NCBI GenBank assembly: GCA_017309115.1
Contig: JAFLEF010000007.1
Location: 62,001-126,000, forward strand
DNA length: 64,000 bases
From: Verrucomicrobiota bacterium
Lineage (GTDB): Bacteria; Verrucomicrobiota; Verrucomicrobiia; Limisphaerales; UBA9464
Direction of reading: 5' to 3'
Below are positions 1-64,000 of the stretch, piece by piece. Position 1 is the stretch's first letter; the number at the start of each line of letters is the position of its first letter. The notes beneath the pieces are model-generated. The model was not told the origin of the DNA and did not search any database. It saw nothing but the letters and a program-made list of their open reading frames with translations. Made by a program: the position numbers and the translations under genes.

Positions 1-899
1 GAACCGGCCGAAGCCGTCGGACCGCTCCACAGCGTGACCTTGAAATCTCCGGCCTTCACGCCCGCTCCCACCGACAGGATCGCCTGGGAGCCGTCCACCA
101 CGAGTTCCACCCCCTTGGGCAGGTCGGTTCCCGCGATCTTGGTCACAACGTCGCCGGCGGTGAAGGTGATGGTCGGCTGACCATTCTCGGTGGTGATCTG
201 CTTGGAAGCGCCCGGCACGTCCGCCAACAGAACCACGAACGGTTCCTTCACCTTTTGCGATTTGAAGAAGAGGAAGCCGGACTTCTCGGGTTCCAATCGG
301 AACGTGCGGGTGAACGCCACGCCGCCGGGTCCGGACACACTGCCGGGTTGTTCGAACACCTGGGTGCCCCGCGCGGTGTAGCTCAACACCACGTCATTGC
401 CGTCCACGTACAGCCCCTTCCAGTGCGCGACCGACTTGTCGATCGGACCGAACGGCTCCTTGCGGGTGTCCTTAAAGCCCGTTCCCGGAATGCCCACGCC
501 GGGACCATTCGGATTGCCGAACTTTTGATCCCCGACCATCTGGGGATGCTGCCCGTGGTTCCCATCGAACACCACGCCCCGGGTGTTGATGAACCCGCCG
601 GTCCAACCCGCGGCCATGCGCAACGTGTCGGAATCAAAGAGCATCGCGGCATCGTTGCCCACCCGGATGGCGTAGCCCTTGAGCGCCACGTTGTTGCTGG
701 GAAAATTGGCCCCAATACAGGCGGACTGGAACGGGAAATCTTCCTGCAACAGCCGGTAGGTTTCCTTGGCCTGACCCCAGGCCGGTGTCACCGCAGCCGC
801 GGAACCCACCAGAAGTGCCAAAGCGAGGATTCGACGGGCCGGTTGCAGGAGCGAAGGGGCCCCTCGACCGGGTACATGTGGACGAACAGATGTTTGCAT
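1..899 (-). CDS. DUF6797-type secreted protein, N-terminal part (3-prime end outside window)
   Basis: The 299 visible codons read leftward from an ATG at 899 and run off the window start without a stop. The N-terminus has a basic stretch, a hydrophobic core (LALALLVGSAAAV) and an AWGQ-like cleavage site near residue 43, so export is expected. The mature part contains AGWTGGFINTRGVVFDG, EPFGPIDKSVAHWKG and LYVDGNDVVLSY, the pattern I associate with DUF6797. That domain usually forms the N-terminal part of long Verrucomicrobiota/Planctomycetota proteins that continue into a sugar-dehydrogenase-like propeller and cytochrome c, but that part cannot be seen here. Function is unknown. The frame stays open some way upstream of the ATG with no better start, and a GGAGG lies about 20 bases upstream, which is far for a ribosome site. 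Confidence 0.7.
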   Translation of the reverse strand, partial: MQTSVRPHVPGRGAPSLLQPARRILALALLVGSAAAVTPAWGQAKETYRLLQEDFPFQSACIGANFPSNNVALKGYAIRVGNDAAMLFDSDTLRMAAGWTGGFINTRGVVFDGNHGQHPQMVGDQKFGNPNGPGVGIPGTGFKDTRKEPFGPIDKSVAHWKGLYVDGNDVVLSYTARGTQVFEQPGSVSGPGGVAFTRTFRLEPEKSGFLFFKSQKVKEPFVVLLADVPGASKQITTENGQPTITFTAGDVVTKIAGTDLPKGVELVVDGSQAILSVGAGVKAGDFKVTLWSGPTASAG

Positions 900-1293
900 G
901 TCGTTGAAGTCTATCAGAAGTGCCTCCGGAAGCGTCCAGACGCAAACGCGGGGCAAGTGTTGCAAAGAATTCCGCGGCCGGCTCGGACTTTCTCGGGACA
1001 TGGAACATTCAATCCGAATCCAGTCTCCCGAGCTCCCCAGGTCACGCGCAGCGGGGCTCCCAGCGTCTCTCCAAGGTAGGGCGACGCTCCGCGGAGCCGT
1101 TCACGGGTGAAGTAGTGCCGCGGGACTCGACCTGGCCCACCGAACAAAGCCTACCCTCAACCACTGCCACGCGCCCCAAAAGCGCCAGAACGCTAAAAGG
1201 CTGGCGCCCTCCAAACGCCTCGCGCAACCCCTTCCCGCTTCCCTCTCAGCTCTCTGCTCTCAGCTCTCAGCTTTTCCACCTTCCCTCGCCGAT
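900..1293. repeat. Gene-free stretch with dispersed repeat modules
   Basis: No convincing gene. It holds three pieces found elsewhere in the window. A GTAGGGCGACGCTCCGC module at 1076-1099 recurs at 5532-5555. A module at 1171-1235 starting GCGCCCCAAA and containing CTCCAAACGC recurs at 2791-2850 and near 24081-24120. A heptamer array at 1242-1274 reads on the minus strand as four AGCTGAG-like units, one of them AGCAGAG. The array lies 19 bases beyond the stop of the PEP-CTERM gene and reads in that gene's direction. Confidence 0.7.
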
Positions 1294-2085
1294 TCACGAC
1301 CGCCGCCGCGTCACCCACCCCAGTGCCGCTGCTCCCAAGCCCAGAAGTGCCCAGGTTGCCGGCTCGGGGACGACCGGCAGCGGACTGAACGACAGATCAT
1401 CCAGGATGTGGCTTTGGGCATTGGGTTGGCCGGGCAGCCTAGGAAAATCCCCGAAGTCATCGTAGCCCCGGCTGCGGAACTCGAAGCGCAGTTCGACGGT
1501 CTGGCCCGCGAACGGGCTCACATCCACTGCCAGGTAGCGAAAGAAAGGAATCTCCGGATCACCAGTAGGAACATCCGGCAGGGCAACAAGGGAACGGAGT
1601 TCTCCTCCCACAAACACCTGCAGATCATCGCCGTGATTAAGGGGTCCTTGGTGGAGAAACTGGAGCGACCTGGCATCCGCCGGAATGTCGCCCGTCTGCC
1701 AGAGGACATAGGGATCGTAGACGCCGCCAGTGACCGTCAGGGAAAGAGGCCAGATTCCCAACGAGTAGTTACCCACCACCGGAACTCGGGCGTTACTGCC
1801 GAAATGGGCATCTCGGAAGTCACGATCCAGAAGGCTGGCCCACCCTGAAAAACGCTGACTATAGTTGTAGCCAACAGCGGATTGGGTTTGCGGCCCGGTG
1901 TTCCAACCAGGGCGTACCCATTCACCGGGCGAGCTCGCAAAGGGAGGGCCCGGAATCCGCGGGGGCACCCAATCCGGAAACACCGGAGTATCGAATCCCA
2001 AGTTGATGAACGCCGCTGCTGAAACCTCGCTCCCAAGAGCGAAACAACAGGCGACAAGGCTTATCGAATGGCGGATCGAACTCAT
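1294..2085 (-). CDS. PEP-CTERM sorting domain protein
   Basis: A 263-residue exported protein. Residues 1-24 form a signal peptide ending near SAA. The last residues are a standard PEP-CTERM tail: VVPEPATW, then a hydrophobic helix (ALLGLGAAALGWV), then RRRS. Such tails are recognised by an exosortase/archaeosortase-type membrane transpeptidase and direct the protein to the envelope or exopolysaccharide. The body is beta-rich (SLQFLHQGP, GQTVELRFEF, HILDDLSFSPL) and resembles the jelly-roll domains common in PEP-CTERM proteins. No catalytic motif is visible. Its ATG overlaps the TGA of the gene upstream in an ATGA junction, so the two are probably translated as a coupled pair. No exosortase gene lies in the window. 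Confidence 0.85.
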   Translation of the reverse strand: MSSIRHSISLVACCFALGSEVSAAAFINLGFDTPVFPDWVPPRIPGPPFASSPGEWVRPGWNTGPQTQSAVGYNYSQRFSGWASLLDRDFRDAHFGSNARVPVVGNYSLGIWPLSLTVTGGVYDPYVLWQTGDIPADARSLQFLHQGPLNHGDDLQVFVGGELRSLVALPDVPTGDPEIPFFRYLAVDVSPFAGQTVELRFEFRSRGYDDFGDFPRLPGQPNAQSHILDDLSFSPLPVVPEPATWALLGLGAAALGWVTRRRS

Positions 2086-2502
2086 GGCACGTTCAAGAAG
2101 GCACTTTGGCTAAGGTTCCAGTAAGAGCCGCTCCCCGTAACCTGCAGGCGGGTTGCTTTAACTTGGTACATCGCTCCCGCCACTGCGCTGCCATCAATGA
2201 ATGACAGAGATGTGGTGGGGGAACTGTTCAGAAGAATCCAAGGGCCACTCAAGCCCGCAATACTGCGATAGATGTAGTAACCGCAACCCGGGTCCAAAGA
2301 CGAATTCCAATTCAGGGTCGTGGTCGCCCCAACTCGGCTTCCACCGTCACCGACGCCGATTCGATCACCCGTTCGGGCTCCTTCGCTGGGCCAACCCCCC
2401 TGCCCTTGAACGATCAGCCCACACGGAAGAAAGAGGGCCAGCAGGCGGAGAAGAAGCGAAGCACCGCGTCGGGGGGGGGGTAGAGCGAAATTGCAAACTC
2501 AT
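2082..2502 (-). CDS. Small exported Fn3-like protein, off frame by one base at a G10 tract
   Basis: From the ATG at 2502 the frame reads 10 codons (MSLQFRSTPP), enters a run of ten Cs on this strand, and then hits a TGA. If the run had nine Cs, one uninterrupted 139-residue protein would result, ending at 2082. That protein has a textbook signal peptide (two Arg, then LLLRLLALFLPCGLIV) followed by a small Fn3-like domain with TLNWNSS, YYIYRSIAGLSGPW, YQVKATRL and GSYWNLSQSAF. The last motifs are common at the ends of Verrucomicrobiota surface proteins. The downstream frame from 2297 to 2082 is also open from a TTG. The stop overlaps the start of the PEP-CTERM gene, which supports this frame. 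Either the gene is switched by slippage in the tract, or the sequence has a one-base homopolymer error. Confidence 0.65.
2471..2480 (+). repeat. G10 homopolymer within the signal-peptide coding region
   Basis: Ten consecutive G on the plus strand (C10 in the coding strand), beginning 22 bases after the ATG at 2502. A length of 9 or 12 restores the reading frame; 10 breaks it. It is by far the longest mononucleotide run I noticed in the window. Confidence 0.9.
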
Positions 2503-2539
2503 AGAGGGTTTAAAAATATAAATCTGAGACTCCTATTAA

Positions 2540-2566
2540 GTAATATTGGGGCGAACCCAAGGTCAA
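2540..2566 (-). promoter_or_regulatory. Possible promoter of the Fn3-like/PEP-CTERM pair
   Basis: On the minus strand TTGACC (2561-2566) is followed after 15 bases by TATTAC (2540-2545). The stretch from about 2500 to 2545 is strikingly AT rich for this genome. The spacer holds a small inverted repeat (TTGGG, TTCG, CCCAA). The spacing is shorter than ideal, so this is a weak call. Confidence 0.3.
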
Positions 2567-2915
2567 TGAAAACCTCACGACTGGGGCCTCAAAACTGGAA
2601 ACCCAGGCGGAGGTCGTCCGCAGATTGACACAGATTCACTCAGATTTTTCCGGAGAAGGCGGCGAAGCAAGGCGTAGAAGAATCTGCGCCAATCTGTGTT
2701 TAATGTGCGGATAAACCCTTCCCTCCGAGTTGATTGCTTTTCGGCCAGCGGCAGTGACGTGGAGTAACTCTGGCGGCCACCTGACATCGACGCGCCCCAA
2801 AGCGGCAGAGGGCTAGAGGGCTGCCGCACTCCAAACGCTTCGCGATCCCTTTACCGTCTCGCCAAGGATGACGCGGGACCGGCTGAAGCCGGGACTCCGA
2901 ACCACAGAGATCCGG
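2567..2915. repeat. Gene-free stretch: inverted CAGATT repeats and a dispersed module
   Basis: No convincing gene. Positions 2619-2647 (CCGCAGATTGACACAGATT and so on) and 2681-2710 (AATCTGCGCCAATCTG and so on) are imperfect inverted copies of one repeat, separated by about 33 bases, and could form a cruciform. The same family occurs at 21617-21646 and 30153-30183. Positions 2791-2850 carry the CCCCAAAGCGGCAGAGGGCT module that recurs near 24081 and, more divergent, at 1171. A short minus-strand open frame across this stretch (2575-2829) consists of repeat sequence and is not a credible gene. Confidence 0.7.
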
Positions 2916-3884
2916 CTATTTCCATGGATCCCGCCCGGTGTACTTCACCTGATTGGTGAGCACCTTCCGGGGTTGGGGCGGTTTATAAAGAATTCCGAAC
3001 CGGGCCAGATTGCTGGAGACCGTGGCCAGATTGGTCAACGCCCCACCCAATTGCAGCCGGAGGGCTTCGTCCGCCAACAAAGCGCCCGCCACCCCTCGCC
3101 CGGCCCGCAGGTCGGCCGTCATGGACTTAAGATCGGCGGTCGCCGCACTGGCATTGCCCAGCACCTCGCCGATGGCGGGTTTTTGCTCGGCCAGGAACCC
3201 ATCCACGTTGGTAGCCACAGTGGCCAACTGGACGGACAACGTGTTCAGATTGCTGAATGTCGCCGTGATGGTCGGGGAATTGTTGGTCACCAACCGGCGA
3301 ACGTCATGCAGCGCCTCGGTCGCTTCCGCCGACGCCAGACGGAAGTTGACAGCGGTCTCGGAAAGGTTGGTCAGGGTCGCTTCGGTCAAAAGTTTCTGAT
3401 CCACCCGCTCCACCGCGCTATTGATCCGCTCGACGGCCGTGTCGAGCTTGCCCAACAAGGCCGTCGCCGAACGCGCCGCATCCTGCAAATTAAACGGCGT
3501 CTCCGCCCGAACCGTGGCTCCATTCTCCAGAGGCGGTTTTTCATTCTTTTGGGGCACGATGGATACGAACTCGTCGCCCAGGAACCCGGATTGCTCGATG
3601 CCAAACTTGGCGTCGGCGTGAATCGGATACTTCTTCACGACTCGAACCGTAATCTTCACCGAGCGACGATCATCCGTCAGGTCGATCCCACTGACACTGC
3701 CGATCGGCACGCCGGACAAGGCCACCGGGGCTCCAACTTTCAGCCCCCCGACCCGTTCGGCCACGATGTCGAAGGTTAACGAGGGGGTGAACACGCCGCG
3801 GGACTTGCTGAAGTTCAGGATCATCCCAGCGATCACCGCCAGGGTGAACGCCACGAACAATCCCACTTTTCGAGGAGAGGACAT
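2916..3884 (-). CDS. mlaD: MlaD-family (MCE domain) lipid transport protein
   Basis: A 322-residue protein with one N-terminal membrane helix (residues 7-23, GLFVAFTLAVIAGMIL) followed by an MCE domain. The MCE signature is visible in VGGLKVGAPVALSGVPIGSV and in GFLGDEFVSIVP. The rest is a long helical region with repeated Thr/Asn/Leu heptads, as in other long MlaD/Ttg2C proteins. MCE proteins form rings that carry phospholipids between inner and outer membrane, working with the MlaF ATPase and MlaE permease. Both of those genes lie directly upstream, with a 13-base gap to mlaF. The gene is longer than E. coli mlaD (about 180 residues) because of the C-terminal helical tail. The start is the ATG at 3884. 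Confidence 0.9.
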   Translation of the reverse strand: MSSPRKVGLFVAFTLAVIAGMILNFSKSRGVFTPSLTFDIVAERVGGLKVGAPVALSGVPIGSVSGIDLTDDRRSVKITVRVVKKYPIHADAKFGIEQSGFLGDEFVSIVPQKNEKPPLENGATVRAETPFNLQDAARSATALLGKLDTAVERINSAVERVDQKLLTEATLTNLSETAVNFRLASAEATEALHDVRRLVTNNSPTITATFSNLNTLSVQLATVATNVDGFLAEQKPAIGEVLGNASAATADLKSMTADLRAGRGVAGALLADEALRLQLGGALTNLATVSSNLARFGILYKPPQPRKVLTNQVKYTGRDPWK

Positions 3885-3897
3885 GCGATTGGAGAGC

Positions 3898-4662
3898 TCA
3901 GACTGTGGCCACGGGTTCCGTCCTCAGCGGACGGTCGCTGGCGATGCCATTAACGAAATTGTGCACGATAGGGTCCTGGGAGCCGAGAATCTCCGGCGTG
4001 GAGGCATCGGCGTAGATCACTCCTTCGTGAAGCATTAGAATCCGGTCGCTGATGCGGCGGGCGCTGGCCATGTCGTGCGTCACGGCAATGCTCGTGATGC
4101 CCAACTGCTGCCAAATCCGGCGAATCACCGCGTCAATGCGCGCGCCAGCGATCGGATCCAAGCCGGTCGTGGGTTCGTCGTAGAGCAGAATGGCCGGGCG
4201 ATAAATGATGGCCCGGGCCAAACCGACCCGTTTGCGCATGCCGCCCGAGAGTTCCGCCGGCTTCTTCTCTTCAATGCCGGACAACTCCACCATTTCGAGC
4301 GCTTCCGCGACCAACCGGCGAACTTCCCCCAGGGTGTGGCGCTTCTCACGCAGAAGAACAAAGCCGACGTTCTCGAACACATTTAAGGAATCAAACAGCG
4401 CCGCGCCCTGGAACAGCATGCCGAAGTTGCGCCGCACTGCGAGCAAGGCGCGTTCGTCCAAACTGCACAGATTGGTACCCTTGATCTGAATCGTTCCGCG
4501 ATCCGGTTGCAGCAATGCCACCAAATGTTTCAACAGGACACTTTTGCCGCCGCCGCTACGACCGATGATCACCACCGCCTCGCCCGCCGAAATCGACAGC
4601 GAGACGCCCTTCAAGACCGGCGTCTTCCGAAAACTTTTCCAAACGTCCTTAACCTCGATCAT
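3898..4662 (-). CDS. mlaF: MlaF-type ABC transporter ATPase
   Basis: A 254-residue ATPase that powers the MCE lipid transporter. Walker A is GRSGGGKS at residues 34-41. The Q-loop region reads FGMLFQGAALFDSL, the form typical of MlaF. The signature is ELSGGMRKRVGLARA, Walker B is ILLYDEPTTGLDP, and the switch His is in TSIAVTHDM. The gene sits between mlaE (18 bases upstream) and mlaD (13 bases downstream) on the same strand, forming an mlaEFD operon. No mlaB or mlaC is present here. Confidence 0.93.
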   Translation of the reverse strand: MIEVKDVWKSFRKTPVLKGVSLSISAGEAVVIIGRSGGGKSVLLKHLVALLQPDRGTIQIKGTNLCSLDERALLAVRRNFGMLFQGAALFDSLNVFENVGFVLLREKRHTLGEVRRLVAEALEMVELSGIEEKKPAELSGGMRKRVGLARAIIYRPAILLYDEPTTGLDPIAGARIDAVIRRIWQQLGITSIAVTHDMASARRISDRILMLHEGVIYADASTPEILGSQDPIVHNFVNGIASDRPLRTEPVATV

Positions 4663-4680
4663 GGCGCAAACACCTCCGCT

Positions 4681-5457
4681 TCAGCCGAGCAGCTGGGTCA
4701 GGAGCAAGGTGAGGAAGAAGTTACTGATCAAGATCGTGATGGACGCCGCCACGACAGCTTCGGTAGTCGCCCGACCCACGCCTTCAGCCCCTTCCGGGCA
4801 GGTCAGCCCCTTGTAACAACAGATCAGCGCAATGGTCGCCCCGAACAGCGTCGCCTTGATCAGCCCGATCGCGATGTCGCTGGCCGCCGTGTAGCGATTG
4901 ACGTAGGCCACGTAGTAGGCGCCTTCGATGCCCAACAGCTTCACCCCCACCAGGTAACTGGCGAAAATGCCGGTCAAAACCGCCTCCCCCGTCAGCAACG
5001 GGGCCGCCACGGTCAGGGCCAACAACCGGGGCACCACCAAATGATCCACCGGATGAGTGGCCAGGGTACGAAGCGCGTCGATCTGCTCCGTCACTCGCAT
5101 GGTGCCCAATTCCGCCGCCAGCGAGGCGCCAACCCGGGCGGTGAGCATCAGTCCGGCCAGCACCGGGCCCAATTCGCTGGCCATACCCACACTCACGACG
5201 GCCCCTGTCGCCGTATCCAGACGCACCTTGTGGAACTGAAAGTAGGTCTGCGCGCACAGCACCATTCCCGTCGCGGCGCCGGTGGTGATGACCACGCTCT
5301 GAGACTTTACGCCCACGGCATACAATTGGCGGACGAACTCACCCCACGAGGGCCGCTGATACTTGAGGGAACGGACGGCTTCGCCCAGCAATTGAGCCAC
5401 GGACCCGAGGGTCTCGAGGCCATCATCCAACTTTCGGCGTACGGAAGCAAAACTCAC
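4681..5457 (-). CDS. mlaE: MlaE-family ABC transporter permease
   Basis: Permease of the MCE lipid transporter, about 258 residues from a GTG at 5457. Family features are GMASELGPVLAGLMLTARVG, AAELGTMRVTEQIDAL and PRLLALTVAAPLL, and five or so hydrophobic segments ending in TILISNFFLTLLLTQLLG. The frame stays open upstream to 5622, but those residues are encoded by dispersed intergenic repeat (the GCGACGCTCCGC module) and have no family counterpart, so the shorter start is preferred; the GTG has no strong ribosome site. First gene of mlaEFD. Confidence 0.9.
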   Translation of the reverse strand: MSFASVRRKLDDGLETLGSVAQLLGEAVRSLKYQRPSWGEFVRQLYAVGVKSQSVVITTGAATGMVLCAQTYFQFHKVRLDTATGAVVSVGMASELGPVLAGLMLTARVGASLAAELGTMRVTEQIDALRTLATHPVDHLVVPRLLALTVAAPLLTGEAVLTGIFASYLVGVKLLGIEGAYYVAYVNRYTAASDIAIGLIKATLFGATIALICCYKGLTCPEGAEGVGRATTEAVVAASITILISNFFLTLLLTQLLG

Positions 5458-5692
5458 GCGAGGGGCGATGGTAACCCGGTTACCCCGTGAGTGCCAACCT
5501 CCACGAAGAAATCCCCATTCCCCTCTCCACCGGTAGGGCGACGCTCCGCAAAGCCGTCCGCCTGTGGAGTCCTGACCCGTCATTCGCCGAGACGCGAACG
5601 GCTCGGCGGAGCCTCGCCCCACCGCTTACCCCTTACCCCTTACCCCTTACCCCTTACCCGCCTTTTCCTCTCAGCTCTCAGCTCTCAGCTTT
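5458..5692 (-). repeat. Modular repeat block downstream of murJ
   Basis: Read on the murJ strand the order is: (AGCTGAG)3-AGG (5668-5690, overlapping the murJ stop), then a GGGGTAA heptamer array (5626-5659, four full units plus a partial one), then a module with a potential stem (GGCGAGGCTCCGCCGAGCC, 5586-5625), then the reverse of the GTAGGGCGACGCTCCGC module (5532-5555). The same kinds of module occur between other genes in this window. The G-rich array on the minus strand has five runs of three or four G, enough for a G-quadruplex. Confidence 0.75.
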
Positions 5693-7248
5693 CCCCGCCC
5701 CACCCGACTGCGCACCAACCGCACCATCTCCCGCGCCGGGGTCAGTCCTCGCCACCAGCAGACCCCAAAATACGCCCCACTCGCCACGCCAATGGCCCCA
5801 AACACCGTCAATCCCCTCGCCCAATACCGCTCCACGCCCCACCAGTGTTGTCCGGCGACGCTCCATCCCCAGGCCAACACGCCCGCCAACAACCCGGCCG
5901 ACCCCAGCACCAGCACGGTCGAACTGAGACCTTCGTAGGTAAACTTCGGCAGCTTCCGGCGCAGCGCGAACACCAACAAGGCGGTGTTGAGCACCGCACT
6001 GACCGTGTTCGCCAAGCCCATGCCGGCCTGCCGGAACAAGGGGATCAGGAAAAATGCCAGCACCACATTGACCGCCAGGCACACCACGCTGATGCGCATC
6101 GGGGTCTTGGTGTCGCCCAGGGCGTAAAAGGCCCGGGAATAGATGCTGTTCAGCGAGAAGGCGAGTAGACCCGGCGCGAGCATCCAAAGGGCTTGCGCCG
6201 ACAAAAAGGTGTCCTCGGCCGTGAACTTCCCGTGCTGAAACAGCAGCCGAATCATGGGTTCCGCCAACACCAGCAGCAGCACCGTGGCCAGGGTGTTGAT
6301 GAACACCAGTTGCATCAGGCCCTCCCGCAGCGCCGCCCGGAACTCCGGAAACTTCTTCTCCGCGGCCAATCCACTCAGTTCCGCCAGCAAATAAGTCGCC
6401 AACGACACGCCCACGACGCCCTGCGGCAGCTCCATGAGTCGGACCGCATAGTTGAAGGCCGACACGATGTTCTTGGCTTCATTGACCGCCAGCGTCTGGG
6501 TGAGCACCACATTGAACTGATACGCCGCCACTCCCAGCGTCGCCGGGGCCATCCGTTGAATGACCTCCTTGACCGTGGGATTGCCGATCGGATTGACCCA
6601 CCGAAAGCGAAAACCCTCCCGATGCAGCGCCGGATACTGGAACACCGCCTGCACCAGCCCGGCGAGCAACACGCCCACGGCCAGACCAAAAACCTGGGAA
6701 TCCAAATGCGACCCAAATCCCGGGGCGATCAGAAACACCGCCGCAATCATCACCACGTTGAGCAACGAAGCGCCCAAGGCCGGCATGAAGAAGTGACCCC
6801 GGGCATTGAGAATCCCAATGAACACCGCCGTCATGCAGACAAACAGCAGGTAGGGGAACATCAGGCGCATCAGCCGGACGATGAGTTCGGCCTGGCCTCC
6901 CAACGGAATCCACGCCAGCACGCCGGTCAGACCGATCATGGCCACCACCACCACAGCTCCGCACAGGAGCAGGAGCGCCGAAAAGACGGCCCGAGCTGAA
7001 TCCCACATAACCGCCTCGCCGGCGGTTTTCTCCCGCTCCTTGAAGATGGGAATGAACGCCGCCGTGAGGGCTCCCTCGCCCAGCAACCGGCGAAACAGGT
7101 TGGGAATGGAATAGGCGTAGTAGAAGGCGTCGGCGACCGGACCCACGCCCATGAACCCGGCGTACACCGCTTCCCGTACAAAGCCCAGCACACGACTGAT
7201 CAGCGTGGCGGCTCCGACGGCGCCGGTGGACTTCAACAACCGAGACAT
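5671..7248 (-). CDS. murJ: MurJ lipid II flippase (MviN family)
   Basis: A 525-residue polytopic membrane protein that flips lipid II across the inner membrane for peptidoglycan synthesis. The N-terminus (STGAVGAATLISRVLGFVRE, then VADAFYYAYSIPNLFRRLLGEGALTAAF) is the strongly conserved MurJ signature. About 14 hydrophobic segments follow, matching the family. The start is the ATG at 7248; an in-frame TTG at 7287 would add 13 residues without family support. The last codons (KLRAES, stop) are read from the AGCTGAG heptamer array, so the natural C-terminus seems to have been set by a repeat. It lies about 210 bases upstream of mlaE on the same strand. Confidence 0.93.
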   Translation of the reverse strand: MSRLLKSTGAVGAATLISRVLGFVREAVYAGFMGVGPVADAFYYAYSIPNLFRRLLGEGALTAAFIPIFKEREKTAGEAVMWDSARAVFSALLLLCGAVVVVAMIGLTGVLAWIPLGGQAELIVRLMRLMFPYLLFVCMTAVFIGILNARGHFFMPALGASLLNVVMIAAVFLIAPGFGSHLDSQVFGLAVGVLLAGLVQAVFQYPALHREGFRFRWVNPIGNPTVKEVIQRMAPATLGVAAYQFNVVLTQTLAVNEAKNIVSAFNYAVRLMELPQGVVGVSLATYLLAELSGLAAEKKFPEFRAALREGLMQLVFINTLATVLLLVLAEPMIRLLFQHGKFTAEDTFLSAQALWMLAPGLLAFSLNSIYSRAFYALGDTKTPMRISVVCLAVNVVLAFFLIPLFRQAGMGLANTVSAVLNTALLVFALRRKLPKFTYEGLSSTVLVLGSAGLLAGVLAWGWSVAGQHWWGVERYWARGLTVFGAIGVASGAYFGVCWWRGLTPAREMVRLVRSRVGRGKLRAES

Positions 7249-7366
7249 TGGGCGCGGATGGTTCGGGTAAGCCGTCGCCGGGTGCAAGCGCGCGTCGGAA
7301 CCGGTGAGTCGGCGACGGTGGGCAATCCGAAGGCCGCGGGCAGGAGTTCCCGGGTTCGCCCCGGCG

Positions 7367-10300
7367 TCATTCCGAGTCGCCCAGTAGGAACCGGAGGTCG
7401 TCGAGAGTCAGGGCCGACGCAAAGCGCTCTTCGCCCAACACTTCATCCGCCAGAGCGCTCTTGGTCTTTTGCAGCGTTCGAATTTTCTCCTCGATGCTGC
7501 CCTTGATGAGCAACCGATACGCCAGGATTTTGCGGGTCTGGCCAATCCGATGGGTCCGGTCGATGGCCTGATTCTCCACCGCCGGATTCCACCACGGATC
7601 AAACAGAACCACGTAGCTGGCGGCCGTCAGATTCAATCCCGCGCCGCCTGCCTTCAGGCTGATCAAAAACACTCCACCGCCTTCATGCGACTGAAAGTCT
7701 TTCACCAGGTCGCCCCGATTCTCCGTCTCGCCCGCGAGGTACCACTGCTTCCAACCCCGCTTCTCCAACGCCGGTTGGAGCAAGGCCAGGAGCCCCACGA
7801 ACTGGGAAAACACCAAGACTTTTTCGCCCTCTTCCAGCAGCGGTTCGAGGGTTTCCAGCAGTGCTTCGAACTTGGCGCCGGACTGCTTGGAATCCGGATG
7901 AATCAAACCGGGATGACAACAGATCTGCCGCAACCTCAGCAGGGACGTGAGGAAATGAAACCGCTGCTGATTGAAGGATTTCTCCGACTTCAGGGAGAGC
8001 AACGCCTGCTGGGCCAGTTTCAGCTCCGCCCGATACAGGGCGCGCTGTTCTCCCTCCAGTTCGCAATACAAGTCTTCCTCCACCCGATCCGGAAGTTCCC
8101 GCGCCACCTGAGCCTTGGTACGACGCAGCAAGAACGGTCGAACCCGGGCCGACAAACGGGTGCGGGCCAGCGGATCCTCCTTGGCATCGTACAATCGGCC
8201 AAAGCCATTCCGGCTACCCAGAACTCCCGGCATGGCGAACGACATCAGACTCCACAGATCCAGCAGCCGATTCTCGATCGGGGTGCCGGTCAGAATCAGC
8301 CGATAATCCGCCTTGAGTTTGCGGGCCACCTGAGTGGTTTGGGAGGAGGGGTTCTTGATGTTCTGACCCTCGTCGAGAATCACCGTCAGAAAGTCCACCG
8401 ACTCCCAGTGGGATTGGGCGGCCCGCAATTGGGCGTAGTTGATCACGTGAAGGTCCGCCGCAGCGATTCGGGTCGCCGCCTCGTCCTCGGACGCCTCCCG
8501 CCACAAGTGCACGCGCAGCTCGGGATAGAACCGTTCCGCCTCGGCTCGCCAGTTGTCCTGAACACTCTTGGGACACACCACCAGCGAAGGCCGACCTCGG
8601 CGTTCGGGTTTTGCTCCTTCGTGCCGCAACCAGGCCAGCCAGGTCAGGGTCTGGAGCGTCTTGCCCAATCCCATGTCATCTGCCAGCACCCCACCAAAGC
8701 CATTGGCGGCGAGATACGCCAGGAAATGAAATCCGTCCCGCTGATACGGGCGCAACTCTGCGCGAATGGCCGAAGGAATCTCCGGACTCACCCGGGCTCG
8801 CAGCTCCGACGCCCGACGTTCCACCAACTCGGCCGTCGCTTCCGGCAGCAAACGACGGGCGGAGGGATCCGACAATTGCAGCGCGTGCAACCGCTGGGGT
8901 TCCGCGCCGAGTTGCCGGGGTGTGAGGCCAATGCGGGCGAGATTCTTTTCTTCCTCCGACGAGACCTCGTAGTCCAACCGACGCCAGCGGTCTCCCAGCT
9001 TCACCCACGTTCCGCGGGCCGACACCAAGGCCTTAAGCTCCTCTGGCGTCAGACTGGTATCCTCCACCCGCACCACCACCCGCAAATCAAACCAGTCCGG
9101 ACCGGCTTCCGTCGCTTCCAGCCGCACGGTTCCGGCCAACTGACCTTCCCGGAGCGACGTCAGTTCCGGACAAAGGCGGAGCTGGGCCACCTCCGCGACC
9201 GAATCGAGAAAGCGCCGCATCATCTCCGGGAAATCGCGCGTTAGTTTCAGACTCCAACCCGGGCAGTAAGGTTCCGGCGTGAAGCCCGCCTCCCGCAACC
9301 GTTCCAACACCCGCTGGGCGTTGCTCGAATCCAGATGAACCTCGTCCGCCGATTCCCGACCTGACCCGCGCCACCCAGAAGGTTCCAACTTGTGGAGGTA
9401 GCTACCGTTCGGACCGGAAGCCACACCCGACGCTCGGCACATAATGGGACCGCCCGTTCGATCAATCTTCAAAGTTAGCGTGACGTTCAGGGTAACCACG
9501 CGAATCTTGGCGCGAACCTGCTCCGGGGGCGAAATCTGCGCCCACTGCAACAGCCGCATTCCCAAGCCTGACTCCACCACCCGTGCAGGAATCGCCTTTA
9601 GGTTTCCCGACGGAACGTCCACCGGAAAGGCTGGCGGACCCGGGAAGATTCCCGCCGCCGTTCGATAAAGGATCGGATTGCCCGCCAATTGCGCCTGAAT
9701 TGCCCCGACCGGTCGACCCTCGGGATCGACCAACTCGAGGGCATACGTGCCGCCATCCTGATTCGGCTCGCGCAACTGCCAGCGTAGGGGAGTCTCTGAA
9801 ATTTGGATTGGCTGCCCCGACTCATCGACGATGAGCTCCGCCGTGGACGGGGACTGTAGATTGGCGCTCAGCCAGCGCTGCAGGGGCAACGAATCGTCGT
9901 TCAACCGACCGTGGTGCCAATGGATCAGGAAGAAGGAATTCCAGAGGGCCGCCGCCGTCCCGCGAAGCGACTCCGACTCCCGGCGATGAAACGTATCAAT
10001 CTGGTTGTTCTTAAGCGCTCGCCACCCGCCCTCCCCTTCCTGGATCTCCGGTGTGACCTGACGTCCCGTCCAACGGAAACGAACCTGAAGACGCCGCTCC
10101 CTACCTTCCGTCGTTGAGGCCAGGGGCAACCGATCCAGCGCCTGCCGCCATTGAGCAAGTTCCCGTTCGTTCTTCTTTTTCTGGAGACTGGCCTCCAATC
10201 CCCGAGGCATCTCCAACGCTTGAAGCGAAGCGGGAATCACGTAACCCCGTTCGCGGGCGAGATCGGCCAAGAGAAACCAGAACTCAACCTCGGTCTCCGG

Positions 10301-10843
10301 GACTTCGGTAAAGCCTTCTAGTGGCTGGAAACTGGGAAGTCTTCCCGGCCAGCCCAATTGCCAAAGGTGCGTCTCCTGGAGATCGATTCCCTGACTGAAG
10401 ATTCGGAATAGTTTGGAAACATTTTCCAGAAACTGGGCCTCTGGTCTGGCCAGGGGCCGCCGCACCTGGGATCGAACGTAGTCCCGGATTCGCTCCGGGA
10501 CCGCTTCCGGCATTGGCTCCGTACCCGGAACAGAACGCGCTGGGGCCACCGTTCGCGGCTCGTCTTTGATCAACGCCGAACAAAGACTCAACCCGTGAAC
10601 GCAGGGAGTCTTCTTCCCGCACTCGCACTTCAGCTCCCAGAATTCCTCGATGGCGTCAAATCGAAGGGCGGGTTCGAAGCTTCCAATGTCATCCACTTCA
10701 GCCGTAGCCCAGGAGAAGTCTTCGGCCACGGTCAGCTTCGAGACCCCCCTTCGACCGACAATCGCCGCAGCTTTACGGACATCAGGCTTGCTCCCGCGCT
10801 GAAACCAGCCGTGAGCCGCAAACAGAAGCGGTTTTTCGTCCAT
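7367..10843 (-). CDS. SWIM zinc-finger SNF2-family DEAD/DEAH helicase
   Basis: A 1,158-residue SNF2-type ATPase. Near the N-terminus a SWIM zinc finger reads CECGKKTPCVH (Cys73, Cys75, Cys81, His83). A long middle region follows. The helicase core starts near residue 690 (RPYQRDGFHFLAYLAANG) with Walker A DDMGLGKT near 720, the DEAH-position box VILDEGQNIKN near 825, and SNF2 motifs ILTGTPIENRLLDLWSLM and RIGQTRKILAYRL (His1098). Bacterial SNF2 proteins of this kind move along duplex DNA and may act in transcription recycling or repair; the role here is not known. The start chosen is the ATG at 10843; an in-frame TTG at 10882 is the only alternative seen. No methylase or other defence gene is adjacent. 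Confidence 0.88.
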   Translation of the reverse strand: MDEKPLLFAAHGWFQRGSKPDVRKAAAIVGRRGVSKLTVAEDFSWATAEVDDIGSFEPALRFDAIEEFWELKCECGKKTPCVHGLSLCSALIKDEPRTVAPARSVPGTEPMPEAVPERIRDYVRSQVRRPLARPEAQFLENVSKLFRIFSQGIDLQETHLWQLGWPGRLPSFQPLEGFTEVPETEVEFWFLLADLARERGYVIPASLQALEMPRGLEASLQKKKNERELAQWRQALDRLPLASTTEGRERRLQVRFRWTGRQVTPEIQEGEGGWRALKNNQIDTFHRRESESLRGTAAALWNSFFLIHWHHGRLNDDSLPLQRWLSANLQSPSTAELIVDESGQPIQISETPLRWQLREPNQDGGTYALELVDPEGRPVGAIQAQLAGNPILYRTAAGIFPGPPAFPVDVPSGNLKAIPARVVESGLGMRLLQWAQISPPEQVRAKIRVVTLNVTLTLKIDRTGGPIMCRASGVASGPNGSYLHKLEPSGWRGSGRESADEVHLDSSNAQRVLERLREAGFTPEPYCPGWSLKLTRDFPEMMRRFLDSVAEVAQLRLCPELTSLREGQLAGTVRLEATEAGPDWFDLRVVVRVEDTSLTPEELKALVSARGTWVKLGDRWRRLDYEVSSEEEKNLARIGLTPRQLGAEPQRLHALQLSDPSARRLLPEATAELVERRASELRARVSPEIPSAIRAELRPYQRDGFHFLAYLAANGFGGVLADDMGLGKTLQTLTWLAWLRHEGAKPERRGRPSLVVCPKSVQDNWRAEAERFYPELRVHLWREASEDEAATRIAAADLHVINYAQLRAAQSHWESVDFLTVILDEGQNIKNPSSQTTQVARKLKADYRLILTGTPIENRLLDLWSLMSFAMPGVLGSRNGFGRLYDAKEDPLARTRLSARVRPFLLRRTKAQVARELPDRVEEDLYCELEGEQRALYRAELKLAQQALLSLKSEKSFNQQRFHFLTSLLRLRQICCHPGLIHPDSKQSGAKFEALLETLEPLLEEGEKVLVFSQFVGLLALLQPALEKRGWKQWYLAGETENRGDLVKDFQSHEGGGVFLISLKAGGAGLNLTAASYVVLFDPWWNPAVENQAIDRTHRIGQTRKILAYRLLIKGSIEEKIRTLQKTKSALADEVLGEERFASALTLDDLRFLLGDSE

Positions 10844-10917
10844 TCGTCCGGGGAGGTTTCTCGAAGTCCGCCCCGGAAACAATTCTGCAGCTCAGGTAAC
10901 CGGCACCCCGAACCCGA

Positions 10918-13900
10918 TCACGGCAGCAACCGAATCCGGTAGTGGCGTTCGTTCCGACCCGAAATCAGCGGATCCCGCACGGTCACGGGAGCCCCGGTTC
11001 CCACGACGTCCTGCCAGAAGGTCCAGGTCGGTGCGGTCAGGTCGGCTTGGAATTCCACCCGATACGTTCGTCCCACCTGGGTCTGCCAGCGCAGGACCAT
11101 CGCCGTTCCGTCGAGTTCCGCCGCCAGAGTTCCCAGCGGCGCCGGGAGATCCGTACCAGGGGTCGGTTCGGTCCAGCGACTCGCGCCCGCTGGCCGCTCG
11201 AGATCCGGCACCGCCGCGCGATCGGCCGCCGCGTCGAAGTACCGCAGATAGTCCACCACCGCGACACCGCCCGGTTGAGTGCGGCTCAGCAACACCACGC
11301 CCGTGCTCGCATTCAAACGGAAGGAGGTGTGCCACTCCGTTTCGGTTCCGGCCTGACCGTCCGCAAACACCACCACCCGACTGTTCGGGGGCAGCGTGGC
11401 GCCCGCCGGAAAGCTCCAGCGATTGAGTTGGGCTACGGAGTCGCTCAGGAACCAGCCCTCCAGACTCACCGGTTCCGAACCCAGATTGGCCAATTCCAAC
11501 CACGGTTCGCGCTGGCCATTCGAGTTGGTGATTCCGGTCTGATTGAGCGGCACAATTTCGGTCAGATAAACCGAGGGGAACTCCGGCAGCTCCAGAACCA
11601 CGTTGTTGGGCTCACCCGGAGTGAAGGGCACCACGTTGCCGCCCTCTAGCCGGAGCGAGGCGCCAAAGACGATGTCGGAACTTCCCACATTGTTCTGATG
11701 CACCTCCACCGCCAGTACGTTGACCCCGGATCGCAGGGCGGTGGCCGGAAGCGTGAAGGGTCCGGTGATCGTGGCATCGCTAACCAAGTCCGCCGGGGTG
11801 TTGAAGTCCACGACCACATCGGCCGGGATATTCTGCCGGAACACTTCCTGGCCGTTCAGATAGAACACCGCGCCGTCGTCGAGAATGGTGTTCAGGATCA
11901 ATTGGGCTCCGGACGGAACCGCCGGAATGACGAACGCTGTCCGGAAGTAGTAGGTGCTTTGGCCAATGTTCAGCGGGGTCCCCTTGGGAGCAGGCAACTC
12001 AGCCGATTCCACGTACAACAGACCATTCCCCGTCGGCCAGGAGGCGTCATTGAACGACTCCGAACGCCACGCGACATCGAGCGGCCCGGACTGGTAGTAG
12101 CGCCACGATTGCGTGAAGGCGACCAGGTCGCGCGGACCGTTGTAGCTGGCCGAGGCCGACCAGTTACCCACCCGCTGTGAATCCCTCCGCACGTCCACCA
12201 GTTGCAGCGCAGCGCCGCCTCCATTCGCAGCGGCCGGCCAGGGCTGTTCCGCTTCGAACCGAATTTCGTTCAGCACCAGATCGGCCGCACCACCGGTTCC
12301 CGGACGAATCAACCGCAACACATCGCCCGCCAACGTCGGTGTCCCGGTCCAGACGCCTGCCAGGGTCGGCTTGTTGCCGTAGGTGGAACGGAACACCGTG
12401 CCATTCCGGGCCACGCAGACCATGGCCTCAGGGCCCAGGATGAAGTCAGCCGGGAACGTGAAGTTGAGGTTGAGTCCGGTCAGGCGAAGCCCACCCAGAT
12501 TCCACGGCGTCACCGCCGACGGATTCACCACTTCGAGGTATTCAGCCCCGGCCACCGCGGGCCGATACATGATCTCCTGAATCGTCACCCGGAAGCGGGG
12601 TTGAACCGTGATGGAGAATGTCTGACTGCCACTCAATCCACCCGGGCCGTTGTCCGTCACTACGACCGTGATGGGTTGCACCTTGGCGCCGGTGTCATCG
12701 GGAATCGTCCAAGTGAACACGCCCGTCACCGGATCAATCGCCGCCCCTGCCGGAGCCCCTGCTCCGAGGGAGTACAACAGGGATTGAGCGGGTCGATCCG
12801 GATCAATTCCGCGGGCCGTGAACGTCACGGTCTGCCCTTCCTCCGCCGTCCAGTCGGACAGAGCCTCCAACCGCGGCGCTTGATTCTGTTCCAGCACGGT
12901 GATCCCGAGGGAGTACTGATCGCTCAGGGCAGTTCCGAAGGTTTGGGTCACACGAATCACGACCAACTGGCTGCCCGGACCATCATCCTCGGTGGTTGCC
13001 CAGGTCAGAACTCCGGTCACGGCATCAATCCGCGCCGCCGCCGGCGCACCCGCCGCCAAACTGAACCGCAGGCCGGACGCCTGGCTGTCCAAGTCCGTAG
13101 CCGTGTTGGTCACCACGACCGTCTCGCCCTCAGTCACGATCACCGGGGACAGCACGGTGATGACCGGCGGATTGTCCACTTCCCGAACCGTGACGCGGAA
13201 GGAGCGGTCCGTGCTGAGCGCCGTTTCCGCGGTTCCGTCCGACACCCGGACCGTCAGCGTGTATTCGCCAGGCCCCTGGGCTTCGGTGGGGGTCCAGGAA
13301 AACTCTCCAGTGGCTTCCGAGAGAACCGCGCCGGCCGGCGGGTTCACCAACCGATACACCAGCGCTTGCGCCGGCAGATCCGGATCAGTCGCCGTTACGG
13401 TGAAGCTGAGCGCGGAACCTTCGTCCACCAACCGATCCACTAGCACCGGTACCTGCGGCGGAAGATTCACTTCGGAAACCGTTACCGTGATCCGTTCCAA
13501 GTCCTGCCGCGACGGCGTGCCCGAGTCATTGACCCGAACGGCGAAACTGTACACTCCGGGTCCCTGAAGTTCCGTGGGCTGCCACGTCAAAACGCCCAGC
13601 GACGAATCAATGGTCGCTCCCGGTGGCGCATCCGCACTTAGACTAAAGGTGAGCCGCTGTCCGGCGTCCGGATCCGTGGCCTGCACCGTGATGTTCAGCA
13701 GACTGCCTTCCGCCACCGACTGATTGCCAATCGGAGCCAAAACGGGCGGCAGGTTGCCTCCAGCGATGGCGTTGCCGGCGCGCGGAGTCGGCGTGTCGAG
13801 TTCCAACAACGGCCCGGTGTCACCATCCGGATAGCGTCCTTGCGACACATCGTTGCGCTGCGCGCCAAAGCTCACGCTGTCCACCAACTCGCCGTTGGGA

Positions 13901-16900
13901 TCGAACAAACCAATCTGTTCGCCATCCAGACTCAGCCGGAAGCTGGTATGAAGGTCGCCATTGGCCACGGCATTCTGGGCCGACTCGCCGTCAGCCCAGA
14001 CCAACAGGAAGCCGCCCGGCGCAATCGTGACTCCGGCCGGAATTCGGAACTGATTCCAGTTCACGAGCGAATCGGTGAGGAAATAACCAGACAGGTCCAC
14101 CGCCGCCGAACCCGCATTGTAGAGTTCGATCCAGTCCTCGAAGTTGTTGTCCGCCGGATCCGCCAAGGTGTTGGAATTGCCGGCCATGAATTCATTGATG
14201 GTCACCTGAACCTCGGAGACAGCGGGATTGTTGGCCGCGCCCGGGGTCACAAACTGGAACTGCCGCCGCTGCCGGGGTTCGCCATCCGGATAGGATCCCT
14301 GGCTGCGATTGGCCGCGATCAGGCCGTAGTCCAGGTAGTCCATGACTGCCGGGACCTGCGATGGGCCTTGCCGCCGGACCAACCCGACGAAGCCGTTGGT
14401 GGCGCTCAGACGGAAGGTGGTGTGCAGCGAACCGGCCGCGGTCTGCTCCGGCTGACCATCCGCCCACACCACCAGGAATGCCCCTGGATCGAGCATCGTG
14501 CCGGCGGGAAACGCCCACTGCGTGAGGTTCGTCGTTTGGTGCGTGAGGAAGAAGGCGCCGAGGTCGAGGCGGTTGGTGCCGCTGTTGTACAGTTCGATGA
14601 AGGGTTCGCGCTGACCAACGTTGTCGAGCGGTCCGGTCAGGTTGACGGGCAGAACCTCGTTGATCCACAGCAGCGGAAACGCCTCCAGCGTCGCCCGCAC
14701 GGAATTCGCCGCCCCGGGCGTGGCCCGATTGGCGGCGGCCGTGGCGGTCGTGGCCCAGTTGCCGACCCGCCAGGTATCCCGGGTGGGATCCACCACCTGC
14801 AGGGAGGGACCGAAGCCCGCGGCGTTGGTCGGCCACGGGGGAAGATTGCTGTAACGCACATCGGCCAGAACCACGTCGTTGGTTCCACCCGTAGGATCGG
14901 GACGAACCAGGGCCAGCGTCTCGCCGTCATTGTCGAGATTACCCGGGAACACTCCGAACAAACTCACCCCCGCCCCATAGGCCGCGGCAAATCCCGCCGC
15001 ATCCCGGGCCAGGACCAAATACCCACCGGCCGGGATGACTGCGCCGTCCGGGAACGTGTAGCCGACGCCGTCGAGGCGATGGCCGGAAAGATTGAAGGGG
15101 GTGGTCGGAGCCGTGTTGTGCAACTCGAGGAACGAGGCGGCCGGGGCCAGCGAATCATACTGAATCTCGTTGATCACCACGAAGTCCTCCGGCTTCGGCA
15201 AGGTGCCGGTGGAGATCACGGTGAGCGTGTCCGAAAGACCCGGAATGGGACGACCCAATCGGTCGACCCCGGCAATCACCAGCACATTGGTCGGCGAGGT
15301 CAGCGGAACGGTCATCTGCCAACGGGTGAAGTCCGTCCACGTGACCGGATACATCAGGCCGTTCACCGTCAGCGACGTCAGCGCCAGCGGCGCCGAACCG
15401 GTCAGGGTCACCGAGGATCCCCCGGTGGTTAGGTCGTTCCCGCCGTTGGTCAAAATCTCCAGCGCATTCACGTCCGCCGCCGCCAAGGCGTTCAGAATGG
15501 TCTGCCGCCGCACGGCCAGATAATTCTTCGCCCCTTCGTTGGAGGTGCTGGGAACGCCGTTCTGCCGGAGCACTTCTGCCCGGGAGTCTGCCTCCTCCGC
15601 CACGCGCTCGGGCAAGAGCGGGCCGTTGACCGCGTCGAGATACGCTTGCCAGAGCCGACGCCGGATCGCCGGGGTGTCAAACATCACATTGATCACGGGA
15701 TCCCCTGCCCCCCACAACGCATCGGTGGGACCGTTCCCGCCGCCATCGAGCGCGAAATCCACGTCCCAGGAAAACAGCTTCCACGTCTGCCCATCCCGCT
15801 TGTAGGCGTACATGTTCTTGCCCCGGCCCATGCCGTAAGAGTCCCAGTTTCCGACAATCCGCTGAAAGGCAAAGGTGCGCATCCACTGATCGACATCCAC
15901 GGTGTTGAAGACGCGATTTACGTAGGTGGCGCCACTGATGTTCACCGCCTCGACCAATTGCAGGAGGTTGGTCATGTCATTGGCGGATCGTTCCACCGCA
16001 CGCTTCCGCCAACTCCACCGGTAGCGGGCCGGTTTCAGCGGCGCGTTGGCCTGATCGGGCGGTGTCGTGAAGCGCTGCAGGGTGGCGTCCACGTTGCTGA
16101 AGCTGGTGCCGTCGTCCTGAAACTCGAACCAGTCTTCGATCTTATAGAGGTCCGGCCGATCGCCTTCGGAAAAGAAGCGTTCGGAGTATTCCCCGTTGGG
16201 TTCCTCGGAATCCTCCATCACGTCCCGGAACAGTTCCCCATTGCGAAACAGGCGCACGTAACGCCGATGCAAATAGGCCGCGCCAATGCCCCGGGCGACC
16301 GAGAAGCACACTTGTTCCCGCAGGTTGGTGGTGTCGCCCCCGTTGTTCCCGGTAGAGGTCAGCGCCAGTTCGTCCGTGCCCAGCAGCGGCTGGTCCTTCG
16401 GCAAGGCCACATACCAGTCCCCGCCCCCGCCCTTGAACGGACTGCCCTTGTCCTTGAAGCCGGCGGCGTAAATCACCCGGGAACCGCCGTACACAAAGGT
16501 GAGGTCCCGATAGAGGTTGTTGAGGGCTGACGATTGATTGCGAAGGTTCTCCGTCGCCACCGTGCTCCACAGGTGGTAGTGCTCGAAAGTTCCAAACGGC
16601 TGAGGATCACCCCAGCGAATCAGACATTCCCGCGCCGGAGCCTCTGCCGGAAACCGAGTTGTCACCGGCACGCCCGCGCCGTCCGTCGCCTCTACCCGAA
16701 ATGCGATCAGGGTGCCCGCACTACGACCGTTCACCGTTCCGCTGTAAACCCCGTCGCCCGGCACGGCATCCCCGGCCGTGCCATCGTCACGCAGCGTGAC
16801 GGACACCGCCGTGCCCACGCCATCCACCCGCCCAACCAACCGCACCGTAGCCACGCCATCCGGATCGCTCACCCGGGCCGTCACCACCGCCGGCTGGCTC

Positions 16901-19900
16901 GCCGCGGGCAGCGCCGGAGCATGGGAAACGTCGAAGATGGCCGGACCCGCGTTGTTCACCCGGCGGCTGTTCACTAGTCCCGGCGTGCCCAGATTCGGCG
17001 GCACCGTCAGGGAGGCCGGCAATTCCAGCCAGTTGCCCCGAAGCCGGAACAACATCTCCGGCCAGCCCGTGATCCAACGGACCCGAGCCCGAATGGTGGC
17101 GGTGTCTCCCTCCGTCAATCCCGAGGATAGATCCGTGCGAATCCGGTTGAAGCCCGTGTCGCCGCGACCTTGGGTCCGCACTCGCAGCGAGCGCGTGCCA
17201 GCATCCGCCCCACCCACTTGAATCACCGACTCCGCGTGGTTGCCCTGGAAGGTCCAGCCCGTAGCCGTCGCTCCGGAAACCTGTTCGAAGCCGGCATTGG
17301 AAACGAGATTCCCACCCACGCCCGGCTCCATCACTTCCACGGAATCCACCAACGCTTCGCCGCCGCCCTGCAGCGTGATCTGAAGCTGATCCGGCGGGAA
17401 ATTGAAGTTGCCGTTGTCCAAACGTCCGGTGACTTCCACGGTGGTCCAGACGCCCTTCGTGGATTCGTCGGAATCCGCCCAGTTTGCGCCGCGCAGCAGA
17501 TCGGCTTGCGGATCGATCAGTTCCAGACTCGACCCGCCTCCATCGGCCCAGCGCCCCCACTGACCGCCATCGGCATAGGTCACCTCGGCGACGTCAATCA
17601 AGATTCGCGTACTGGTCACCACACCTAGTTCGTTGGTCGAGAGCAGTTCGTCCGGCCGGGCTAGCGCCACCCGCTCGCCACCGTTGGCTAGCGTCCCGGA
17701 GTATCCGCCAAACGTGTTCTGAGCAGTCAGATGCCCGTGCTTGGTCCGCAACTGCGTCGGATTCTTCGCCACGACCAAATACCCTCCCGGGGCCAAAACC
17801 ACACCACTGGGAAACCGATAGCTGATGCCGCTGGTGAACTCCCAGTCACCCAGATCCACCGTCGCGGAACTGCGGTTGAACAGTTCGACGTACTCGTCGT
17901 CGTCCGACTCGCTGATCGGATGGTACATGAGCTCATTGATCACGATGTCGTGGGGACGCCACGTGGCATTGGCGACTCCTGGCGTCGGCTGGCTCAATCG
18001 TCGAATCTCCGAAGCGCCATCCGGCTGCCGTCCCGAGCTCACACCGTTCTCCTGTCCGCCAAAGCGAATGGCATCGATCACGCGGGTCCCTGCGGGATTC
18101 ACCAGAAACAGAGACTCCCCGGCCGCGCTCAGGCGGAACCCGAGTTGGTTTTGATCGAACACCAGATATCCCCGAGCCGGGAGGGTGCTTCCCGCTGGGA
18201 TCCGAAAGCGGTTGGTGGAGATGGAATCCGTAAGAACGCAGCCGGACAGATCCAGAGGGGCCGCAGTACGGTTATAGAGTTCCACGAAGTCCAGCTGCGG
18301 ATCGTCGGTGTGGGCCAGGAATTCGTTGATCACGACGCCCGCCAGAGGTTGGGCTTCCAGAACCTCCGGTCCGCCCGGACTTCCCCCGATGCGTTCACTG
18401 GCCGCCCAGGCCCGAGCGTCGGACGGTCCATAGCTCGGACGGACGAGGCTCAGCGAATGTCCGGTACCATCCGGAGCCACCGGCCAGGGAGCAGTCGTGC
18501 CGTAGTTCAGCCGAAACAATACATCCCCCTGACGCGCCCTCAGGGCGAATTCGCCCCCCTCGTTCGGCAAGCGTCCCGTATAGGGTCCGAGAATCTGAGT
18601 CAGGCCCGTCACCTGCCGGAGGTCGGTGGGATTAGCCGCCACCACCAGGAATTCACCGGCCCGCAGCCGGGTGCCTTCGGGAAAGGTGTAGGCGACTTCA
18701 CCGATCAATTGAGCTCCCGACAAGTCCTCGGCAATGGAGCCCGCGTTGTAGAGCTCGATGAACTCCAATTGTCGACCGGAATCGTCCGCCCGCGGATGGT
18801 ACATCAACTCCGACACCACCAATCCGGACGAACGGACAAACGGTCCCAGGGGTTCGCGATCCCGGTTGAAGGTTCCCACCGTGGTGCTGGTCACTGGACC
18901 CAAGTTCCGAAACTGCGCCGTGGTCGTGGTCGTTGCTTCCTGGCTCGACACCGCCATTCCGAAAAACGCCGTGGCCGGAAAGCCCGGCAGGGAAACGCTC
19001 CCGAGTTGGGTCCAGGTCTGGCCGTCCAGACTGGCAAAGCCGGTGAACACCGGTCCCACCCGACGGAGACGCAGCCACGTTTGCGGATAGTTCACCGGGT
19101 ACCCGCCGCTGATCGATGCCTGAACGGAATCCGTTCCCACCGTCGACCGGGATTCAAAGAAGCATCCGAGCTGGGCGGATGACGCGAAGACCGCGGCGAA
19201 ACGAGCATTGGCCGCCGCCGATTCCCGCACCATCAAACCGGCATGGACAAACGGATCGGTGACCGTCACTCCCGCCACCCGGGTCTGGAGATCGAAGTCC
19301 CCGGTCCGGGTCTCGGACGCAAATTGGAACTGATCCTGGCCTGCTCCGAGATTCTGGCCGCCGCCGGTGACATCGAACTCGGTGGCGCTGCGGCGGACCA
19401 CCGACCCGGCGACCGCCCCACCAATCTCGGACGGTGTGTATTCCAGGGCCGGAAAGGTGAGTGAACTGTTCGCCGCGATGACGTTGGGCAACGCGGCCCG
19501 ATCCGTAACCCGGTTGACGGTCAAGGTGTATACCTGACCAAACGTCAGCGCCGAAACCCCCAGCGTGACTTCCCGACCATCGGCCGACAGCACCGCACTC
19601 TCCACCAGCACGCCCCCGGACAGGGCGTAGTTCCCCGGAGTCTGCGCCCGACTGAGTTCCAGGGGTTCGCTAAACCGGACCCGAAGCGAATGGGCACTGC
19701 GATTCTCGGCGAAGATCAGGACGGGTACCGTCGTGTCAGGCGTAACTGTCAAGGTAGCATCGGCGGACACCGCCCCGCCCAACTGATTGGTCAATACCAC
19801 GGAAAATCGGGCCAGATGGTCGCTCATCTGCACCGGACCGAACTCGAGGATGCTGTTCGTAGCCCCGGGTAGATTGACGCCATTTCGACGCCACTGGAAG

Positions 19901-20625
19901 CGGGAGGGGCTCAGCGGATCGAGAATGATCTCGAAACGGGCCAGTTGTCCCTCGACGGCGTTGGTGTTCGCCGGTTGCCGGACAATGGTGGGCGCCTTGA
20001 ACTGGACGCCCCACGGCACCAAATGACGACCCGGAATCGGCCCCTCATCCACCCCGTCAGGCCGCAACCAACGAACGGCCAGGTTGTCGCCCCCGCCTCC
20101 CTCCTTCATCAGGGCTTCCACGTAATAGCTCTGCCCGGCGTTCAGAAATATCGGCTCCGACTGTTGGCCGGCTTCGCGGGCCCAGTCCCGGGACGGGGTC
20201 CAACCGATCACTCCAGCGATCCGCCGCCGATTGGAGACCGCTTCGTTGGTGCTCAGCCACAACTCGCTGGCATCATCGGAGGCAATCCAGAAGGTGTAGT
20301 TCCCCGAAACCGGAGGCAGAAGATAGCCGCGCAATCGCTGTCCGTACTCCTCGAGCACATCCGTTGGAGCCTCGAAGGCTTCCGTCACGTAGCCGGTGTC
20401 GGTCGGGAAATCGGGGTAGATGGCAGCGCTGGTCAGATCCGAAACTGAAGAACCACCAATCCCTTCATAGACCTCCCGTAAAAGACCTTGCGCCGGCTGA
20501 GCCGACCCGGACCACGCCCCCATCAGGAAGAGAAACAAAGCCAGACCGTGGCCGCCAATCCCCCGTCCAAGGGCGGAAAACCAGAAACGTCTGTCTGCTC
20601 CGAAGCACATCGAAAATCGGCTCAT
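10918..20625 (-). CDS. Giant exported multidomain protein: PA14, eight LTD domains, CotH-like kinase, cadherin/Ig-like repeats
   Basis: 3,235 residues from the ATG at 20625 (in-frame starts extend to 20676). A signal peptide (GLALFLFLMGAWSGSAQ) is followed by a PA14 domain (about 45-210), an Ig-like domain (to about 300), a concanavalin-like region, and LTD domains beginning near 600, 765 and 898 (VVSELMYHP, VVINEFLAH, IVINELMYHP). A CBM-like region (about 1075-1200) and a CotH-kinase-like domain (about 1325-1708; YKIEDWFEFQDDG, NWDSYGMGRGKNMYAY, WKLFSWDVDFAL) come next, then LTDs near 1820, 1990 and 2143, four cadherin/He_PIG-type repeats (about 2290-2675), LTDs near 2678 and 3018 separated by a beta-sandwich, and a C-terminal YRVEFQADL...HYRIRLLP module. 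LTD and CotH combinations are known in Verrucomicrobiota and Planctomycetota. The protein is probably on the cell surface; the CotH part may phosphorylate secreted proteins. No PEP-CTERM tail is present. Confidence 0.85.
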   Translation of the reverse strand: MSRFSMCFGADRRFWFSALGRGIGGHGLALFLFLMGAWSGSAQPAQGLLREVYEGIGGSSVSDLTSAAIYPDFPTDTGYVTEAFEAPTDVLEEYGQRLRGYLLPPVSGNYTFWIASDDASELWLSTNEAVSNRRRIAGVIGWTPSRDWAREAGQQSEPIFLNAGQSYYVEALMKEGGGGDNLAVRWLRPDGVDEGPIPGRHLVPWGVQFKAPTIVRQPANTNAVEGQLARFEIILDPLSPSRFQWRRNGVNLPGATNSILEFGPVQMSDHLARFSVVLTNQLGGAVSADATLTVTPDTTVPVLIFAENRSAHSLRVRFSEPLELSRAQTPGNYALSGGVLVESAVLSADGREVTLGVSALTFGQVYTLTVNRVTDRAALPNVIAANSSLTFPALEYTPSEIGGAVAGSVVRRSATEFDVTGGGQNLGAGQDQFQFASETRTGDFDLQTRVAGVTVTDPFVHAGLMVRESAAANARFAAVFASSAQLGCFFESRSTVGTDSVQASISGGYPVNYPQTWLRLRRVGPVFTGFASLDGQTWTQLGSVSLPGFPATAFFGMAVSSQEATTTTTAQFRNLGPVTSTTVGTFNRDREPLGPFVRSSGLVVSELMYHPRADDSGRQLEFIELYNAGSIAEDLSGAQLIGEVAYTFPEGTRLRAGEFLVVAANPTDLRQVTGLTQILGPYTGRLPNEGGEFALRARQGDVLFRLNYGTTAPWPVAPDGTGHSLSLVRPSYGPSDARAWAASERIGGSPGGPEVLEAQPLAGVVINEFLAHTDDPQLDFVELYNRTAAPLDLSGCVLTDSISTNRFRIPAGSTLPARGYLVFDQNQLGFRLSAAGESLFLVNPAGTRVIDAIRFGGQENGVSSGRQPDGASEIRRLSQPTPGVANATWRPHDIVINELMYHPISESDDDEYVELFNRSSATVDLGDWEFTSGISYRFPSGVVLAPGGYLVVAKNPTQLRTKHGHLTAQNTFGGYSGTLANGGERVALARPDELLSTNELGVVTSTRILIDVAEVTYADGGQWGRWADGGGSSLELIDPQADLLRGANWADSDESTKGVWTTVEVTGRLDNGNFNFPPDQLQITLQGGGEALVDSVEVMEPGVGGNLVSNAGFEQVSGATATGWTFQGNHAESVIQVGGADAGTRSLRVRTQGRGDTGFNRIRTDLSSGLTEGDTATIRARVRWITGWPEMLFRLRGNWLELPASLTVPPNLGTPGLVNSRRVNNAGPAIFDVSHAPALPAASQPAVVTARVSDPDGVATVRLVGRVDGVGTAVSVTLRDDGTAGDAVPGDGVYSGTVNGRSAGTLIAFRVEATDGAGVPVTTRFPAEAPARECLIRWGDPQPFGTFEHYHLWSTVATENLRNQSSALNNLYRDLTFVYGGSRVIYAAGFKDKGSPFKGGGGDWYVALPKDQPLLGTDELALTSTGNNGGDTTNLREQVCFSVARGIGAAYLHRRYVRLFRNGELFRDVMEDSEEPNGEYSERFFSEGDRPDLYKIEDWFEFQDDGTSFSNVDATLQRFTTPPDQANAPLKPARYRWSWRKRAVERSANDMTNLLQLVEAVNISGATYVNRVFNTVDVDQWMRTFAFQRIVGNWDSYGMGRGKNMYAYKRDGQTWKLFSWDVDFALDGGGNGPTDALWGAGDPVINVMFDTPAIRRRLWQAYLDAVNGPLLPERVAEEADSRAEVLRQNGVPSTSNEGAKNYLAVRRQTILNALAAADVNALEILTNGGNDLTTGGSSVTLTGSAPLALTSLTVNGLMYPVTWTDFTRWQMTVPLTSPTNVLVIAGVDRLGRPIPGLSDTLTVISTGTLPKPEDFVVINEIQYDSLAPAASFLELHNTAPTTPFNLSGHRLDGVGYTFPDGAVIPAGGYLVLARDAAGFAAAYGAGVSLFGVFPGNLDNDGETLALVRPDPTGGTNDVVLADVRYSNLPPWPTNAAGFGPSLQVVDPTRDTWRVGNWATTATAAANRATPGAANSVRATLEAFPLLWINEVLPVNLTGPLDNVGQREPFIELYNSGTNRLDLGAFFLTHQTTNLTQWAFPAGTMLDPGAFLVVWADGQPEQTAAGSLHTTFRLSATNGFVGLVRRQGPSQVPAVMDYLDYGLIAANRSQGSYPDGEPRQRRQFQFVTPGAANNPAVSEVQVTINEFMAGNSNTLADPADNNFEDWIELYNAGSAAVDLSGYFLTDSLVNWNQFRIPAGVTIAPGGFLLVWADGESAQNAVANGDLHTSFRLSLDGEQIGLFDPNGELVDSVSFGAQRNDVSQGRYPDGDTGPLLELDTPTPRAGNAIAGGNLPPVLAPIGNQSVAEGSLLNITVQATDPDAGQRLTFSLSADAPPGATIDSSLGVLTWQPTELQGPGVYSFAVRVNDSGTPSRQDLERITVTVSEVNLPPQVPVLVDRLVDEGSALSFTVTATDPDLPAQALVYRLVNPPAGAVLSEATGEFSWTPTEAQGPGEYTLTVRVSDGTAETALSTDRSFRVTVREVDNPPVITVLSPVIVTEGETVVVTNTATDLDSQASGLRFSLAAGAPAAARIDAVTGVLTWATTEDDGPGSQLVVIRVTQTFGTALSDQYSLGITVLEQNQAPRLEALSDWTAEEGQTVTFTARGIDPDRPAQSLLYSLGAGAPAGAAIDPVTGVFTWTIPDDTGAKVQPITVVVTDNGPGGLSGSQTFSITVQPRFRVTIQEIMYRPAVAGAEYLEVVNPSAVTPWNLGGLRLTGLNLNFTFPADFILGPEAMVCVARNGTVFRSTYGNKPTLAGVWTGTPTLAGDVLRLIRPGTGGAADLVLNEIRFEAEQPWPAAANGGGAALQLVDVRRDSQRVGNWSASASYNGPRDLVAFTQSWRYYQSGPLDVAWRSESFNDASWPTGNGLLYVESAELPAPKGTPLNIGQSTYYFRTAFVIPAVPSGAQLILNTILDDGAVFYLNGQEVFRQNIPADVVVDFNTPADLVSDATITGPFTLPATALRSGVNVLAVEVHQNNVGSSDIVFGASLRLEGGNVVPFTPGEPNNVVLELPEFPSVYLTEIVPLNQTGITNSNGQREPWLELANLGSEPVSLEGWFLSDSVAQLNRWSFPAGATLPPNSRVVVFADGQAGTETEWHTSFRLNASTGVVLLSRTQPGGVAVVDYLRYFDAAADRAAVPDLERPAGASRWTEPTPGTDLPAPLGTLAAELDGTAMVLRWQTQVGRTYRVEFQADLTAPTWTFWQDVVGTGAPVTVRDPLISGRNERHYRIRLLP

Positions 20626-20767
20626 GTGAACGACTGCAAGATAAGCAGATCCTCGGCCGAATTCGAGGAAGGGCACGGAACTTTATAGTCCCGGAAACCA
20701 TTTCCCGTTCATCGCCGACTGCCTCTTGTCGGCTTACCGTTCGGCCACCATTCTCCTCCCCACTCGT

Positions 20768-21568
20768 ATGTTCGATTTTCGATTGACCCTCCCGGCCCTC
20801 GGCTTGGGCGCCGTTTTAGCCTTGTTCGGAACCGGCTGTTCGACCGTACCCGAAACCGGCCGCAAGCAGCTCAACATGTTCTCCAGTCAGGAGGAAATGA
20901 AGTTGGGCCTCACGGAGTTCGACAAGATGAAGAAGGACGTGCCGATCTCCAAAAATGCCGAAGCCAATGCCATGGTCCAACGAGTCGGGAAACGGATCGC
21001 CGCCGTCGCCCAACTCCCCGACGCTCAGTGGGAATTCGTGGTCTTCGAAAGCAAGGAGGCCAATGCGTTCTGCCTGCCTGGCGGCAAGGTTGGGATCTAT
21101 ACCGGCATTCTGCCCATCTGTCAGGACGACGCCGGGCTTGCGGCAGTCATGGGCCACGAGGTCGCTCACGCCGTCGCCCGCCACGGAGGCGAACGCATGA
21201 CGGCCGCCGCCGGGATCAGCACGGTCGGCCAATTGGGCGGCGCTTACCTCGGAACGACTAAATACTCCGACTGGGCCCCCCTCGCCATGCAGGCCTACGG
21301 CGTCGGATCCCAGGTGGGAGTGGCGCTGCCGCACAGCCGGAGTCAGGAGGCGGAGGCCGACGAAATCGGACTGCTGTACATGGCCCGAGCCGGCTACGAC
21401 CCGAAAGCAGCGGTGGGGTTCTGGGAGCGGTTCGCCGAGTACAACGCCAAGGCAGGTGGCGAAAAGACCGCTTGGTTTCTCAGCACCCATCCCACCGACG
21501 CCGATCGAATTGCCAATCTAAAGGCGCTCCTTCCCAAGGCCGAAGCCCAGTACCGCCCCGCGAATTGA
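20768..21568 (+). CDS. M48-family metalloprotease, probable lipoprotein
   Basis: A 266-residue zinc protease of the M48 (Ste24/LoiP/BepA-like) family. The N-terminus has a hydrophobic segment ending LFGTGCSTV, a near-lipobox that suggests a lipid-anchored periplasmic enzyme. The active site is HEVAHAVARH (His130, Glu131, His134) and the third ligand is in SRSQEAEADEIG. ANAFCLPGGKVGIYTGIL and STHPTDADRI are also typical of the family. These enzymes act in envelope quality control. The ATG at 20768 starts just before the hydrophobic segment; an upstream in-frame start at 20726 adds 14 residues with no signal character. It diverges from the giant LTD gene. Confidence 0.9.
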   Translation: MFDFRLTLPALGLGAVLALFGTGCSTVPETGRKQLNMFSSQEEMKLGLTEFDKMKKDVPISKNAEANAMVQRVGKRIAAVAQLPDAQWEFVVFESKEANAFCLPGGKVGIYTGILPICQDDAGLAAVMGHEVAHAVARHGGERMTAAAGISTVGQLGGAYLGTTKYSDWAPLAMQAYGVGSQVGVALPHSRSQEAEADEIGLLYMARAGYDPKAAVGFWERFAEYNAKAGGEKTAWFLSTHPTDADRIANLKALLPKAEAQYRPAN

Positions 21569-21860
21569 AGGGCCAACGCTTCCCGCGACGTCCGGACCGA
21601 CCGCCAGAGTTTCGAACCGCAGATTGGTCGCAGATTAACGCAGATTTCCTGATTCGGCTTTGGAAGGCTCGGGGTCGAGAGAGGTGGCCGCACCCGTCTT
21701 TCCTCTCAGCTCTCAGCTACCCACAAACCGGTTGAGAGTTGAAAGTTGAGAGTTGAGAGAAAAGACCTGAAGTCCAGCACGTTAGAAATGCCGATAGGTT
21801 TGTGGACACAATGCAGATCCGGTTCACCGGTTTTCGCTCCTCTCAACTCTCAACTGGTCT
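21569..21860. repeat. Convergent intergenic region with CAGATT and heptamer inverted repeats
   Basis: This lies between the stops of two converging genes. 21617-21646 is a CCGCAGATT-type repeat. 21702-21719 is an AGCTGAG pair on the minus strand. 21731-21759 carries AGTTGAG-type heptamers on the plus strand, and 21840-21854 is their exact 15-base inverted copy, ending six bases before the stop of the hydroxylase gene. CCACAAACC at 21721-21729 also pairs with GGTTTGTGG at 21797-21805. The arrangement could form a long hairpin or serve as a two-way terminator, but there is no T-run. Confidence 0.65.
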
Positions 21861-22502
21861 TCAGGCTCCCTTGACGCCAAACAGGCAAAGCCGGACGAAG
21901 CGGAACACCCGCCCCGGCAGGCCCACCGGTTCCAGCCGAGGCTGAACATCCGGTACCGACGGCCCCATCGCCTGCGCAAAGTGGACCCGGGAACGCAGCA
22001 GCAGCGTGCCCAGACACAGATCCGCCAGCGGGAATACCACATTGAAGTTCTTGTGCATGTACCGATGGTGCAACAGATGGTGACCATTGAGCCGGAAAAA
22101 CAACCCGGACCGTTCCAAGGAACGTTTCCGAGGCAGGTGCATGCACCAGTGCAGATACTCGTAGGTCCCGTAATAGGCGGCACACGCCACCAGCGCTCCC
22201 AACGCCAAACCCCAGAGACCGGTTAGCCCGGCCACCCCGGCGAATGGGGCCACCCCGAGCAACACCAAAACCGGCCCATTCCACCAAGCCATCGGAATGG
22301 TCTCTTTGTCCTTATCCTCAATCAGATGGTAGCTGTGATCGGCCCGAAACGTCTGATGATGAACGATGGCGTGGGCCTTGAAGGGGTAGGTAAAGCGGCC
22401 CAGAGGCCGGTGCATGATGTACCGATGGAGCGTCCATTCGAAGAAGGACGCGAACACCACGCACGTGATGGCGCCGACCGCCATCCAGAAAAGGAGGTTC
22501 AT
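21861..22502 (-). CDS. Fatty acid hydroxylase/sterol desaturase superfamily membrane protein
   Basis: A 213-residue membrane protein with the di-iron histidine motifs of the superfamily: HRYIMH, HAIVHHQTF, HWCMH and HHLLHHRYMH, plus FNVVFPLAD and several hydrophobic segments. Such enzymes hydroxylate or desaturate lipids or carotenoids (compare CrtZ-type beta-carotene hydroxylase); the substrate cannot be told from this sequence. The start is the ATG at 22502; a TTG at 22514 would add four residues. An inverted copy of an AGTTGAG heptamer repeat lies a few bases past its stop. It diverges from the aminotransferase gene. Confidence 0.85.
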   Translation of the reverse strand: MNLLFWMAVGAITCVVFASFFEWTLHRYIMHRPLGRFTYPFKAHAIVHHQTFRADHSYHLIEDKDKETIPMAWWNGPVLVLLGVAPFAGVAGLTGLWGLALGALVACAAYYGTYEYLHWCMHLPRKRSLERSGLFFRLNGHHLLHHRYMHKNFNVVFPLADLCLGTLLLRSRVHFAQAMGPSVPDVQPRLEPVGLPGRVFRFVRLCLFGVKGA

Positions 22503-22658
22503 GTAAGACGCCAAACAAGGCGGAGAACGTCGATGGGGTCAACGAAAGACACCATTCCCGACGGGTTGTCCCGAGGTTCACCGGCCGGGATCCTCACGCG
22601 AGGGCAGAACTTCCGCTTGCCTCCGGCGTCGCCTTCCGCAGGCTCCGCGCGCTTCGGT

Positions 22659-23831
22659 ATGAACTACAAGATTGCGCATCGTGCTGCCTCGTTGTCCCCG
22701 TCCCTGACCCTCGCCATTGATTCCAAGGCGAAACAAATGAAGGCCGAGGGACATGACGTGGTTGGCTTTGGAGCGGGAGAGCCGGATTTCGACACGCCGC
22801 AACACATCAAGGACGCCGCCGCTCAGGCGCTGACCGCCGGCTTCACCAAATATACGCCCAGCTCCGGCATTCCGGAACTTCGTCTGGCCATCGCCCAGAA
22901 GTTTGAACGGGAAAACGGACTGAAGTACGACCCGAGCCAGATCATTGTCAGCAACGGCGGCAAGCACTCCTGCTACAACGTCATTCTGGCCACCTGTCAG
23001 GAGGGCGACGAAGTCATCATCCCGTCGCCCTATTGGCTCAGCTATCCGGAGATGGTCAAGCTGGCGGGAGCCACGCCAGTGATCCTGCCCACCACCGATG
23101 CCACCGAATTCAAGGTGACTCCCGAGCAACTGAAGTCCGCGATCACGCCCAACACCCGGTTGTTCATCCTAAATTCGCCCAGCAATCCCACCGGCTCGGT
23201 CTACACCCCCGCCGAACTGCGGGTACTGGCCGATCTGTGCGTCGAGCGGGGTGTGCTGATCATGAGCGACGAAATTTACGAGCACCTCTTGTACGATGGA
23301 GCGGTGCATCAGTCGGTCGCCAGCTTCGGCCCCCGCCACTTCGAGCACACGATCATCGTGCACGGCTTCGCCAAGGCCTGGTCCATGACCGGTTGGCGGT
23401 TGGGCTTTTTGGCAGCGCCCAAGCCGATTGCCGCGGCCATTGATGCCGTGCAATCCCACAGCACCAGCAACCCCTGTTCCTTCGCCCAGAAGGGTGGCGT
23501 GGCCGCCCTGAACGGACCGCAGGATCACCTGCCGGTTTGGCTGGCCGAGTACTCCAAGCGTCGTCGCTATGCTTGGGAACGCCTCAACGCCATGCCGGGC
23601 ATCACCTGCGTGAATGCGAAGGGCGCCTTCTACCTGTTCCCCAACATCACCGGCACTGGGCTGAAGTCCCGGGATTTCTGCGCCCGCCTGCTCGAGCAGG
23701 AAAAGGTCGCCGCCGTTCCCGGAATCGCCTTCGGAGCCGATGACTTCATCCGATTGAGTTACGCCACCAGCCTGGCCAACATTGAAAAGGGCCTGGACCG
23801 CATGGAGAAGTTCGTGAAGAACCTGAAGTGA
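22659..23831 (+). CDS. Class I/II pyridoxal-phosphate aminotransferase (aspartate aminotransferase type)
   Basis: A 390-residue fold-type I aminotransferase of the thermophile/AspC-like aspartate aminotransferase group. Seen in order: GFGAGEPDFDTPQHI, FTKYTPSSGIPELR, NSPSNPTGSVY, ILIMSDEIYEHLLYD-like text, the PLP lysine in HGFAKAWSMTGWRLGF (Lys239), and RLSYATSL with the C-terminal substrate Arg. It most likely interconverts aspartate and 2-oxoglutarate with oxaloacetate and glutamate, though prephenate or other specificities are possible. The frame is open to 22326 upstream, but the ATG at 22659 starts exactly where family similarity begins. Confidence 0.92.
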   Translation: MNYKIAHRAASLSPSLTLAIDSKAKQMKAEGHDVVGFGAGEPDFDTPQHIKDAAAQALTAGFTKYTPSSGIPELRLAIAQKFERENGLKYDPSQIIVSNGGKHSCYNVILATCQEGDEVIIPSPYWLSYPEMVKLAGATPVILPTTDATEFKVTPEQLKSAITPNTRLFILNSPSNPTGSVYTPAELRVLADLCVERGVLIMSDEIYEHLLYDGAVHQSVASFGPRHFEHTIIVHGFAKAWSMTGWRLGFLAAPKPIAAAIDAVQSHSTSNPCSFAQKGGVAALNGPQDHLPVWLAEYSKRRRYAWERLNAMPGITCVNAKGAFYLFPNITGTGLKSRDFCARLLEQEKVAAVPGIAFGADDFIRLSYATSLANIEKGLDRMEKFVKNLK

Positions 23832-24170
23832 GAATAAAAAGCTGAGAGGCAACGCCGGTAAGGCCTAAGCGGGAAGCGGGAAGGAAAGGCGAAGCGTCGG
23901 TAGGGATGGACCGCTGGACCGTCCCCGGTTGGTGGGCGAAGCCTCGCCCACCGGCCTTTGCTGGTCTGGGTAGGACTAACCCGACACGACTCCGTATCGA
24001 TCGGTTTGGCAGGAGTCGGTCGGTCACCGGTAAGGCGACCCGCGCGTCTTGGACCGCGGTCGCAGAGCGCCGCGCAGCCGCGCACCCCAAAGCGGCAGAG
24101 GGCTACCGCAGTCCAAATCAACCTCGCGTCCGCTTCCCGCTTTGCCTCTCAGCTCTCAGCTACTAACGCC
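23832..24170. repeat. Convergent intergenic region filled with dispersed repeat modules
   Basis: No gene. After the aminotransferase stop, one AGCTGAG-AGG unit (23840-23849) is followed by GGTAAGG, a GCGGGAAGCGGGAAGG stretch, and a GGTAGGGATGGACCGCTGG module (23899-23926) that recurs inverted at 30376-30403. Next is a perfect 9-base hairpin, GGTGGGCGA and TCGCCCACC with a 4-base loop (23931-23952). From the other side, the pseudopilin gene is followed by (AGCTGAG)2-AGG (24145-24162, minus strand), a GCGGGAAGCGG stretch, and the CCCCAAAGCGGCAGAGGGCT module (about 24085-24120). Both genes thus carry the same kind of tail, each reading in its own direction. Confidence 0.75.
23931..23952 (+). other. 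Perfect 9-bp hairpin within repeat block
   Basis: GGTGGGCGA, loop AGCC, TCGCCCACC. It lies about 100 bases past the aminotransferase stop. It is strong enough to act in transcription termination or mRNA end protection but has no T-run. Related half-sites occur in the repeat blocks near 5600 and 30100. Confidence 0.55.
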
Positions 24171-24917
24171 TCACCACCACGTAAAGCCCGGATCTGGCTT
24201 CTCGCTCCAAAACCGGTCGGTCGGCGGCAAAGTCGGAAACTTGAAGGCGGCGGCATGGCCATCTCCAAACGCCATGATCGAAAGACTCTTTCCTTTGACG
24301 TTGTGCCATTGGCTCTTCCGGTCGGTGAAGCCCCGATTGGGGTGCCACGGCCAGTCGCCAATCACCATTTTGTTGGCGGCACTGAGGGCGATCTCGGAAG
24401 ACTTCATCGACTGACCATCGTATTGGTTCCGCGGGGCTCCCACGTTGCCCGTGACCCGTTTCACCCGCACGAAGTCCGCCGCCCATTCCATCAGATAGCT
24501 CGTGCCGTACTGCACATAGGCGTTGGTGCACTTCTTCCCAAAGTTCTGCTCGTAGAACAGGTCTCCCTTATCCGCCGGACATCGGAAAATTTCCGGGGTG
24601 CCCTGGTAACGATAGAGCGGCTTGTTGGTCATCGCGGTGAAGACATCATAGGTCCCGTCTTTGCCGCCCGCCGAGGCCCAGTCCCGACAGAGCGGGTAGG
24701 TATCTGCGTGGTCATCCGCGTACATCTGGAAGGCCAGAATGACCTGCTTCAGATTGCTTACGCACTTGATCTGAGTGGCTTTGGCTTTGGACCTGGCCAG
24801 AGCCGGAAGGATCATCCCGGCCAGAATCGCAATGATCGCGATCACCACCAGCAGCTCGATCAACGTAAAGGCCCGTCCCAGCGCGCGACGGGAAACAAAA
24901 CAGGATGCCGGGATCAT
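24171..24917 (-). CDS. Pseudopilin-like protein (prepilin N-terminal domain, H-X9-DG type tail)
   Basis: A 248-residue protein with a type IV prepilin/pseudopilin start: a short basic leader ending RRALGRA, then [19 protein letters not shown], with Glu at mature position 5. A long helix ([19 protein letters not shown]) follows, then a globular part with [10 protein letters not shown] and [11 protein letters not shown] near the C-terminus. Many paralogues of this kind occur singly in Planctomycetota and Verrucomicrobiota genomes, cleaved by a PilD-type peptidase. Their function is mostly unknown. No type II secretion or pilus genes lie nearby. Confidence 0.85.
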
Positions 24918-25112
24918 CTCGTCAGCGTGCGAAGGATTCCGTCGGGGGTAAAGTGAGGATTCCCGTCGACCCCAAAATAGTCGACAGCTCCCCTCTTCAG
25001 CCGGGAAGTTTAAGCGTTTTCAATCTCGACGTTCGAGGGATCACGGGCACGGTTTCGCCCAACGCGGCGTCCCCACGTCCGCCCCTCGCCCTTTGGGGTG
25101 TTCCCGATTTCC

Positions 25113-26078
25113 ATGAGTCAACCGTTGCTTGCCCTCCGCGACCTGCAGCTCGACTTCCGCACGGGTGCCGGTTGGGCTCGAGTGGTGGACGGGGTTTCTC
25201 TGACGCTCCACGCTGGCGAGACCCTCGCGCTGGTGGGCGAAAGCGGCTGCGGCAAAAGTGTCACCTCACTCAGCATTTCCCGGCTCCTGCCCATGCCGCC
25301 CGCGCGCTATTCCGGAGGATCCATTCACGTCCAGGGCCGGGACATCCTCCAAGCCTCCTCTGCCGAATTGCGCGAAATCCGGGGCGGGGTAGTCAGCTAT
25401 GTGTTCCAGGAACCAGGCGCGTCCCTCAATCCCGTGTTCCGCGTCGGCAACCAGATTCTGGAAGCCCTCCAGTTGCACCAACCCCAGCGGGCCAATACCG
25501 CCGAGGTCATCCGCCTGCTCAAACTGGTCGGCATCCCCGCTCCAGAAAGCCGCGTTCGCGATTATCCGCATCAGCTGAGCGGCGGCATGCAGCAACGAAT
25601 CATGATCGCCATGGCCCTGGCGAGCGAACCCAAGCTGCTCGTGGCCGATGAACCCACCACCGCACTGGACGTGACCATTCAGGCACAGATCCTGGACCTT
25701 TTGCTCGATCTGAAACGCCGGCTCGGAATGGCCATTTTACTGATCACTCACAACCTCGGTATCGTCGGCGATCTCGCCGACCGCGTGGCGGTCATGTACG
25801 CCGGCCAGGTCGTGGAAGAGGCACCCGCCCGGGAACTGTTGCGGAATCCCCGGCATCCCTACACCCAGGCGCTGATGCGTTCGGTCCCGGAACTGGGGCA
25901 TCCCGCGGAACGATTGCGCACCATCGCTGGAACCGTTCCCGCACCCGGACAATGGCCCGTCGGATGTCGCTTTGCCCCGCGCTGCCCGGTAGCGCGCACG
26001 GATTGCTCCCAGCATCCCCCGCGCGTCGCAGAAGTAACCGCCGGACACACCGTCCGCTGCCCGTATTGGAAATCCTAA
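25113..26078 (+). CDS. Oligopeptide/dipeptide-type ABC transporter ATPase (OppD/DppD family)
   Basis: A 321-residue ATPase. Walker A is GESGCGKS at residues 42-49. It has the Q-loop [16 protein letters not shown], signature [17 protein letters not shown], Walker [14 protein letters not shown], and the C-terminal oligopeptide-transport domain [15 protein letters not shown] whose cysteines may bind an iron-sulfur cluster. It pairs with the OppF-type gene seven bases downstream. No permease (OppB/OppC) or binding-protein gene is adjacent, so those must be elsewhere. The ATG at 25113 is preferred over a GTG at 25098. Confidence 0.9.
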
Positions 26079-26085
26079 CCCAACC

Positions 26086-27051
26086 ATGCCGCCCCTTCTC
26101 GAAGTCGATCGGTTGCAGGTACACTTCCCAATTCATCAGACCGCCTTGGGACGGTCCCCGGGATCGGTCAAAGCCGTCGACGGCGTGACCGTGCATGTCA
26201 ACGAAGGGGAGGCGGTCGGCTTGGTTGGCGAAAGTGGCTGCGGCAAGACCACCCTGGGCCGCGCCGTCCTGCGGTTGGTGGAACCCACCGACGGCCAAAT
26301 CCGGTTCGCTGGCGAGGACATCACGCGACTGCCCCCGCGGGAGCTCCGTTCCCGCCGGCGACAGTTCCAGATGATTTTTCAGGATCCCTTTAGTTCGCTG
26401 AATCCCCGGATGACCATCGGCGAAAGCATTGGCGAAGCCCTCGACATTCATCACCTCTCCTCAGATCGCGAGTCCCGCCGGGTCCGGATTGGTAAGCTGC
26501 TGGAGTCCGTGGGTCTCCGGGCGGAGTACGCCGACCGGTTTCCCCACGAATTCAGCGGCGGCCAACGTCAGCGGGTGGGTATCGCCCGGGCGCTCGCCGT
26601 GGAACCCCGCCTGATCGTCTGTGACGAACCCGTCAGCGCGCTCGACGTGAGTGTCCAGGCGCAAGTCATCAATCTCCTCCAGGACTTGCAACAGCAGCGT
26701 CAATTGGCCCTGCTCTTCATCTCTCACGACCTCGCCGTTGTGGAGCATTTGTGCGCGCGGATCGCCGTAATGTACCTGGGGCGAATCGTGGAGCTAGGAC
26801 CCGCCCGTGACCTGTGCCGCCGGCCGAGACACCCCTACACCCAGGCGCTGCTGTCCGCCGTGCCGGTGGTCGATCCTGATTCCAAGCGATCCCGGATCAT
26901 TTTGGGCGGGGATGTCCCTTCGCCCATCCATCCCCCTTCAGGATGTCCCTTCCATCCACGGTGTCCGGTAGCCGAAGCCCGCTGTCGAACGGAAGCGCCC
27001 CCGCTGCGTGACTTGGAACCCGGGCAACAAGTCGCGTGTCATCTCGCCTGA
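26086..27051 (+). CDS. Oligopeptide/dipeptide-type ABC transporter ATPase (OppF/DppF family)
   Basis: A 321-residue second ATPase of the pair. Walker A is GESGCGKT at residues 48-55. [19 protein letters not shown] is a hallmark of OppF/DppF, the signature is [17 protein letters not shown], Walker B is [13 protein letters not shown], the His switch is [11 protein letters not shown], and the C-terminal cysteine domain reads [15 protein letters not shown]. It works as a heterodimer with the upstream OppD-type subunit to drive uptake of peptides, or of nickel or sugars in some relatives; the substrate is unknown because the permeases are absent here. Confidence 0.9.
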
Positions 27052-27133
27052 CCCGTCACCCGCCCCGATCCGGACATTTTCTCCGAATATTTTTCCGCTG
27101 CCATCCGCCCGGAGGGTCGTTCACACTCCCACT

Positions 27134-28108
27134 GTGAAACGCCTCGCTCCCGTCCTCTCCCTTCTGCTGTCTCCGTTGTGCCTGCTCGCCCAACAATGGG
27201 CCACCTACGAACCTGCCCCCGGCAGCGCCAACGGCAAAACCATCGTCCTACTGAGCGGGGACGAGGAATACCGTTCCGAGGAAAGCTTGCCGCAGATGGC
27301 CAAAATCCTGAGCCAGCGCCACGGCTTCAAGTGCACCGTCCTGTTCTCCCAAGACGCCGACGGTACGATCAATCCGAATAACTCGACCAACGTCCCGGGC
27401 ATGCACCTGCTCGGATCGGCGGATCTCGTGTTCAACCAGTTCCGGTTCCGCGAACTGCCGGACGCCGACATGAAGCATTTCGTTGATTACCTCGAAGCCG
27501 GCAAGCCGATGGTGGTGGTTCGCACCGCCACCCACGCCTTCAATTACACCCGCAACAAAAACAGCCCCTACGCCCGCTTCAGCTGGGACGTCAAAGGCGG
27601 CGGGTTCGGCGGCCTGGCGGTCGGTGAGACCTGGACCTTCCACCATGGCAACCACGGCTCCGAATCGGCCCGCGGCCTCGTGGACGGCATCAACCGCGCC
27701 CATCCCATTCTGAATTCGGTGACGGATGTCTGGGGACCGAGCGACGTGTACGGAGTGAATGCCGACTTCCCGGCCTCCGCCAAGATTCTCCTCTGGGGCC
27801 AGACCCTCACCGGTATGAAGCCGAATGATCCGCCCAACTTGAAGAAAGCCATCATGCCCATCACCTGGCTGAGCGAGTATCAGGGCGCCACTGGCAAGAA
27901 GGCCCCCATTCTGTGCACCACCATCGGCGCCGCCATCGACCTCAAGAGCGAGGATTTGCGCCGCCTCTTCGTCAATTCCGCCTACAGCCTCACCGGGCTG
28001 ACGGTCCCCAAGAAGGCCGATGTCACCCCGGTCGGAGAATTCAATCCCTCGATGTTTGGTTTCAATACTTACATCAAGGGCGTGAAGGTCAGCGACCACC
28101 TCAAGTAG
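27134..28108 (+). CDS. ThuA-like domain protein, exported
   Basis: About 324 residues from a GTG at 27134, with a signal peptide (RLAPVLSLLLSPLCLLAQ). The body fits the ThuA class-I glutamine-amidotransferase-like fold: IVLLSGDEEYRSEESLP, LLGSADLVFNQFRFRELP, HFVDYLEAGKPMVVVRTATH. ThuA relatives are linked to trehalose or other sugar use, and in Planctomycetota/Verrucomicrobiota exported versions are common with Gfo/Idh/MocA dehydrogenases, one of which lies nearby at 28897. Enzymatic activity is unproven. Upstream in-frame starts overlap the OppF-type gene and lack signal character. It converges with the SDR gene, ten bases between stops. Confidence 0.8.
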   Translation: MKRLAPVLSLLLSPLCLLAQQWATYEPAPGSANGKTIVLLSGDEEYRSEESLPQMAKILSQRHGFKCTVLFSQDADGTINPNNSTNVPGMHLLGSADLVFNQFRFRELPDADMKHFVDYLEAGKPMVVVRTATHAFNYTRNKNSPYARFSWDVKGGGFGGLAVGETWTFHHGNHGSESARGLVDGINRAHPILNSVTDVWGPSDVYGVNADFPASAKILLWGQTLTGMKPNDPPNLKKAIMPITWLSEYQGATGKKAPILCTTIGAAIDLKSEDLRRLFVNSAYSLTGLTVPKKADVTPVGEFNPSMFGFNTYIKGVKVSDHLK

Positions 28109-28118
28109 CCCCTTCCGT

Positions 28119-28829
28119 TCAGCGTGGACGAACAATCATTTCTTCCACCACCACGTGGGACGGCAGGTTCACGCAGAATACCACGCACTCCGCCACGTCC
28201 TCCGGCCTCATCATGCGCGCCCGAGCCTGCGCATCGGGAACCACTGGACGTTTGTCGAGTAACGGCGTGTCGATGTCCCCCGGGAAGATTCCAATAGCCC
28301 GCACCCCGCGCGAGCGCTCCTCGGCGTTGATCGCTTGGGTCAGTCCCGCCAGTCCAAACTTGCTCATCACATAACCCGGTCCGGCTTTGGGCGAAGCCTG
28401 TTTGCCGGCATCGGAAATCACGTTGACGACGGTTCCCGAACCCTGGGCTCGCATGCCGGGGAGAAAGGCCTGCACGCAGTAATAGGCGCCGTGCAGATTG
28501 GTGTTCAGCATGAGGTGATAATCCGCCAGGGACAGCACTTCCAACGCCCGCTGCGGAGCATTGGTTCCGGCGGCGTTCACCAAGACATCCACCGAACCGA
28601 ACTGCTTAAGAATCCGCGCGCCCAGGGATTCCACGGCAGCGGCGTCGCCAATGTCCGTTGCGCCAACGAACACTTGGGACGCCGGCACACCCGCCAGCGC
28701 CGCCGTTTCCCGCAACAACGATTCCCGACGGCCGATCAGCGCGACCTGCCAACCCGATTTCAACAACTGAAGCGCCGTTGCGCGGCCCACGCCGCTGCCC
28801 GCTCCCGTGACCACTGCGTTCTTGGACAT
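28119..28829 (-). CDS. Short-chain dehydrogenase/reductase (SDR family)
   Basis: A 236-residue classical SDR. The cofactor motif is TGAGSGVGRATA (residues 8-19), DVLVNAAGTNAP holds the NAAG motif, and NVISDAG with GPGYVMSKFG gives the catalytic Ser and the Tyr-x-x-x-Lys pair. RRES after the second strand suggests NADP rather than NAD as cofactor. The substrate is unknown. It lies 67 bases downstream of the Gfo/Idh/MocA gene on the same strand and may form an operon with it. Confidence 0.9.
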   Translation of the reverse strand: MSKNAVVTGAGSGVGRATALQLLKSGWQVALIGRRESLLRETAALAGVPASQVFVGATDIGDAAAVESLGARILKQFGSVDVLVNAAGTNAPQRALEVLSLADYHLMLNTNLHGAYYCVQAFLPGMRAQGSGTVVNVISDAGKQASPKAGPGYVMSKFGLAGLTQAINAEERSRGVRAIGIFPGDIDTPLLDKRPVVPDAQARARMMRPEDVAECVVFCVNLPSHVVVEEMIVRPR

Positions 28830-28896
28830 GACCGGAACCTACCGAGGCAGGTCCCGAAGAAAAGCCGCGAAGCAAAACGAACAGATTCCGGCCCGG

Positions 28897-29970
28897 TCAA
28901 ACCTCGACCCACTGTCCTTGTTCCGCTGAGCGCACAGCGGCATCCATAACGCGCTGGGCCGCCGCCCCGTCATGGAACGAAATTGAACACGCTCGCTGTT
29001 CCCGAATCGCATTGATGAACTCCACCGCCTGATCGTAGCGAAACGAGACCAACGGATCGCCAACTCCGGGATCCCGTGGGCTTCCCGGCCACACCCAAAA
29101 CTCCCGCGGCACCATCAACGGTTTGAGCCCCGGCCCGCCGACCTTTCCCGCCTGCAGTTCGTTCCATTTGCCGGTGGTGAATTGGAAGGTTCCCGCACTT
29201 CCATTGAGCTCCACGTAATCCAGACTGCGCCAAGATTCATTGTGGCCGCTGGCCAGTTTGGAACTCTCCAGCACACCCGTCGCCCCATTGGTGAACTCCG
29301 CCAGGATCGCCACCCAGTCGTCTGTATCATTGGGCGCCCCATCCCGAACCGGCGTCAGCGTCCGAAGATTGCCCACCAGACGCTTCATCGGGCCAACCAG
29401 ATACTGCGCAAAATTGATGCGATGACTGAGCATGTCACCAATCTCGCCCGTGCCCGCCAGCTTGCGGACCTGCCGCCACCCCAGGTTGCGTGTGCCCCAA
29501 TCCTGCAATCGCAGGCAGCGGTAGTGATACGGCTGACCCAGCTCACCTTGGTCGATCAAGTGGCGCAGATACCGCATCGCCGGAACAAAGCGATACGTAA
29601 ACGCCGTCATGTGCCGCACACCGGCCCGGTCGGCTTCATCCGCCATTCGCTGCGCATCGGTGGCGTTCAACGCGAGGGGCTTTTCGCACAACACATGTTT
29701 GCCGTGGCGCGCGGCCGTTATGGCGATGTCAGGATGAAGGAAATTCGGAGTCGCAATAATGACCGCGTGGACGTCATCCCGAGTGACCACCTCTTCCCAG
29801 GACGAGGCACAGACGGGCGCACCGGTCTGCTGCCGGGCCGCCTCCAACGTGGCTGGATTGGCGTCGCAGAGGGCCTGGACCCGGACATCCCGGCACAAGG
29901 CCAGTCCTGGCAGATGGTTTTGTAGCGTAATGCCTCCGGTACCGATGATGGCGACGTTCAGAATGGACAT
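28897..29970 (-). CDS. Gfo/Idh/MocA family oxidoreductase
   Basis: 357 residues from the ATG at 29970. The N-terminal Rossmann motif is VAIIGTGGI, IATPNFLHPDIA follows, and the conserved EKP motif is in HVLCEKPLALNATDA. MTAFTYRFVPAMRYLR and the C-terminal dimer domain (GEIGDMLSHRINFAQYLVG) match the family. Members oxidise or epimerise sugars and inositols with a bound NAD(P). The substrate is unknown. It is followed by an SDR gene. The frame is open 42 bases further upstream, but the ATG at 29970 begins two residues before the Rossmann strand. Confidence 0.92.
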   Translation of the reverse strand: MSILNVAIIGTGGITLQNHLPGLALCRDVRVQALCDANPATLEAARQQTGAPVCASSWEEVVTRDDVHAVIIATPNFLHPDIAITAARHGKHVLCEKPLALNATDAQRMADEADRAGVRHMTAFTYRFVPAMRYLRHLIDQGELGQPYHYRCLRLQDWGTRNLGWRQVRKLAGTGEIGDMLSHRINFAQYLVGPMKRLVGNLRTLTPVRDGAPNDTDDWVAILAEFTNGATGVLESSKLASGHNESWRSLDYVELNGSAGTFQFTTGKWNELQAGKVGGPGLKPLMVPREFWVWPGSPRDPGVGDPLVSFRYDQAVEFINAIREQRACSISFHDGAAAQRVMDAAVRSAEQGQWVEV

Positions 29971-30444
29971 GTGCGGAGCCCCAAGGCTCATCGAACGAAC
30001 GACCGCCGACAAGTGCGCCTTTCCACTGACGGGACACTCAACCCCGGCAGGGCGAGGCTTCCGCCGAGCCGTGTGTGGGTGGAGTGGTGCCGAGACGCGA
30101 ACGGCTCGGTGTAACCTCGCCCTACCGCTTCTCTCGCCAAAACCCGAATCAAAAATCTGCGATAATCCGCGTCCAATCTGCGGATCAACCCTCCCTTTTC
30201 CAATCCGCTCCTCCCCCTTCCCGTCTTTCTCCTGTTTTCATGTTTTCCAGATTCGTCCCCTCGGCGAACTCCGCGTCCTCCGCGGGAGATTCCTTTCCCC
30301 GGGGCGTAGTCGAGGCGGGTGTCCGTTCGACGCTGACCAGCAAGGGCCGCGTTCCTTCGCTCCGCTCGGAATCGCGGGGACGGCCCAGCGGTCCATCCCT
30401 ACCGGCTTCCCCCCTTACCATTCCGACCTCTCAGCTCTCAGCTC
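29971..30444. repeat. Gene-free stretch: large hairpin and several repeat modules
   Basis: No gene. GGGCGAGGCTTCCGCCGAGC and the following CG (30050-30071) pair imperfectly with CGGCTCGG...CCTCGCCC (30102-30122), making a long stem-loop. 30153-30183 is an inverted CAGATT-type repeat. 30228-30254 contains TCCTGTTTTCATG and TTTTCCAGATTC, an inverted copy of a repeat at 46729-46755. 30376-30403 is the inverted GGTAGGGATGGACCGC module, which directly follows the heptamer array of the TPR gene when read on the minus strand. Confidence 0.7.
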
Positions 30445-30454
30445 TCAGCTCTCC
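30428..30454 (-). repeat. (AGCTGAG)3-AGG heptamer array across a stop codon
   Basis: On the minus strand three AGCTGAG units end in AGG; the TGA of the TPR gene is inside the array. The next bases downstream contain GGTAAGG and then the GGTAGGGATGGACCGC module, the same order as behind the aminotransferase gene. Confidence 0.8.
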
Positions 30455-31641
30455 CCTCGCCTCAAACCCAAGTTATTCTCGTACTGCCCTAACTTTACCG
30501 TACGCGTGCTGACCTTGGCTTTTTCGTCATACACCAGATGCCGCAACCGAGCCTCGGCCTGGGTCGCGTACGGCGTCCCGGGAAACCGATTGGCCAACCG
30601 CTCCAGAGTCACCCGCGCCGCTGGCACTCCTTCGGCCCCCTTCAATTGCAGATCCGCCAGTTCATTGTACCAACGCACCACATGCCGGGTAGGAACCTGT
30701 GTTTCCGCCAGCAACCATTCCAACTGATGAGTCGCCAGGTCGATCCGGCCCAGGGGATCCAGATACAATCGCGCCAAATGCTCCCGGGCATCCCAGTCCT
30801 GCGGGTGCTGCTCCAGGTGAGCGACCAGTTCTGCCACCTTTTTCACGGCATCTTCTTGTGGCACCTGACTCGCGCCCAAATCCTCAGTCAGACCCAACCG
30901 CACCGTGTGTTCCTTCACCTGAATTCGGGGCGGTGGCGCCCCTGGCCCCACGGTGAGCGCTCCGCCCAAGTGCGCCAATCGCTGACGGGCCATCTGCGCC
31001 GCAGGGGTATCCCCAAACTCGGACACCACCATTTCCCAAGTCATTCGCGCTGCTTCCGGATCCTGCAGACGTTTCAGTTGCAGATCGGCCAGTTCATTTA
31101 GCGCCAGACACCGTTCTGAGGCCTCGCGACCGGGCGTATCCGCCATCTCCGACAAGACATAGCCAGCGGAGCGAGGATCCCCCAAATGCTCCGCCAGTAT
31201 TCGGGCGCGCAAGAGCATTCCTTCACCATTCCCTGGAAATTTTGCCAGCTCCGCCATCACTTCCGCCAACGCCCCGCGGGCATCCCCACGTTTCAATAAC
31301 CCCTGTGCCCGAGAGTAGTACGGTTTGAGCTCGATCGGTTCAGTACCACCTGTGAGCGAGTTCGACAACGGGCTCAACAAACCGGACACCATGGTCGGAA
31401 CCCACATCACTCCCAGAAGCACTCCAAAAACCAGAATCATGAAGAGCGCCGCGAACGGTCCCAAGCGAACGAGGACAAAGGCAATCAACGCTAACGCACC
31501 TATCGTGAACAGCAGCCGCGCCGGCAAACTGAGCACCTCAGCCGCGCCCCCTTCCTGCCCGTACCGATGCATGAACCAAGCCGCCGCCAGCAGCAGCGTC
31601 GCGCCCATCAGGATTCCCCACAGCATGGTCGTTGGACCCAC
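30445..31641 (-). CDS. Membrane-anchored TPR-repeat protein, function unknown
   Basis: 398 residues from a GTG at 31641 (an ATG five codons in, at 31626, is equally possible). The N-terminus has two or three membrane helices (MLWGILMGATLLLAAAWF, LLFTIGALALIAFVLV, LFMILVFGVLLGVMW). The rest is cytoplasmic or periplasmic helical repeats of the TPR type: YYSRAQGLLKRGDARGALAE, LNELADLQLKRLQDPEAARM and the parallel YNELADLQLKGAEGVPAARV. The protein probably acts as a scaffold in the membrane. The last residues (RRGES, stop) are read from the AGCTGAG heptamer array that overlaps the stop at 30445-30447. Confidence 0.75.
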   Translation of the reverse strand: MGPTTMLWGILMGATLLLAAAWFMHRYGQEGGAAEVLSLPARLLFTIGALALIAFVLVRLGPFAALFMILVFGVLLGVMWVPTMVSGLLSPLSNSLTGGTEPIELKPYYSRAQGLLKRGDARGALAEVMAELAKFPGNGEGMLLRARILAEHLGDPRSAGYVLSEMADTPGREASERCLALNELADLQLKRLQDPEAARMTWEMVVSEFGDTPAAQMARQRLAHLGGALTVGPGAPPPRIQVKEHTVRLGLTEDLGASQVPQEDAVKKVAELVAHLEQHPQDWDAREHLARLYLDPLGRIDLATHQLEWLLAETQVPTRHVVRWYNELADLQLKGAEGVPAARVTLERLANRFPGTPYATQAEARLRHLVYDEKAKVSTRTVKLGQYENNLGLRRGES

Positions 31642-31995
31642 TCACCCCCAATTCCTCACGTCAACCGTGAAAGCCGTGAACCAGTGACAAGAAGAAGGCT
31701 GAAGGAAACCCAAAGCTTTGAACCGATTTGAGGGGACAAGCCCCGTCCAGATTCTCGATTTTGTCAGACGCTTTAACCTCCGGCGTCACTCAGCTTGACG
31801 GTCGCCAACGGTCCGCGGTGCCGACCTAGGGCCATACTCACCTACCACCCCTGCCACACGGCTCTAACCCTCCCGCAGAGATCCCTGAAACTCCGCGGTT
31901 CACCCCTGCCCGAGGGTCAAGGCATGCGGACTGCTCGCACCTAATTGCGGCCGGGAGCCTTTCGCAGTTTCAGGTTTCGGCCGGACACGAATTGC
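31642..31995. other. Gene-free stretch, nothing recognised
   Basis: Divergent upstream region between the TPR gene and the VPDSG-type gene. I see no repeat module, RNA gene or clear promoter in it. Confidence 0.5.
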
Positions 31996-32709
31996 ATGAC
32001 TAAAGCTTCGCTAGTCGGTCTGGCGGCGACCGCCCTGAGCCTAACCCAGGCAGGGGCCTTCGACCTGAACGTGACCTCGTTGAATACCAACAACAATCCC
32101 GACGCCAACACGTCGTGGTTTGATGTCAGTTTGTCGTTGAATGGCAATGGAACCGCCACCTACACCTTGGCCAATCTGACGGCCACCGGGAACGGCACCA
32201 AAGTCTCCACCATTTATCTCGGCACCAACGGTGGAACTCCCGATGATCTCACCGATGGGTTCTACTCCCTCTTCAAGAAGGGGACCGTAGCCATCAGTTA
32301 CTCGGGTGTTACCGTCGCTGACTACAGTGTGAGTTGGGAACCGACTGGCGGCGGCCAGATCCTCAACAATGGCGGCTGGGCCATCCAGGTGGAGGGCAAA
32401 AACAAGAACGGCAACAACAACAGCGTCATCAACGCTGGAGAAAGCATCAGCCTGACCTTCGAGCTCAAGAGCCCCACGACCACCGAAGCCGAACTCATCG
32501 CGGGCTTCTACTCCGACCCGCGCAAGTTGGGCGTGGCCTTCCATGTGCAGGCGATTACCGGTGGCTACTCCGAATGGTACGAAGCCATGCCGGACCAACC
32601 CCAACCGGCGCCCGCGCCCGTGCCGTTGCCGGATGGCGGCGCCACCCTGGCCTATCTCGGCCTTGGCTTCCTAGGCATCTACAGTCTGCGCCGCGCGATC
32701 CGGGCCTAA
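31996..32709 (+). CDS. VPDSG-CTERM-like sorting domain protein
   Basis: A 237-residue exported protein from the ATG at 31996. The signal peptide (KASLVGLAATALSLTQAGA) is followed by a beta-rich domain with many Asn, Thr and Gly residues (GTATYTLANLTATGNGTK, SVSWEPTGGGQILNNGG). The C-terminus reads VPLPDGGATLAYLGLG, then a hydrophobic helix and RRAIRA. This is close to the VPDSG-CTERM sorting signal, a relative of PEP-CTERM described in Verrucomicrobiota. It is probably anchored or released at the surface by an exosortase-like enzyme. No catalytic motif is visible. A strong intrinsic terminator follows. Confidence 0.8.
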   Translation: MTKASLVGLAATALSLTQAGAFDLNVTSLNTNNNPDANTSWFDVSLSLNGNGTATYTLANLTATGNGTKVSTIYLGTNGGTPDDLTDGFYSLFKKGTVAISYSGVTVADYSVSWEPTGGGQILNNGGWAIQVEGKNKNGNNNSVINAGESISLTFELKSPTTTEAELIAGFYSDPRKLGVAFHVQAITGGYSEWYEAMPDQPQPAPAPVPLPDGGATLAYLGLGFLGIYSLRRAIRA

Positions 32710-32732
32710 CGGATCTTCCTTTCTTCGTCTCC

Positions 32733-32768
32733 AGGCGGGTGCCCAAGCACCCGCCTTTTCTATTTTCT
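32733..32768 (+). terminator. Rho-independent terminator after the VPDSG-type gene
   Basis: A perfect 10-bp stem (AGGCGGGTGC and GCACCCGCCT, 32733-32742 and 32747-32756) with loop CCAA is followed by a T-rich tail (TTTCTATTTTCT). Confidence 0.9.
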
Positions 32769-32798
32769 ACGGGGTCCGGGTTAAGTAGGCCCACCCAT

Positions 32799-32812
32799 GG
32801 TCCATATGGACC
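32799..32812. promoter_or_regulatory. 14-bp perfect palindrome upstream of the 97-residue gene
   Basis: GGTCCATATGGACC, about 70 bases ahead of the start at 32881. It could be an operator for a dimeric regulator. No other evidence. Confidence 0.3.
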
Positions 32813-32880
32813 TCCATTCCGTTCAAAATGCCCGATTTCGGCCACTTGCCCAGCGTACGTTCGGCCTCTAGGAAACGTCT

Positions 32881-33174
32881 GTGGGTAATCAATCAGAGAA
32901 CAACTACTGGTACCGACCTTTTCCTCACCCCATCAACGGTAAGCGAGTTCACTATCGAGTCCGCGTTCGAGGCGACATCCAGGAAGGCATCGGGTTCTTT
33001 CAGGTGCAACGAATGAAGGAACACGAATCCATTTCAATCCTCCATACCAGTGCCGTCGGCTCGCTCATGGAGCCCGTGTTTCGCCTCCTCGAAACCCACA
33101 CCATTCTCATCTCGCCCCACCCCAATCCCGACGTGGCCGACTTCCTTTTTCTGGAAACGTCCGGCCGTCGGTAA
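32881..33174 (+). CDS. Hypothetical 97-residue protein
   Basis: Not recognised. From a GTG at 32881, with AGGAAA six bases upstream as a fair ribosome site. The protein is soluble and mixed in charge, with GKRVHYRVRVRGDI, GFFQVQRMKEHES and LISPHPNPDVADFLFLE. It has no signal peptide or membrane segment. Composition looks like a real protein rather than a shadow frame. It lies between a terminator and tmk, with 168 bases to tmk. Confidence 0.5.
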   Translation: MGNQSENNYWYRPFPHPINGKRVHYRVRVRGDIQEGIGFFQVQRMKEHESISILHTSAVGSLMEPVFRLLETHTILISPHPNPDVADFLFLETSGRR

Positions 33175-33342
33175 CCGGTGACAGTGCCTCCTGCGACGGG
33201 CTTGGTGCCGACGTAGCCTCCGCGCCAAACCAGACCGATCGCACATCACGAGCGCCGAGCCAACCGCTGACAGGCAGCTTCGAAAGCCAAATAGTTCGGT
33301 GTTGTCGGTGGGTGGCGGCCCTCTGTACGGTCGCCCTTTGGA

Positions 33343-34050
33343 ATGAAACCACTGCCCACTCCCGGAATCCTCGTCGCATTCGAGGGGATTGACGGTGCCG
33401 GGAAGACGACCCAAGTCGGGCTCGTCAGCAGCCACTTAATGGACGAGGAGCTGGCAGTGGTCACCAGTAAAGAACCCACCAACGGCGTGTGGGGCAGCAA
33501 ATTGCGAGAGTCGGCCCAGACTGGCCGGCTAGACCCAAAACAGGAATTGGAGCTCTTCCTTCTGGATCGGCGCTCCCACGTGGACACACTCATCAATCCC
33601 GCATTGAAACGCGGTGAGATCGTGCTTCTGGACCGGTATTACTTCTCGACGGCCGCCTACCAAGGAATCCACGGCGGCGCATCCCCTGCCGAAATTCTTC
33701 GCCTCAACGAGGAATTCGCCCCGGAACCCGACCTGCTGGTCATTTTGGACCTACCGGCCGAATTGGGCATCGAACGCATTGGCGGACGGGGCGACCAAGC
33801 CAACCTCTTTGAGCAGGTGGCCGACTTGAGCCGCTGCCGGGAGATCTTCCGTGGGTTCAAGGAAGCCAAACCTTACGTGATGTTCCTGGACGCTACGGAG
33901 GATCCAAACCGCCTAGCCCGCCGGATTGCCAACCAGATTTTGCGCATCATCCCCCAGCGGATCGCGGACGCTCCCAATTTAACCATCCCGGAGAAGCTGG
34001 CCGCCATTCAATCCGCTCTCGGGAGCTCCAACGTGATCCAAGACGTCTGA
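33343..34050 (+). CDS. tmk: Thymidylate kinase
   Basis: A 235-residue dTMP kinase, which makes dTDP for DNA synthesis. The P-loop is FEGIDGAGKTTQ (residues 13-24), the DRY-type motif is LLDRYYFSTAAYQG, LVILDLPAELGIERI follows, and the lid region carries RGDQANLFEQV. KEPTNGVWG is the conserved substrate loop near residue 44. It is slightly longer than the usual 205-215 residues because of a C-terminal extension (IPEKLAAIQSALGSS). It is not next to holB as in many bacteria. Confidence 0.92.
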   Translation: MKPLPTPGILVAFEGIDGAGKTTQVGLVSSHLMDEELAVVTSKEPTNGVWGSKLRESAQTGRLDPKQELELFLLDRRSHVDTLINPALKRGEIVLLDRYYFSTAAYQGIHGGASPAEILRLNEEFAPEPDLLVILDLPAELGIERIGGRGDQANLFEQVADLSRCREIFRGFKEAKPYVMFLDATEDPNRLARRIANQILRIIPQRIADAPNLTIPEKLAAIQSALGSSNVIQDV

Positions 34051-34054
34051 AGTC

Positions 34055-34095
34055 TGGATACAACTTTGGATACATGGAAACCGTGTTTGGATACA
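34055..34095 (+). repeat. Three direct TGGATACA repeats
   Basis: TGGATACA at 34055, 34067 and 34088, between the tmk stop and the tRNA gene. The last two share TTTGGATACA. The role is unknown. Confidence 0.5.
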
Positions 34096-34210
34096 CCACT
34101 TGGTGACAGGGCGAAGCTGTCAGCTACTGCTTGCAACACGGGCAAACCTCTGTCAGAACGTGCTCGCCGCGACGGGTTTACTTCACAACCTGTTGCAAAT
34201 CAGCGGCCCC

Positions 34211-34287
34211 GCACCGGTAGCTCAATTGGATAGAGCTTCTGACTTCGGATCAGAAGGTTGCAGGTTCAAGTCCTGCCCGGTGCACCA
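34211..34287 (+). tRNA. tRNA-Arg (anticodon TCG)
   Basis: A complete cloverleaf. The acceptor stem GCACCGG pairs with CCGGTGC (34277-34283), the discriminator is A and the CCA end is encoded. The D arm is TAGCTCAATTGGATAGAGC, the anticodon stem TCTGA/TCAGA closes loop CTTCGGA with TCG at 34245-34247, and the T arm has GGTTCAAGTCC. It reads CGA codons. The gene stands alone. Confidence 0.95.
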
Positions 34288-34469
34288 TTCCTATCGTCCA
34301 AAAATTGGCAGGCAAAGGATCGCCACTTCTGGGCCGCCTGTGCTGCCGAGCAAAGACACGGCCTGGGATAGAAACGAAGATTGTCCGTGGTATCGGGGGC
34401 CTCCATGGTGATTCATATGGCACCTTGGCCGACTCCTCGTCGGCTCAATCACGTTAAGAATCTCCTCAA

Positions 34470-35426
34470 ATGCCGTCTTCGCTTCATCTCCTGCGCCGTC
34501 TGTTGGCGGCCAGTCTCCTTTCGATTCCATTGGCCGCGCAACCGCCCTTCGCTGGTACCATTTTCATCGACCCCGACATCATCAAGGCCACGGATCCCTC
34601 CGCCTTCTCAAATCTCACGGACGCGGGCCGGGGAGTGCGCCAGATGTATGATCGCCGGTTTGGCTGGGTGAACCTGAATGCCTTTCTGTTCCGGGCGAAT
34701 TACGACGACGGCTTGTCCATTGAAGTGCAGATCAACCCGGAGTTTGCCACGGTCGATCTGGCCCGGCTGGAAGCCCTCCGATTCGCGCCGGCGATTGGAC
34801 AACTCCCCCATTCCCTGCGAATCGACGTGAAAACGGTCTGGATTCATAAGGGCGTCCACCCCTTCGGTGGCGGGAACAACAACCTTCTGATTCACGTCGG
34901 ACAGGCCACCGAATATATCAACTCCGGGATCCTGGAGGAGACGTTTGTCCACGAAGCTTCCCACACGTCCCTCGATGCCACCCACGCTGCCTCGAGCGGC
35001 TGGCTCGCGGCACAGGCTGCTGACCCGGAGTTCATTTCCACCTACGCCCGGGACAATCCGACGCGCGAGGATGTCGCGGAAAGTTTCCTTCCCTATCTCG
35101 CCATTCGATACCGTTCGGACCGGATTTCCACCGGCTTGGCGAACACGATCATCCAAGCGATTCCCCAGCGGATTGCCTATTTCAATTCCCAACAACTGGA
35201 CCTGTACCCGCTCATCCGTCCCCAGTTGGCCGTCGAACGCCGCGCACCCAACTCGCTGAGGATCTTGTGGCCCTCGGCTTCGATAAATTGGCGCCTCGAA
35301 CAGACCACCGACGTCGGTACCGAAACCTGGGAAGTCCCCCCGGAAGTGATGGAAGACGACGGAGTCAACCGCTCCATTACGATCCGAGAGGAATTGGGGA
35401 CCCGCTTTTTCCGTCTCGCCCGATAG
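34470..35426 (+). CDS. Exported putative zinc-metallopeptidase-like protein, unknown family
   Basis: A 318-residue protein with a signal peptide (LHLLRRLLAASLLSIPLAAQ). The middle has EETFVHEASHTSLDATHA, whose HEASH is an HExxH zinc site. GGGNNNLLIHVGQATEYI and EDVAESFLPYLAIRYR flank it; the Glu after the site could be a third ligand. From about residue 255 a C-terminal module (RILWPSASINWRLEQTTDV ... TRFFRLAR) resembles the ends of three other exported proteins in this window. I do not recognise the peptidase family and activity is unproven. Confidence 0.65.
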   Translation: MPSSLHLLRRLLAASLLSIPLAAQPPFAGTIFIDPDIIKATDPSAFSNLTDAGRGVRQMYDRRFGWVNLNAFLFRANYDDGLSIEVQINPEFATVDLARLEALRFAPAIGQLPHSLRIDVKTVWIHKGVHPFGGGNNNLLIHVGQATEYINSGILEETFVHEASHTSLDATHAASSGWLAAQAADPEFISTYARDNPTREDVAESFLPYLAIRYRSDRISTGLANTIIQAIPQRIAYFNSQQLDLYPLIRPQLAVERRAPNSLRILWPSASINWRLEQTTDVGTETWEVPPEVMEDDGVNRSITIREELGTRFFRLAR

Positions 35427-35564
35427 TTGGTGGGGTTTATTTCGCTTCCAGCGCCACCGTTTGCAATGCGGCCATCTCCCCGTCGTCAGCGTGGACCGGC
35501 GTCCAATCGGCGGTTCCCTCTCCATCGCTCCGCCATCTTCCCGAACCCGTGCCCGGTAGAATGG

Positions 35565-36242
35565 TCAGTTGTTTTGGTTGATGTAGTCGTAGTTCTGGAT
35601 CAGGAGCGTCAGGGACTTGCTGGGGACATTGATCTGGGTGTAGGCCGGATAGTTGAGACCGTTGGCCAGAGATTTGAAGGTTACTGTCACCGTGATCTCA
35701 TCACCTTGGAAGAAGGTCATCACCGTCATCCGCTGCGTCAGGCGAGTGGTCGCCGAAAGGGTCAGGGAAACGGTATCTCCGGGCACCACAACGCTGGATC
35801 CGCTCACCTGCAAGGTTCCATTGGGTCCCGGTAGAATGGGAGTGGTACTGATGAGATTAATGATCTGTCCGGCCGTCGGGAGCGTGTACTGGTGCAGAAA
35901 AGTGCGAACACTCTTGAGATAGCTCTCAAATTGTTCCTTTTCGCGGTCCTCAATCCTTCGCCGAAAGAAGCCCTGCGGAGGAGGATTGCCCTGATCGCTC
36001 AAGAGCGTGTGCTGGGGCTGACCATCAAGTCCCCACGTGACGGAATCGATCCGGGTGTCCTTGGTCACTCCATATTCCGAAACTTCGGTTCGGCAGTTCC
36101 AAGAGTATTGCTTCATCAACGTGGCGTTGTTTTGACGCGCCGCGATGACGGCGTTGGCGAAGGCTTCGTTGGGCACCTGGGCGAGGACACCAAAGGAAGC
36201 CGCGACAGACAGGACCAGGAGGGAATACAGATATCGTTTCAT
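35565..36242 (-). CDS. Exported protein of unknown function
   Basis: 225 residues with a clear signal peptide (RYLYSLLVLSVAASFGVLAQ). The mature protein has ANAVIAARQNNATLMKQYSW, an EKEQFESYLKSV helix and a beta-rich C-terminal half (TVSLTLSATTRLTQRMTVMT, GDEITVTVTFKSL). No catalytic motif is seen. Verrucomicrobiota carry related short exported proteins whose role I do not know. First of three leftward-or-neighbouring exported-protein genes between 35.5 and 38.1 kb. Confidence 0.65.
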   Translation of the reverse strand: MKRYLYSLLVLSVAASFGVLAQVPNEAFANAVIAARQNNATLMKQYSWNCRTEVSEYGVTKDTRIDSVTWGLDGQPQHTLLSDQGNPPPQGFFRRRIEDREKEQFESYLKSVRTFLHQYTLPTAGQIINLISTTPILPGPNGTLQVSGSSVVVPGDTVSLTLSATTRLTQRMTVMTFFQGDEITVTVTFKSLANGLNYPAYTQINVPSKSLTLLIQNYDYINQNN

Positions 36243-36374
36243 GGAGATCTTGGTTTCGGGGAAAGCAAGGAAACAGGCAAAGGGGCCGAACTCGTCGAGT
36301 CGACCGTCGGCTTTGGGGACGAGGGACGGATCCGACTGGCGGTCGCCCAGGCCAGAATTGGGACAACCGGTGAA

Positions 36375-37121
36375 TCAGGGAACCGGAACGACCACGTAGT
36401 AGGCTCCGTTAGGTCCGGACTTTGCTTGGTACCAGTTGGGACCGCTTTGGTAGTACTCGATGCCGTTCACATTCATGCTAAGAAAACCCGCCGGCAAAGT
36501 GGTCGCGGTGCTCCCGATCGGAAGCGCACCAGGAGCGGCCGGAACAGTCGTCGTTGTGGTGACGGTTGTGGTCGGGGGCGGCACATAAACTCCAGGCGTG
36601 GGATAAACGTAGGTGGGTGACGACACTACGTAGGTGGGCGCGGGGGCGGGTGTCGCGGCCGCAGTGGCCGCCGCACCTACCACAGCTCCAGTGACCACTC
36701 CCGCAGCAAATGCACCCCCGGTGCTGCCGTAGCAGGTCGTCGGCGGAGGATACGAGTAACCGTGGTATCCGTAGTAACTGCCGCTGTAATGATAGGCACT
36801 CGTCGTTCCCGAATAACTCGCATGGTACGAATTGCCATAACTGCCACTGCCCGAGTAGCTGCCGCTATAGCTGCCGTAAGAGCCGGAGCCGGAATGACTG
36901 CCCGAATAGCTCTGGCCGTCGGGAGCCGTCACCGTGGTTGAACCGGAGTGGGAATAGCTTCCGTACCCATTACCAGAGGAGGAACTGGTGTGGGAAACGC
37001 TGCCGCCATAGCGACCGCTGGCCGACGCAGAGCGACTGCATCCCCAGGCCCAAGCTGAGGAGGTGGCCAAGGCCGTCGCTACCGCGGCGGTCGAGAGAAA
37101 CAAAAGAGATCTGGGGTTCAT
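36375..37121 (-). CDS. Exported Ser/Gly/Tyr-rich low-complexity protein
   Basis: 248 residues. A signal peptide ends near AWAWG. Residues 30-125 are a low-complexity region of Ser, Gly, Tyr and His (YGSYSGSYSGSGSYGNSYH), with YHGYSYPPP following. A hydrophobic Ala/Gly/Val stretch (AAGVVTGAVVGAAATAAA) may cross or sit in the membrane. After a Pro/Thr-rich linker the C-terminus reads VNGIEYYQSGPNWYQAK and AYYVVVPVP, like the YY-repeat end of DUF6515-type proteins. It may be a structural or adhesive surface protein. Function unproven. Confidence 0.65.
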   Translation of the reverse strand: MNPRSLLFLSTAAVATALATSSAWAWGCSRSASASGRYGGSVSHTSSSSGNGYGSYSHSGSTTVTAPDGQSYSGSHSGSGSYGSYSGSYSGSGSYGNSYHASYSGTTSAYHYSGSYYGYHGYSYPPPTTCYGSTGGAFAAGVVTGAVVGAAATAAATPAPAPTYVVSSPTYVYPTPGVYVPPPTTTVTTTTTVPAAPGALPIGSTATTLPAGFLSMNVNGIEYYQSGPNWYQAKSGPNGAYYVVVPVP

Positions 37122-37182
37122 GGGAGAATTCCTAAGGGAGTTTGAGAGTTCCGGGGAAGATGAGGTTTTCGGTGCACACCGG

Positions 37183-38088
37183 TCAGTTGATCCGGATCAT
37201 CGTGATCAAGGCCGTATCCGGAAGCGGTTTTCCGTCAGCGATCTGATCCTTGACCTGAAAGGTGATGGTATTGGCGTCCACCCGGGTAACGACCGTCGTG
37301 GCCGACGCCAGGTGCCCCGATTGCAGGACCGAGCGGGACTTGACCAGCCACTTCTGGCTTCCGTCCGGACTCCACACGCTTTCCCCGAAACCCCCGTCGG
37401 GCTCAAAACTCCAGGAACGGATCTGCTTGGCCACCGGGTCCCAACCAATCCGCTGAGTACCGGTGTCCAGAAACGCTCCTTCAGCTTCCACCGCGCGGAG
37501 GGACAGGATGAAATTGCGGTCCGGACTCCACTCGAAAACCACGTGGGCGGCATGGCCGTTGGTCGCCTTGTCTCGCCATTCCCCAATGATCCACTCCAAA
37601 GGACGAAGTTGATCCTGGTGGGTCGGAGGCCAGTAAGGAGCCTCCCGAACGCTGGACAACAGCCACTTGCCGCCTTTCTTAACGAACAAATTGGTGTAGC
37701 GCGCGCGATTGGGCGGCGAGGCTGTGGACGCCATGACCGACGTCACCCCATCTTCAATCGCCGTTTCCGGGGTGGGAAATCGCAACGAACCCACTTCGAT
37801 CCGCAGCTTGAGACCCTGATTTTCCGCAAAGAGATGCTCGAAGTCCTCCTGGATGGCGGCGCGCCCCTTCAACTCCCGTCCGGCCAGATCGGTATAGTCC
37901 CCATCTTCGGTCCAGAATTCCGCCAGCGCCTTGGCGTCGCCTTTGTGGAAGGCGTTCATGAACGCGACAGCGGTTTTCCGAATCTCTTCGGCCTGCGGCG
38001 AGTTGGCGGTACCGGATTCAGCTCCCCTAGCGGAAGGTAGGAGGAGCCAGACGGCCCAGAGGGCGGCGAACGAGAACAGTGATTTCAT
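37183..38088 (-). CDS. Exported SnoaL/NTF2-like protein with C-terminal extension
   Basis: 301 residues with a signal peptide (FSFAALWAVWLLLPSARG). Residues 32-155 fit an NTF2/SnoaL-like (SgcJ/EcaC-type) cone domain: FMNAFHKGDAKALAEFWTED, GDYTDLAGRELKGRAAIQED and KKGGKWLLSSVREAP. The C-terminal part (residues 165-301) is a beta-rich domain (WIIGEWRDKATNG, IGWDPVAKQIRSWSFEPDGG) common behind SnoaL domains in Planctomycetota and Verrucomicrobiota, similar to DUF1579-like lipocalin folds. Ligand or reaction is unknown. Confidence 0.8.
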   Translation of the reverse strand: MKSLFSFAALWAVWLLLPSARGAESGTANSPQAEEIRKTAVAFMNAFHKGDAKALAEFWTEDGDYTDLAGRELKGRAAIQEDFEHLFAENQGLKLRIEVGSLRFPTPETAIEDGVTSVMASTASPPNRARYTNLFVKKGGKWLLSSVREAPYWPPTHQDQLRPLEWIIGEWRDKATNGHAAHVVFEWSPDRNFILSLRAVEAEGAFLDTGTQRIGWDPVAKQIRSWSFEPDGGFGESVWSPDGSQKWLVKSRSVLQSGHLASATTVVTRVDANTITFQVKDQIADGKPLPDTALITMIRIN

Positions 38089-38416
38089 GAAGCGCTAAGC
38101 CAACGAACCGACCGAATCCGCACTGCGGAATGGCAGCGCCCTTCGAAGTCCAGAAACGTCAGCGGCCCTTACAGTATTTCGGCGGAGGCAAGACAGGCGA
38201 CGACAAGATTATTAGACCTTGGTCTAAACCGCATCCAGGCCCGCGGACCGACCGGACACCACCGAGACCAACAGCGACCGCCAATTGACGGTGAGCAGGG
38301 TAACTGGAAGGCTGCCAAAGTGAAAAACGGAAGTGTGAACCAAGGTTGTCCTCAGACGGCTGCAAATCAGCGCCCCAACCCCACCTCGCCCCCTCCGTTG
38401 AGCGAACTCTAAACCC
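38089..38416. other. Divergent intergenic region with an inverted repeat
   Basis: 328 bases between the SnoaL-like gene and the serine hydrolase gene. No gene. The one notable element is the palindrome at 38212-38227, listed separately. Confidence 0.5.
38212..38227. promoter_or_regulatory. Perfect 16-bp inverted repeat, possible operator
   Basis: TTAGACC, TT, GGTCTAA, midway between divergent genes. TAGACC/GGTCTA half-sites occur in operators of some TetR-family repressors (for example NemR, with a wider spacer). No regulator gene is adjacent, so the assignment is a guess. Confidence 0.4.
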
Positions 38417-39796
38417 GTGAACCTCGTTGTTATCATCCTCAGCGGACTCCTGATTCTCGCCGTGAACTCCCCACGCGCTCAGGCTGCCTCCCCGTTGGAA
38501 GTCGCCCTGCTCCGGGCAGTCCGCGAGGCACGCTTTGATCAGGTGCTCGATTTCGGTCCGTCCAATGAGGATGCCGTCCAACCCGTCTTGCCCAAGACGA
38601 TCTCGCACGTGCCCAACGTGGACATCGCGGTCATTCAACTCGACGCCCAAGGGAAGGTCGTGTCGTACGCCAACGTGCTGTTGTCCCGGGATTATCCCGA
38701 AGGCGTGATTGTCCCGGTCGATTTGGACCACGGCGCGGCTTCGGTCCGATTTCGGCGGTGGGACATCGACCGGTGGAACGGAGGCACCTTCAAACCGGGC
38801 GAATCCACGCCTACCACCCCCAAAGGTTGGACCAATCAGCCGCCGCTGACCGACCACGATGATCTGGTTCCGGGACGCACCAATAGTTCTCTCCAGTTCA
38901 TGGCGCCCTATCCCGCGTCGCTCTTCAAACTGCTCGTCGCGGTTCACGTGCTGCGCATGGTGGATTCCGGCACGCTGACCCTCGACACGCCGTACACGTT
39001 CTCCGTAGCGAACCAGAAGGACGAGACCCGCCCGGTTCGAGCCTGGCTGGATCCCATGATCACCCAATCCGACAATCGCTCCACGCAGGCCTTGCTCCAA
39101 CTGCTGCACCGCGCCTCCCACATCGAGACCATGAACCGGGAGTTCCGTGACCTGGGATTGGGGACGCTGCAAATCAACGGCACCCGCGTGGAGGACGGCC
39201 GGAACTGGCAGACGGATCGAATTCACATGACCGCCTTTGACACCGCGCGACTGCTGCTGCTGATCGAAGGTCCGCCGGGCGACTTGTGGCGCGCTCCCGA
39301 TGGACGATCCGTGACCGCGCAGTTTCTCAGCGACTCGAGTCGGGGCGTTCTCAAGCAACTCTTGCTCGAACAAGGACTGAACGAAGCACTGTCCACCGCC
39401 AATCTGGCGGGAGTGCGCCACGTCCGCCCGGGAATCCCCTCGCAGATTGCGGCGCGTTGGATCAATCCGACCAACGGGACCGTCGTCGTGGATGGCGTGA
39501 ATTTCGGAGCCGATGTCCGGCCCAGCAACGCCGTGGCAGAAGTCACCTTCGCTCACAAGACCGGTCTCACCTACAACTACGCGTCCGACGCCGGCATCGT
39601 TACATCCCTGCCCGGAAAACCATTTCGACGCTACCTGATCGCGTTCTTCAGCAATGTCGGCTACCGCTACGTGGACGAGGTTTTTGCCGATCGGACCCGT
39701 GGACCCTATGCGGATCCAGTCAGCCCGATCAGTTACACCCAACGCATCCCCGCATTGGGCAAGGCCATCGACGACGCCCTTTGCGGGCAACGCTGA
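38417..39796 (+). CDS. Exported serine hydrolase, class A beta-lactamase-like
   Basis: 459 residues from a GTG at 38417, with a signal peptide (LVVIILSGLLILAVNSPRAQA). The penicillin-binding/beta-lactamase motifs are complete: S-x-x-K in YPASLFKLL (Ser168, Lys171), SDN in TQSDNRST (Ser218-Asn220) and KTG in FAHKTGLTYN (Lys381-Gly383). The order and spacing fit a class A beta-lactamase-like (Beta-lactamase2) fold. It is longer than true class A enzymes, with a 140-residue N-terminal part. It may be a D,D-peptidase or esterase-like enzyme; resistance function cannot be inferred. Confidence 0.82.
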   Translation: MNLVVIILSGLLILAVNSPRAQAASPLEVALLRAVREARFDQVLDFGPSNEDAVQPVLPKTISHVPNVDIAVIQLDAQGKVVSYANVLLSRDYPEGVIVPVDLDHGAASVRFRRWDIDRWNGGTFKPGESTPTTPKGWTNQPPLTDHDDLVPGRTNSSLQFMAPYPASLFKLLVAVHVLRMVDSGTLTLDTPYTFSVANQKDETRPVRAWLDPMITQSDNRSTQALLQLLHRASHIETMNREFRDLGLGTLQINGTRVEDGRNWQTDRIHMTAFDTARLLLLIEGPPGDLWRAPDGRSVTAQFLSDSSRGVLKQLLLEQGLNEALSTANLAGVRHVRPGIPSQIAARWINPTNGTVVVDGVNFGADVRPSNAVAEVTFAHKTGLTYNYASDAGIVTSLPGKPFRRYLIAFFSNVGYRYVDEVFADRTRGPYADPVSPISYTQRIPALGKAIDDALCGQR

Positions 39797-39814
39797 GCCG
39801 GGACCCAGCGGACC

Positions 39815-39842
39815 AACCGCGAATGAACGCGAATGGACGCCA
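39815..39842 (+). repeat. Short GCGAATG-type repeat
   Basis: AACCGCGAATGAACGCGAAT followed by GGACGCC, two near-identical units in tandem after the serine hydrolase. It is similar in style to the CAGATT repeats elsewhere. Confidence 0.5.
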
Positions 39843-40053
39843 ATAGGGAATGGGGAGTGGAACAGCAGATTAAGCAGGGGATGCTCCGGTCTCGCCGCCT
39901 CGGCCTCCCCCAAAATCCCTCGTCGCAGGGCCCATCCCATTTTTCAGACGGGCTCTAAGACCGTTCCTTCGAGTTGAGCCTGAGGATTCGGCGCAGGATT
40001 CCTCACTTCGCCAATGAAACCGAGCCGCCTTCGTGTAGGGTTGGCCACAAAGC

Positions 40054-40770
40054 ATGTCATCTAGACCTGTACGCTTCGCGGCCGTTGGTCCCGGGATCGG
40101 CCGAATCCGCTGGGGGTTCTCCGCTCTAGCCGTGATGGCGGGGATGGCCACCAGTCCCGCCTTCTGGGCTCAATCCATGGCCGGGTCGAATTGGGAGGTT
40201 TCGTGGGGTTCCCAAGAACCTCCGGACGTCGACTCCCCTTCGGTGATCTACTCGGTACGGCTCGGTCCGGACGGTTCCTGGTTCGACTCCCAAATGAATT
40301 CCCTCAACTCGGGGTGGATCTCCGCCGGCCCCGGCGATCCCAACTCCACGCTGGGAGGAGGCCTTTATTCGTCACCGAATCGCGGTAACAGCGGCGGCAA
40401 CTTCGTGGTCGTGGGAACGACTCCGGAAGGCGATATCCGCTATGACATTTCCCTGGATCCGGGCGGACTCGGAGGTTTGCCCCCGCCGCCACCGGTATTT
40501 CCTCCCACTCCGCCTCCCACCAGCGCGCCGGAAGTCTTCATTGCCCCGCCAGATCCGGCTCCCGAAGTCCGGGTTCAGTTCGGTGGCGAAGACTGGGTCC
40601 GACTGCATCTGAAGGTGGTTCCCGGGCGAACCTATCAGCTGCTGAACTCCGCCGACCTCAAGAAATGGGTTCCCTTGGACGAACCCTTCCAAGCCACTTC
40701 CGACACAGTGACGGGTGACTTCCTGACAGATCGGCGGCGCCAGTTCTTCCGCCTCGACGAACTCCAGTAA
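40054..40770 (+). CDS. Exported protein with shared C-terminal module, unknown function
   Basis: 238 residues. The N-terminus has a hydrophobic stretch (GFSALAVMAGMATSPAFWAQ) after a basic leader, so export is likely. A Gly/Ser/Asn-rich region (GGGLYSSPNRGNSGGNF) is followed by a Pro-rich linker (residues 148-176) and a final module of about 65 residues: LKVVPGRTYQLLNSADLKKW ... QFFRLDELQ. That ending matches those of the giant LTD protein, the RCC1 protein and the HEASH protein in this window. No catalytic motif. Confidence 0.65.
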   Translation: MSSRPVRFAAVGPGIGRIRWGFSALAVMAGMATSPAFWAQSMAGSNWEVSWGSQEPPDVDSPSVIYSVRLGPDGSWFDSQMNSLNSGWISAGPGDPNSTLGGGLYSSPNRGNSGGNFVVVGTTPEGDIRYDISLDPGGLGGLPPPPPVFPPTPPPTSAPEVFIAPPDPAPEVRVQFGGEDWVRLHLKVVPGRTYQLLNSADLKKWVPLDEPFQATSDTVTGDFLTDRRRQFFRLDELQ

Positions 40771-40828
40771 CGCGCCAGAACCAATTTGACTCGCGGTCTC
40801 CCACGCAGCCGAGCATCGAGGTCCGGAA

Positions 40829-41923
40829 TCAACGTCGGACGCGTCCCACCGGTGAACCGGCCACCAAGGCATCCACTTCGGCGCGGCTCACCAAATTGGC
40901 GTCGCCTTCAATGGAATGCGCGAGGCACGACGCCGCCGCGGCAAACTTCAGCGCCGACTCCGCGTCCTGCCGGCCCGGGGTGTTCCAGCAATAGATCAAC
41001 CCGGCCGAAAACGCATCGCCTCCGCCCACGCGGTCGACAATGTGGGTAATCTCGTAGGGCGCGTAATGGAGGTTCTCATCCACGGGAGCCCACACCGCCC
41101 GACGCGTCCGCGCCTCAAAGAGAAACCCGCCCCAGCGATGGTGCAGGGCCGACAGGGTCTGACGCTGCGTGAGGGCCACCACCTCCAACTGCGGAAAGCG
41201 GGCGATCAATTGCTCGGCCACATCCACGGCGGCCTCGGGATCCGGCCGGTCATCCGACCGCGCCGGAGTGCGGGGACGGATGTCCAGCATCTCGGCGGCG
41301 TCTTCGCGCCCACCCATCAGATGCGTGACGTGCGGCAGCAATCGGTTCATCTGCTGCACGGCCAATTCCCGGGGAGTCAGCTGGCCATCCCACCGCCACA
41401 GCTTGGCGCGGTAGTTGAGGTCGCAGGAGACCGGCAGCCCCAGGGCGCGGGCCGCTTGGGCCGCCTGAAGGTTGGCCTCGGCCGCCGTGGCGGAAATGGC
41501 CGGCGTAATCCCGGTCAGATGCAGCCACCCAGCGTCCCGCAAAATGACCGGCCAGTTGTAGGCCGATCCCGGGGTAACGGACACCGCACTGCCCGACCGG
41601 TCATAGACCACGGTTCCCGAGCGTTGATTGGCCCCCTTCTCCACGAAGTAGAGGCCCAATCGGCCGTCCTTGATTCGCCGGACGTGCTGCGTATCGACTC
41701 CCCGCGCCCGCAGGCTGGCCAGACAGGCTTCGCCCAGTTCGTTCTCGGGCAAGGCCGTCACGAAGGAAGCCGAACCTCCCAGCAACACCACGGAACTCAG
41801 CACGTTGGCCTCCGCGCCGGCGAACTCCACGTCGAGCGTTCCCGGGAGGCACTGACTCAACCGACGAAATCCTGCCGGCGAGAACCGGCCCATGATTTCA
41901 CCAAATCCCACCACCGGCTTCAC
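40829..41923 (-). CDS. kdgK: PfkB-family sugar kinase, probably 2-keto-3-deoxygluconate kinase
   Basis: 364 residues from a GTG at 41923, which overlaps the stop of the aldolase gene by four bases (GTGA). PfkB features are VGFGEIMGRFSP, AGAEANVLSSVVLLGG, PVSCDLNYRAKLW and the catalytic signature IVDRVGGGDAFSAGLIY. It is placed directly after a KDPG aldolase, so it most likely phosphorylates 2-keto-3-deoxygluconate, which the aldolase then splits to pyruvate and glyceraldehyde-3-phosphate (uronate or Entner-Doudoroff type route). The open frame continues upstream to 41998, but only inside the aldolase gene. Confidence 0.88.
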   Translation of the reverse strand: MKPVVGFGEIMGRFSPAGFRRLSQCLPGTLDVEFAGAEANVLSSVVLLGGSASFVTALPENELGEACLASLRARGVDTQHVRRIKDGRLGLYFVEKGANQRSGTVVYDRSGSAVSVTPGSAYNWPVILRDAGWLHLTGITPAISATAAEANLQAAQAARALGLPVSCDLNYRAKLWRWDGQLTPRELAVQQMNRLLPHVTHLMGGREDAAEMLDIRPRTPARSDDRPDPEAAVDVAEQLIARFPQLEVVALTQRQTLSALHHRWGGFLFEARTRRAVWAPVDENLHYAPYEITHIVDRVGGGDAFSAGLIYCWNTPGRQDAESALKFAAAASCLAHSIEGDANLVSRAEVDALVAGSPVGRVRR

Positions 41924-42594
41924 ACCGTCACCTCCAGGGATCGCACGCTCTTCACCAGATCCGTGATGGCCTTGGCCTGATCGCGAATCGTGTCCCAATC
42001 CCCGCGCCGAATCAGATCCCGCGGCGCAATCCAGGATCCGCCGAGAGCGATGACCGACGGAATCTTGAGGAAGGCTTCAGCCAGCGCCTGGGACAAACCG
42101 CCGAGCGGGATGTATTCCAGCTGGAGATGCTCGTACGGCGCAATGACCGTGCGGAAGTTGCGCGCGCCGCCGTCGGTGGTGGCGGGAAAGTACTTGAGCA
42201 ATCGGCAGCCCAGTTCAACGGCCTGTTCAATCTCACTGGGCGAGAAGACTCCGGGCGCGAAGGGGAGTCCGGCAGCCTGGGCGGCGGCGACCACCCGGGG
42301 ATTCAATCCCGGCGCGACTCCGAATTCAGCTCCTGCGTCCAAGACTTCACCCACCTGCTCTGGCCGGAGAACGGTGCCCGCGCCCAGACCGAATTCCGGA
42401 AACGACTTCCGAATGCGGCGCATAGACTCCACCGCCGCCGGCGTGCGCAAGGTGAGTTCCAAAAGATCGATGCCGCCGGCCAGCAACGCTTCAACCAACC
42501 GTTCGGAGTGGTTCGGATCATCCACCATCACCACCGCGACCACGCCCGTCTGGCGGAGCCGCTGCCGCCAGCGCGAAAAGGCCTCAGAACTCAT
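41920..42594 (-). CDS. eda: KDPG/KHG aldolase (2-dehydro-3-deoxyphosphogluconate aldolase)
   Basis: A 224-residue class I aldolase that cleaves KDPG to pyruvate and glyceraldehyde-3-phosphate. Seen: Glu46 in LLELTLRTP, GAGTVL, GVFSPSEI, the Schiff-base lysine Lys134 in LLKYFPATT, and the phosphate-binding SVIALGGSWIAP. The length fits the family (205-225). The stop overlaps the start of the kinase gene, so the two are translationally coupled. Confidence 0.92.
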   Translation of the reverse strand: MSSEAFSRWRQRLRQTGVVAVVMVDDPNHSERLVEALLAGGIDLLELTLRTPAAVESMRRIRKSFPEFGLGAGTVLRPEQVGEVLDAGAEFGVAPGLNPRVVAAAQAAGLPFAPGVFSPSEIEQAVELGCRLLKYFPATTDGGARNFRTVIAPYEHLQLEYIPLGGLSQALAEAFLKIPSVIALGGSWIAPRDLIRRGDWDTIRDQAKAITDLVKSVRSLEVTV

Positions 42595-42660
42595 GCGGCG
42601 AGCATGGGGCGCCCGGCCAGCAAAGTCGATGATCCGGGTGGGCGCCGCGGGAAAACGGGT

Positions 42661-43389
42661 CTACTTGAGGTCCTCACCGCCCAGGCCGCCCACCGTCCAG
42701 TCGAGATTGTAAATCAGAGTCGGTCCGTCTTTGAACGGCGCATTCAGCCGGTCGTATAGGGCGAACTCGGAATGCCCATCCACGAACAAAAGCGACATTC
42801 CCTTAGGACCATGTCCCGAACTGGCCGTCCCCTTCCGGATGTCGTTCCACTTGCCCTTGGTGCTCGCGAAACACGGAGCGATAGCCTTCTTCGTGGGAGA
42901 CTTCACTTCGTTAACTCGGCGAACCACCAGTCGGGCACCGTCGTCCGAATGGTAAAACTGGTTGTAGTAGTAGTACGACGACGGGAACAGCAGCTGGTTG
43001 GTGGGAATGGATTGCGTCGCCTTAGCCCACTCGATGTTGAACCCCCGACCCTGGTCGGCCGGACAGAGAAAGAACGCACGGGAATTCGTGCTGATGTACG
43101 GGTCAATTAGCTTCAATAAATCGACGAAGCCCATTTGGGGCCAGTCCCGACCGGAGTACGGAAACGCATCCCGATTGTCCGCCGTATACATCGAGTAGGT
43201 GATGCCCAATTGCCGGAGATTAGAGATGCAGCGGGCCTGGTGAGCCTTCGCTTTGGCCTTCGCCAGAGCCGGCAGCAGCATGCTGGCCAGAATGGCAATG
43301 ATGGCGATGACCACCAGCAGTTCGATGAGGGTGAATGCCCAAACTCGGGAGCTGGAACCACGCTGGCGAAAGGAGATCCCCGCGATCAT
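42661..43389 (-). CDS. Pseudopilin-like protein (prepilin N-terminal domain, H-X9-DG type tail)
   Basis: 242 residues from the ATG at 43389. The leader is followed by [20 protein letters not shown], the prepilin helix, then [29 protein letters not shown] and near the end [13 protein letters not shown]. It is closely similar in plan to the proteins at 24171 and 53872. It is an orphan: no pilus or secretion genes are nearby. A longer in-frame start at 43503 would give an implausibly long leader. Confidence 0.85.
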
Positions 43390-43518
43390 GGCCAAACGGT
43401 ACGCAGGTCCCCGTCGGCTGACCAGAGTTCGCTTCGGAATCGGGTCGATCTGGTTGCCGGGGGACCGAAGTGCCATAGGATGGTCGCTCGGCCGGGGAAC
43501 CATTCCCTCCGCTTAGCA

Positions 43519-45132
43519 ATGCCCGCCTCGACTTCCTCCTCATCCCGCACTGCGCGCACCCTGATCGTCGTTCTCGGAGATCAGTTGGATGACGCCTCCG
43601 CCGCCTTTGCGGACGTGGATCCTCGCGAGGCGTTGGTGTGGATGGCGGAGGTGGCCCACGAGTCCACCAAGGTGTGGTCCTCCCGACCCCGAATCGCCGT
43701 GTTTCTGTCTGCCATGCGCCATTTCCGGGATCGACGGCGCGCCCAGGGCTGGCGGGTGCTCTACCGCGAGCTCACGAACAAGGGCGCGCAGTGGCAGGAT
43801 CGCCCTGCCGGAATTCGCGCTTGGCCGGAACCGACCGAAGAACGCCTCGGATCCCACCTCGCGGCGACCTTGGCGGCACTCAAACCGGAGCGCGTGATCT
43901 GGGTGGAACCCGGGGAATGGTCCGTGCGGGAGGAGCTGCTTTCGGTGGTGCGGGCGGCCGGGATCCCATTCGAGGTTCGCGCCGATTCCCACTTCCTGAG
44001 TTCGGCGGCGGAATTCCAACGCCACGCCGAAGGCCGAAAACAACTCCGTCTGGAGTTCTTCTACCGGGAACTGCGGCAGAAGACCGGCATCCTCATGGAG
44101 TCCGGTCAACCGGCTGGCGGGCAGTGGAATTTTGATGCCGAGAACCGGGAGTCCTTCGGCCGCGAGGGACCCGTCTTTCACGCGCCACCCCGAGCCTTCC
44201 CACCCGACTCGGTGACCCGTCAGGTGATCGAGGTCGTGAACGCCCGTTTCGCAACGCATCCCGGAACCCTCACGGCGTTCGATTGGCCGGTGACTCGGGA
44301 GGAAGCGTTGCTGGCCCTCGCCGACTTCATCGAGCATCGCCTAGCGGAGTTCGGCCGATGGCAGGATGCGATGTGGACCGGGGAACCTTGGTTGTTCCAT
44401 TCCCGCCTCAGCGCCGCGTTGAATCTGAAGCTCCTGAATCCGCGGGAAGTCATCGCCGCCGCCGAGCTCGCTTGGAAACAGAACCGAGCACCGCTCGCTT
44501 CCGTGGAAGGGTTCATCCGCCAGATCTTGGGCTGGCGGGAGTATGTGCGCGGCATCTACTGGCGCTTCATGCCGGATTACGTGGAGCGCAACCAACTGGG
44601 CGCGGAACATCCCCTGCCCCGGTTCTATTGGACCGCCGACACCGAGTATCACTGCCTGCGACAGACCCTCACCCAGACCCTTCAGTTCGGCTACGCCCAC
44701 CACATTCAGCGCCTGATGATCACCGGCCTGTTCGCCCTGCTCCTGGGCGTCCATCCCAAGCGGGTTCATGAATGGTATCTGGCCGTGTACGTGGATGCCG
44801 TCGAGTGGGTGGAACTGCCGAACACCTTGGGCATGTCGCAGTACGCGGACGGCGGAGTCATGGCCTCGAAGCCCTACATCGCGAGCGGCAAGTACGTCGA
44901 ACGCATGTCCAATTACTGCGCGGGCTGTCGGTTCGATCCCGCCCAGTCTACTGGACCCAACGCCTGCCCGTTCACGACGTTGTACTGGGACTTCCTGATG
45001 CGTCACGAAACCACGCTGGCGAAGAATCCGCGCATGGGGATGCAGGTGCGAAACCTCAAGCGCCTGAGCCCGCCGCAACGAGATGCCATTCAACGTCAGG
45101 CCACCCAGGTTCGACTCCAATGCGCGGCGTAA
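43519..45132 (+). CDS. Iron-sulfur bacterial cryptochrome/photolyase (FeS-BCP/PhrB-type)
   Basis: A 537-residue flavoprotein of the (6-4) photolyase-like FeS-BCP group, which repairs UV photoproducts with FAD and light. The N-terminus [10 protein letters not shown] is the antenna domain. The FAD domain carries [13 protein letters not shown] and [20 protein letters not shown]. The four cluster cysteines of the group are present: Cys379 (YHCLRQ), Cys467 and Cys470 ([10 protein letters not shown]), and Cys483 (NACPF). The start is the ATG at 43519; the frame is open upstream only through the neighbouring pseudopilin promoter region. It overlaps the DUF2256 gene by 13 bases. Confidence 0.93.
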
Positions 45133-45287
45133 AGAAGCAGCACCTTCCGCAGAAACTGTGCGTGACCTGCGGGCGTCTGTTCGTCTGGCGCAAGAAATGG
45201 GAACGTGACTGGGAACACGTCCGCTATTGCAGCGACGCCTGCCGCCGAGGAACCCCGCGAGGTGTCAGTTCGCCCCGTTCCTGCTGA
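45120..45287 (+). CDS. DUF2256 domain protein
   Basis: A 55-residue protein. Its sequence [20 protein letters not shown], then [18 protein letters not shown], is the DUF2256 zinc-ribbon-like pattern with CxxC and Cx3C cysteine pairs. The ATG at 45120 lies inside the end of the photolyase gene (13-base overlap), so the two are co-translated. DUF2256 genes are often found beside cryptochrome/photolyase genes. Function is unknown; it may bind metal or DNA. It converges with the next gene, with two bases between stops. Confidence 0.85.
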
Positions 45288-45289
45288 CC

Positions 45290-46675
45290 TTACCCCCACC
45301 GAAGCTCGGAAGTTCCCCGCGGCAGCGAAAAACAGACCGTCAGATTCGCAGCATCCTGGTGCCAGGAGTTCGGCCCCAGATCCAGGGGTCGGTTCACTTC
45401 GCGCAGTTCCCGATGTTCCGCGCCAACGAGCGTCGGAGCCGAACCGGACCGGCGCGGAATTCGAAGGGTAAACTCCGGACAGGCAAACGGCGCCTGCAGC
45501 TGGACCCGAGAATCATCGGCCCGGATCAGCGTCAATTCCCGGGCGGCCGCATACCGCGCCAACTCCGAAAGCTTCATCCAGTGCAGATGATCGAACCGTT
45601 GGTGCATCCGTCGCACGACCTCCTGGAAAATGTGCAGCCCGCGTTTCTGTCCGTTCCAGTACACGCCGGTCCAGTGTGCCAGCAGCAACGCCGGTTCGCT
45701 TCGCTGGATCACCTCCACCAACCGACCCGCTTGCCCGTCCGCGGTGATAAAGCGATCCGCCCCGACGGGCTCGGTGTTGTCCCATCCGCCGGTCCAGTCG
45801 CCGGTGCAGGCGATCAGGCTGACGACACAACGGGGATCAGTTCCCCCCAGGCCTTGGGCATTCTCCACCCGAGGGGCCACGGAATCGGTTCCCTCGTCGA
45901 TGACGTGTCGGAAGTAATGCGGCACCTCGGCGTGGAACACGTCGCGCACCGCTTCCAGAGAGGCCTGCGACAGTTGCGGCAGCGCCCGGTTCCCGAATCC
46001 GCCGGGCGTGGTGATGCCTTCACAGGGCAACCCTACGTCCCGAAGGATGCGCAAGGCATAGCCCAGATACTGAGCGATCTCGTCCACGCTGCGTCCAGTG
46101 GTCCATTCCCAGTTTTCCATGAACCGCGGCGAGGTATCGGCAAATGGCTGTCCGGTGGACAAGTCGATCACCCGGGTGTGCGTGATCATCTCCGGATGAA
46201 TGTCCCAGTTCGGCAGCATCACCTTTCGAACGACCTCCAATGAGTCCCGCAGTTCGGCCTGACTCCATCCGGGAAGTCCCCGATCCAATCGTCCAACACA
46301 CGCCGGATACGGAACGATGCTGTACTTCCCTTTAACGCTGTTGGTCGCAGCCCATTCCCCGAACTCGCGAACGAAGGCATCCGGAATCTCCACCGGCCAA
46401 TCCCGCCAATCGCGTTGATACACCGGATTGGCGCCGGCGAAGGTGTCGTTGAACTGGGGCATGGCGAAGCGGTTCAGATTCACCAGACACGTCGAGTCGT
46501 CGATGATGAGACTCACCGGAACCCGACCGCGGGGGTTCAGCACCGTCGCGCCCTGGGCCGGCGCGGGACGCTCGCCGCCGGATTGGGCCAGCAGTCCGGA
46601 TCCAGCCCATGTTGCCGCCGCGCTGGACACGAGTCCCTGCACAAAGCGCCGCCGATTCATCCGGGGAAAGGCCAT
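45290..46675 (-). CDS. Tat-exported protein, polysaccharide-deacetylase-like
   Basis: About 461 residues from an ATG at 46675 (46660 also possible). The N-terminus has a twin-arginine signal, MNRRRFVQGLVSSAAATWAG. The mature part begins RVPVSLIIDDSTCLVNLNRF, where DD is in the place of the metal-binding motif of NodB-type deacetylases, and HPEMITHTRVIDL supplies His residues. FVREFGEWAATNSVKGKYS and LLAHWTGVYWNGQKRGLHIF are also visible. I infer a NodB-like fold; substrate and activity are unknown. It diverges from the flavodoxin gene. Confidence 0.65.
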   Translation of the reverse strand: MAFPRMNRRRFVQGLVSSAAATWAGSGLLAQSGGERPAPAQGATVLNPRGRVPVSLIIDDSTCLVNLNRFAMPQFNDTFAGANPVYQRDWRDWPVEIPDAFVREFGEWAATNSVKGKYSIVPYPACVGRLDRGLPGWSQAELRDSLEVVRKVMLPNWDIHPEMITHTRVIDLSTGQPFADTSPRFMENWEWTTGRSVDEIAQYLGYALRILRDVGLPCEGITTPGGFGNRALPQLSQASLEAVRDVFHAEVPHYFRHVIDEGTDSVAPRVENAQGLGGTDPRCVVSLIACTGDWTGGWDNTEPVGADRFITADGQAGRLVEVIQRSEPALLLAHWTGVYWNGQKRGLHIFQEVVRRMHQRFDHLHWMKLSELARYAAARELTLIRADDSRVQLQAPFACPEFTLRIPRRSGSAPTLVGAEHRELREVNRPLDLGPNSWHQDAANLTVCFSLPRGTSELRWG

Positions 46676-46728
46676 GGCCGATGGCACCGCCATCACGTCG
46701 GCCGGTCAACGCTGGAGGCGGATAAGGG

Positions 46729-46775
46729 TGAATCTGGAAAACAAGAAAACAGGAATGAGACAGGAAAGGGAGAGA
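46729..46775 (+). repeat. Copy of a GAATCTGGAAAACA repeat
   Basis: TGAATCTGGAAAACAAGAAA, followed by ACAGGA and purine-rich sequence. The inverted partner is at about 30228-30254, differing by a base or two over the core. Confidence 0.6.
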
Positions 46776-46912
46776 GGGGGAGAAAGTGGGAGGGGGAGAC
46801 TCGGGTGACGAGGCTATCTTCCGGTGGTTCAAAAGATCGGCGACGGCAATTTCAGGTTCAGAGGGATTCAGGCTTTCTTCCCGGGGCCTTTCCGGTGGAA
46901 TTCGCGGACCGC

Positions 46913-47470
46913 ATGAATCGCATTCTCGTCCTGTTTGATTCGCACACCGGCAATGTCCGTCGCATGGCGGAACTGGTGGCGGAAGGAGCCCGCACCATCG
47001 CCGACACCGAGGTCCGCCTGAAGTCCATCGACGAAGCCACCGCGGACGACGTGGTGTGGTGCGATGGGATCGCCGTGGGCAGTCCCACCAACATGGGGAT
47101 CCTGTCTTGGAAGATGAAGCGGTTCTGGGACGAAACGATGGGGCCACACTGGATGAAGGTGGATGGCAAGATCGCCTGTGCCTTCAGCAGCGCGGGCGGC
47201 TGGGGCGCCGGCATGGAACTCGCCTGCCAATCCCTGCTCACCGTGCTAATGAACTTCGGCTTTTTGGTCTTCGGCGTCACCGACTACGCCGGCAAGAAGA
47301 TGACCCTCCATTACGGCGCGGTCGCGGCCAAGGAACCCCGCGAACCTGAAACCCAGGAATCCTGTCGCATTCTCGGCCGGCGACTGGCCGAGTGGTCGGC
47401 GGTTATGGTCCACGGACGGCGCGACGAAAATCCCCTTGGGAAATCACTCCCGCGCATGGCCCCGCACTGA
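46913..47470 (+). CDS. Flavodoxin family protein (WrbA-like)
   Basis: 185 residues from the ATG at 46913. The FMN-binding loop reads LFDSHTGNVRRMAELVAEGA, and GIAVGSPTNMGILSWKMKRFWD and SSAGGWGAGMELACQSLLTV match the NAD(P)H:quinone-oxidoreductase/flavodoxin family. It probably carries FMN and transfers electrons or reduces quinones. Start choice: family similarity begins at this ATG, while the frame is open far upstream. It converges with the DUF1501 gene, three bases between stops. Confidence 0.88.
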   Translation: MNRILVLFDSHTGNVRRMAELVAEGARTIADTEVRLKSIDEATADDVVWCDGIAVGSPTNMGILSWKMKRFWDETMGPHWMKVDGKIACAFSSAGGWGAGMELACQSLLTVLMNFGFLVFGVTDYAGKKMTLHYGAVAAKEPREPETQESCRILGRRLAEWSAVMVHGRRDENPLGKSLPRMAPH

Positions 47471-47473
47471 GCG

Positions 47474-48916
47474 TCAGGCCAGCAGACTGGACATCACTTC
47501 GCCGTGCACATCGGTTAGGCGGTAGTCCCGACCCTGGAAACGGTAGGTGAGCTTTTCGTGATCGAAGCCGAGGAGATGCAGGATCGTGGCGTGCAGGTCG
47601 TGCACGTGAATCTTGTCCTTCACCACGTTGAAGCCGAAGTCATCGGTCTCGCCCACGGTAACTCCCCGCTTGGTGCCACCGCCGGCCATCCACATGGTGA
47701 AGGCCTGCGGATGATGGTCGCGTCCGAGGGAGCGCTTCAGCTCGTTGCTGGCTTCCACCTGCGGCGTCCGGCCAAACTCGCCGCCCCAAATCACCAACGT
47801 CGACTCCAGCAGTCCGCGCTGCTTCAGATCCTTGATCAAGGCGGCGCAGGCCTGGTCCGTCACCTTGGCCTGTCCTTTGACCCCACCCTTCACGTCACTG
47901 TGGTGATCCCAGGCCTCGTGGAACAACTGCACGAAACGCACCCCGCGCTCCACCATCCGACGCGCGAGCAAACAGTTGTTGGCAAAGGACGCCTCGCCCG
48001 GCTTGGCCCCGTAGAGTTCCAGCGTTTCCTTGGATTCCTTGGAAAGATCCACCAACTCCGGAGCGCTGAACTGCATGCGATACGCCATCTCGAAGGAGTT
48101 GATGCGCGTGGCGATCTCCGGATCGCCCATCAGGCCAAGACGGCGTTCGTTCAGTTCCTTGACGGCATCCAGCGTCTTGCGCTGAAGCGTGGAGCTCAGC
48201 CCGGCGGGATTGCTCAGGTACAGGATGGGATCGGCGCCTTTGCGAAAGGGCACGCCCTGGAACACGGTCGGAAGAAATCCGCAGCCGTAGTTGCCGGCGC
48301 CTCCACTGAGTCCTCCGGCGGAATTCAGGACCACGAAGCCCGGCAGATCCTGCGACTCGCTGCCCAATCCGTACGTCACCCAGGAGCCCATGCTCGGCCG
48401 GCCGAACTGCTGCGAGCCGGTGTTCATGAAGATCTGTCCCGGCGCATGGTTGAAGGCGTCGGTGTTCATGGACCGGATGATCGTCAGTTCGTCCGCCACG
48501 CCGGCGAGATGCGGCAGGGCTTCGCTGACCCACGCTCCCGATTTCCCATGCTGGGCGAAGGCAAACTCCGGCGCGTAAATCGCCGAGTCCGGCTTGATGA
48601 AGGCGTACGTCTGGCCTCCGAGAATGTCCTTGGGAACCGGCTGACCGTTGTACTTGGCCAGCGTGGGCTTGTAGTCGAACAACTCCAACTGACTGGGCGC
48701 GCCCGCCATGAACAGATAGATCACCGACTTGGCCCGAGCCGGTTGCGGCGGGCGCTTGGGCAGCAGCGGATTGTTTCCCGACGGCGCGGCCAGAGCCGGC
48801 TGATTCAGCAGCGACGCCAGGGCGATCGAGCCCAGGCCCAGACCACATTCGCGAAAGAACCAGCGACGGGTGAGAAACTGACGCCGTTCGTGATCGAGAT
48901 GGAGAGGAAGGTTCAC
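47474..48916 (-). CDS. DUF1501 (sulfatase-like fold) Tat-type exported protein
   Basis: 480 residues. The N-terminus ([27 protein letters not shown]) fits a Tat-like signal with a short hydrophobic part. The body is DUF1501: [70 protein letters not shown] and [17 protein letters not shown]. This is a predicted alkaline-phosphatase/sulfatase-like fold with possible metal ligands (Asp/His). DUF1501 genes regularly follow DUF1553 genes in Planctomycetota and Verrucomicrobiota, as here (28 bases upstream). The role is unknown and the sulfatase signature Cys is absent. Confidence 0.92.
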
Positions 48917-48944
48917 GGAAGTTCGGGGAAAGCGGTTGCGGCGG

Positions 48945-51900
48945 TCATTCCTTCGTCACGGTTTCATCCAGATTCAGCAGGGCGCGGGTCACAGTAGTCC
49001 AGGCAGCCAGATCAACCACCGAGGTTCCCGGCGGCAGAGGCGGTGGACTCTTGGGATCGGACAGCGCGAATGCCGCTGCGTCGCGGGGACGGCCAGCAAA
49101 CTCGGTGCGCGCCTCCTGCACCAAACGGGTCAACACCTCCGTCTCGGACGGATCCGGACGCCGGCCCAGGCACTGCCGGAACGCCCAGCTCACTCGGCCG
49201 GCTTCATCCGGGGCCGCCGCCAGGGTCCGCCACGCAAGCCAACGCGCGGCTTGATTGAAGGTCGGTTCGTTCAGAGTCACCAGCGCTTGCAACGGCGTAT
49301 TGGAGCGAACCCGACGGACACAGCTTTGCTCAGCGGTGGGCGCGTCAAAGGTTGTCAGGGCCGGGTACGGCACACTGCGTTTCCAGAAGGTGTACATCGC
49401 TCGCCGATACCGGTCGTCGCCTTCACTGACATTCCACGCGATGGGTCCGTAGGCCAGACTCATCACGCCATCCGGCAAGGGCGGGAACACACTCGGACCA
49501 CCCACCTTGGGCGAGAGCAGGCCGCTGACCTTCAGGGCAATGTCCTGCACGGCTTCCGCATCCACCCGCACCCGGGGACCCCGCGCCAGCCATCGGTTGT
49601 ACGGATCCTGTTCCAACGCCTCCGGAGTCACCCGGGAGGATTGCTGGTACGTCGCGGAGGAGACAATCAACCGGTGTAGTTGTTTCCAGGACCAGGGTTT
49701 GCCTCCGTGCGATGGCGCCATGAATTCCACCGCCATCCAATCCAGCAACTCCGGATGCGACGGCGGATCGCTGCGCACGCCAAAGTCCTCGGTGGTCACG
49801 ACCAACCCCTGACCGAAGTAATGCTGCCACACGCGATTGACGATCACGCGAGCGGTCAGGGGATTGGCGGGACTCGTCAGCCATTCCGCCAGTCCGCGGC
49901 GATCGCGAGGCTGGTCGCCGCCCAAGCCATTGAGAACCGCGGGAACATCGGCCGTAACGGGAACAGTGGGCTTTTGCCAGTCACCCCGGCGAAACACTTT
50001 GGTTTGGCGCGGGGTTTCCCGACGTTGCAGTGCCAGGGTGTAGTTCTCCGCACCCGGCCAGTCCTTCCAGAGTTCATCCCATTGGCGGGCCGATTCGGCG
50101 AGGGACGGATCCAGGAAGAGAAACACCCGGAAGAGTTCGGCGGTCTGTTCCGGCGTTCGGGTTGCTCCCAACAATCGTCGCCGCTGGGATTCGCTGAGCG
50201 GATCGACCGTGAGTGGTTCCTTCTGGGTGGTCGCGCTCAGGCGAACCCGACCCGGAATAAAGTTCGAAACACGGTCATGCCGTCCCTGCAGGTCATCCGA
50301 GAGCTTGGAGTGAACGGTCAGCAACAATCGCGTCCCGCCCGGGAAGCCCACGGGCTGGGTCGTCTCGAAGACCGCCCGTCGCTCCTGATTGCGTCGACCA
50401 GCAGTGAAAGCAGTCGCCCACCCCCCGTTGGTGGTCACCCCGTCCGTCATCGCAGATGCCGGGAACCCGCTGGCCTCGACATCGGCGATGGCCCTTCGGA
50501 ATTCGATTCGATTGGTAGTGGCGACAAAGTTAGTTCCGGCGGTTGCGGCATTGGTCAATTCGGTCAGCGGCGAGGCTTCGACCATGAACTCACCGATCAG
50601 GAAATCGCCCTGACCATCCAGGCCCGGACCTTGATTCGGCAGATTACCGTGATTGAGCGCCTCCAACCGGAATCCCGTGAGATTGGTGTACGGCACATCC
50701 ACCCACACCCGGAGCACCGAACTGTTGTAAACATCGCCGCCGGCCAGGAGCGACAAGTCCTCCTGCTTCTCAAACTTCATCGGCGTCGAATGCCATTCCG
50801 TGGCATCCAACGGAATCCAGGCCACCGTTGGCGCGCCCCGCAACGCCTTCTCCCAATTCTCAAAGCGCGCCCGAATCGCGGGATCCGCCCACAGCTTTCC
50901 CTCGAGAGCCGCCGCCGCCGCGCGGATGGCAGCCCGCTTTTCACGGGTGGCCACCGATGGGACGTCCAGCTTGGGTTCCACGTCCTGATTTAGGAAGTCG
51001 TAGAATTGGAAGTATTCTTTCTGCGAAATCGGGTCGTACTTGTGGTTGTGGCACTGGGCACAGGCAATGGTCAGGCCCAGCCAGGTCCGACCCACGGCAT
51101 CCACCCGATCAATAATGGTCTCGACCCGGAACTTCTCCGGCTCGATGCCCCCTTCCATGTTGACCATGGAATTGCGCAGGAACCCGGTCGCAATCCGTTG
51201 TTGGAGCCGCTCCTCCTCGCTGCGGCCGACCTCGGCATCGGCCCACAAATCCCCAGCCAATTGCTGCCGGGTAAACTCGTCGAAAGGCAAATCTTCGTTG
51301 AAGGCCCGAATGACCCAGTCGCGATAGGGCCAAATCGAGCGAGTCCGGTCCTTCTCGAAGCCATTGGAATCGGCGTAGCGCGCCGCATCCAACCAGTGCC
51401 GACCCCACTTCTCCCCGTAATGCGGTGACGCGAGCAATCGCTCCACCACGCGGGAGTACGCCTCCGGTGAGGTGTCGGCGACAAAGGCGTCCACCTCCTC
51501 CGGAGTTGGCGGCAGACCGGTCAGATCCAAACTCACTCGTCGCAGCAAGGTGGCCCGGTCCGCAGGAGGTGAGGGAGTCAGCTTCTCCCGGACGAGACGG
51601 TCCCGAATAAAGGCATCAATCGGATGTGCTCCCTCTCCCTTCGGCGGCAGCGGCGGACGGCGCAGCGGTTGAAAGGCCCAGTGCTGACGGGGATCCGCCG
51701 CCGTGACCTGGGCGGCCTTGGGCCATTCCGCGCCTGCTTCAATCCACGTCTGCAACGCCGCCACTTGGGCCGGGCTTAGCGCGTCGCCCTTGCGTGGCAT
51801 CCGCGGAATTTCCCCATGAGCGCCCGCCACCACCTTCAGCAAAAGCGACTCCGCCGGCTTCCCGGGAACCAGGGCCGGACCGTGATCGCCCCCTTTCAGG

Positions 51901-52079
51901 GCGTCGGCCCGCACATCCAGGCGCAGACTATTCTCCGACCGGCTCGGCCCATGGCACTTGAAACAATTCTGCTCCAGCACCTGCCAGGCGTCGCTCGGCA
52001 GGTCGGCCGCAGACAGACTCAAACTGCCCAAGACGGCAGAGATAAAAGTTCGCACAGCAATGACAGGAGGACGCACCAC
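48945..52079 (-). CDS. DUF1549/DUF1553 cytochrome-c-like protein (PSCyt1 type)
   Basis: 1,044 residues from a GTG at 52079. A short signal is followed by a planctomycete-type cytochrome domain with CFKCH (Cys39, Cys42, His43) and [20 protein letters not shown]1549 follows ([39 protein letters not shown]), then a second CxxCH in [12 protein letters not shown] near residue 340, a long middle region, and DUF1553 ([20 protein letters not shown]) near residue 730. It is probably a periplasmic heme protein of unknown reaction, acting with the DUF1501 protein encoded next. Such pairs are many-fold duplicated in these phyla and have been linked to carbohydrate use. Confidence 0.9.
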
Positions 52080-52130
52080 GAGATGGAATGGACGAATGGC
52101 CGGGACAGCCCCTTCAAACGAGACGGTGTC

Positions 52131-52577
52131 CTACTTTGGTCGGACCCATTCCGCCACGGTCTGGCCGTTCGCGGAACGCAAGGTGAGGGATTCTGAGGTA
52201 ACCTTTACCTCGGTGGTCTGGGTCAGAGTGCGGAAGAACGCGGATTCCAACGTCATGGCCTCTGGACTTCCGGCCATTCGCGTGGATCCCAGGGCTCCCT
52301 GCCAGAGGATCGATCCGTCCGAAGGTCGGCTGACCGCGCCGAAGTAGCGGTTCACCGGCCCCTGACCATTCACCCGGCCGTCGGCATCCCACTGCATCGT
52401 GATCGGACGGTCGGTGGGAAGGTTAAGCGTCTGCCCCTGATCCACCAGGCGGATCAACTTGAGTTCAACTCCCTGCCAGGAGGCCAGCGAACTGCCGGTC
52501 GGTGTCTGACAGCCAGAGCTGAGACCCGCCCAGAGGATCAATCCGGTTAGCCACGGAAGAGTTCGGGGAACGTTCAT
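52131..52577 (-). CDS. META/HslJ-like lipoprotein
   Basis: 148 residues with a lipobox (LSSGC) at residues 19-23, so probably anchored to the membrane by a lipid. The META domain pattern is visible: LPTDRPITMQWDADGRVNG and NRYFGAV, then MAGSPEAMTLESAFFRTL. HslJ/META proteins are linked to novobiocin tolerance or heat shock in E. coli; the molecular role is unknown. It lies 51 bases upstream of the DUF1553 gene on the same strand. Confidence 0.8.
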   Translation of the reverse strand: MNVPRTLPWLTGLILWAGLSSGCQTPTGSSLASWQGVELKLIRLVDQGQTLNLPTDRPITMQWDADGRVNGQGPVNRYFGAVSRPSDGSILWQGALGSTRMAGSPEAMTLESAFFRTLTQTTEVKVTSESLTLRSANGQTVAEWVRPK

Positions 52578-52721
52578 CGCCCAAAAAGAGCACTGACCGC
52601 GCGGCTTGCCAACCTCTCAGCGGCCGCGTTCTCCATCTTCCTAGTGGCGCCGGCTTCGAGTAATCCACTTCCCTGCGTGCCCTAACTCCGGTACTCAACC
52701 GGGCCGCTCCGTCGGCCTCGC

Positions 52722-53855
52722 ATGAAGAACGTCGTTCTGCTCGGAAGTACCGGTTCCATTGGCACCAGCACCCTCAAAGTGGTGGAGGATCTGCCCGCCC
52801 AACTGCGGTTGGTGGGCTTGGCGGCGGGCAACAACGTCGAGTTGCTGACCGAACAGGCCACCCGCCACCGGCCACTCGCAGTGTCCCTCCAGGATCCCGC
52901 CAAAGCCGCCGAATTGACCGGACGCCTCCCGGGCATCCGGGTCCTTTCCGGGAATGCGGGCCTGATTGAACTGGCCACCCTGCCTGAGGCCGACATCGTC
53001 CTTATTGCCATCGTCGGCACAGCGGGTCTGGCGCCGGCTCTCGCCGCCATCCGGGCGGGCAAGGACATTGCCGTGGCTTCCAAGGAAATCCTGGTGATGG
53101 CCGGAGAGATCGTGATGAACGAGGCCCGCGCTCACGGGGTGAAGGTGCTGGCGGTGGACAGCGAGCATTCCGCGATTTTCCAGTGCTTGGATGGCAAGCC
53201 GCCCAGTTCGGTCCGACGGCTGATCCTAACGGCCTCGGGCGGTCCCTTCCGCAAGACCCCGAAGTCCGAGTTTGCCGGAATCACGGTGGCGATGGCCCTG
53301 AAGCATCCGTCCTGGGTCATGGGCCGCAAAATCACCATCGATTCGGCCACGTTGTTCAACAAAGGCCTGGAAATGATCGAAGCCCGCTGGCTCTTCGACA
53401 TTGAGATGGCCCGGGTGGACGTGGTGGTCCATCCCCAGAGCATTGTGCATTCCCTGGTGGAGTATGTGGACGGTTCGATGATTGCCCAGCTGTCGACGCC
53501 CGACATGTGTCTGCCGATCCAGTACGCCCTGTGTTACCCCGACCGACAGCGCAGCGAGCGGGTGCAGACGAGTCTGGCGAAACTGGGCACGCTGACCTTT
53601 GAGGAGCCGGATCAGGACCGTTTCCCAGCCCTGGGGTTGGCCCGACGGGCGGGAGAAGTCGGAGGAACCCTGCCGGCAGTGTTCAATGCCGCCAATGAGG
53701 TGGCGGTGGACGCCTTCCTGGCGGGCCGGCTGTCGTTCCCGGGCATCACCGAGTTGGTCACCCGGGTTATGACCCAGCATCGGGTCGTGGAGCACCCGAG
53801 CCTAGAACAGATTCTGGAGGCGGATCGTGACGCGCGGCGCGACGCTACTCGCTGA
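52722..53855 (+). CDS. dxr: 1-deoxy-D-xylulose-5-phosphate reductoisomerase
   Basis: A 377-residue NADPH enzyme of the MEP isoprenoid pathway, converting DXP to MEP. The NADPH motif is LLGSTGSIGTSTL, the metal and substrate sites are in VDSEHSAIFQCL, TASGGPF and IDSATLFNKGLEMIEARWLF, and HPQSIVHSLVEY and NAANEVAVDAFL are also conserved. One difference: the usual NKE motif is SKE here (VASKEILVMAGE). It is not clustered with other MEP genes or cdsA/rseP. Confidence 0.93.
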   Translation: MKNVVLLGSTGSIGTSTLKVVEDLPAQLRLVGLAAGNNVELLTEQATRHRPLAVSLQDPAKAAELTGRLPGIRVLSGNAGLIELATLPEADIVLIAIVGTAGLAPALAAIRAGKDIAVASKEILVMAGEIVMNEARAHGVKVLAVDSEHSAIFQCLDGKPPSSVRRLILTASGGPFRKTPKSEFAGITVAMALKHPSWVMGRKITIDSATLFNKGLEMIEARWLFDIEMARVDVVVHPQSIVHSLVEYVDGSMIAQLSTPDMCLPIQYALCYPDRQRSERVQTSLAKLGTLTFEEPDQDRFPALGLARRAGEVGGTLPAVFNAANEVAVDAFLAGRLSFPGITELVTRVMTQHRVVEHPSLEQILEADRDARRDATR

Positions 53856-53871
53856 ACCGACTCGCTCCCCT

Positions 53872-54690
53872 TCAGGGACTGATCCGCTCTAAATGGGGGT
53901 CGTGGTCCCGGCTCCAGCGTCGGAGGGCGTTTTCGGACGTATCGGAAAACAAAGTTTTCAGGGCGATTGATTCGAGATGGCCATCGACAAACGCCACATT
54001 GGCGAAACCGCGATGCCGGGCACGGGCGGACCGGTCACGGGCACGGCCCTCGGGCCAAGCACCTAAAGTATTCGTGCCGGCGATCCGGGCGAACTGGGAA
54101 CCTCCTACACTGATAAAGTCGCTCCATCCCCTAAACCCATCCCCGATTGAGTAAGTGGCGCTGGGCGCCACGACTTCGGATTCTCGAACAGGCTCGAACC
54201 AATCCCCACCTGCCTCCCAATGACCGCCCAGACCGAACCTCTTCAAATCCTCCGGATAACTCCGGTTGGAGTAGCTTTTCTCGAATCCGGTATTGAATCC
54301 ATAACTGTCATGGAGACGGCCCTCTTCGTCCCGCATTCGAAAACTGGGACAATTCCAGACCCCATCCGACTTCGGAGCCTCATTCCTCGACCGCGGCGGC
54401 TGGGACAACCCCTTCCCCACCGCGTCCTTCCAAAGAGAGCCATGTTCAGCGCCCAATACCGGCCCTTGCTGGGTGTTTTGAAACAGCGGGAAATGCCCGA
54501 CTTCCGCCGTCACCTGACTCAGCCCAAGGGACAATTGGCGCAGATTGGCCGAACAACGAATGGCCCGAGCTTTTGAGCTGGCCTGCGAAATCGCTGCCAA
54601 ACTGAGACCGGCCAACACTCCGACAATGGCAAGGACTCCCAAGAGTTCGATCAGGGTAAAGCCAAGGTTTCGCGAGTCTGAAGCGCTCAT
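53872..54690 (-). CDS. Pseudopilin-like protein (prepilin N-terminal domain)
   Basis: 272 residues from the ATG at 54690. The leader SASDSRNLG is followed by FTLIELLGVLAIVGVLAG, then SSKARAIRCSANLRQLSLGL, VWNCPSF and near the end NVAFVDGHLESI. It has the same architecture as the proteins at 24171 and 42661 but is more divergent, with two Gly changes in the helix. It is an orphan, with no secretion genes nearby, and converges with dxr, 16 bases between stops. Confidence 0.82.
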   Translation of the reverse strand: MSASDSRNLGFTLIELLGVLAIVGVLAGLSLAAISQASSKARAIRCSANLRQLSLGLSQVTAEVGHFPLFQNTQQGPVLGAEHGSLWKDAVGKGLSQPPRSRNEAPKSDGVWNCPSFRMRDEEGRLHDSYGFNTGFEKSYSNRSYPEDLKRFGLGGHWEAGGDWFEPVRESEVVAPSATYSIGDGFRGWSDFISVGGSQFARIAGTNTLGAWPEGRARDRSARARHRGFANVAFVDGHLESIALKTLFSDTSENALRRWSRDHDPHLERISP

Positions 54691-54857
54691 CGCTTCCCAA
54701 GGACCGGTTTGCCGGGCTCGACTCACGGACTATCTGGCGGAAGGGAGCGGAACCGACGCTCTCGTAACGAGCTTTTGACAAAAGTAGCCCTGATGGCCAC
54801 GGTTTTGAGCCGCCAGGACCAAATTCGGTCCCGTTCGCTACCCGCCTCCTTGAGAAC

Positions 54858-55454
54858 ATGAAGCAGATTAAACCCGGCCTCCGCCATCAATGCGCCAACG
54901 TCGGTGTCGGAATCCTGATTTTCCTGTCCATCTGCCTCTGCGGCTTGGTGGCCTTCCAATGGGTCGTTCAATCCCGTCTGCGGGAGATGGTGGAGACCGA
55001 GAAAGCCGAAGGAAACAAGCTGCGCGGAGAACGTCAGGACTTGGAGAACAAATCGCGCCGCTACTCGGACGAGATATCCAACATCACTGAACTCAAGGCC
55101 AAGCTGGAAGAGGAACGCAAGGTGACCTTGACGTCCCTGCGCCAGACGACGAACGACCTGATCCGGCTGCGCATGGAGTTCAACTACGCCACCAACGTGC
55201 TCAGCCAAATCAGCAACGCGCTGGTTCAGGCCAACACCAATCTGTTGATTCAGAACAAGAACATCACGGATTTGGCCGCCCAGACCAAAAAGGCGATGGA
55301 AGACCGCAACGAAATCGCCGTGAAGTTCAACGAAAAGGCCAAGCAGTACGGAGATTTGGTCACCAATTACAACGCCGTGGTGCAGCAGTTCGAAGACTTC
55401 CAAAAGCAGGTGAAGGAGATGATGGATAAGCAGAACAAGAAGGACGACAAGTAG
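54858..55454 (+). CDS. Membrane-anchored coiled-coil protein, unknown function
   Basis: 198 residues. One N-terminal membrane helix (VGVGILIFLSICLCGLVAFQ, residues 16-35) is followed by a long helical coiled coil (residues 36-195) rich in Glu, Lys, Asn and Gln. It has regular heptads (EISNITELKAKLEEE, VLSQISNALVQAN) and a basic end (KQNKKDDK). The topology suggests a rod-like periplasmic or cytoplasmic anchor. I do not recognise the family. An intrinsic terminator follows. Confidence 0.7.
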   Translation: MKQIKPGLRHQCANVGVGILIFLSICLCGLVAFQWVVQSRLREMVETEKAEGNKLRGERQDLENKSRRYSDEISNITELKAKLEEERKVTLTSLRQTTNDLIRLRMEFNYATNVLSQISNALVQANTNLLIQNKNITDLAAQTKKAMEDRNEIAVKFNEKAKQYGDLVTNYNAVVQQFEDFQKQVKEMMDKQNKKDDK

Positions 55455-55487
55455 ACCTCCCGAACGACCGCTCATTCGTTTCGAAGC

Positions 55488-55526
55488 CGCCCGCCCCCGC
55501 TCCCGGAGGCGGGCGTTTTCGTTTCG
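55488..55526 (+). terminator. Rho-independent terminator after the coiled-coil gene
   Basis: CGCCCGCC (55488-55495) and GGCGGGCG (55508-55515) form an 8-bp stem with a 12-base loop, followed by TTTTCGTTTCG. Confidence 0.85.
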
Positions 55527-55592
55527 ACTGAATGACTTAAACTGATGAAGCGTCTTGACGACATCTTCACCACTCCCGAAAAAAGCGTGTCC

Positions 55593-56429
55593 ATGGGCAA
55601 ACTCCTCCGTTCGCTGCTGTTGTTCCTGACCCTAACCCTGTCCGCCCGGTCGGCGGAGGCTACGAATCAGGCGTCGGTCTTTTTGGATCCGAATTTGGAA
55701 GCCGCCGTCCGGCAACAGGTCTTTGCCAAACGCTACACGAACTCGCCGTTGACGGCCGCCGATGTGGCCAACGTCTCAACCGTGGTCGCCAATTTTCGGG
55801 GCATCACCAATTTAACCGGTCTGGAACACTGCAAAGCACTGGCCGCCTTGGAACTCTCGGGCAACCGGATCACCCAACTCGGCCCACTCACCGGCCTCCG
55901 GCAACTTCAGCAACTGCTCCTCTCCAGCAATCGCATCTCGGACATCACCCCCCTCGCCACCCTGCCCGCCCTGCAGTACATCGAACTTTCCTTCAATTCG
56001 GTCGAAGACATCGCCGCCCTGGCCAGCCTGACCAATCTGGCGTCGGTGTATCTGGGCAACAACAAGCTGACCTCCCTGGCGGCGCTGACCAATCTTCCCC
56101 GATTGGTGACCCTTTACGCTGAAACCAATTCCCTGAAATCAATCGAAGGTCTGCAGAACCTCCGCTCGCTCTCCGGGGTTTCGCTTTCCGGCAATCGCCT
56201 AGTCGACGTCGCGCCGCTGACCGGTCTGCGGGCGCCTTCCTTCATCTTCCTGGAACGAAATCGCATCAAGGATCTCACTCCGCTGAACGCCTGGATCACC
56301 AACGATCTCGCCGGTCCCCGCTCCTTTGCCCCGTATCTGCAACTGTATCTGAAGGGCAATTCCCTGAACTCCAAGAGCAAGAAACTCGTCGCGGAATGGA
56401 CCAAGGCGGGCGTCCGCGTGCATCCCTAG
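55593..56429 (+). CDS. Exported leucine-rich repeat protein (internalin-like)
   Basis: 278 residues from an ATG at 55593 (an upstream ATG at 55545 is in frame but adds no signal). Signal peptide: LLRSLLLFLTLTLSARSAEA. Then about eight LRR units of roughly 22 residues with the SDS22-like pattern L..L..L.L..N.I..: LEHCKALAALELSGNRI, LRQLQQLLLSSNRI, LPALQYIELSFNSV, LTNLASVYLGNNKL, LRSLSGVSLSGNRL. Probably a surface or periplasmic protein that binds other proteins. No sorting tail is seen. Confidence 0.82.
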   Translation: MGKLLRSLLLFLTLTLSARSAEATNQASVFLDPNLEAAVRQQVFAKRYTNSPLTAADVANVSTVVANFRGITNLTGLEHCKALAALELSGNRITQLGPLTGLRQLQQLLLSSNRISDITPLATLPALQYIELSFNSVEDIAALASLTNLASVYLGNNKLTSLAALTNLPRLVTLYAETNSLKSIEGLQNLRSLSGVSLSGNRLVDVAPLTGLRAPSFIFLERNRIKDLTPLNAWITNDLAGPRSFAPYLQLYLKGNSLNSKSKKLVAEWTKAGVRVHP

Positions 56430-56473
56430 TTTTCCCTGGTTGACACTTCATCTCCTCACCGAACTTTGACCCC

Positions 56474-57019
56474 ATGAAACGACTGCTCCCGATTCTGACT
56501 GCTCTAGCCACCATGACCACCGTCTTTGCCGCCTCCAACCTCCAAGAAATCCCGCTCAAGGACATTGACGGCAAAGCCACTTCATTGAAGGCCTTCGACG
56601 GCAAGGTCGTCCTGCTGGTCAACGTCGCCTCGAAGTGCGGCTACACGAAGCAGTACACCGGTCTCGAAGCGCTCTACAAAAAGTACCAGGACAAAGGTCT
56701 GGTGATCGTCGGCGTGCCGAGCAATGACTTTGGTGGGCAGGAACCGGGAACGGCTGACGAGATCAAGGAGTTCTGCTCGACGAAGTACCAGGTCACCTTC
56801 CCGCTGATGGAAAAGGTGCACGTCAAAGGCAGCGAACAGCATGCCCTGTACACCGCGCTGACTGGACCCAACGCCAAGTTTCCGGGAGACGTGAAATGGA
56901 ATTTCGGCAAGTTCCTGATCGGCCGCAACGGTGTGGTCGTGGAGCGGTTCGATTCCGGGGTCGCTCCGGAATCCATAGAGATGATTGCGGCGGTCGAAGC
57001 GGCGCTGGCCGCCAAGTAA
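56474..57019 (+). CDS. Glutathione peroxidase family protein, exported, Cys type
   Basis: 181 residues with a signal peptide (LLPILTALATMTTVFAA). Family motifs are NVASKCGYTKQYTGLEALY, with the peroxidatic Cys55 in the place of selenocysteine, VPSNDFGGQEPG with Gln89, and VKWNFGKFLIGRNG with Trp142 and Asn143. It reduces peroxides, probably with thioredoxin rather than glutathione as in most bacterial Cys enzymes. The exported location is unusual but not unique. It converges with panC, six bases between stops. Confidence 0.88.
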   Translation: MKRLLPILTALATMTTVFAASNLQEIPLKDIDGKATSLKAFDGKVVLLVNVASKCGYTKQYTGLEALYKKYQDKGLVIVGVPSNDFGGQEPGTADEIKEFCSTKYQVTFPLMEKVHVKGSEQHALYTALTGPNAKFPGDVKWNFGKFLIGRNGVVVERFDSGVAPESIEMIAAVEAALAAK

Positions 57020-57025
57020 CGGCGG

Positions 57026-57886
57026 TTACAGCCGACCATTGTCGATCAGGCGCGTCTTCCCCACGAAGACCGCCAACGCCATCTGATGCCCCCGAGCCAC
57101 TGACGTGGCGACCTCCAGGGTCTCCGGATGGAAAAACTCTACGTAATCGAGGCGCGCGCTGGAACGGAGGGCCACCGCCTGTTGTACCAGTTCTCGCAAC
57201 TGCGCAGCCGGCATCTTGCGACGGGCCACGGCCTCGCGGCAGGCGCGAATGGATTCGATCAGCACGGTGGCTTGGCGCCGTTCGTCTTCGTTGAGGTACT
57301 TGTTCCGAGAACTGAGGGCGACCCCATCGGTGTCCCGGCGGGTCGGTGAAACCACAATTTTCAGCGGAAAGTTGAGGTCCTGAGTCATCCGCCGGATCAC
57401 TGCCGCCTGCTGCCAATCCTTGGCGCCAAAAATGGCCACCTCCGGCAAAACACAGTTGAACAGCTTCGCGACCACGGTGGTGACACCCCGGAAGTGGGTC
57501 GGCCGGGAAACGCCCTCCATGCCCTGGGAAAGCCGTTCCTCCACCACGTAGGTGGAGTAAGCCCCCTGGTCGCGTCCTGGATACATCACCGCGTCCGAGG
57601 GCAGGAACACGACATCCACCCCTGCTTCCCGGCACAACCGGAAGTCCCGCGGCAAATCCCGAGGGTAGCGTGAGAGGTCTTCCGTGGGCCCGAACTGCGT
57701 GGGATTCACGTACAGACTCAGGACCACCGCTCCGTCCGGCCCCACCCGCTTGCGGGCTTCCCGCACCAGGCTGATATGCCCGTCGTGCAGATAGCCCATG
57801 GTGGGAACCAATCCGATGCGCCGGCCTTGCTGACGCCAGGCCACCGCCGCCCGTTGCATGGACGAGGGACTCTTCAGAATTCGCAC
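57026..57886 (-). CDS. panC: Pantothenate synthetase
   Basis: 286 residues from a GTG at 57886. It joins pantoate and beta-alanine with ATP. Nucleotide and substrate motifs are LVPTMGYLHDGHISLVREA, SLYVNPTQFGPTEDLSRYP, HFRGVTTVVAKLFN, EVAIFGAKDWQQAAVIRRM (the usual form is FGEKDYQQ) and DGVALSSRNKYL. The length fits the family (280-290). panB is not adjacent. Confidence 0.92.
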   Translation of the reverse strand: MRILKSPSSMQRAAVAWRQQGRRIGLVPTMGYLHDGHISLVREARKRVGPDGAVVLSLYVNPTQFGPTEDLSRYPRDLPRDFRLCREAGVDVVFLPSDAVMYPGRDQGAYSTYVVEERLSQGMEGVSRPTHFRGVTTVVAKLFNCVLPEVAIFGAKDWQQAAVIRRMTQDLNFPLKIVVSPTRRDTDGVALSSRNKYLNEDERRQATVLIESIRACREAVARRKMPAAQLRELVQQAVALRSSARLDYVEFFHPETLEVATSVARGHQMALAVFVGKTRLIDNGRL

Positions 57887-57933
57887 GCGAGAAACCTGTC
57901 AGATTTCCCGCGCCGCGAACAGATCCCGGTGAC

Positions 57934-60900
57934 TTACTGGATGCGATCCAACCGGAAGAACCGCACCTCTGGGCCGGCTTCCAGCAACAGATCGGAATAG
58001 CCACCTCGATTACGTATCGTGCCGCCCACCCGCGTCCAGGTCACCAGATCGGTCGAGCCGAAGATTCGGTACTGCCCCACGGGCAACGTGAAGGTGCGCA
58101 ACCGCACGGCGAATTCAGACGTGGTGGCGCCGTCCACGGCTTCAGTTGGTGCCAAGGGATCAAATCCTGCCAAGTATTCCACGCCATCTTCGAGTTGGTC
58201 CCCATCCGAGTCCTTGGATTCCGGATTCGTTCCCAAGCGAGCTTCCAAGCTGTCGTCCAGGCCATCAGCGTCCGTGTCCACAGGCGCCTTCAGAGCCGCC
58301 ACATGATAGGCTCCGGCGGAGACCGCCACCGGCGGCGAGTAAGCGGCCAGCGAAGCGTTAAGACCAGCGGCTCCTTCCCCCCAAACCACAATCTCGCCCG
58401 AGGCCTTCACGGCCAGACTGCGGTTATAGCCACCATCAATAAACTCAACTCCGTCCAATCCTTCCGGAACCGCGGTCTGACCGTTTTCATTGTTGCCCCA
58501 CGCCACTACTCGACCGGTGGTCAGCAACGCCAAGGTGTGGCCGTCGCCGGCCGCCACCGCGGTGACCGAACCCAGGCCCGCGGGAACGGTGCACTGACCG
58601 AACTTATTGTCGCCCCAGCAAACCACTGTCCCGTTGCTCCGCAGCGCCACGGAATGGGCCGAACCGGCGGCAATTCCTGTCACCCCGGTCAGACCCGACG
58701 GAACCGTGGTTTGCCCGTTGTGATCCGATCCCCACGCGGACACCGTTCCATCCTCCAAGACCGCGAGACTGTGGAATCCACCCGCGGCAATCTGAATCGC
58801 CCGCTGCGACCAGCGAGGAGGAGTTGCCTGCCCCGAATCATCCCGGCCCCAAGCCTCGACACTTCCGTCGGTCAGAAGCGCCAAAGTATGATGCCCACCC
58901 GCGGCCACAGCCGTCACCGAACTCAGATCTTCCGGGGGTGTTGCTTGTCCGTTGGTGTTGACGCCCCAGGCCCGGACCGTGCCATCTGCTAGAAGGGCGA
59001 CGGTGTGCCAGGAACCCGCCGACAAGGAAACCACCTCGGCCAAATCAATAGGAAGATTCGCCTGTCCCGCCTCATTGTTGCCCTGAACCGAAACCGTTCC
59101 CAAGACCGGCAACGGTTCCGGTTCCGGTTCAGGCTCGCCTTCGGGCGGCACCGAACCGAGTGGGACCAAACGATAGTCCGTGACTCCCAACGGCGGATCC
59201 AGCAACTCCGATTCAATTCCGCGAAGCGCGAAGGGTTCGCCCAGGTTATCCCAGGTCACGCCGTTCGTTGTGGTCTGCAGCTGGTAATCAGAATTCCCCA
59301 CACCGAAATACGTGAGCTTAACCGCCGGATACAGCCACAAGCTGCCGTCCGGTGCCTCCGTCGCGACCGTAGCATTGAAACGGTTCTCCCATTCCAAACG
59401 GTCCGTAAGCCCATCGCCATCGGTGTCCACCAAGGTTGGGTCCGAACCCATCCGCAATTCCAGACCATCCCAGAGGGCGTCGCCATCGGTATCGGGTAGC
59501 ACGGAACTGGTCAGCGCATTGGTCTCGTATTGATTGTCCAAGCCATCCCGGTCGTCATCCGCCCGACTGGTCAGAGCCAGCACATGGAAGTATCCCGCCG
59601 CGAGCGAAAAGACGTTGGAGGCGTTCTTGGGCAACGGCAGCAGTCCATTCTTGAGATCCGGCCAAAGCACCACATTGCCGTCGGGCTTGATGGCCGCGGT
59701 AAAATTGTACCCGGCCGCCACTTGCAGGACGTTGCCGAGGCCCGCCGGAATCCGGGTCTGGCCCTGACGATTGTCACCCCAGGCCACCAGCAGGCCATTG
59801 CGCAATACCGCAACCGTATGATTGCCACCGGCGGCGATAGCTCCCACCGGAGCCAGAGTCGAGGGCACGGCACATTGATTGAGGGAATTATCACCCCAGC
59901 AGACAACCGTGCCGTCAGACTTCAGCGCGACGGTATGGAATACCCCGGCCGAAATCGCCACCACTCCGGAGAGATCTTCCGGGACCTCGCATTGCTCGAG
60001 GGCGTTATCGCCCCAACAGACCACGGTGCCATTGGCCAGCAACGCCGCAGCATGGAAGTAACCCGCCGCCACCGCCACCACATTGGACAAGCCCTCGGGC
60101 GGAACGATCTGGGCGAACTCATTGGTGCCCCAAGACACCACCGTACCGTCGGCTCGCAGTCCGATCGTTTGAACGGCACCGGCGGCAATCATGACCAGAT
60201 TCGTCGCCTCGGGCGGCACATCCAGTTGGTTCAAGTCATTGGTCCCAAACGCCACTGCCCGGCCGGCTTCCGTGAGGACCACCGAATGCGAAAACCCTCC
60301 GGCCAGGCCAAATCCATTCGTGGCGGTCGCAGGGATGTCAGTCTGACCGAACTCATTAGTTCCCCAGGCCAGCACCGAGCCGGCCGGTTGGGGCAAACGG
60401 ATCCTCGGCGCGAGATTCAACACTTCCACTTGTACCGCCCCTCCTTTTTGAAAGCTCTTCAGCAAGCGTGCCTCCAGGGAATAAACTCCCGATTCATTGG
60501 TCCGAGCCCGATGCACCACCAACGATTCGTTGGTTTGGCCGGTCAAGGCGTTGGTGCCCTGGAACCACTGAAACACTACTAGATTGGTGATCACCTCCTC
60601 ATTGGTGGTGATCAAACTCTCGGGACATTCTCCCATGACATCCACCGCTCCGTCGCCATCCAGATCGCAGCCGTCATTGACTCCATCGCCGTCTTCATCA
60701 ACCGGCTCGCCCAACACGACCGGCGTTTCGTTGGTGATGATGATGAAGTTGGTGGTAAGAATGCCGTTGGTCAGCGTTCGCGCGCGTAGGAGCAGCAGAT
60801 CCCCCGATAGCAGCTGGCGATCCCGCGCCAGAATCGTGAACAGCGGAAAGCTCTCCTTGTCTCGCGGTAGCGTCCCGGCTTCGTACTCGGATTTGTCATC

Positions 60901-61155
60901 CCAGCCATCGGCGTCCGTGTCCTTCCGGGTCGGATCGCTTCCAAATCGAATCTCCACCAAATCTGACAATCCGTCCTCGTCCAGATCACCGCCAGACGCG
61001 AGCGACGGAACTAGCGGCCCGGACTGGGCAACGAGGAGCCCCTCGGACAACGCGGGCGAGCGGGTCGGGATTCCGGCCGCCCACGATGCGCTGGCGACCA
61101 AGCACCACGCGAAGAGGATGAGGAAGGATTCAGGCAATTTGCAGCGAGAGTTCAT
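57934..61155 (-). CDS. Exported protein with two RCC1-type propellers and Asp-rich calcium-type repeats
   Basis: 1,073 residues. Signal peptide SFLILFAWCLVASASWAAG. Next comes an Asp-rich thrombospondin-type-3-like repeat (DLDEDGLSDLVEIRFGSDP, DTDADGWDDKSEYEAG). A first RCC1-like propeller has seven WG.N...Q...P blades (about residues 258-540), the second has seven more (about 690-960). Between and after them are further DTDGDGLxDxxE motifs, plus an EPEPEPEP linker. The C-terminus, GQYRIFGSTDLVTWTRV ... VRFFRLDRIQ, matches the shared terminal module. It is probably a calcium-stabilised surface protein that binds other proteins. No enzyme motif. Divergent from nuoA. Confidence 0.82.
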   Translation of the reverse strand: MNSRCKLPESFLILFAWCLVASASWAAGIPTRSPALSEGLLVAQSGPLVPSLASGGDLDEDGLSDLVEIRFGSDPTRKDTDADGWDDKSEYEAGTLPRDKESFPLFTILARDRQLLSGDLLLLRARTLTNGILTTNFIIITNETPVVLGEPVDEDGDGVNDGCDLDGDGAVDVMGECPESLITTNEEVITNLVVFQWFQGTNALTGQTNESLVVHRARTNESGVYSLEARLLKSFQKGGAVQVEVLNLAPRIRLPQPAGSVLAWGTNEFGQTDIPATATNGFGLAGGFSHSVVLTEAGRAVAFGTNDLNQLDVPPEATNLVMIAAGAVQTIGLRADGTVVSWGTNEFAQIVPPEGLSNVVAVAAGYFHAAALLANGTVVCWGDNALEQCEVPEDLSGVVAISAGVFHTVALKSDGTVVCWGDNSLNQCAVPSTLAPVGAIAAGGNHTVAVLRNGLLVAWGDNRQGQTRIPAGLGNVLQVAAGYNFTAAIKPDGNVVLWPDLKNGLLPLPKNASNVFSLAAGYFHVLALTSRADDDRDGLDNQYETNALTSSVLPDTDGDALWDGLELRMGSDPTLVDTDGDGLTDRLEWENRFNATVATEAPDGSLWLYPAVKLTYFGVGNSDYQLQTTTNGVTWDNLGEPFALRGIESELLDPPLGVTDYRLVPLGSVPPEGEPEPEPEPLPVLGTVSVQGNNEAGQANLPIDLAEVVSLSAGSWHTVALLADGTVRAWGVNTNGQATPPEDLSSVTAVAAGGHHTLALLTDGSVEAWGRDDSGQATPPRWSQRAIQIAAGGFHSLAVLEDGTVSAWGSDHNGQTTVPSGLTGVTGIAAGSAHSVALRSNGTVVCWGDNKFGQCTVPAGLGSVTAVAAGDGHTLALLTTGRVVAWGNNENGQTAVPEGLDGVEFIDGGYNRSLAVKASGEIVVWGEGAAGLNASLAAYSPPVAVSAGAYHVAALKAPVDTDADGLDDSLEARLGTNPESKDSDGDQLEDGVEYLAGFDPLAPTEAVDGATTSEFAVRLRTFTLPVGQYRIFGSTDLVTWTRVGGTIRNRGGYSDLLLEAGPEVRFFRLDRIQ

Positions 61156-61333
61156 AGGAGTCTTTCTGGGCGACGGGATCCCGGCAAATTTGGCCTTCCG
61201 GGGAACGCTTTGCTAGGCAAGTTCTTTGCCACCCTGCAAAGAATGTGCGGACGTTACGTCACAATTGCGCATCAATTTTACGGATGAGCGAATTCTTGCC
61301 ACCGGCGGCGACTTCCCTACGATCCTTGCCCGG

Positions 61334-61717
61334 ATGGATTCGCAACTGCTCCAATATTTACCCGTCCTGATTCTTCTCCTGGTCGCCTTAGGGTTTGCTT
61401 TCGGCACGCTGGCGGTCTCCGTTTTGCTGGGCAAACGAGGCCGCCGGACCAAGACCAAGGATATTCCGTACGAATGCGGCATGGTTCCGGAGGGTGAGGG
61501 CAGCGCCCGGTTGTCGGTGAAGTTTTACCTCGTGGCCCTGCTCTTCGTGCTGTTCGACATTGAAGTCGTCTTTCTGTATCCGTGGGCGGTGGTCTACAAG
61601 GAGATGCTTTTGGAGAATCCCGCTCTGATTCTGGGCGGAATGGTGAGTTTCCTGGGTGTACTGTTTGTGGGCTTCCTCTACGCCTCGAAAAAGCGCGCGT
61701 TCGACTGGACCAAATAG
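61334..61717 (+). CDS. nuoA: NADH-quinone oxidoreductase subunit A
   Basis: A 127-residue membrane subunit of complex I with three helices. It carries the conserved loop IPYECGMVPEGEG and the helix FYLVALLFVLFDIEVVFLYP. The start is the ATG at 61334, whose first helix matches the family. It is followed not by nuoB but by nadB, so the rest of complex I is encoded elsewhere. Confidence 0.9.
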   Translation: MDSQLLQYLPVLILLLVALGFAFGTLAVSVLLGKRGRRTKTKDIPYECGMVPEGEGSARLSVKFYLVALLFVLFDIEVVFLYPWAVVYKEMLLENPALILGGMVSFLGVLFVGFLYASKKRAFDWTK

Positions 61718-61783
61718 TCCGGTCTCCGCCCAAGGCTTCCGCTGGAGGAAGACCTAGCCGGCCACCGGCCGCCCGCTCCGACC

Positions 61784-63400
61784 ATGGCCGCCACTCTTCG
61801 TCGTTTCGACTTCCTCGTTTTGGGCAGCGGCATTGCTGGGCTCAACTTCGCGCTCCAAGTGGCGGCCCGAGGTAGGGTCGCGCTGATCACCAAAAAGAAT
61901 CGGGCCGATTCCAATACGAATTGGGCTCAAGGCGGCATCGCAAGCGTTACCAGCCGAGAGGATTCCTTCGAACTACACGTCCGGGATACTTTGGAAGCCG
62001 GAGCCGGGCTATGCCACGAGGACGTCGTTCGCACTATCATCGAAGAGGGTCCGGCCCGAATCCAGGAACTCATTCAATTAGGAGCCCGCTTTTCGGAACG
62101 CGAAATCCCCACCCAACCCGGCTCGCGGGAACTGGATCTCACCCGAGAGGGCGGCCACTCCAAGCGCCGAGTGCTCCACGCAGCTGACGCTACCGGCGCC
62201 GAACTCGAACGAACCTACCTCCAGGCCGTCGCCAGCCAACCATCGGTCACCTTCTTCGAAAATCACCTCGCCATCGACCTCATCACTTCCGCCAAGGTCG
62301 GCGCGCCCGGTGAGAATCGCGTGCTGGGAGTCTACGTCTTCGATAGCGTTAATCAGTGTGTGGAAGTGTTCGCTGCCCCCATCGTGGTGCTCGCCACCGG
62401 CGGCAGCGGAAAAGTCTATCTTTACACCACCAATCCGGACATCGCGACCGGCGATGGGGTGGCGATGGCCTACCGGGCCGGGCTCACTGTCGCCAACATG
62501 GAGTTCGTCCAGTTCCATCCGACCTGCCTGTACCATCCGCAGGTCAGGAATTTCCTGATCTCTGAGGCCGTCCGGGGCGAAGGAGCCGTGCTGCGGGGGG
62601 CGGATCAGCAGCGATTCATGGATCATTACGATCCCCGGGCCGAGTTGGCGCCCCGGGACATCGTGGCGCGGGCCATTGATTCCGAGATGAAGCGAACCGG
62701 GGCGGACTGCGTTTTCCTGGATCTGACCCACCAGACTGAAAGCTTCATTACTGGCCATTTTCCCAACATCTACGCCCGCTGCCGTGAACTCGGCATCGAC
62801 ATCGCGCGTCAGCCCATTCCGGTGGTTCCCGCTGCCCACTACCAATGCGGCGGCGTCTCCGCGACAGTGGATGGCGTCACCAACTTGGCCGGTCTTTATG
62901 CCGTGGGAGAAGTTGCCTGCACCGGACTCCATGGGGCCAATCGCCTCGCTAGCAATTCCCTGCTGGAAGCTCTGGTGTGTTCCCATCGGGCCGCTGCCCA
63001 CGCCAAGGCGAATCGACCCGAGGAACGGCCCGTGCCCATTCCGGAATGGCAGGTAGGTTCAGCCACTGATCCCGATGAACTGGTGGTGGTCTCGCACAAC
63101 TGGGACGAGATCCGGCGCACCATGTGGGATTACGTGGGCATCGTCCGGACGAACAAACGATTGCGCCGAGCTGAAAAGCGTCTGGGGAACCTGACGGAAG
63201 AGATCCGGGAGTTTTACTGGAATTTCCGGGTCACTGCCGACCTGCTTGAACTCCGAAATCTGGCCACTGTGGCGGAGCTGATCGTGGCCTGCGCTCTGCA
63301 ACGTCCGGAGAGCCGTGGCTTGCATTACAACCTCGATTACCCCACCACCGATCCCTCTTGGGCTCAGCGAAATACGACGATCCGTCGGACCGGGATCTGA
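61784..63400 (+). CDS. nadB: L-aspartate oxidase
   Basis: 538 residues, the first enzyme of NAD synthesis, oxidising aspartate to iminoaspartate for NadA. The FAD site is VLGSGIAGLNFALQVA, with DSNTNWAQGGIASV, GGHSKRRVLHAADATGAELE, LATGGSGKVYLYTTNPDIAT, the substrate region EFVQFHPTCLYHP, HYQCGGV and GANRLASNSLLEALV. The length fits the family. It lies 66 bases after nuoA, possibly in one operon. Confidence 0.93.
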   Translation: MAATLRRFDFLVLGSGIAGLNFALQVAARGRVALITKKNRADSNTNWAQGGIASVTSREDSFELHVRDTLEAGAGLCHEDVVRTIIEEGPARIQELIQLGARFSEREIPTQPGSRELDLTREGGHSKRRVLHAADATGAELERTYLQAVASQPSVTFFENHLAIDLITSAKVGAPGENRVLGVYVFDSVNQCVEVFAAPIVVLATGGSGKVYLYTTNPDIATGDGVAMAYRAGLTVANMEFVQFHPTCLYHPQVRNFLISEAVRGEGAVLRGADQQRFMDHYDPRAELAPRDIVARAIDSEMKRTGADCVFLDLTHQTESFITGHFPNIYARCRELGIDIARQPIPVVPAAHYQCGGVSATVDGVTNLAGLYAVGEVACTGLHGANRLASNSLLEALVCSHRAAAHAKANRPEERPVPIPEWQVGSATDPDELVVVSHNWDEIRRTMWDYVGIVRTNKRLRRAEKRLGNLTEEIREFYWNFRVTADLLELRNLATVAELIVACALQRPESRGLHYNLDYPTTDPSWAQRNTTIRRTGI

Positions 63401-63452
63401 GGGCGATCCGAGGCCCCCGCTAGAACCAGACTAAATTCCTCTGATTCGCCCG

Positions 63453-63480
63453 TTGACACCCTGGGCGACCCGCATACTTT
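63453..63480 (+). promoter_or_regulatory. Putative sigma-70 promoter of the Rrf2 gene
   Basis: TTGACA (63453-63458), a 16-base spacer and TACTTT (63475-63480), 37 bases ahead of the Rrf2 start. This is the best -35 box I saw in the window. Confidence 0.5.
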
Positions 63481-63516
63481 GGCCCTGAAGTGGACCGAGT
63501 TTATCCGATTCAATTT

Positions 63517-64000
63517 ATGCAAGTCACCCGGGCCAGTGAATACGCGATGTTGGGGCTGTTAGCCCTGTCCCGACGTTCGTTGGGCACGGTCGAAATGGTG
63601 GATGTGTTGGCCCGCGAAGAGGGCATTCCGGCCACCTTTCTCGGCAAGATTTTTCAAAGCCTCGCCAAGGCAGGCATTGTGAAGTCGGCTCGCGGGTCTG
63701 GGGGCGGTTTTGCCCTGGTTCGACCCGCCCAGTCCGTTTCGGTACTGGAGGTCATCGAAGCTGTCGAAGGCCCTATCGCTTTCCAGCGGTGCCTCGAACC
63801 GACCGCCGACTGCACCCATATGGGCGGTTGCGCTCTTTGCGGACTTTTCTCCGAAGCGCAGGATCGGGTAAAAGAAGTCTTCGCCCGGACCACCGTGGCA
63901 GAACTGGCCGGACGACACACCTCGTTCGTGGAACACCAGTCTCGACACCAGCTGGACGGCCCGAAACATCCGCGAGACGCCGCACCGGCCAAACGATCCC
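63517..64000 (+). CDS. Rrf2/IscR-family transcription regulator, 3-prime end outside window
   Basis: 161 codons from the ATG at 63517, with no stop before the window ends. The winged-helix part is SEYAMLGLLALSRR, GIPATFLGKIFQSLAKAGIV and SARGSGGGFALVRP. Cys92, Cys99, Cys105 and Cys108 are in CLEPTADCTHMGGCALC; IscR uses Cys92, Cys98 and Cys104 to hold a 2Fe-2S cluster, so this protein probably senses iron-sulfur status, oxygen or nitric oxide. Its promoter lies just upstream. No isc or suf genes are seen within the window. Confidence 0.88.
   Translation, partial: MQVTRASEYAMLGLLALSRRSLGTVEMVDVLAREEGIPATFLGKIFQSLAKAGIVKSARGSGGGFALVRPAQSVSVLEVIEAVEGPIAFQRCLEPTADCTHMGGCALCGLFSEAQDRVKEVFARTTVAELAGRHTSFVEHQSRHQLDGPKHPRDAAPAKRS

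Follow-up and report, generated by a model that had tools for sequence, protein, structure and literature searches.

A poly-C tract near the start of a truncated secreted-protein gene in a verrucomicrobial genome: a probable slipped-strand switch with counterparts across a gene family

Can a run of ten identical bases, placed just behind the start codon of a small gene, turn that gene on and off? The question is raised by a locus in a 64,000-nucleotide stretch of a Verrucomicrobiota genome (the whole stretch analysed, hereafter the window). Homopolymer phase variation is known chiefly from host-adapted bacteria. Slipped-strand switching by in-frame homopolymers occurs in Neisseria, Haemophilus, Campylobacter and Helicobacter, and the meningococcal genes porA and opc have promoter-spacer switches of poly-G/C. 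A sequence-only reading of the window had proposed a switch of this kind. Following it up, we consider it probable (about 0.76) that the tract is a slipped-strand on/off switch inherited from a family of large proteins predicted to be secreted, and that it now stands on a copy short of ~5.1 kb. At the level of the family, slipped-strand phase variation is well supported by comparison of the sequences.

The tract and the gene behind it

The features of the locus, in window coordinates, are the following.

2561..2566, minus strand: TTGACC, kept in the three leader copies of the genome; a putative -35 box, from sequence comparison
2340..2602, minus strand: leader, comprising the upstream region, the start, the tract and the predicted signal-peptide code; common to the paralogous loci on contigs C41 and C42
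2481..2502, minus strand: start codon ATG plus the 19 nt that separate it from the tract, the last 16 identical in all three leaders
2471..2480, minus strand: C10 homopolymer, the proposed slipped-strand switch, out of phase as assembled (from the sequence and its open reading frames)
2395..2400, minus strand: G6 run, aligned with G5 in C42 and GGGAG in C41
2340..2350, minus strand: junction of an internal deletion, from alignment to C41
2082..2342, minus strand: C-terminal Fn3-like remnant that keeps the paralogue's frame (dN/dS 0.26 relative to C41, from 13 differences only)
2082..2085, minus strand: ATGA, in which the stop codon of the upstream frame overlaps the PEP-CTERM start; C41 shares this overlap, and in C42 the genes are separated by two bases
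1294..2085, minus strand: PEP-CTERM surface-protein gene, 263 amino acids, 96% identical in amino acids to the C41 copy (dN/dS 0.12)

The basic layout was read from the sequence. The run is G10 at 2471-2480 of the plus strand, which is C10 on the coding strand, and it sets in 22 nt after the A of the ATG at 2502. With ten Cs, as assembled, the frame from this ATG meets an early stop and encodes 45 amino acids (2365-2502). Tract lengths of nine and twelve, and also six, connect the ATG with the downstream frame, which is open until the TGA at 2084-2082; nine Cs give 22 + 9 + 389 = 420 nt, or 139 amino acids and a stop. The TGA overlaps the ATG at 2085 of the PEP-CTERM gene (ATGA). That downstream gene had been called PEP-CTERM from the sequence alone, and profile matches agree: PF07589 at E 5.4e-7, with 29.9 bits against a curated cut-off of 20.7, and TIGR02595 with 26.3 against a cut-off of 16. 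In all these points the sequence-only reading stands; the tract is real, and so is the layout of a switch.

The C10 tract follows the start codon and precedes the part that encodes a hydrophobic, signal-peptide-like stretch; the signal peptide, and with it the word 'exported', was judged by eye. An automatic promoter scan of window positions 2000-3000 returned zero sites, and an Rfam scan of positions 1-6000 returned zero matches. Elsewhere in the window, ORFs resembling those of an MCE-domain protein, an ABC ATPase and a permease (Mla-type lipid transport) were recognised by eye at 2916-5622, as was a MurJ-like ORF at 5671-7287.

The claim that the nine-C frame encodes one complete small protein did not survive alignment to the paralogue C41. 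In the window, the leader runs straight into the final ~260 nt of a large gene, and ~5.1 kb present in C41 are missing from between them. The extra base in the G6 run (2395..2400) brings the nine-C leader frame into phase with the Fn3 part across this deletion. By sequence comparison, the 139 residues are what an internal deletion has left of a predicted protein of ~1,850 residues, and any function of the window copy when on is therefore doubtful. The part of the mini-protein after the tract (130 residues) had no homologue at E 0.001 among 96 candidates. The description as Fn3-like is weak at the sequence level (E 0.0097 between the family profile and 3mpc, 'Fn3-like protein') and clearer in the predicted fold of a homologue's C-terminus.

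Leader copies and the parent family

The genome comprises 7.53 Mb in 111 contigs. An exact scan of it for G9 gave 11 overlapping matches, corresponding to eight distinct G/C runs of at least nine, and homologous leaders hold three of the eight: the C10 of the window, a C9 on C41 (53119-53127) and a C10 on C42 (473-482). Elsewhere the genome has a G10 on C77 and a G9 on each of C17, C44, C60 and C62. The leaders of C41 and C42 are 78% and 90% identical to that of the window, respectively. Behind the C42 leader stands a frame of 1,856 codons, with its own ATG out of phase at C10. The C9 of C41 puts its ATG in phase, but ~130 codons further on a gap of 14 nt with respect to C42 shifts the frame, after which a frame of 1,708 codons follows. 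With C41 in phase but frameshifted, no leader copy of the three is intact and on as assembled. A PEP-CTERM gene lies directly behind each of them, overlapping in the window and in C41. Near the starts of three further family genes of this genome, one on C51 and two on C64, G/C runs of six or more are absent.

A DNA search with the leader in 195 genomes found it in one, this genome, in three copies, and a search against a phage collection gave zero matches. Four other genomes of the same genus are without the gene, so that there is no same-species comparison. Other repeated sequence was seen around these loci. A broken extra copy of the PEP-CTERM gene lies on C69 (L034:4708-5113; 91% DNA identity over 410 nt). 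A dispersed intergenic repeat, GCGCCCCAAAGCG...CCAAACGC, was found by comparison and by eye near several of the loci (window 2780-2850 and ~1170-1230; L032:3760-3819 and 13348-13418; L033:9878-9993). A stretch beginning AATCTGAGTGAATCTG... is present directly upstream of two leader copies, at ~2600-2700 of the window and in C42 (L033 ~280-350), and might be a mediator of leader exchange.

Judged by eye, the large protein begins with a signal-peptide-like stretch. Its N-terminal domain, modelled with confidence (mean pLDDT 85), had no PDB match at E 0.001 (best 0.038). TSP3-type matches were present in all eight members scanned, laminin-G matches in two and weak beta-helix matches in two. For the C-terminal 465 residues of one homologue, the predicted structure matched gingipain K (PDB 6i9a; Foldseek E 1.7e-8, TM-score 0.42, 10% identity) in a model of moderate confidence (mean pLDDT 66), and Fn3 domains ranked next for the same residues. 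The predicted C-terminal fold thus resembles a gingipain-type C25 peptidase with an Ig/Fn3 tail; unlike gingipain, the family gave no Pfam peptidase match in the eight relatives scanned, and the likeness is one of predicted fold only.

At the level of the order, the N-terminal domain was matched in 107 of 321 genomes, and a phylum-wide draw gave a family match in 3 of 288, this genome being included in both counts. A scan of genome contigs yielded 15 named relatives, the best 45% identical; all 15 are metagenome-assembled, and several carry groundwater, river or deep-cast names. Three proteins from other assemblies (P0003, P0004 and P0007) have N-terminal domains closely similar to that of C42; their annotated start is an internal MVQGQG and leaves no signal peptide. 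Such starts, seen here in protein records only, fit what would be expected if the tracts of these genes were out of phase.

The window copy may itself be a decaying pseudogene, its tract the leftover of a once-switchable gene that no longer has control of anything important. We rate this reading, which is compatible with a switchable family, at somewhat less than even odds. It would account for the loss of ~5.1 kb and for a mini-protein without a homologue among the 96 candidates, and it has company in the dead copies of the same genome, namely C41 with its 14-nt frameshift and the broken PEP-CTERM copy on C69. The dN/dS of 0.12 of the PEP-CTERM gene relative to C41 speaks against decay, as do the open fused frame and the added G that restores phase at nine Cs, although neither is proof of current function. 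The switch proposed by the sequence-only reading is strengthened by the leader at three loci and by the comparisons of the family given below, and weakened for the window gene itself, a truncated remnant of doubtful function. The window copy may be a decaying copy with coupling as its chief remaining role.

G/C tracts at the 5' ends of the family

If the tract is a switch inherited from the family, other members would be expected to carry such runs. Of 196 loci with a tblastn match, those whose match began past query residue 60 were removed and genes with the same 80 nt in common were counted once, which left 146 distinct homologous genes among the matches listed; some listed matches that start late in the query were left out. 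The window copy is outside the 146 because its N-terminal domain is lost. For each gene, a 390-nt window at the 5' end was set against one window in the gene body and one far upstream.

G/C runs of at least eight were present in 21 of 146 5' windows, in 0 of 146 body windows and in 0 of 135 upstream windows; the counts for runs of at least nine were 14, 0 and 0. The other 125 family genes have no run of eight or more. A/T runs of at least eight were few (two in 5' windows, none in bodies, one upstream), so that the enrichment concerns G and C. In a sulfatase control, drawn from 58 genomes that are mostly others than those with tracts, 1 of 90 5' windows had a run of at least eight (Fisher p 3e-4, with genes treated as independent), and this sole tract (L298, G9) has no TTGAC-like box alongside. 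When the 5' windows were shuffled by dinucleotide in 100 rounds, with the GG/CC pairs of the tracts themselves preserved, runs of at least eight averaged 4.26 per round and numbered 11 at most; composition therefore accounts for a few tracts. If tracts were placed uniformly, no more than 0.18 of at least nine would be expected, against 14 seen, for 30 genes (tallied by hand) in 14 genomes that were chosen for having tracts and whose whole-genome rates vary widely; at the pooled rate, 0.95 would be expected over all 146 genes. The 21 tracts are spread over 18 genomes, 15 genera (that of the window included) and 10 families, the genes not being independent of one another. Together these sequence comparisons make a strong case for a family-wide pattern of 5' tracts.

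The enrichment does not extend to tandem repeats in general. Arrays of period four or more numbered 23 in 146 5' windows against 29 in 135 upstream windows (7 in 146 bodies), so that there is no general 5' enrichment; of such repeats, the 17-mer of a G010 homologue described below alone serves as support, and a perfect heptamer array at L234, which sits upstream of the start, was set aside. Some genomes are rich in homopolymers throughout: G201, G203 and G209 have 286-318 overlapping poly-C9/G9 matches per genome, and one run of 33 was seen (L252).

The counts bear directly on the possibility that the window tract is a sequencing or assembly error, the true length being nine Cs and the gene being read constitutively. 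Homopolymers are error-prone, and the sequence-only reading had named such an error as the main alternative. An error would explain at most the length of one tract in a single assembly, and the tracts recur across many assemblies: it cannot place them in 21 of 146 5' ends and in none of 281 body and upstream windows. The paralogue C42 likewise has C10, and the genes with a promoter-type tract, described next, have no frame to restore. An isolated length error at the window tract is possible; as an explanation it is improbable.

The tracts occur in two layouts. Eight of the 21 lie in or beside a predicted signal peptide, like that of the window (L003, L032, L056, L149, L164, L229, L239 and L245). 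Another eight are poly-G runs (8-12) that follow a TTGAC-like hexamer upstream of the start codon, in a promoter-like arrangement (L047, which is on G049:C240, L141, L167, L171, L175, L238, L240 and L241), and five match neither layout (L040, L057, L177, L192 and L235). The pattern TTGA[CT]N followed by 2-12 nt and G6 or more occurred seven times in 5' windows and 0 times in both control windows; with C in place of G it occurred 0 times. The box of L171 reads TTGTCT. Box spacing can be read as 19 nt in L047, L141, L238 and L240, and as 16-17 in L167 (G8). Among other tracts viewed by eye with 45-nt flanks (24 from 12 further genomes, all eight of G000 and all ten of G049), the TTGAC-G-TA arrangement was seen only at L162, a family gene. 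In one G010 homologue (L086:7868-8000, G010:C35), the part encoding the signal-peptide-like stretch instead has a 17-mer repeated in 3.9 perfect copies; the unit is not divisible by three, and the array is out of phase with the preceding ATG at 7868.

Phase was judged from the ATG of the signal-peptide-like frame in nine coding tracts, the window included. Three are in phase (C9 in C41, C11 in L149, C8 in L056) and six are out of phase. An in-frame GTG start is also present in L245, and immediately behind the tract there are in-frame ATGs in L229, L239 and L245, so that 'off' may mean 'without signal peptide' in these genes. Tract length varies between close relatives. The tract is the sole gap in the 672-column alignment of L141 (G11) with L167 (G8), which share 96.1% identity and belong to different genomes of one genus; paralogues differ by C9 and C10. 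These comparisons are across genomes and paralogues, not within a strain. For gene pairs with at least one out-of-phase member, dN/dS is 0.23-0.37, which suggests that such genes are expressed at least part of the time, a pairwise value being an average over the past that falls partly before the gene went out of phase.

It is least probable of all that the runs are kept as polyproline for the sake of the amino acids, or as a slippery site that makes RNA polymerase or the ribosome produce several frames in steady proportion, and not as a heritable switch in the DNA: the coding tracts do encode prolines in or near the signal-peptide-like stretch, and transcriptional slippage occurs at long homopolymers, A/T runs being the usual ones according to an excerpt of one source (PMC3711429), but eight tracts are poly-G behind a TTGAC-like box upstream of the start codon, in six of the nine coding tracts the prolines are out of phase with the body, and one homologue has a 17-mer repeat in the same position.

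The proposed mechanism and its relation to known systems

We return to the slipped-strand switch as the preferred reading. Since runs recur in the predicted signal peptide or just upstream of the gene across 15 genera, a random switch of a surface protein is likely. The mechanism would proceed as follows, each step being modelled by analogy on well-known systems. Slippage in replication would add or remove a base of the run. In the coding layout, a lineage would then alternate between export of the protein and a stop after a few dozen residues, and the adjoining PEP-CTERM gene would be translated at a lower rate in the off state. Where the layout is promoter-like, the length of the poly-G would alter box spacing and, through it, transcription. 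The window copy, when on, would give a small exported Fn3-like protein together with coupled translation of the PEP-CTERM gene.

The coding tracts share with the reading-frame switches of the Neisseria type a poly-C/G run of 8-12 close to the 5' end of a gene for a surface or secreted protein, a length that sets the frame, and the occurrence of both phases. They differ in family, phylum and protein type, in lying in or beside a predicted signal peptide, and in that their switching is a proposal. The promoter-like tracts resemble porA and opc in that a poly-G stands behind a TTGAC-like box, frequently with TA after it, and that its length would alter spacing. Unlike in porA and opc, the promoters here are predicted from sequence, and one family uses either the promoter or the reading-frame layout.

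The view that phase variation would be new to the Verrucomicrobiota has to be abandoned, as it is already in print for Akkermansia (PMC3048395, PMC13343947; both as excerpted). Homopolymer-based phase variation was suggested there in 2011, in a text that names Neisseria, Haemophilus, Campylobacter and Helicobacter as comparators and describes such variation as 'mainly human-associated' (PMC3048395, excerpt), and in 2026 the capsule was shown to be under inverton control (PMC13343947, excerpt). Akkermansia muciniphila is thus comparable in phylum, in phase variation of a surface feature and in the homopolymer slippage suggested for it (PMC3048395, excerpt). It differs in the genes concerned (capsule, cps1) and in that the proven switch is a DNA inversion (PMC13343947, excerpt). 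Among the papers listed from the open-licence literature searched, we found no published report on the present family.

A wider proposal is that the family is phase-variable throughout the order, in apparently free-living Verrucomicrobiota, and that the type of switch has often been swapped between a poly-G spacer, a poly-C in the signal peptide and longer tandem repeats. We regard this as an even bet. If it is true, a giant surface protein and its PEP-CTERM partner would be bet-hedged together, and deleted copies like that of the window would keep the switch on the PEP-CTERM gene alone. Gene callers may place the starts of such genes too late or label them pseudogenes. From the recurrence of 5' tracts in one predicted secreted-protein family across 15 genera, random surface switching would seem to be common among these bacteria as well, where it may perhaps serve against phage or grazers.
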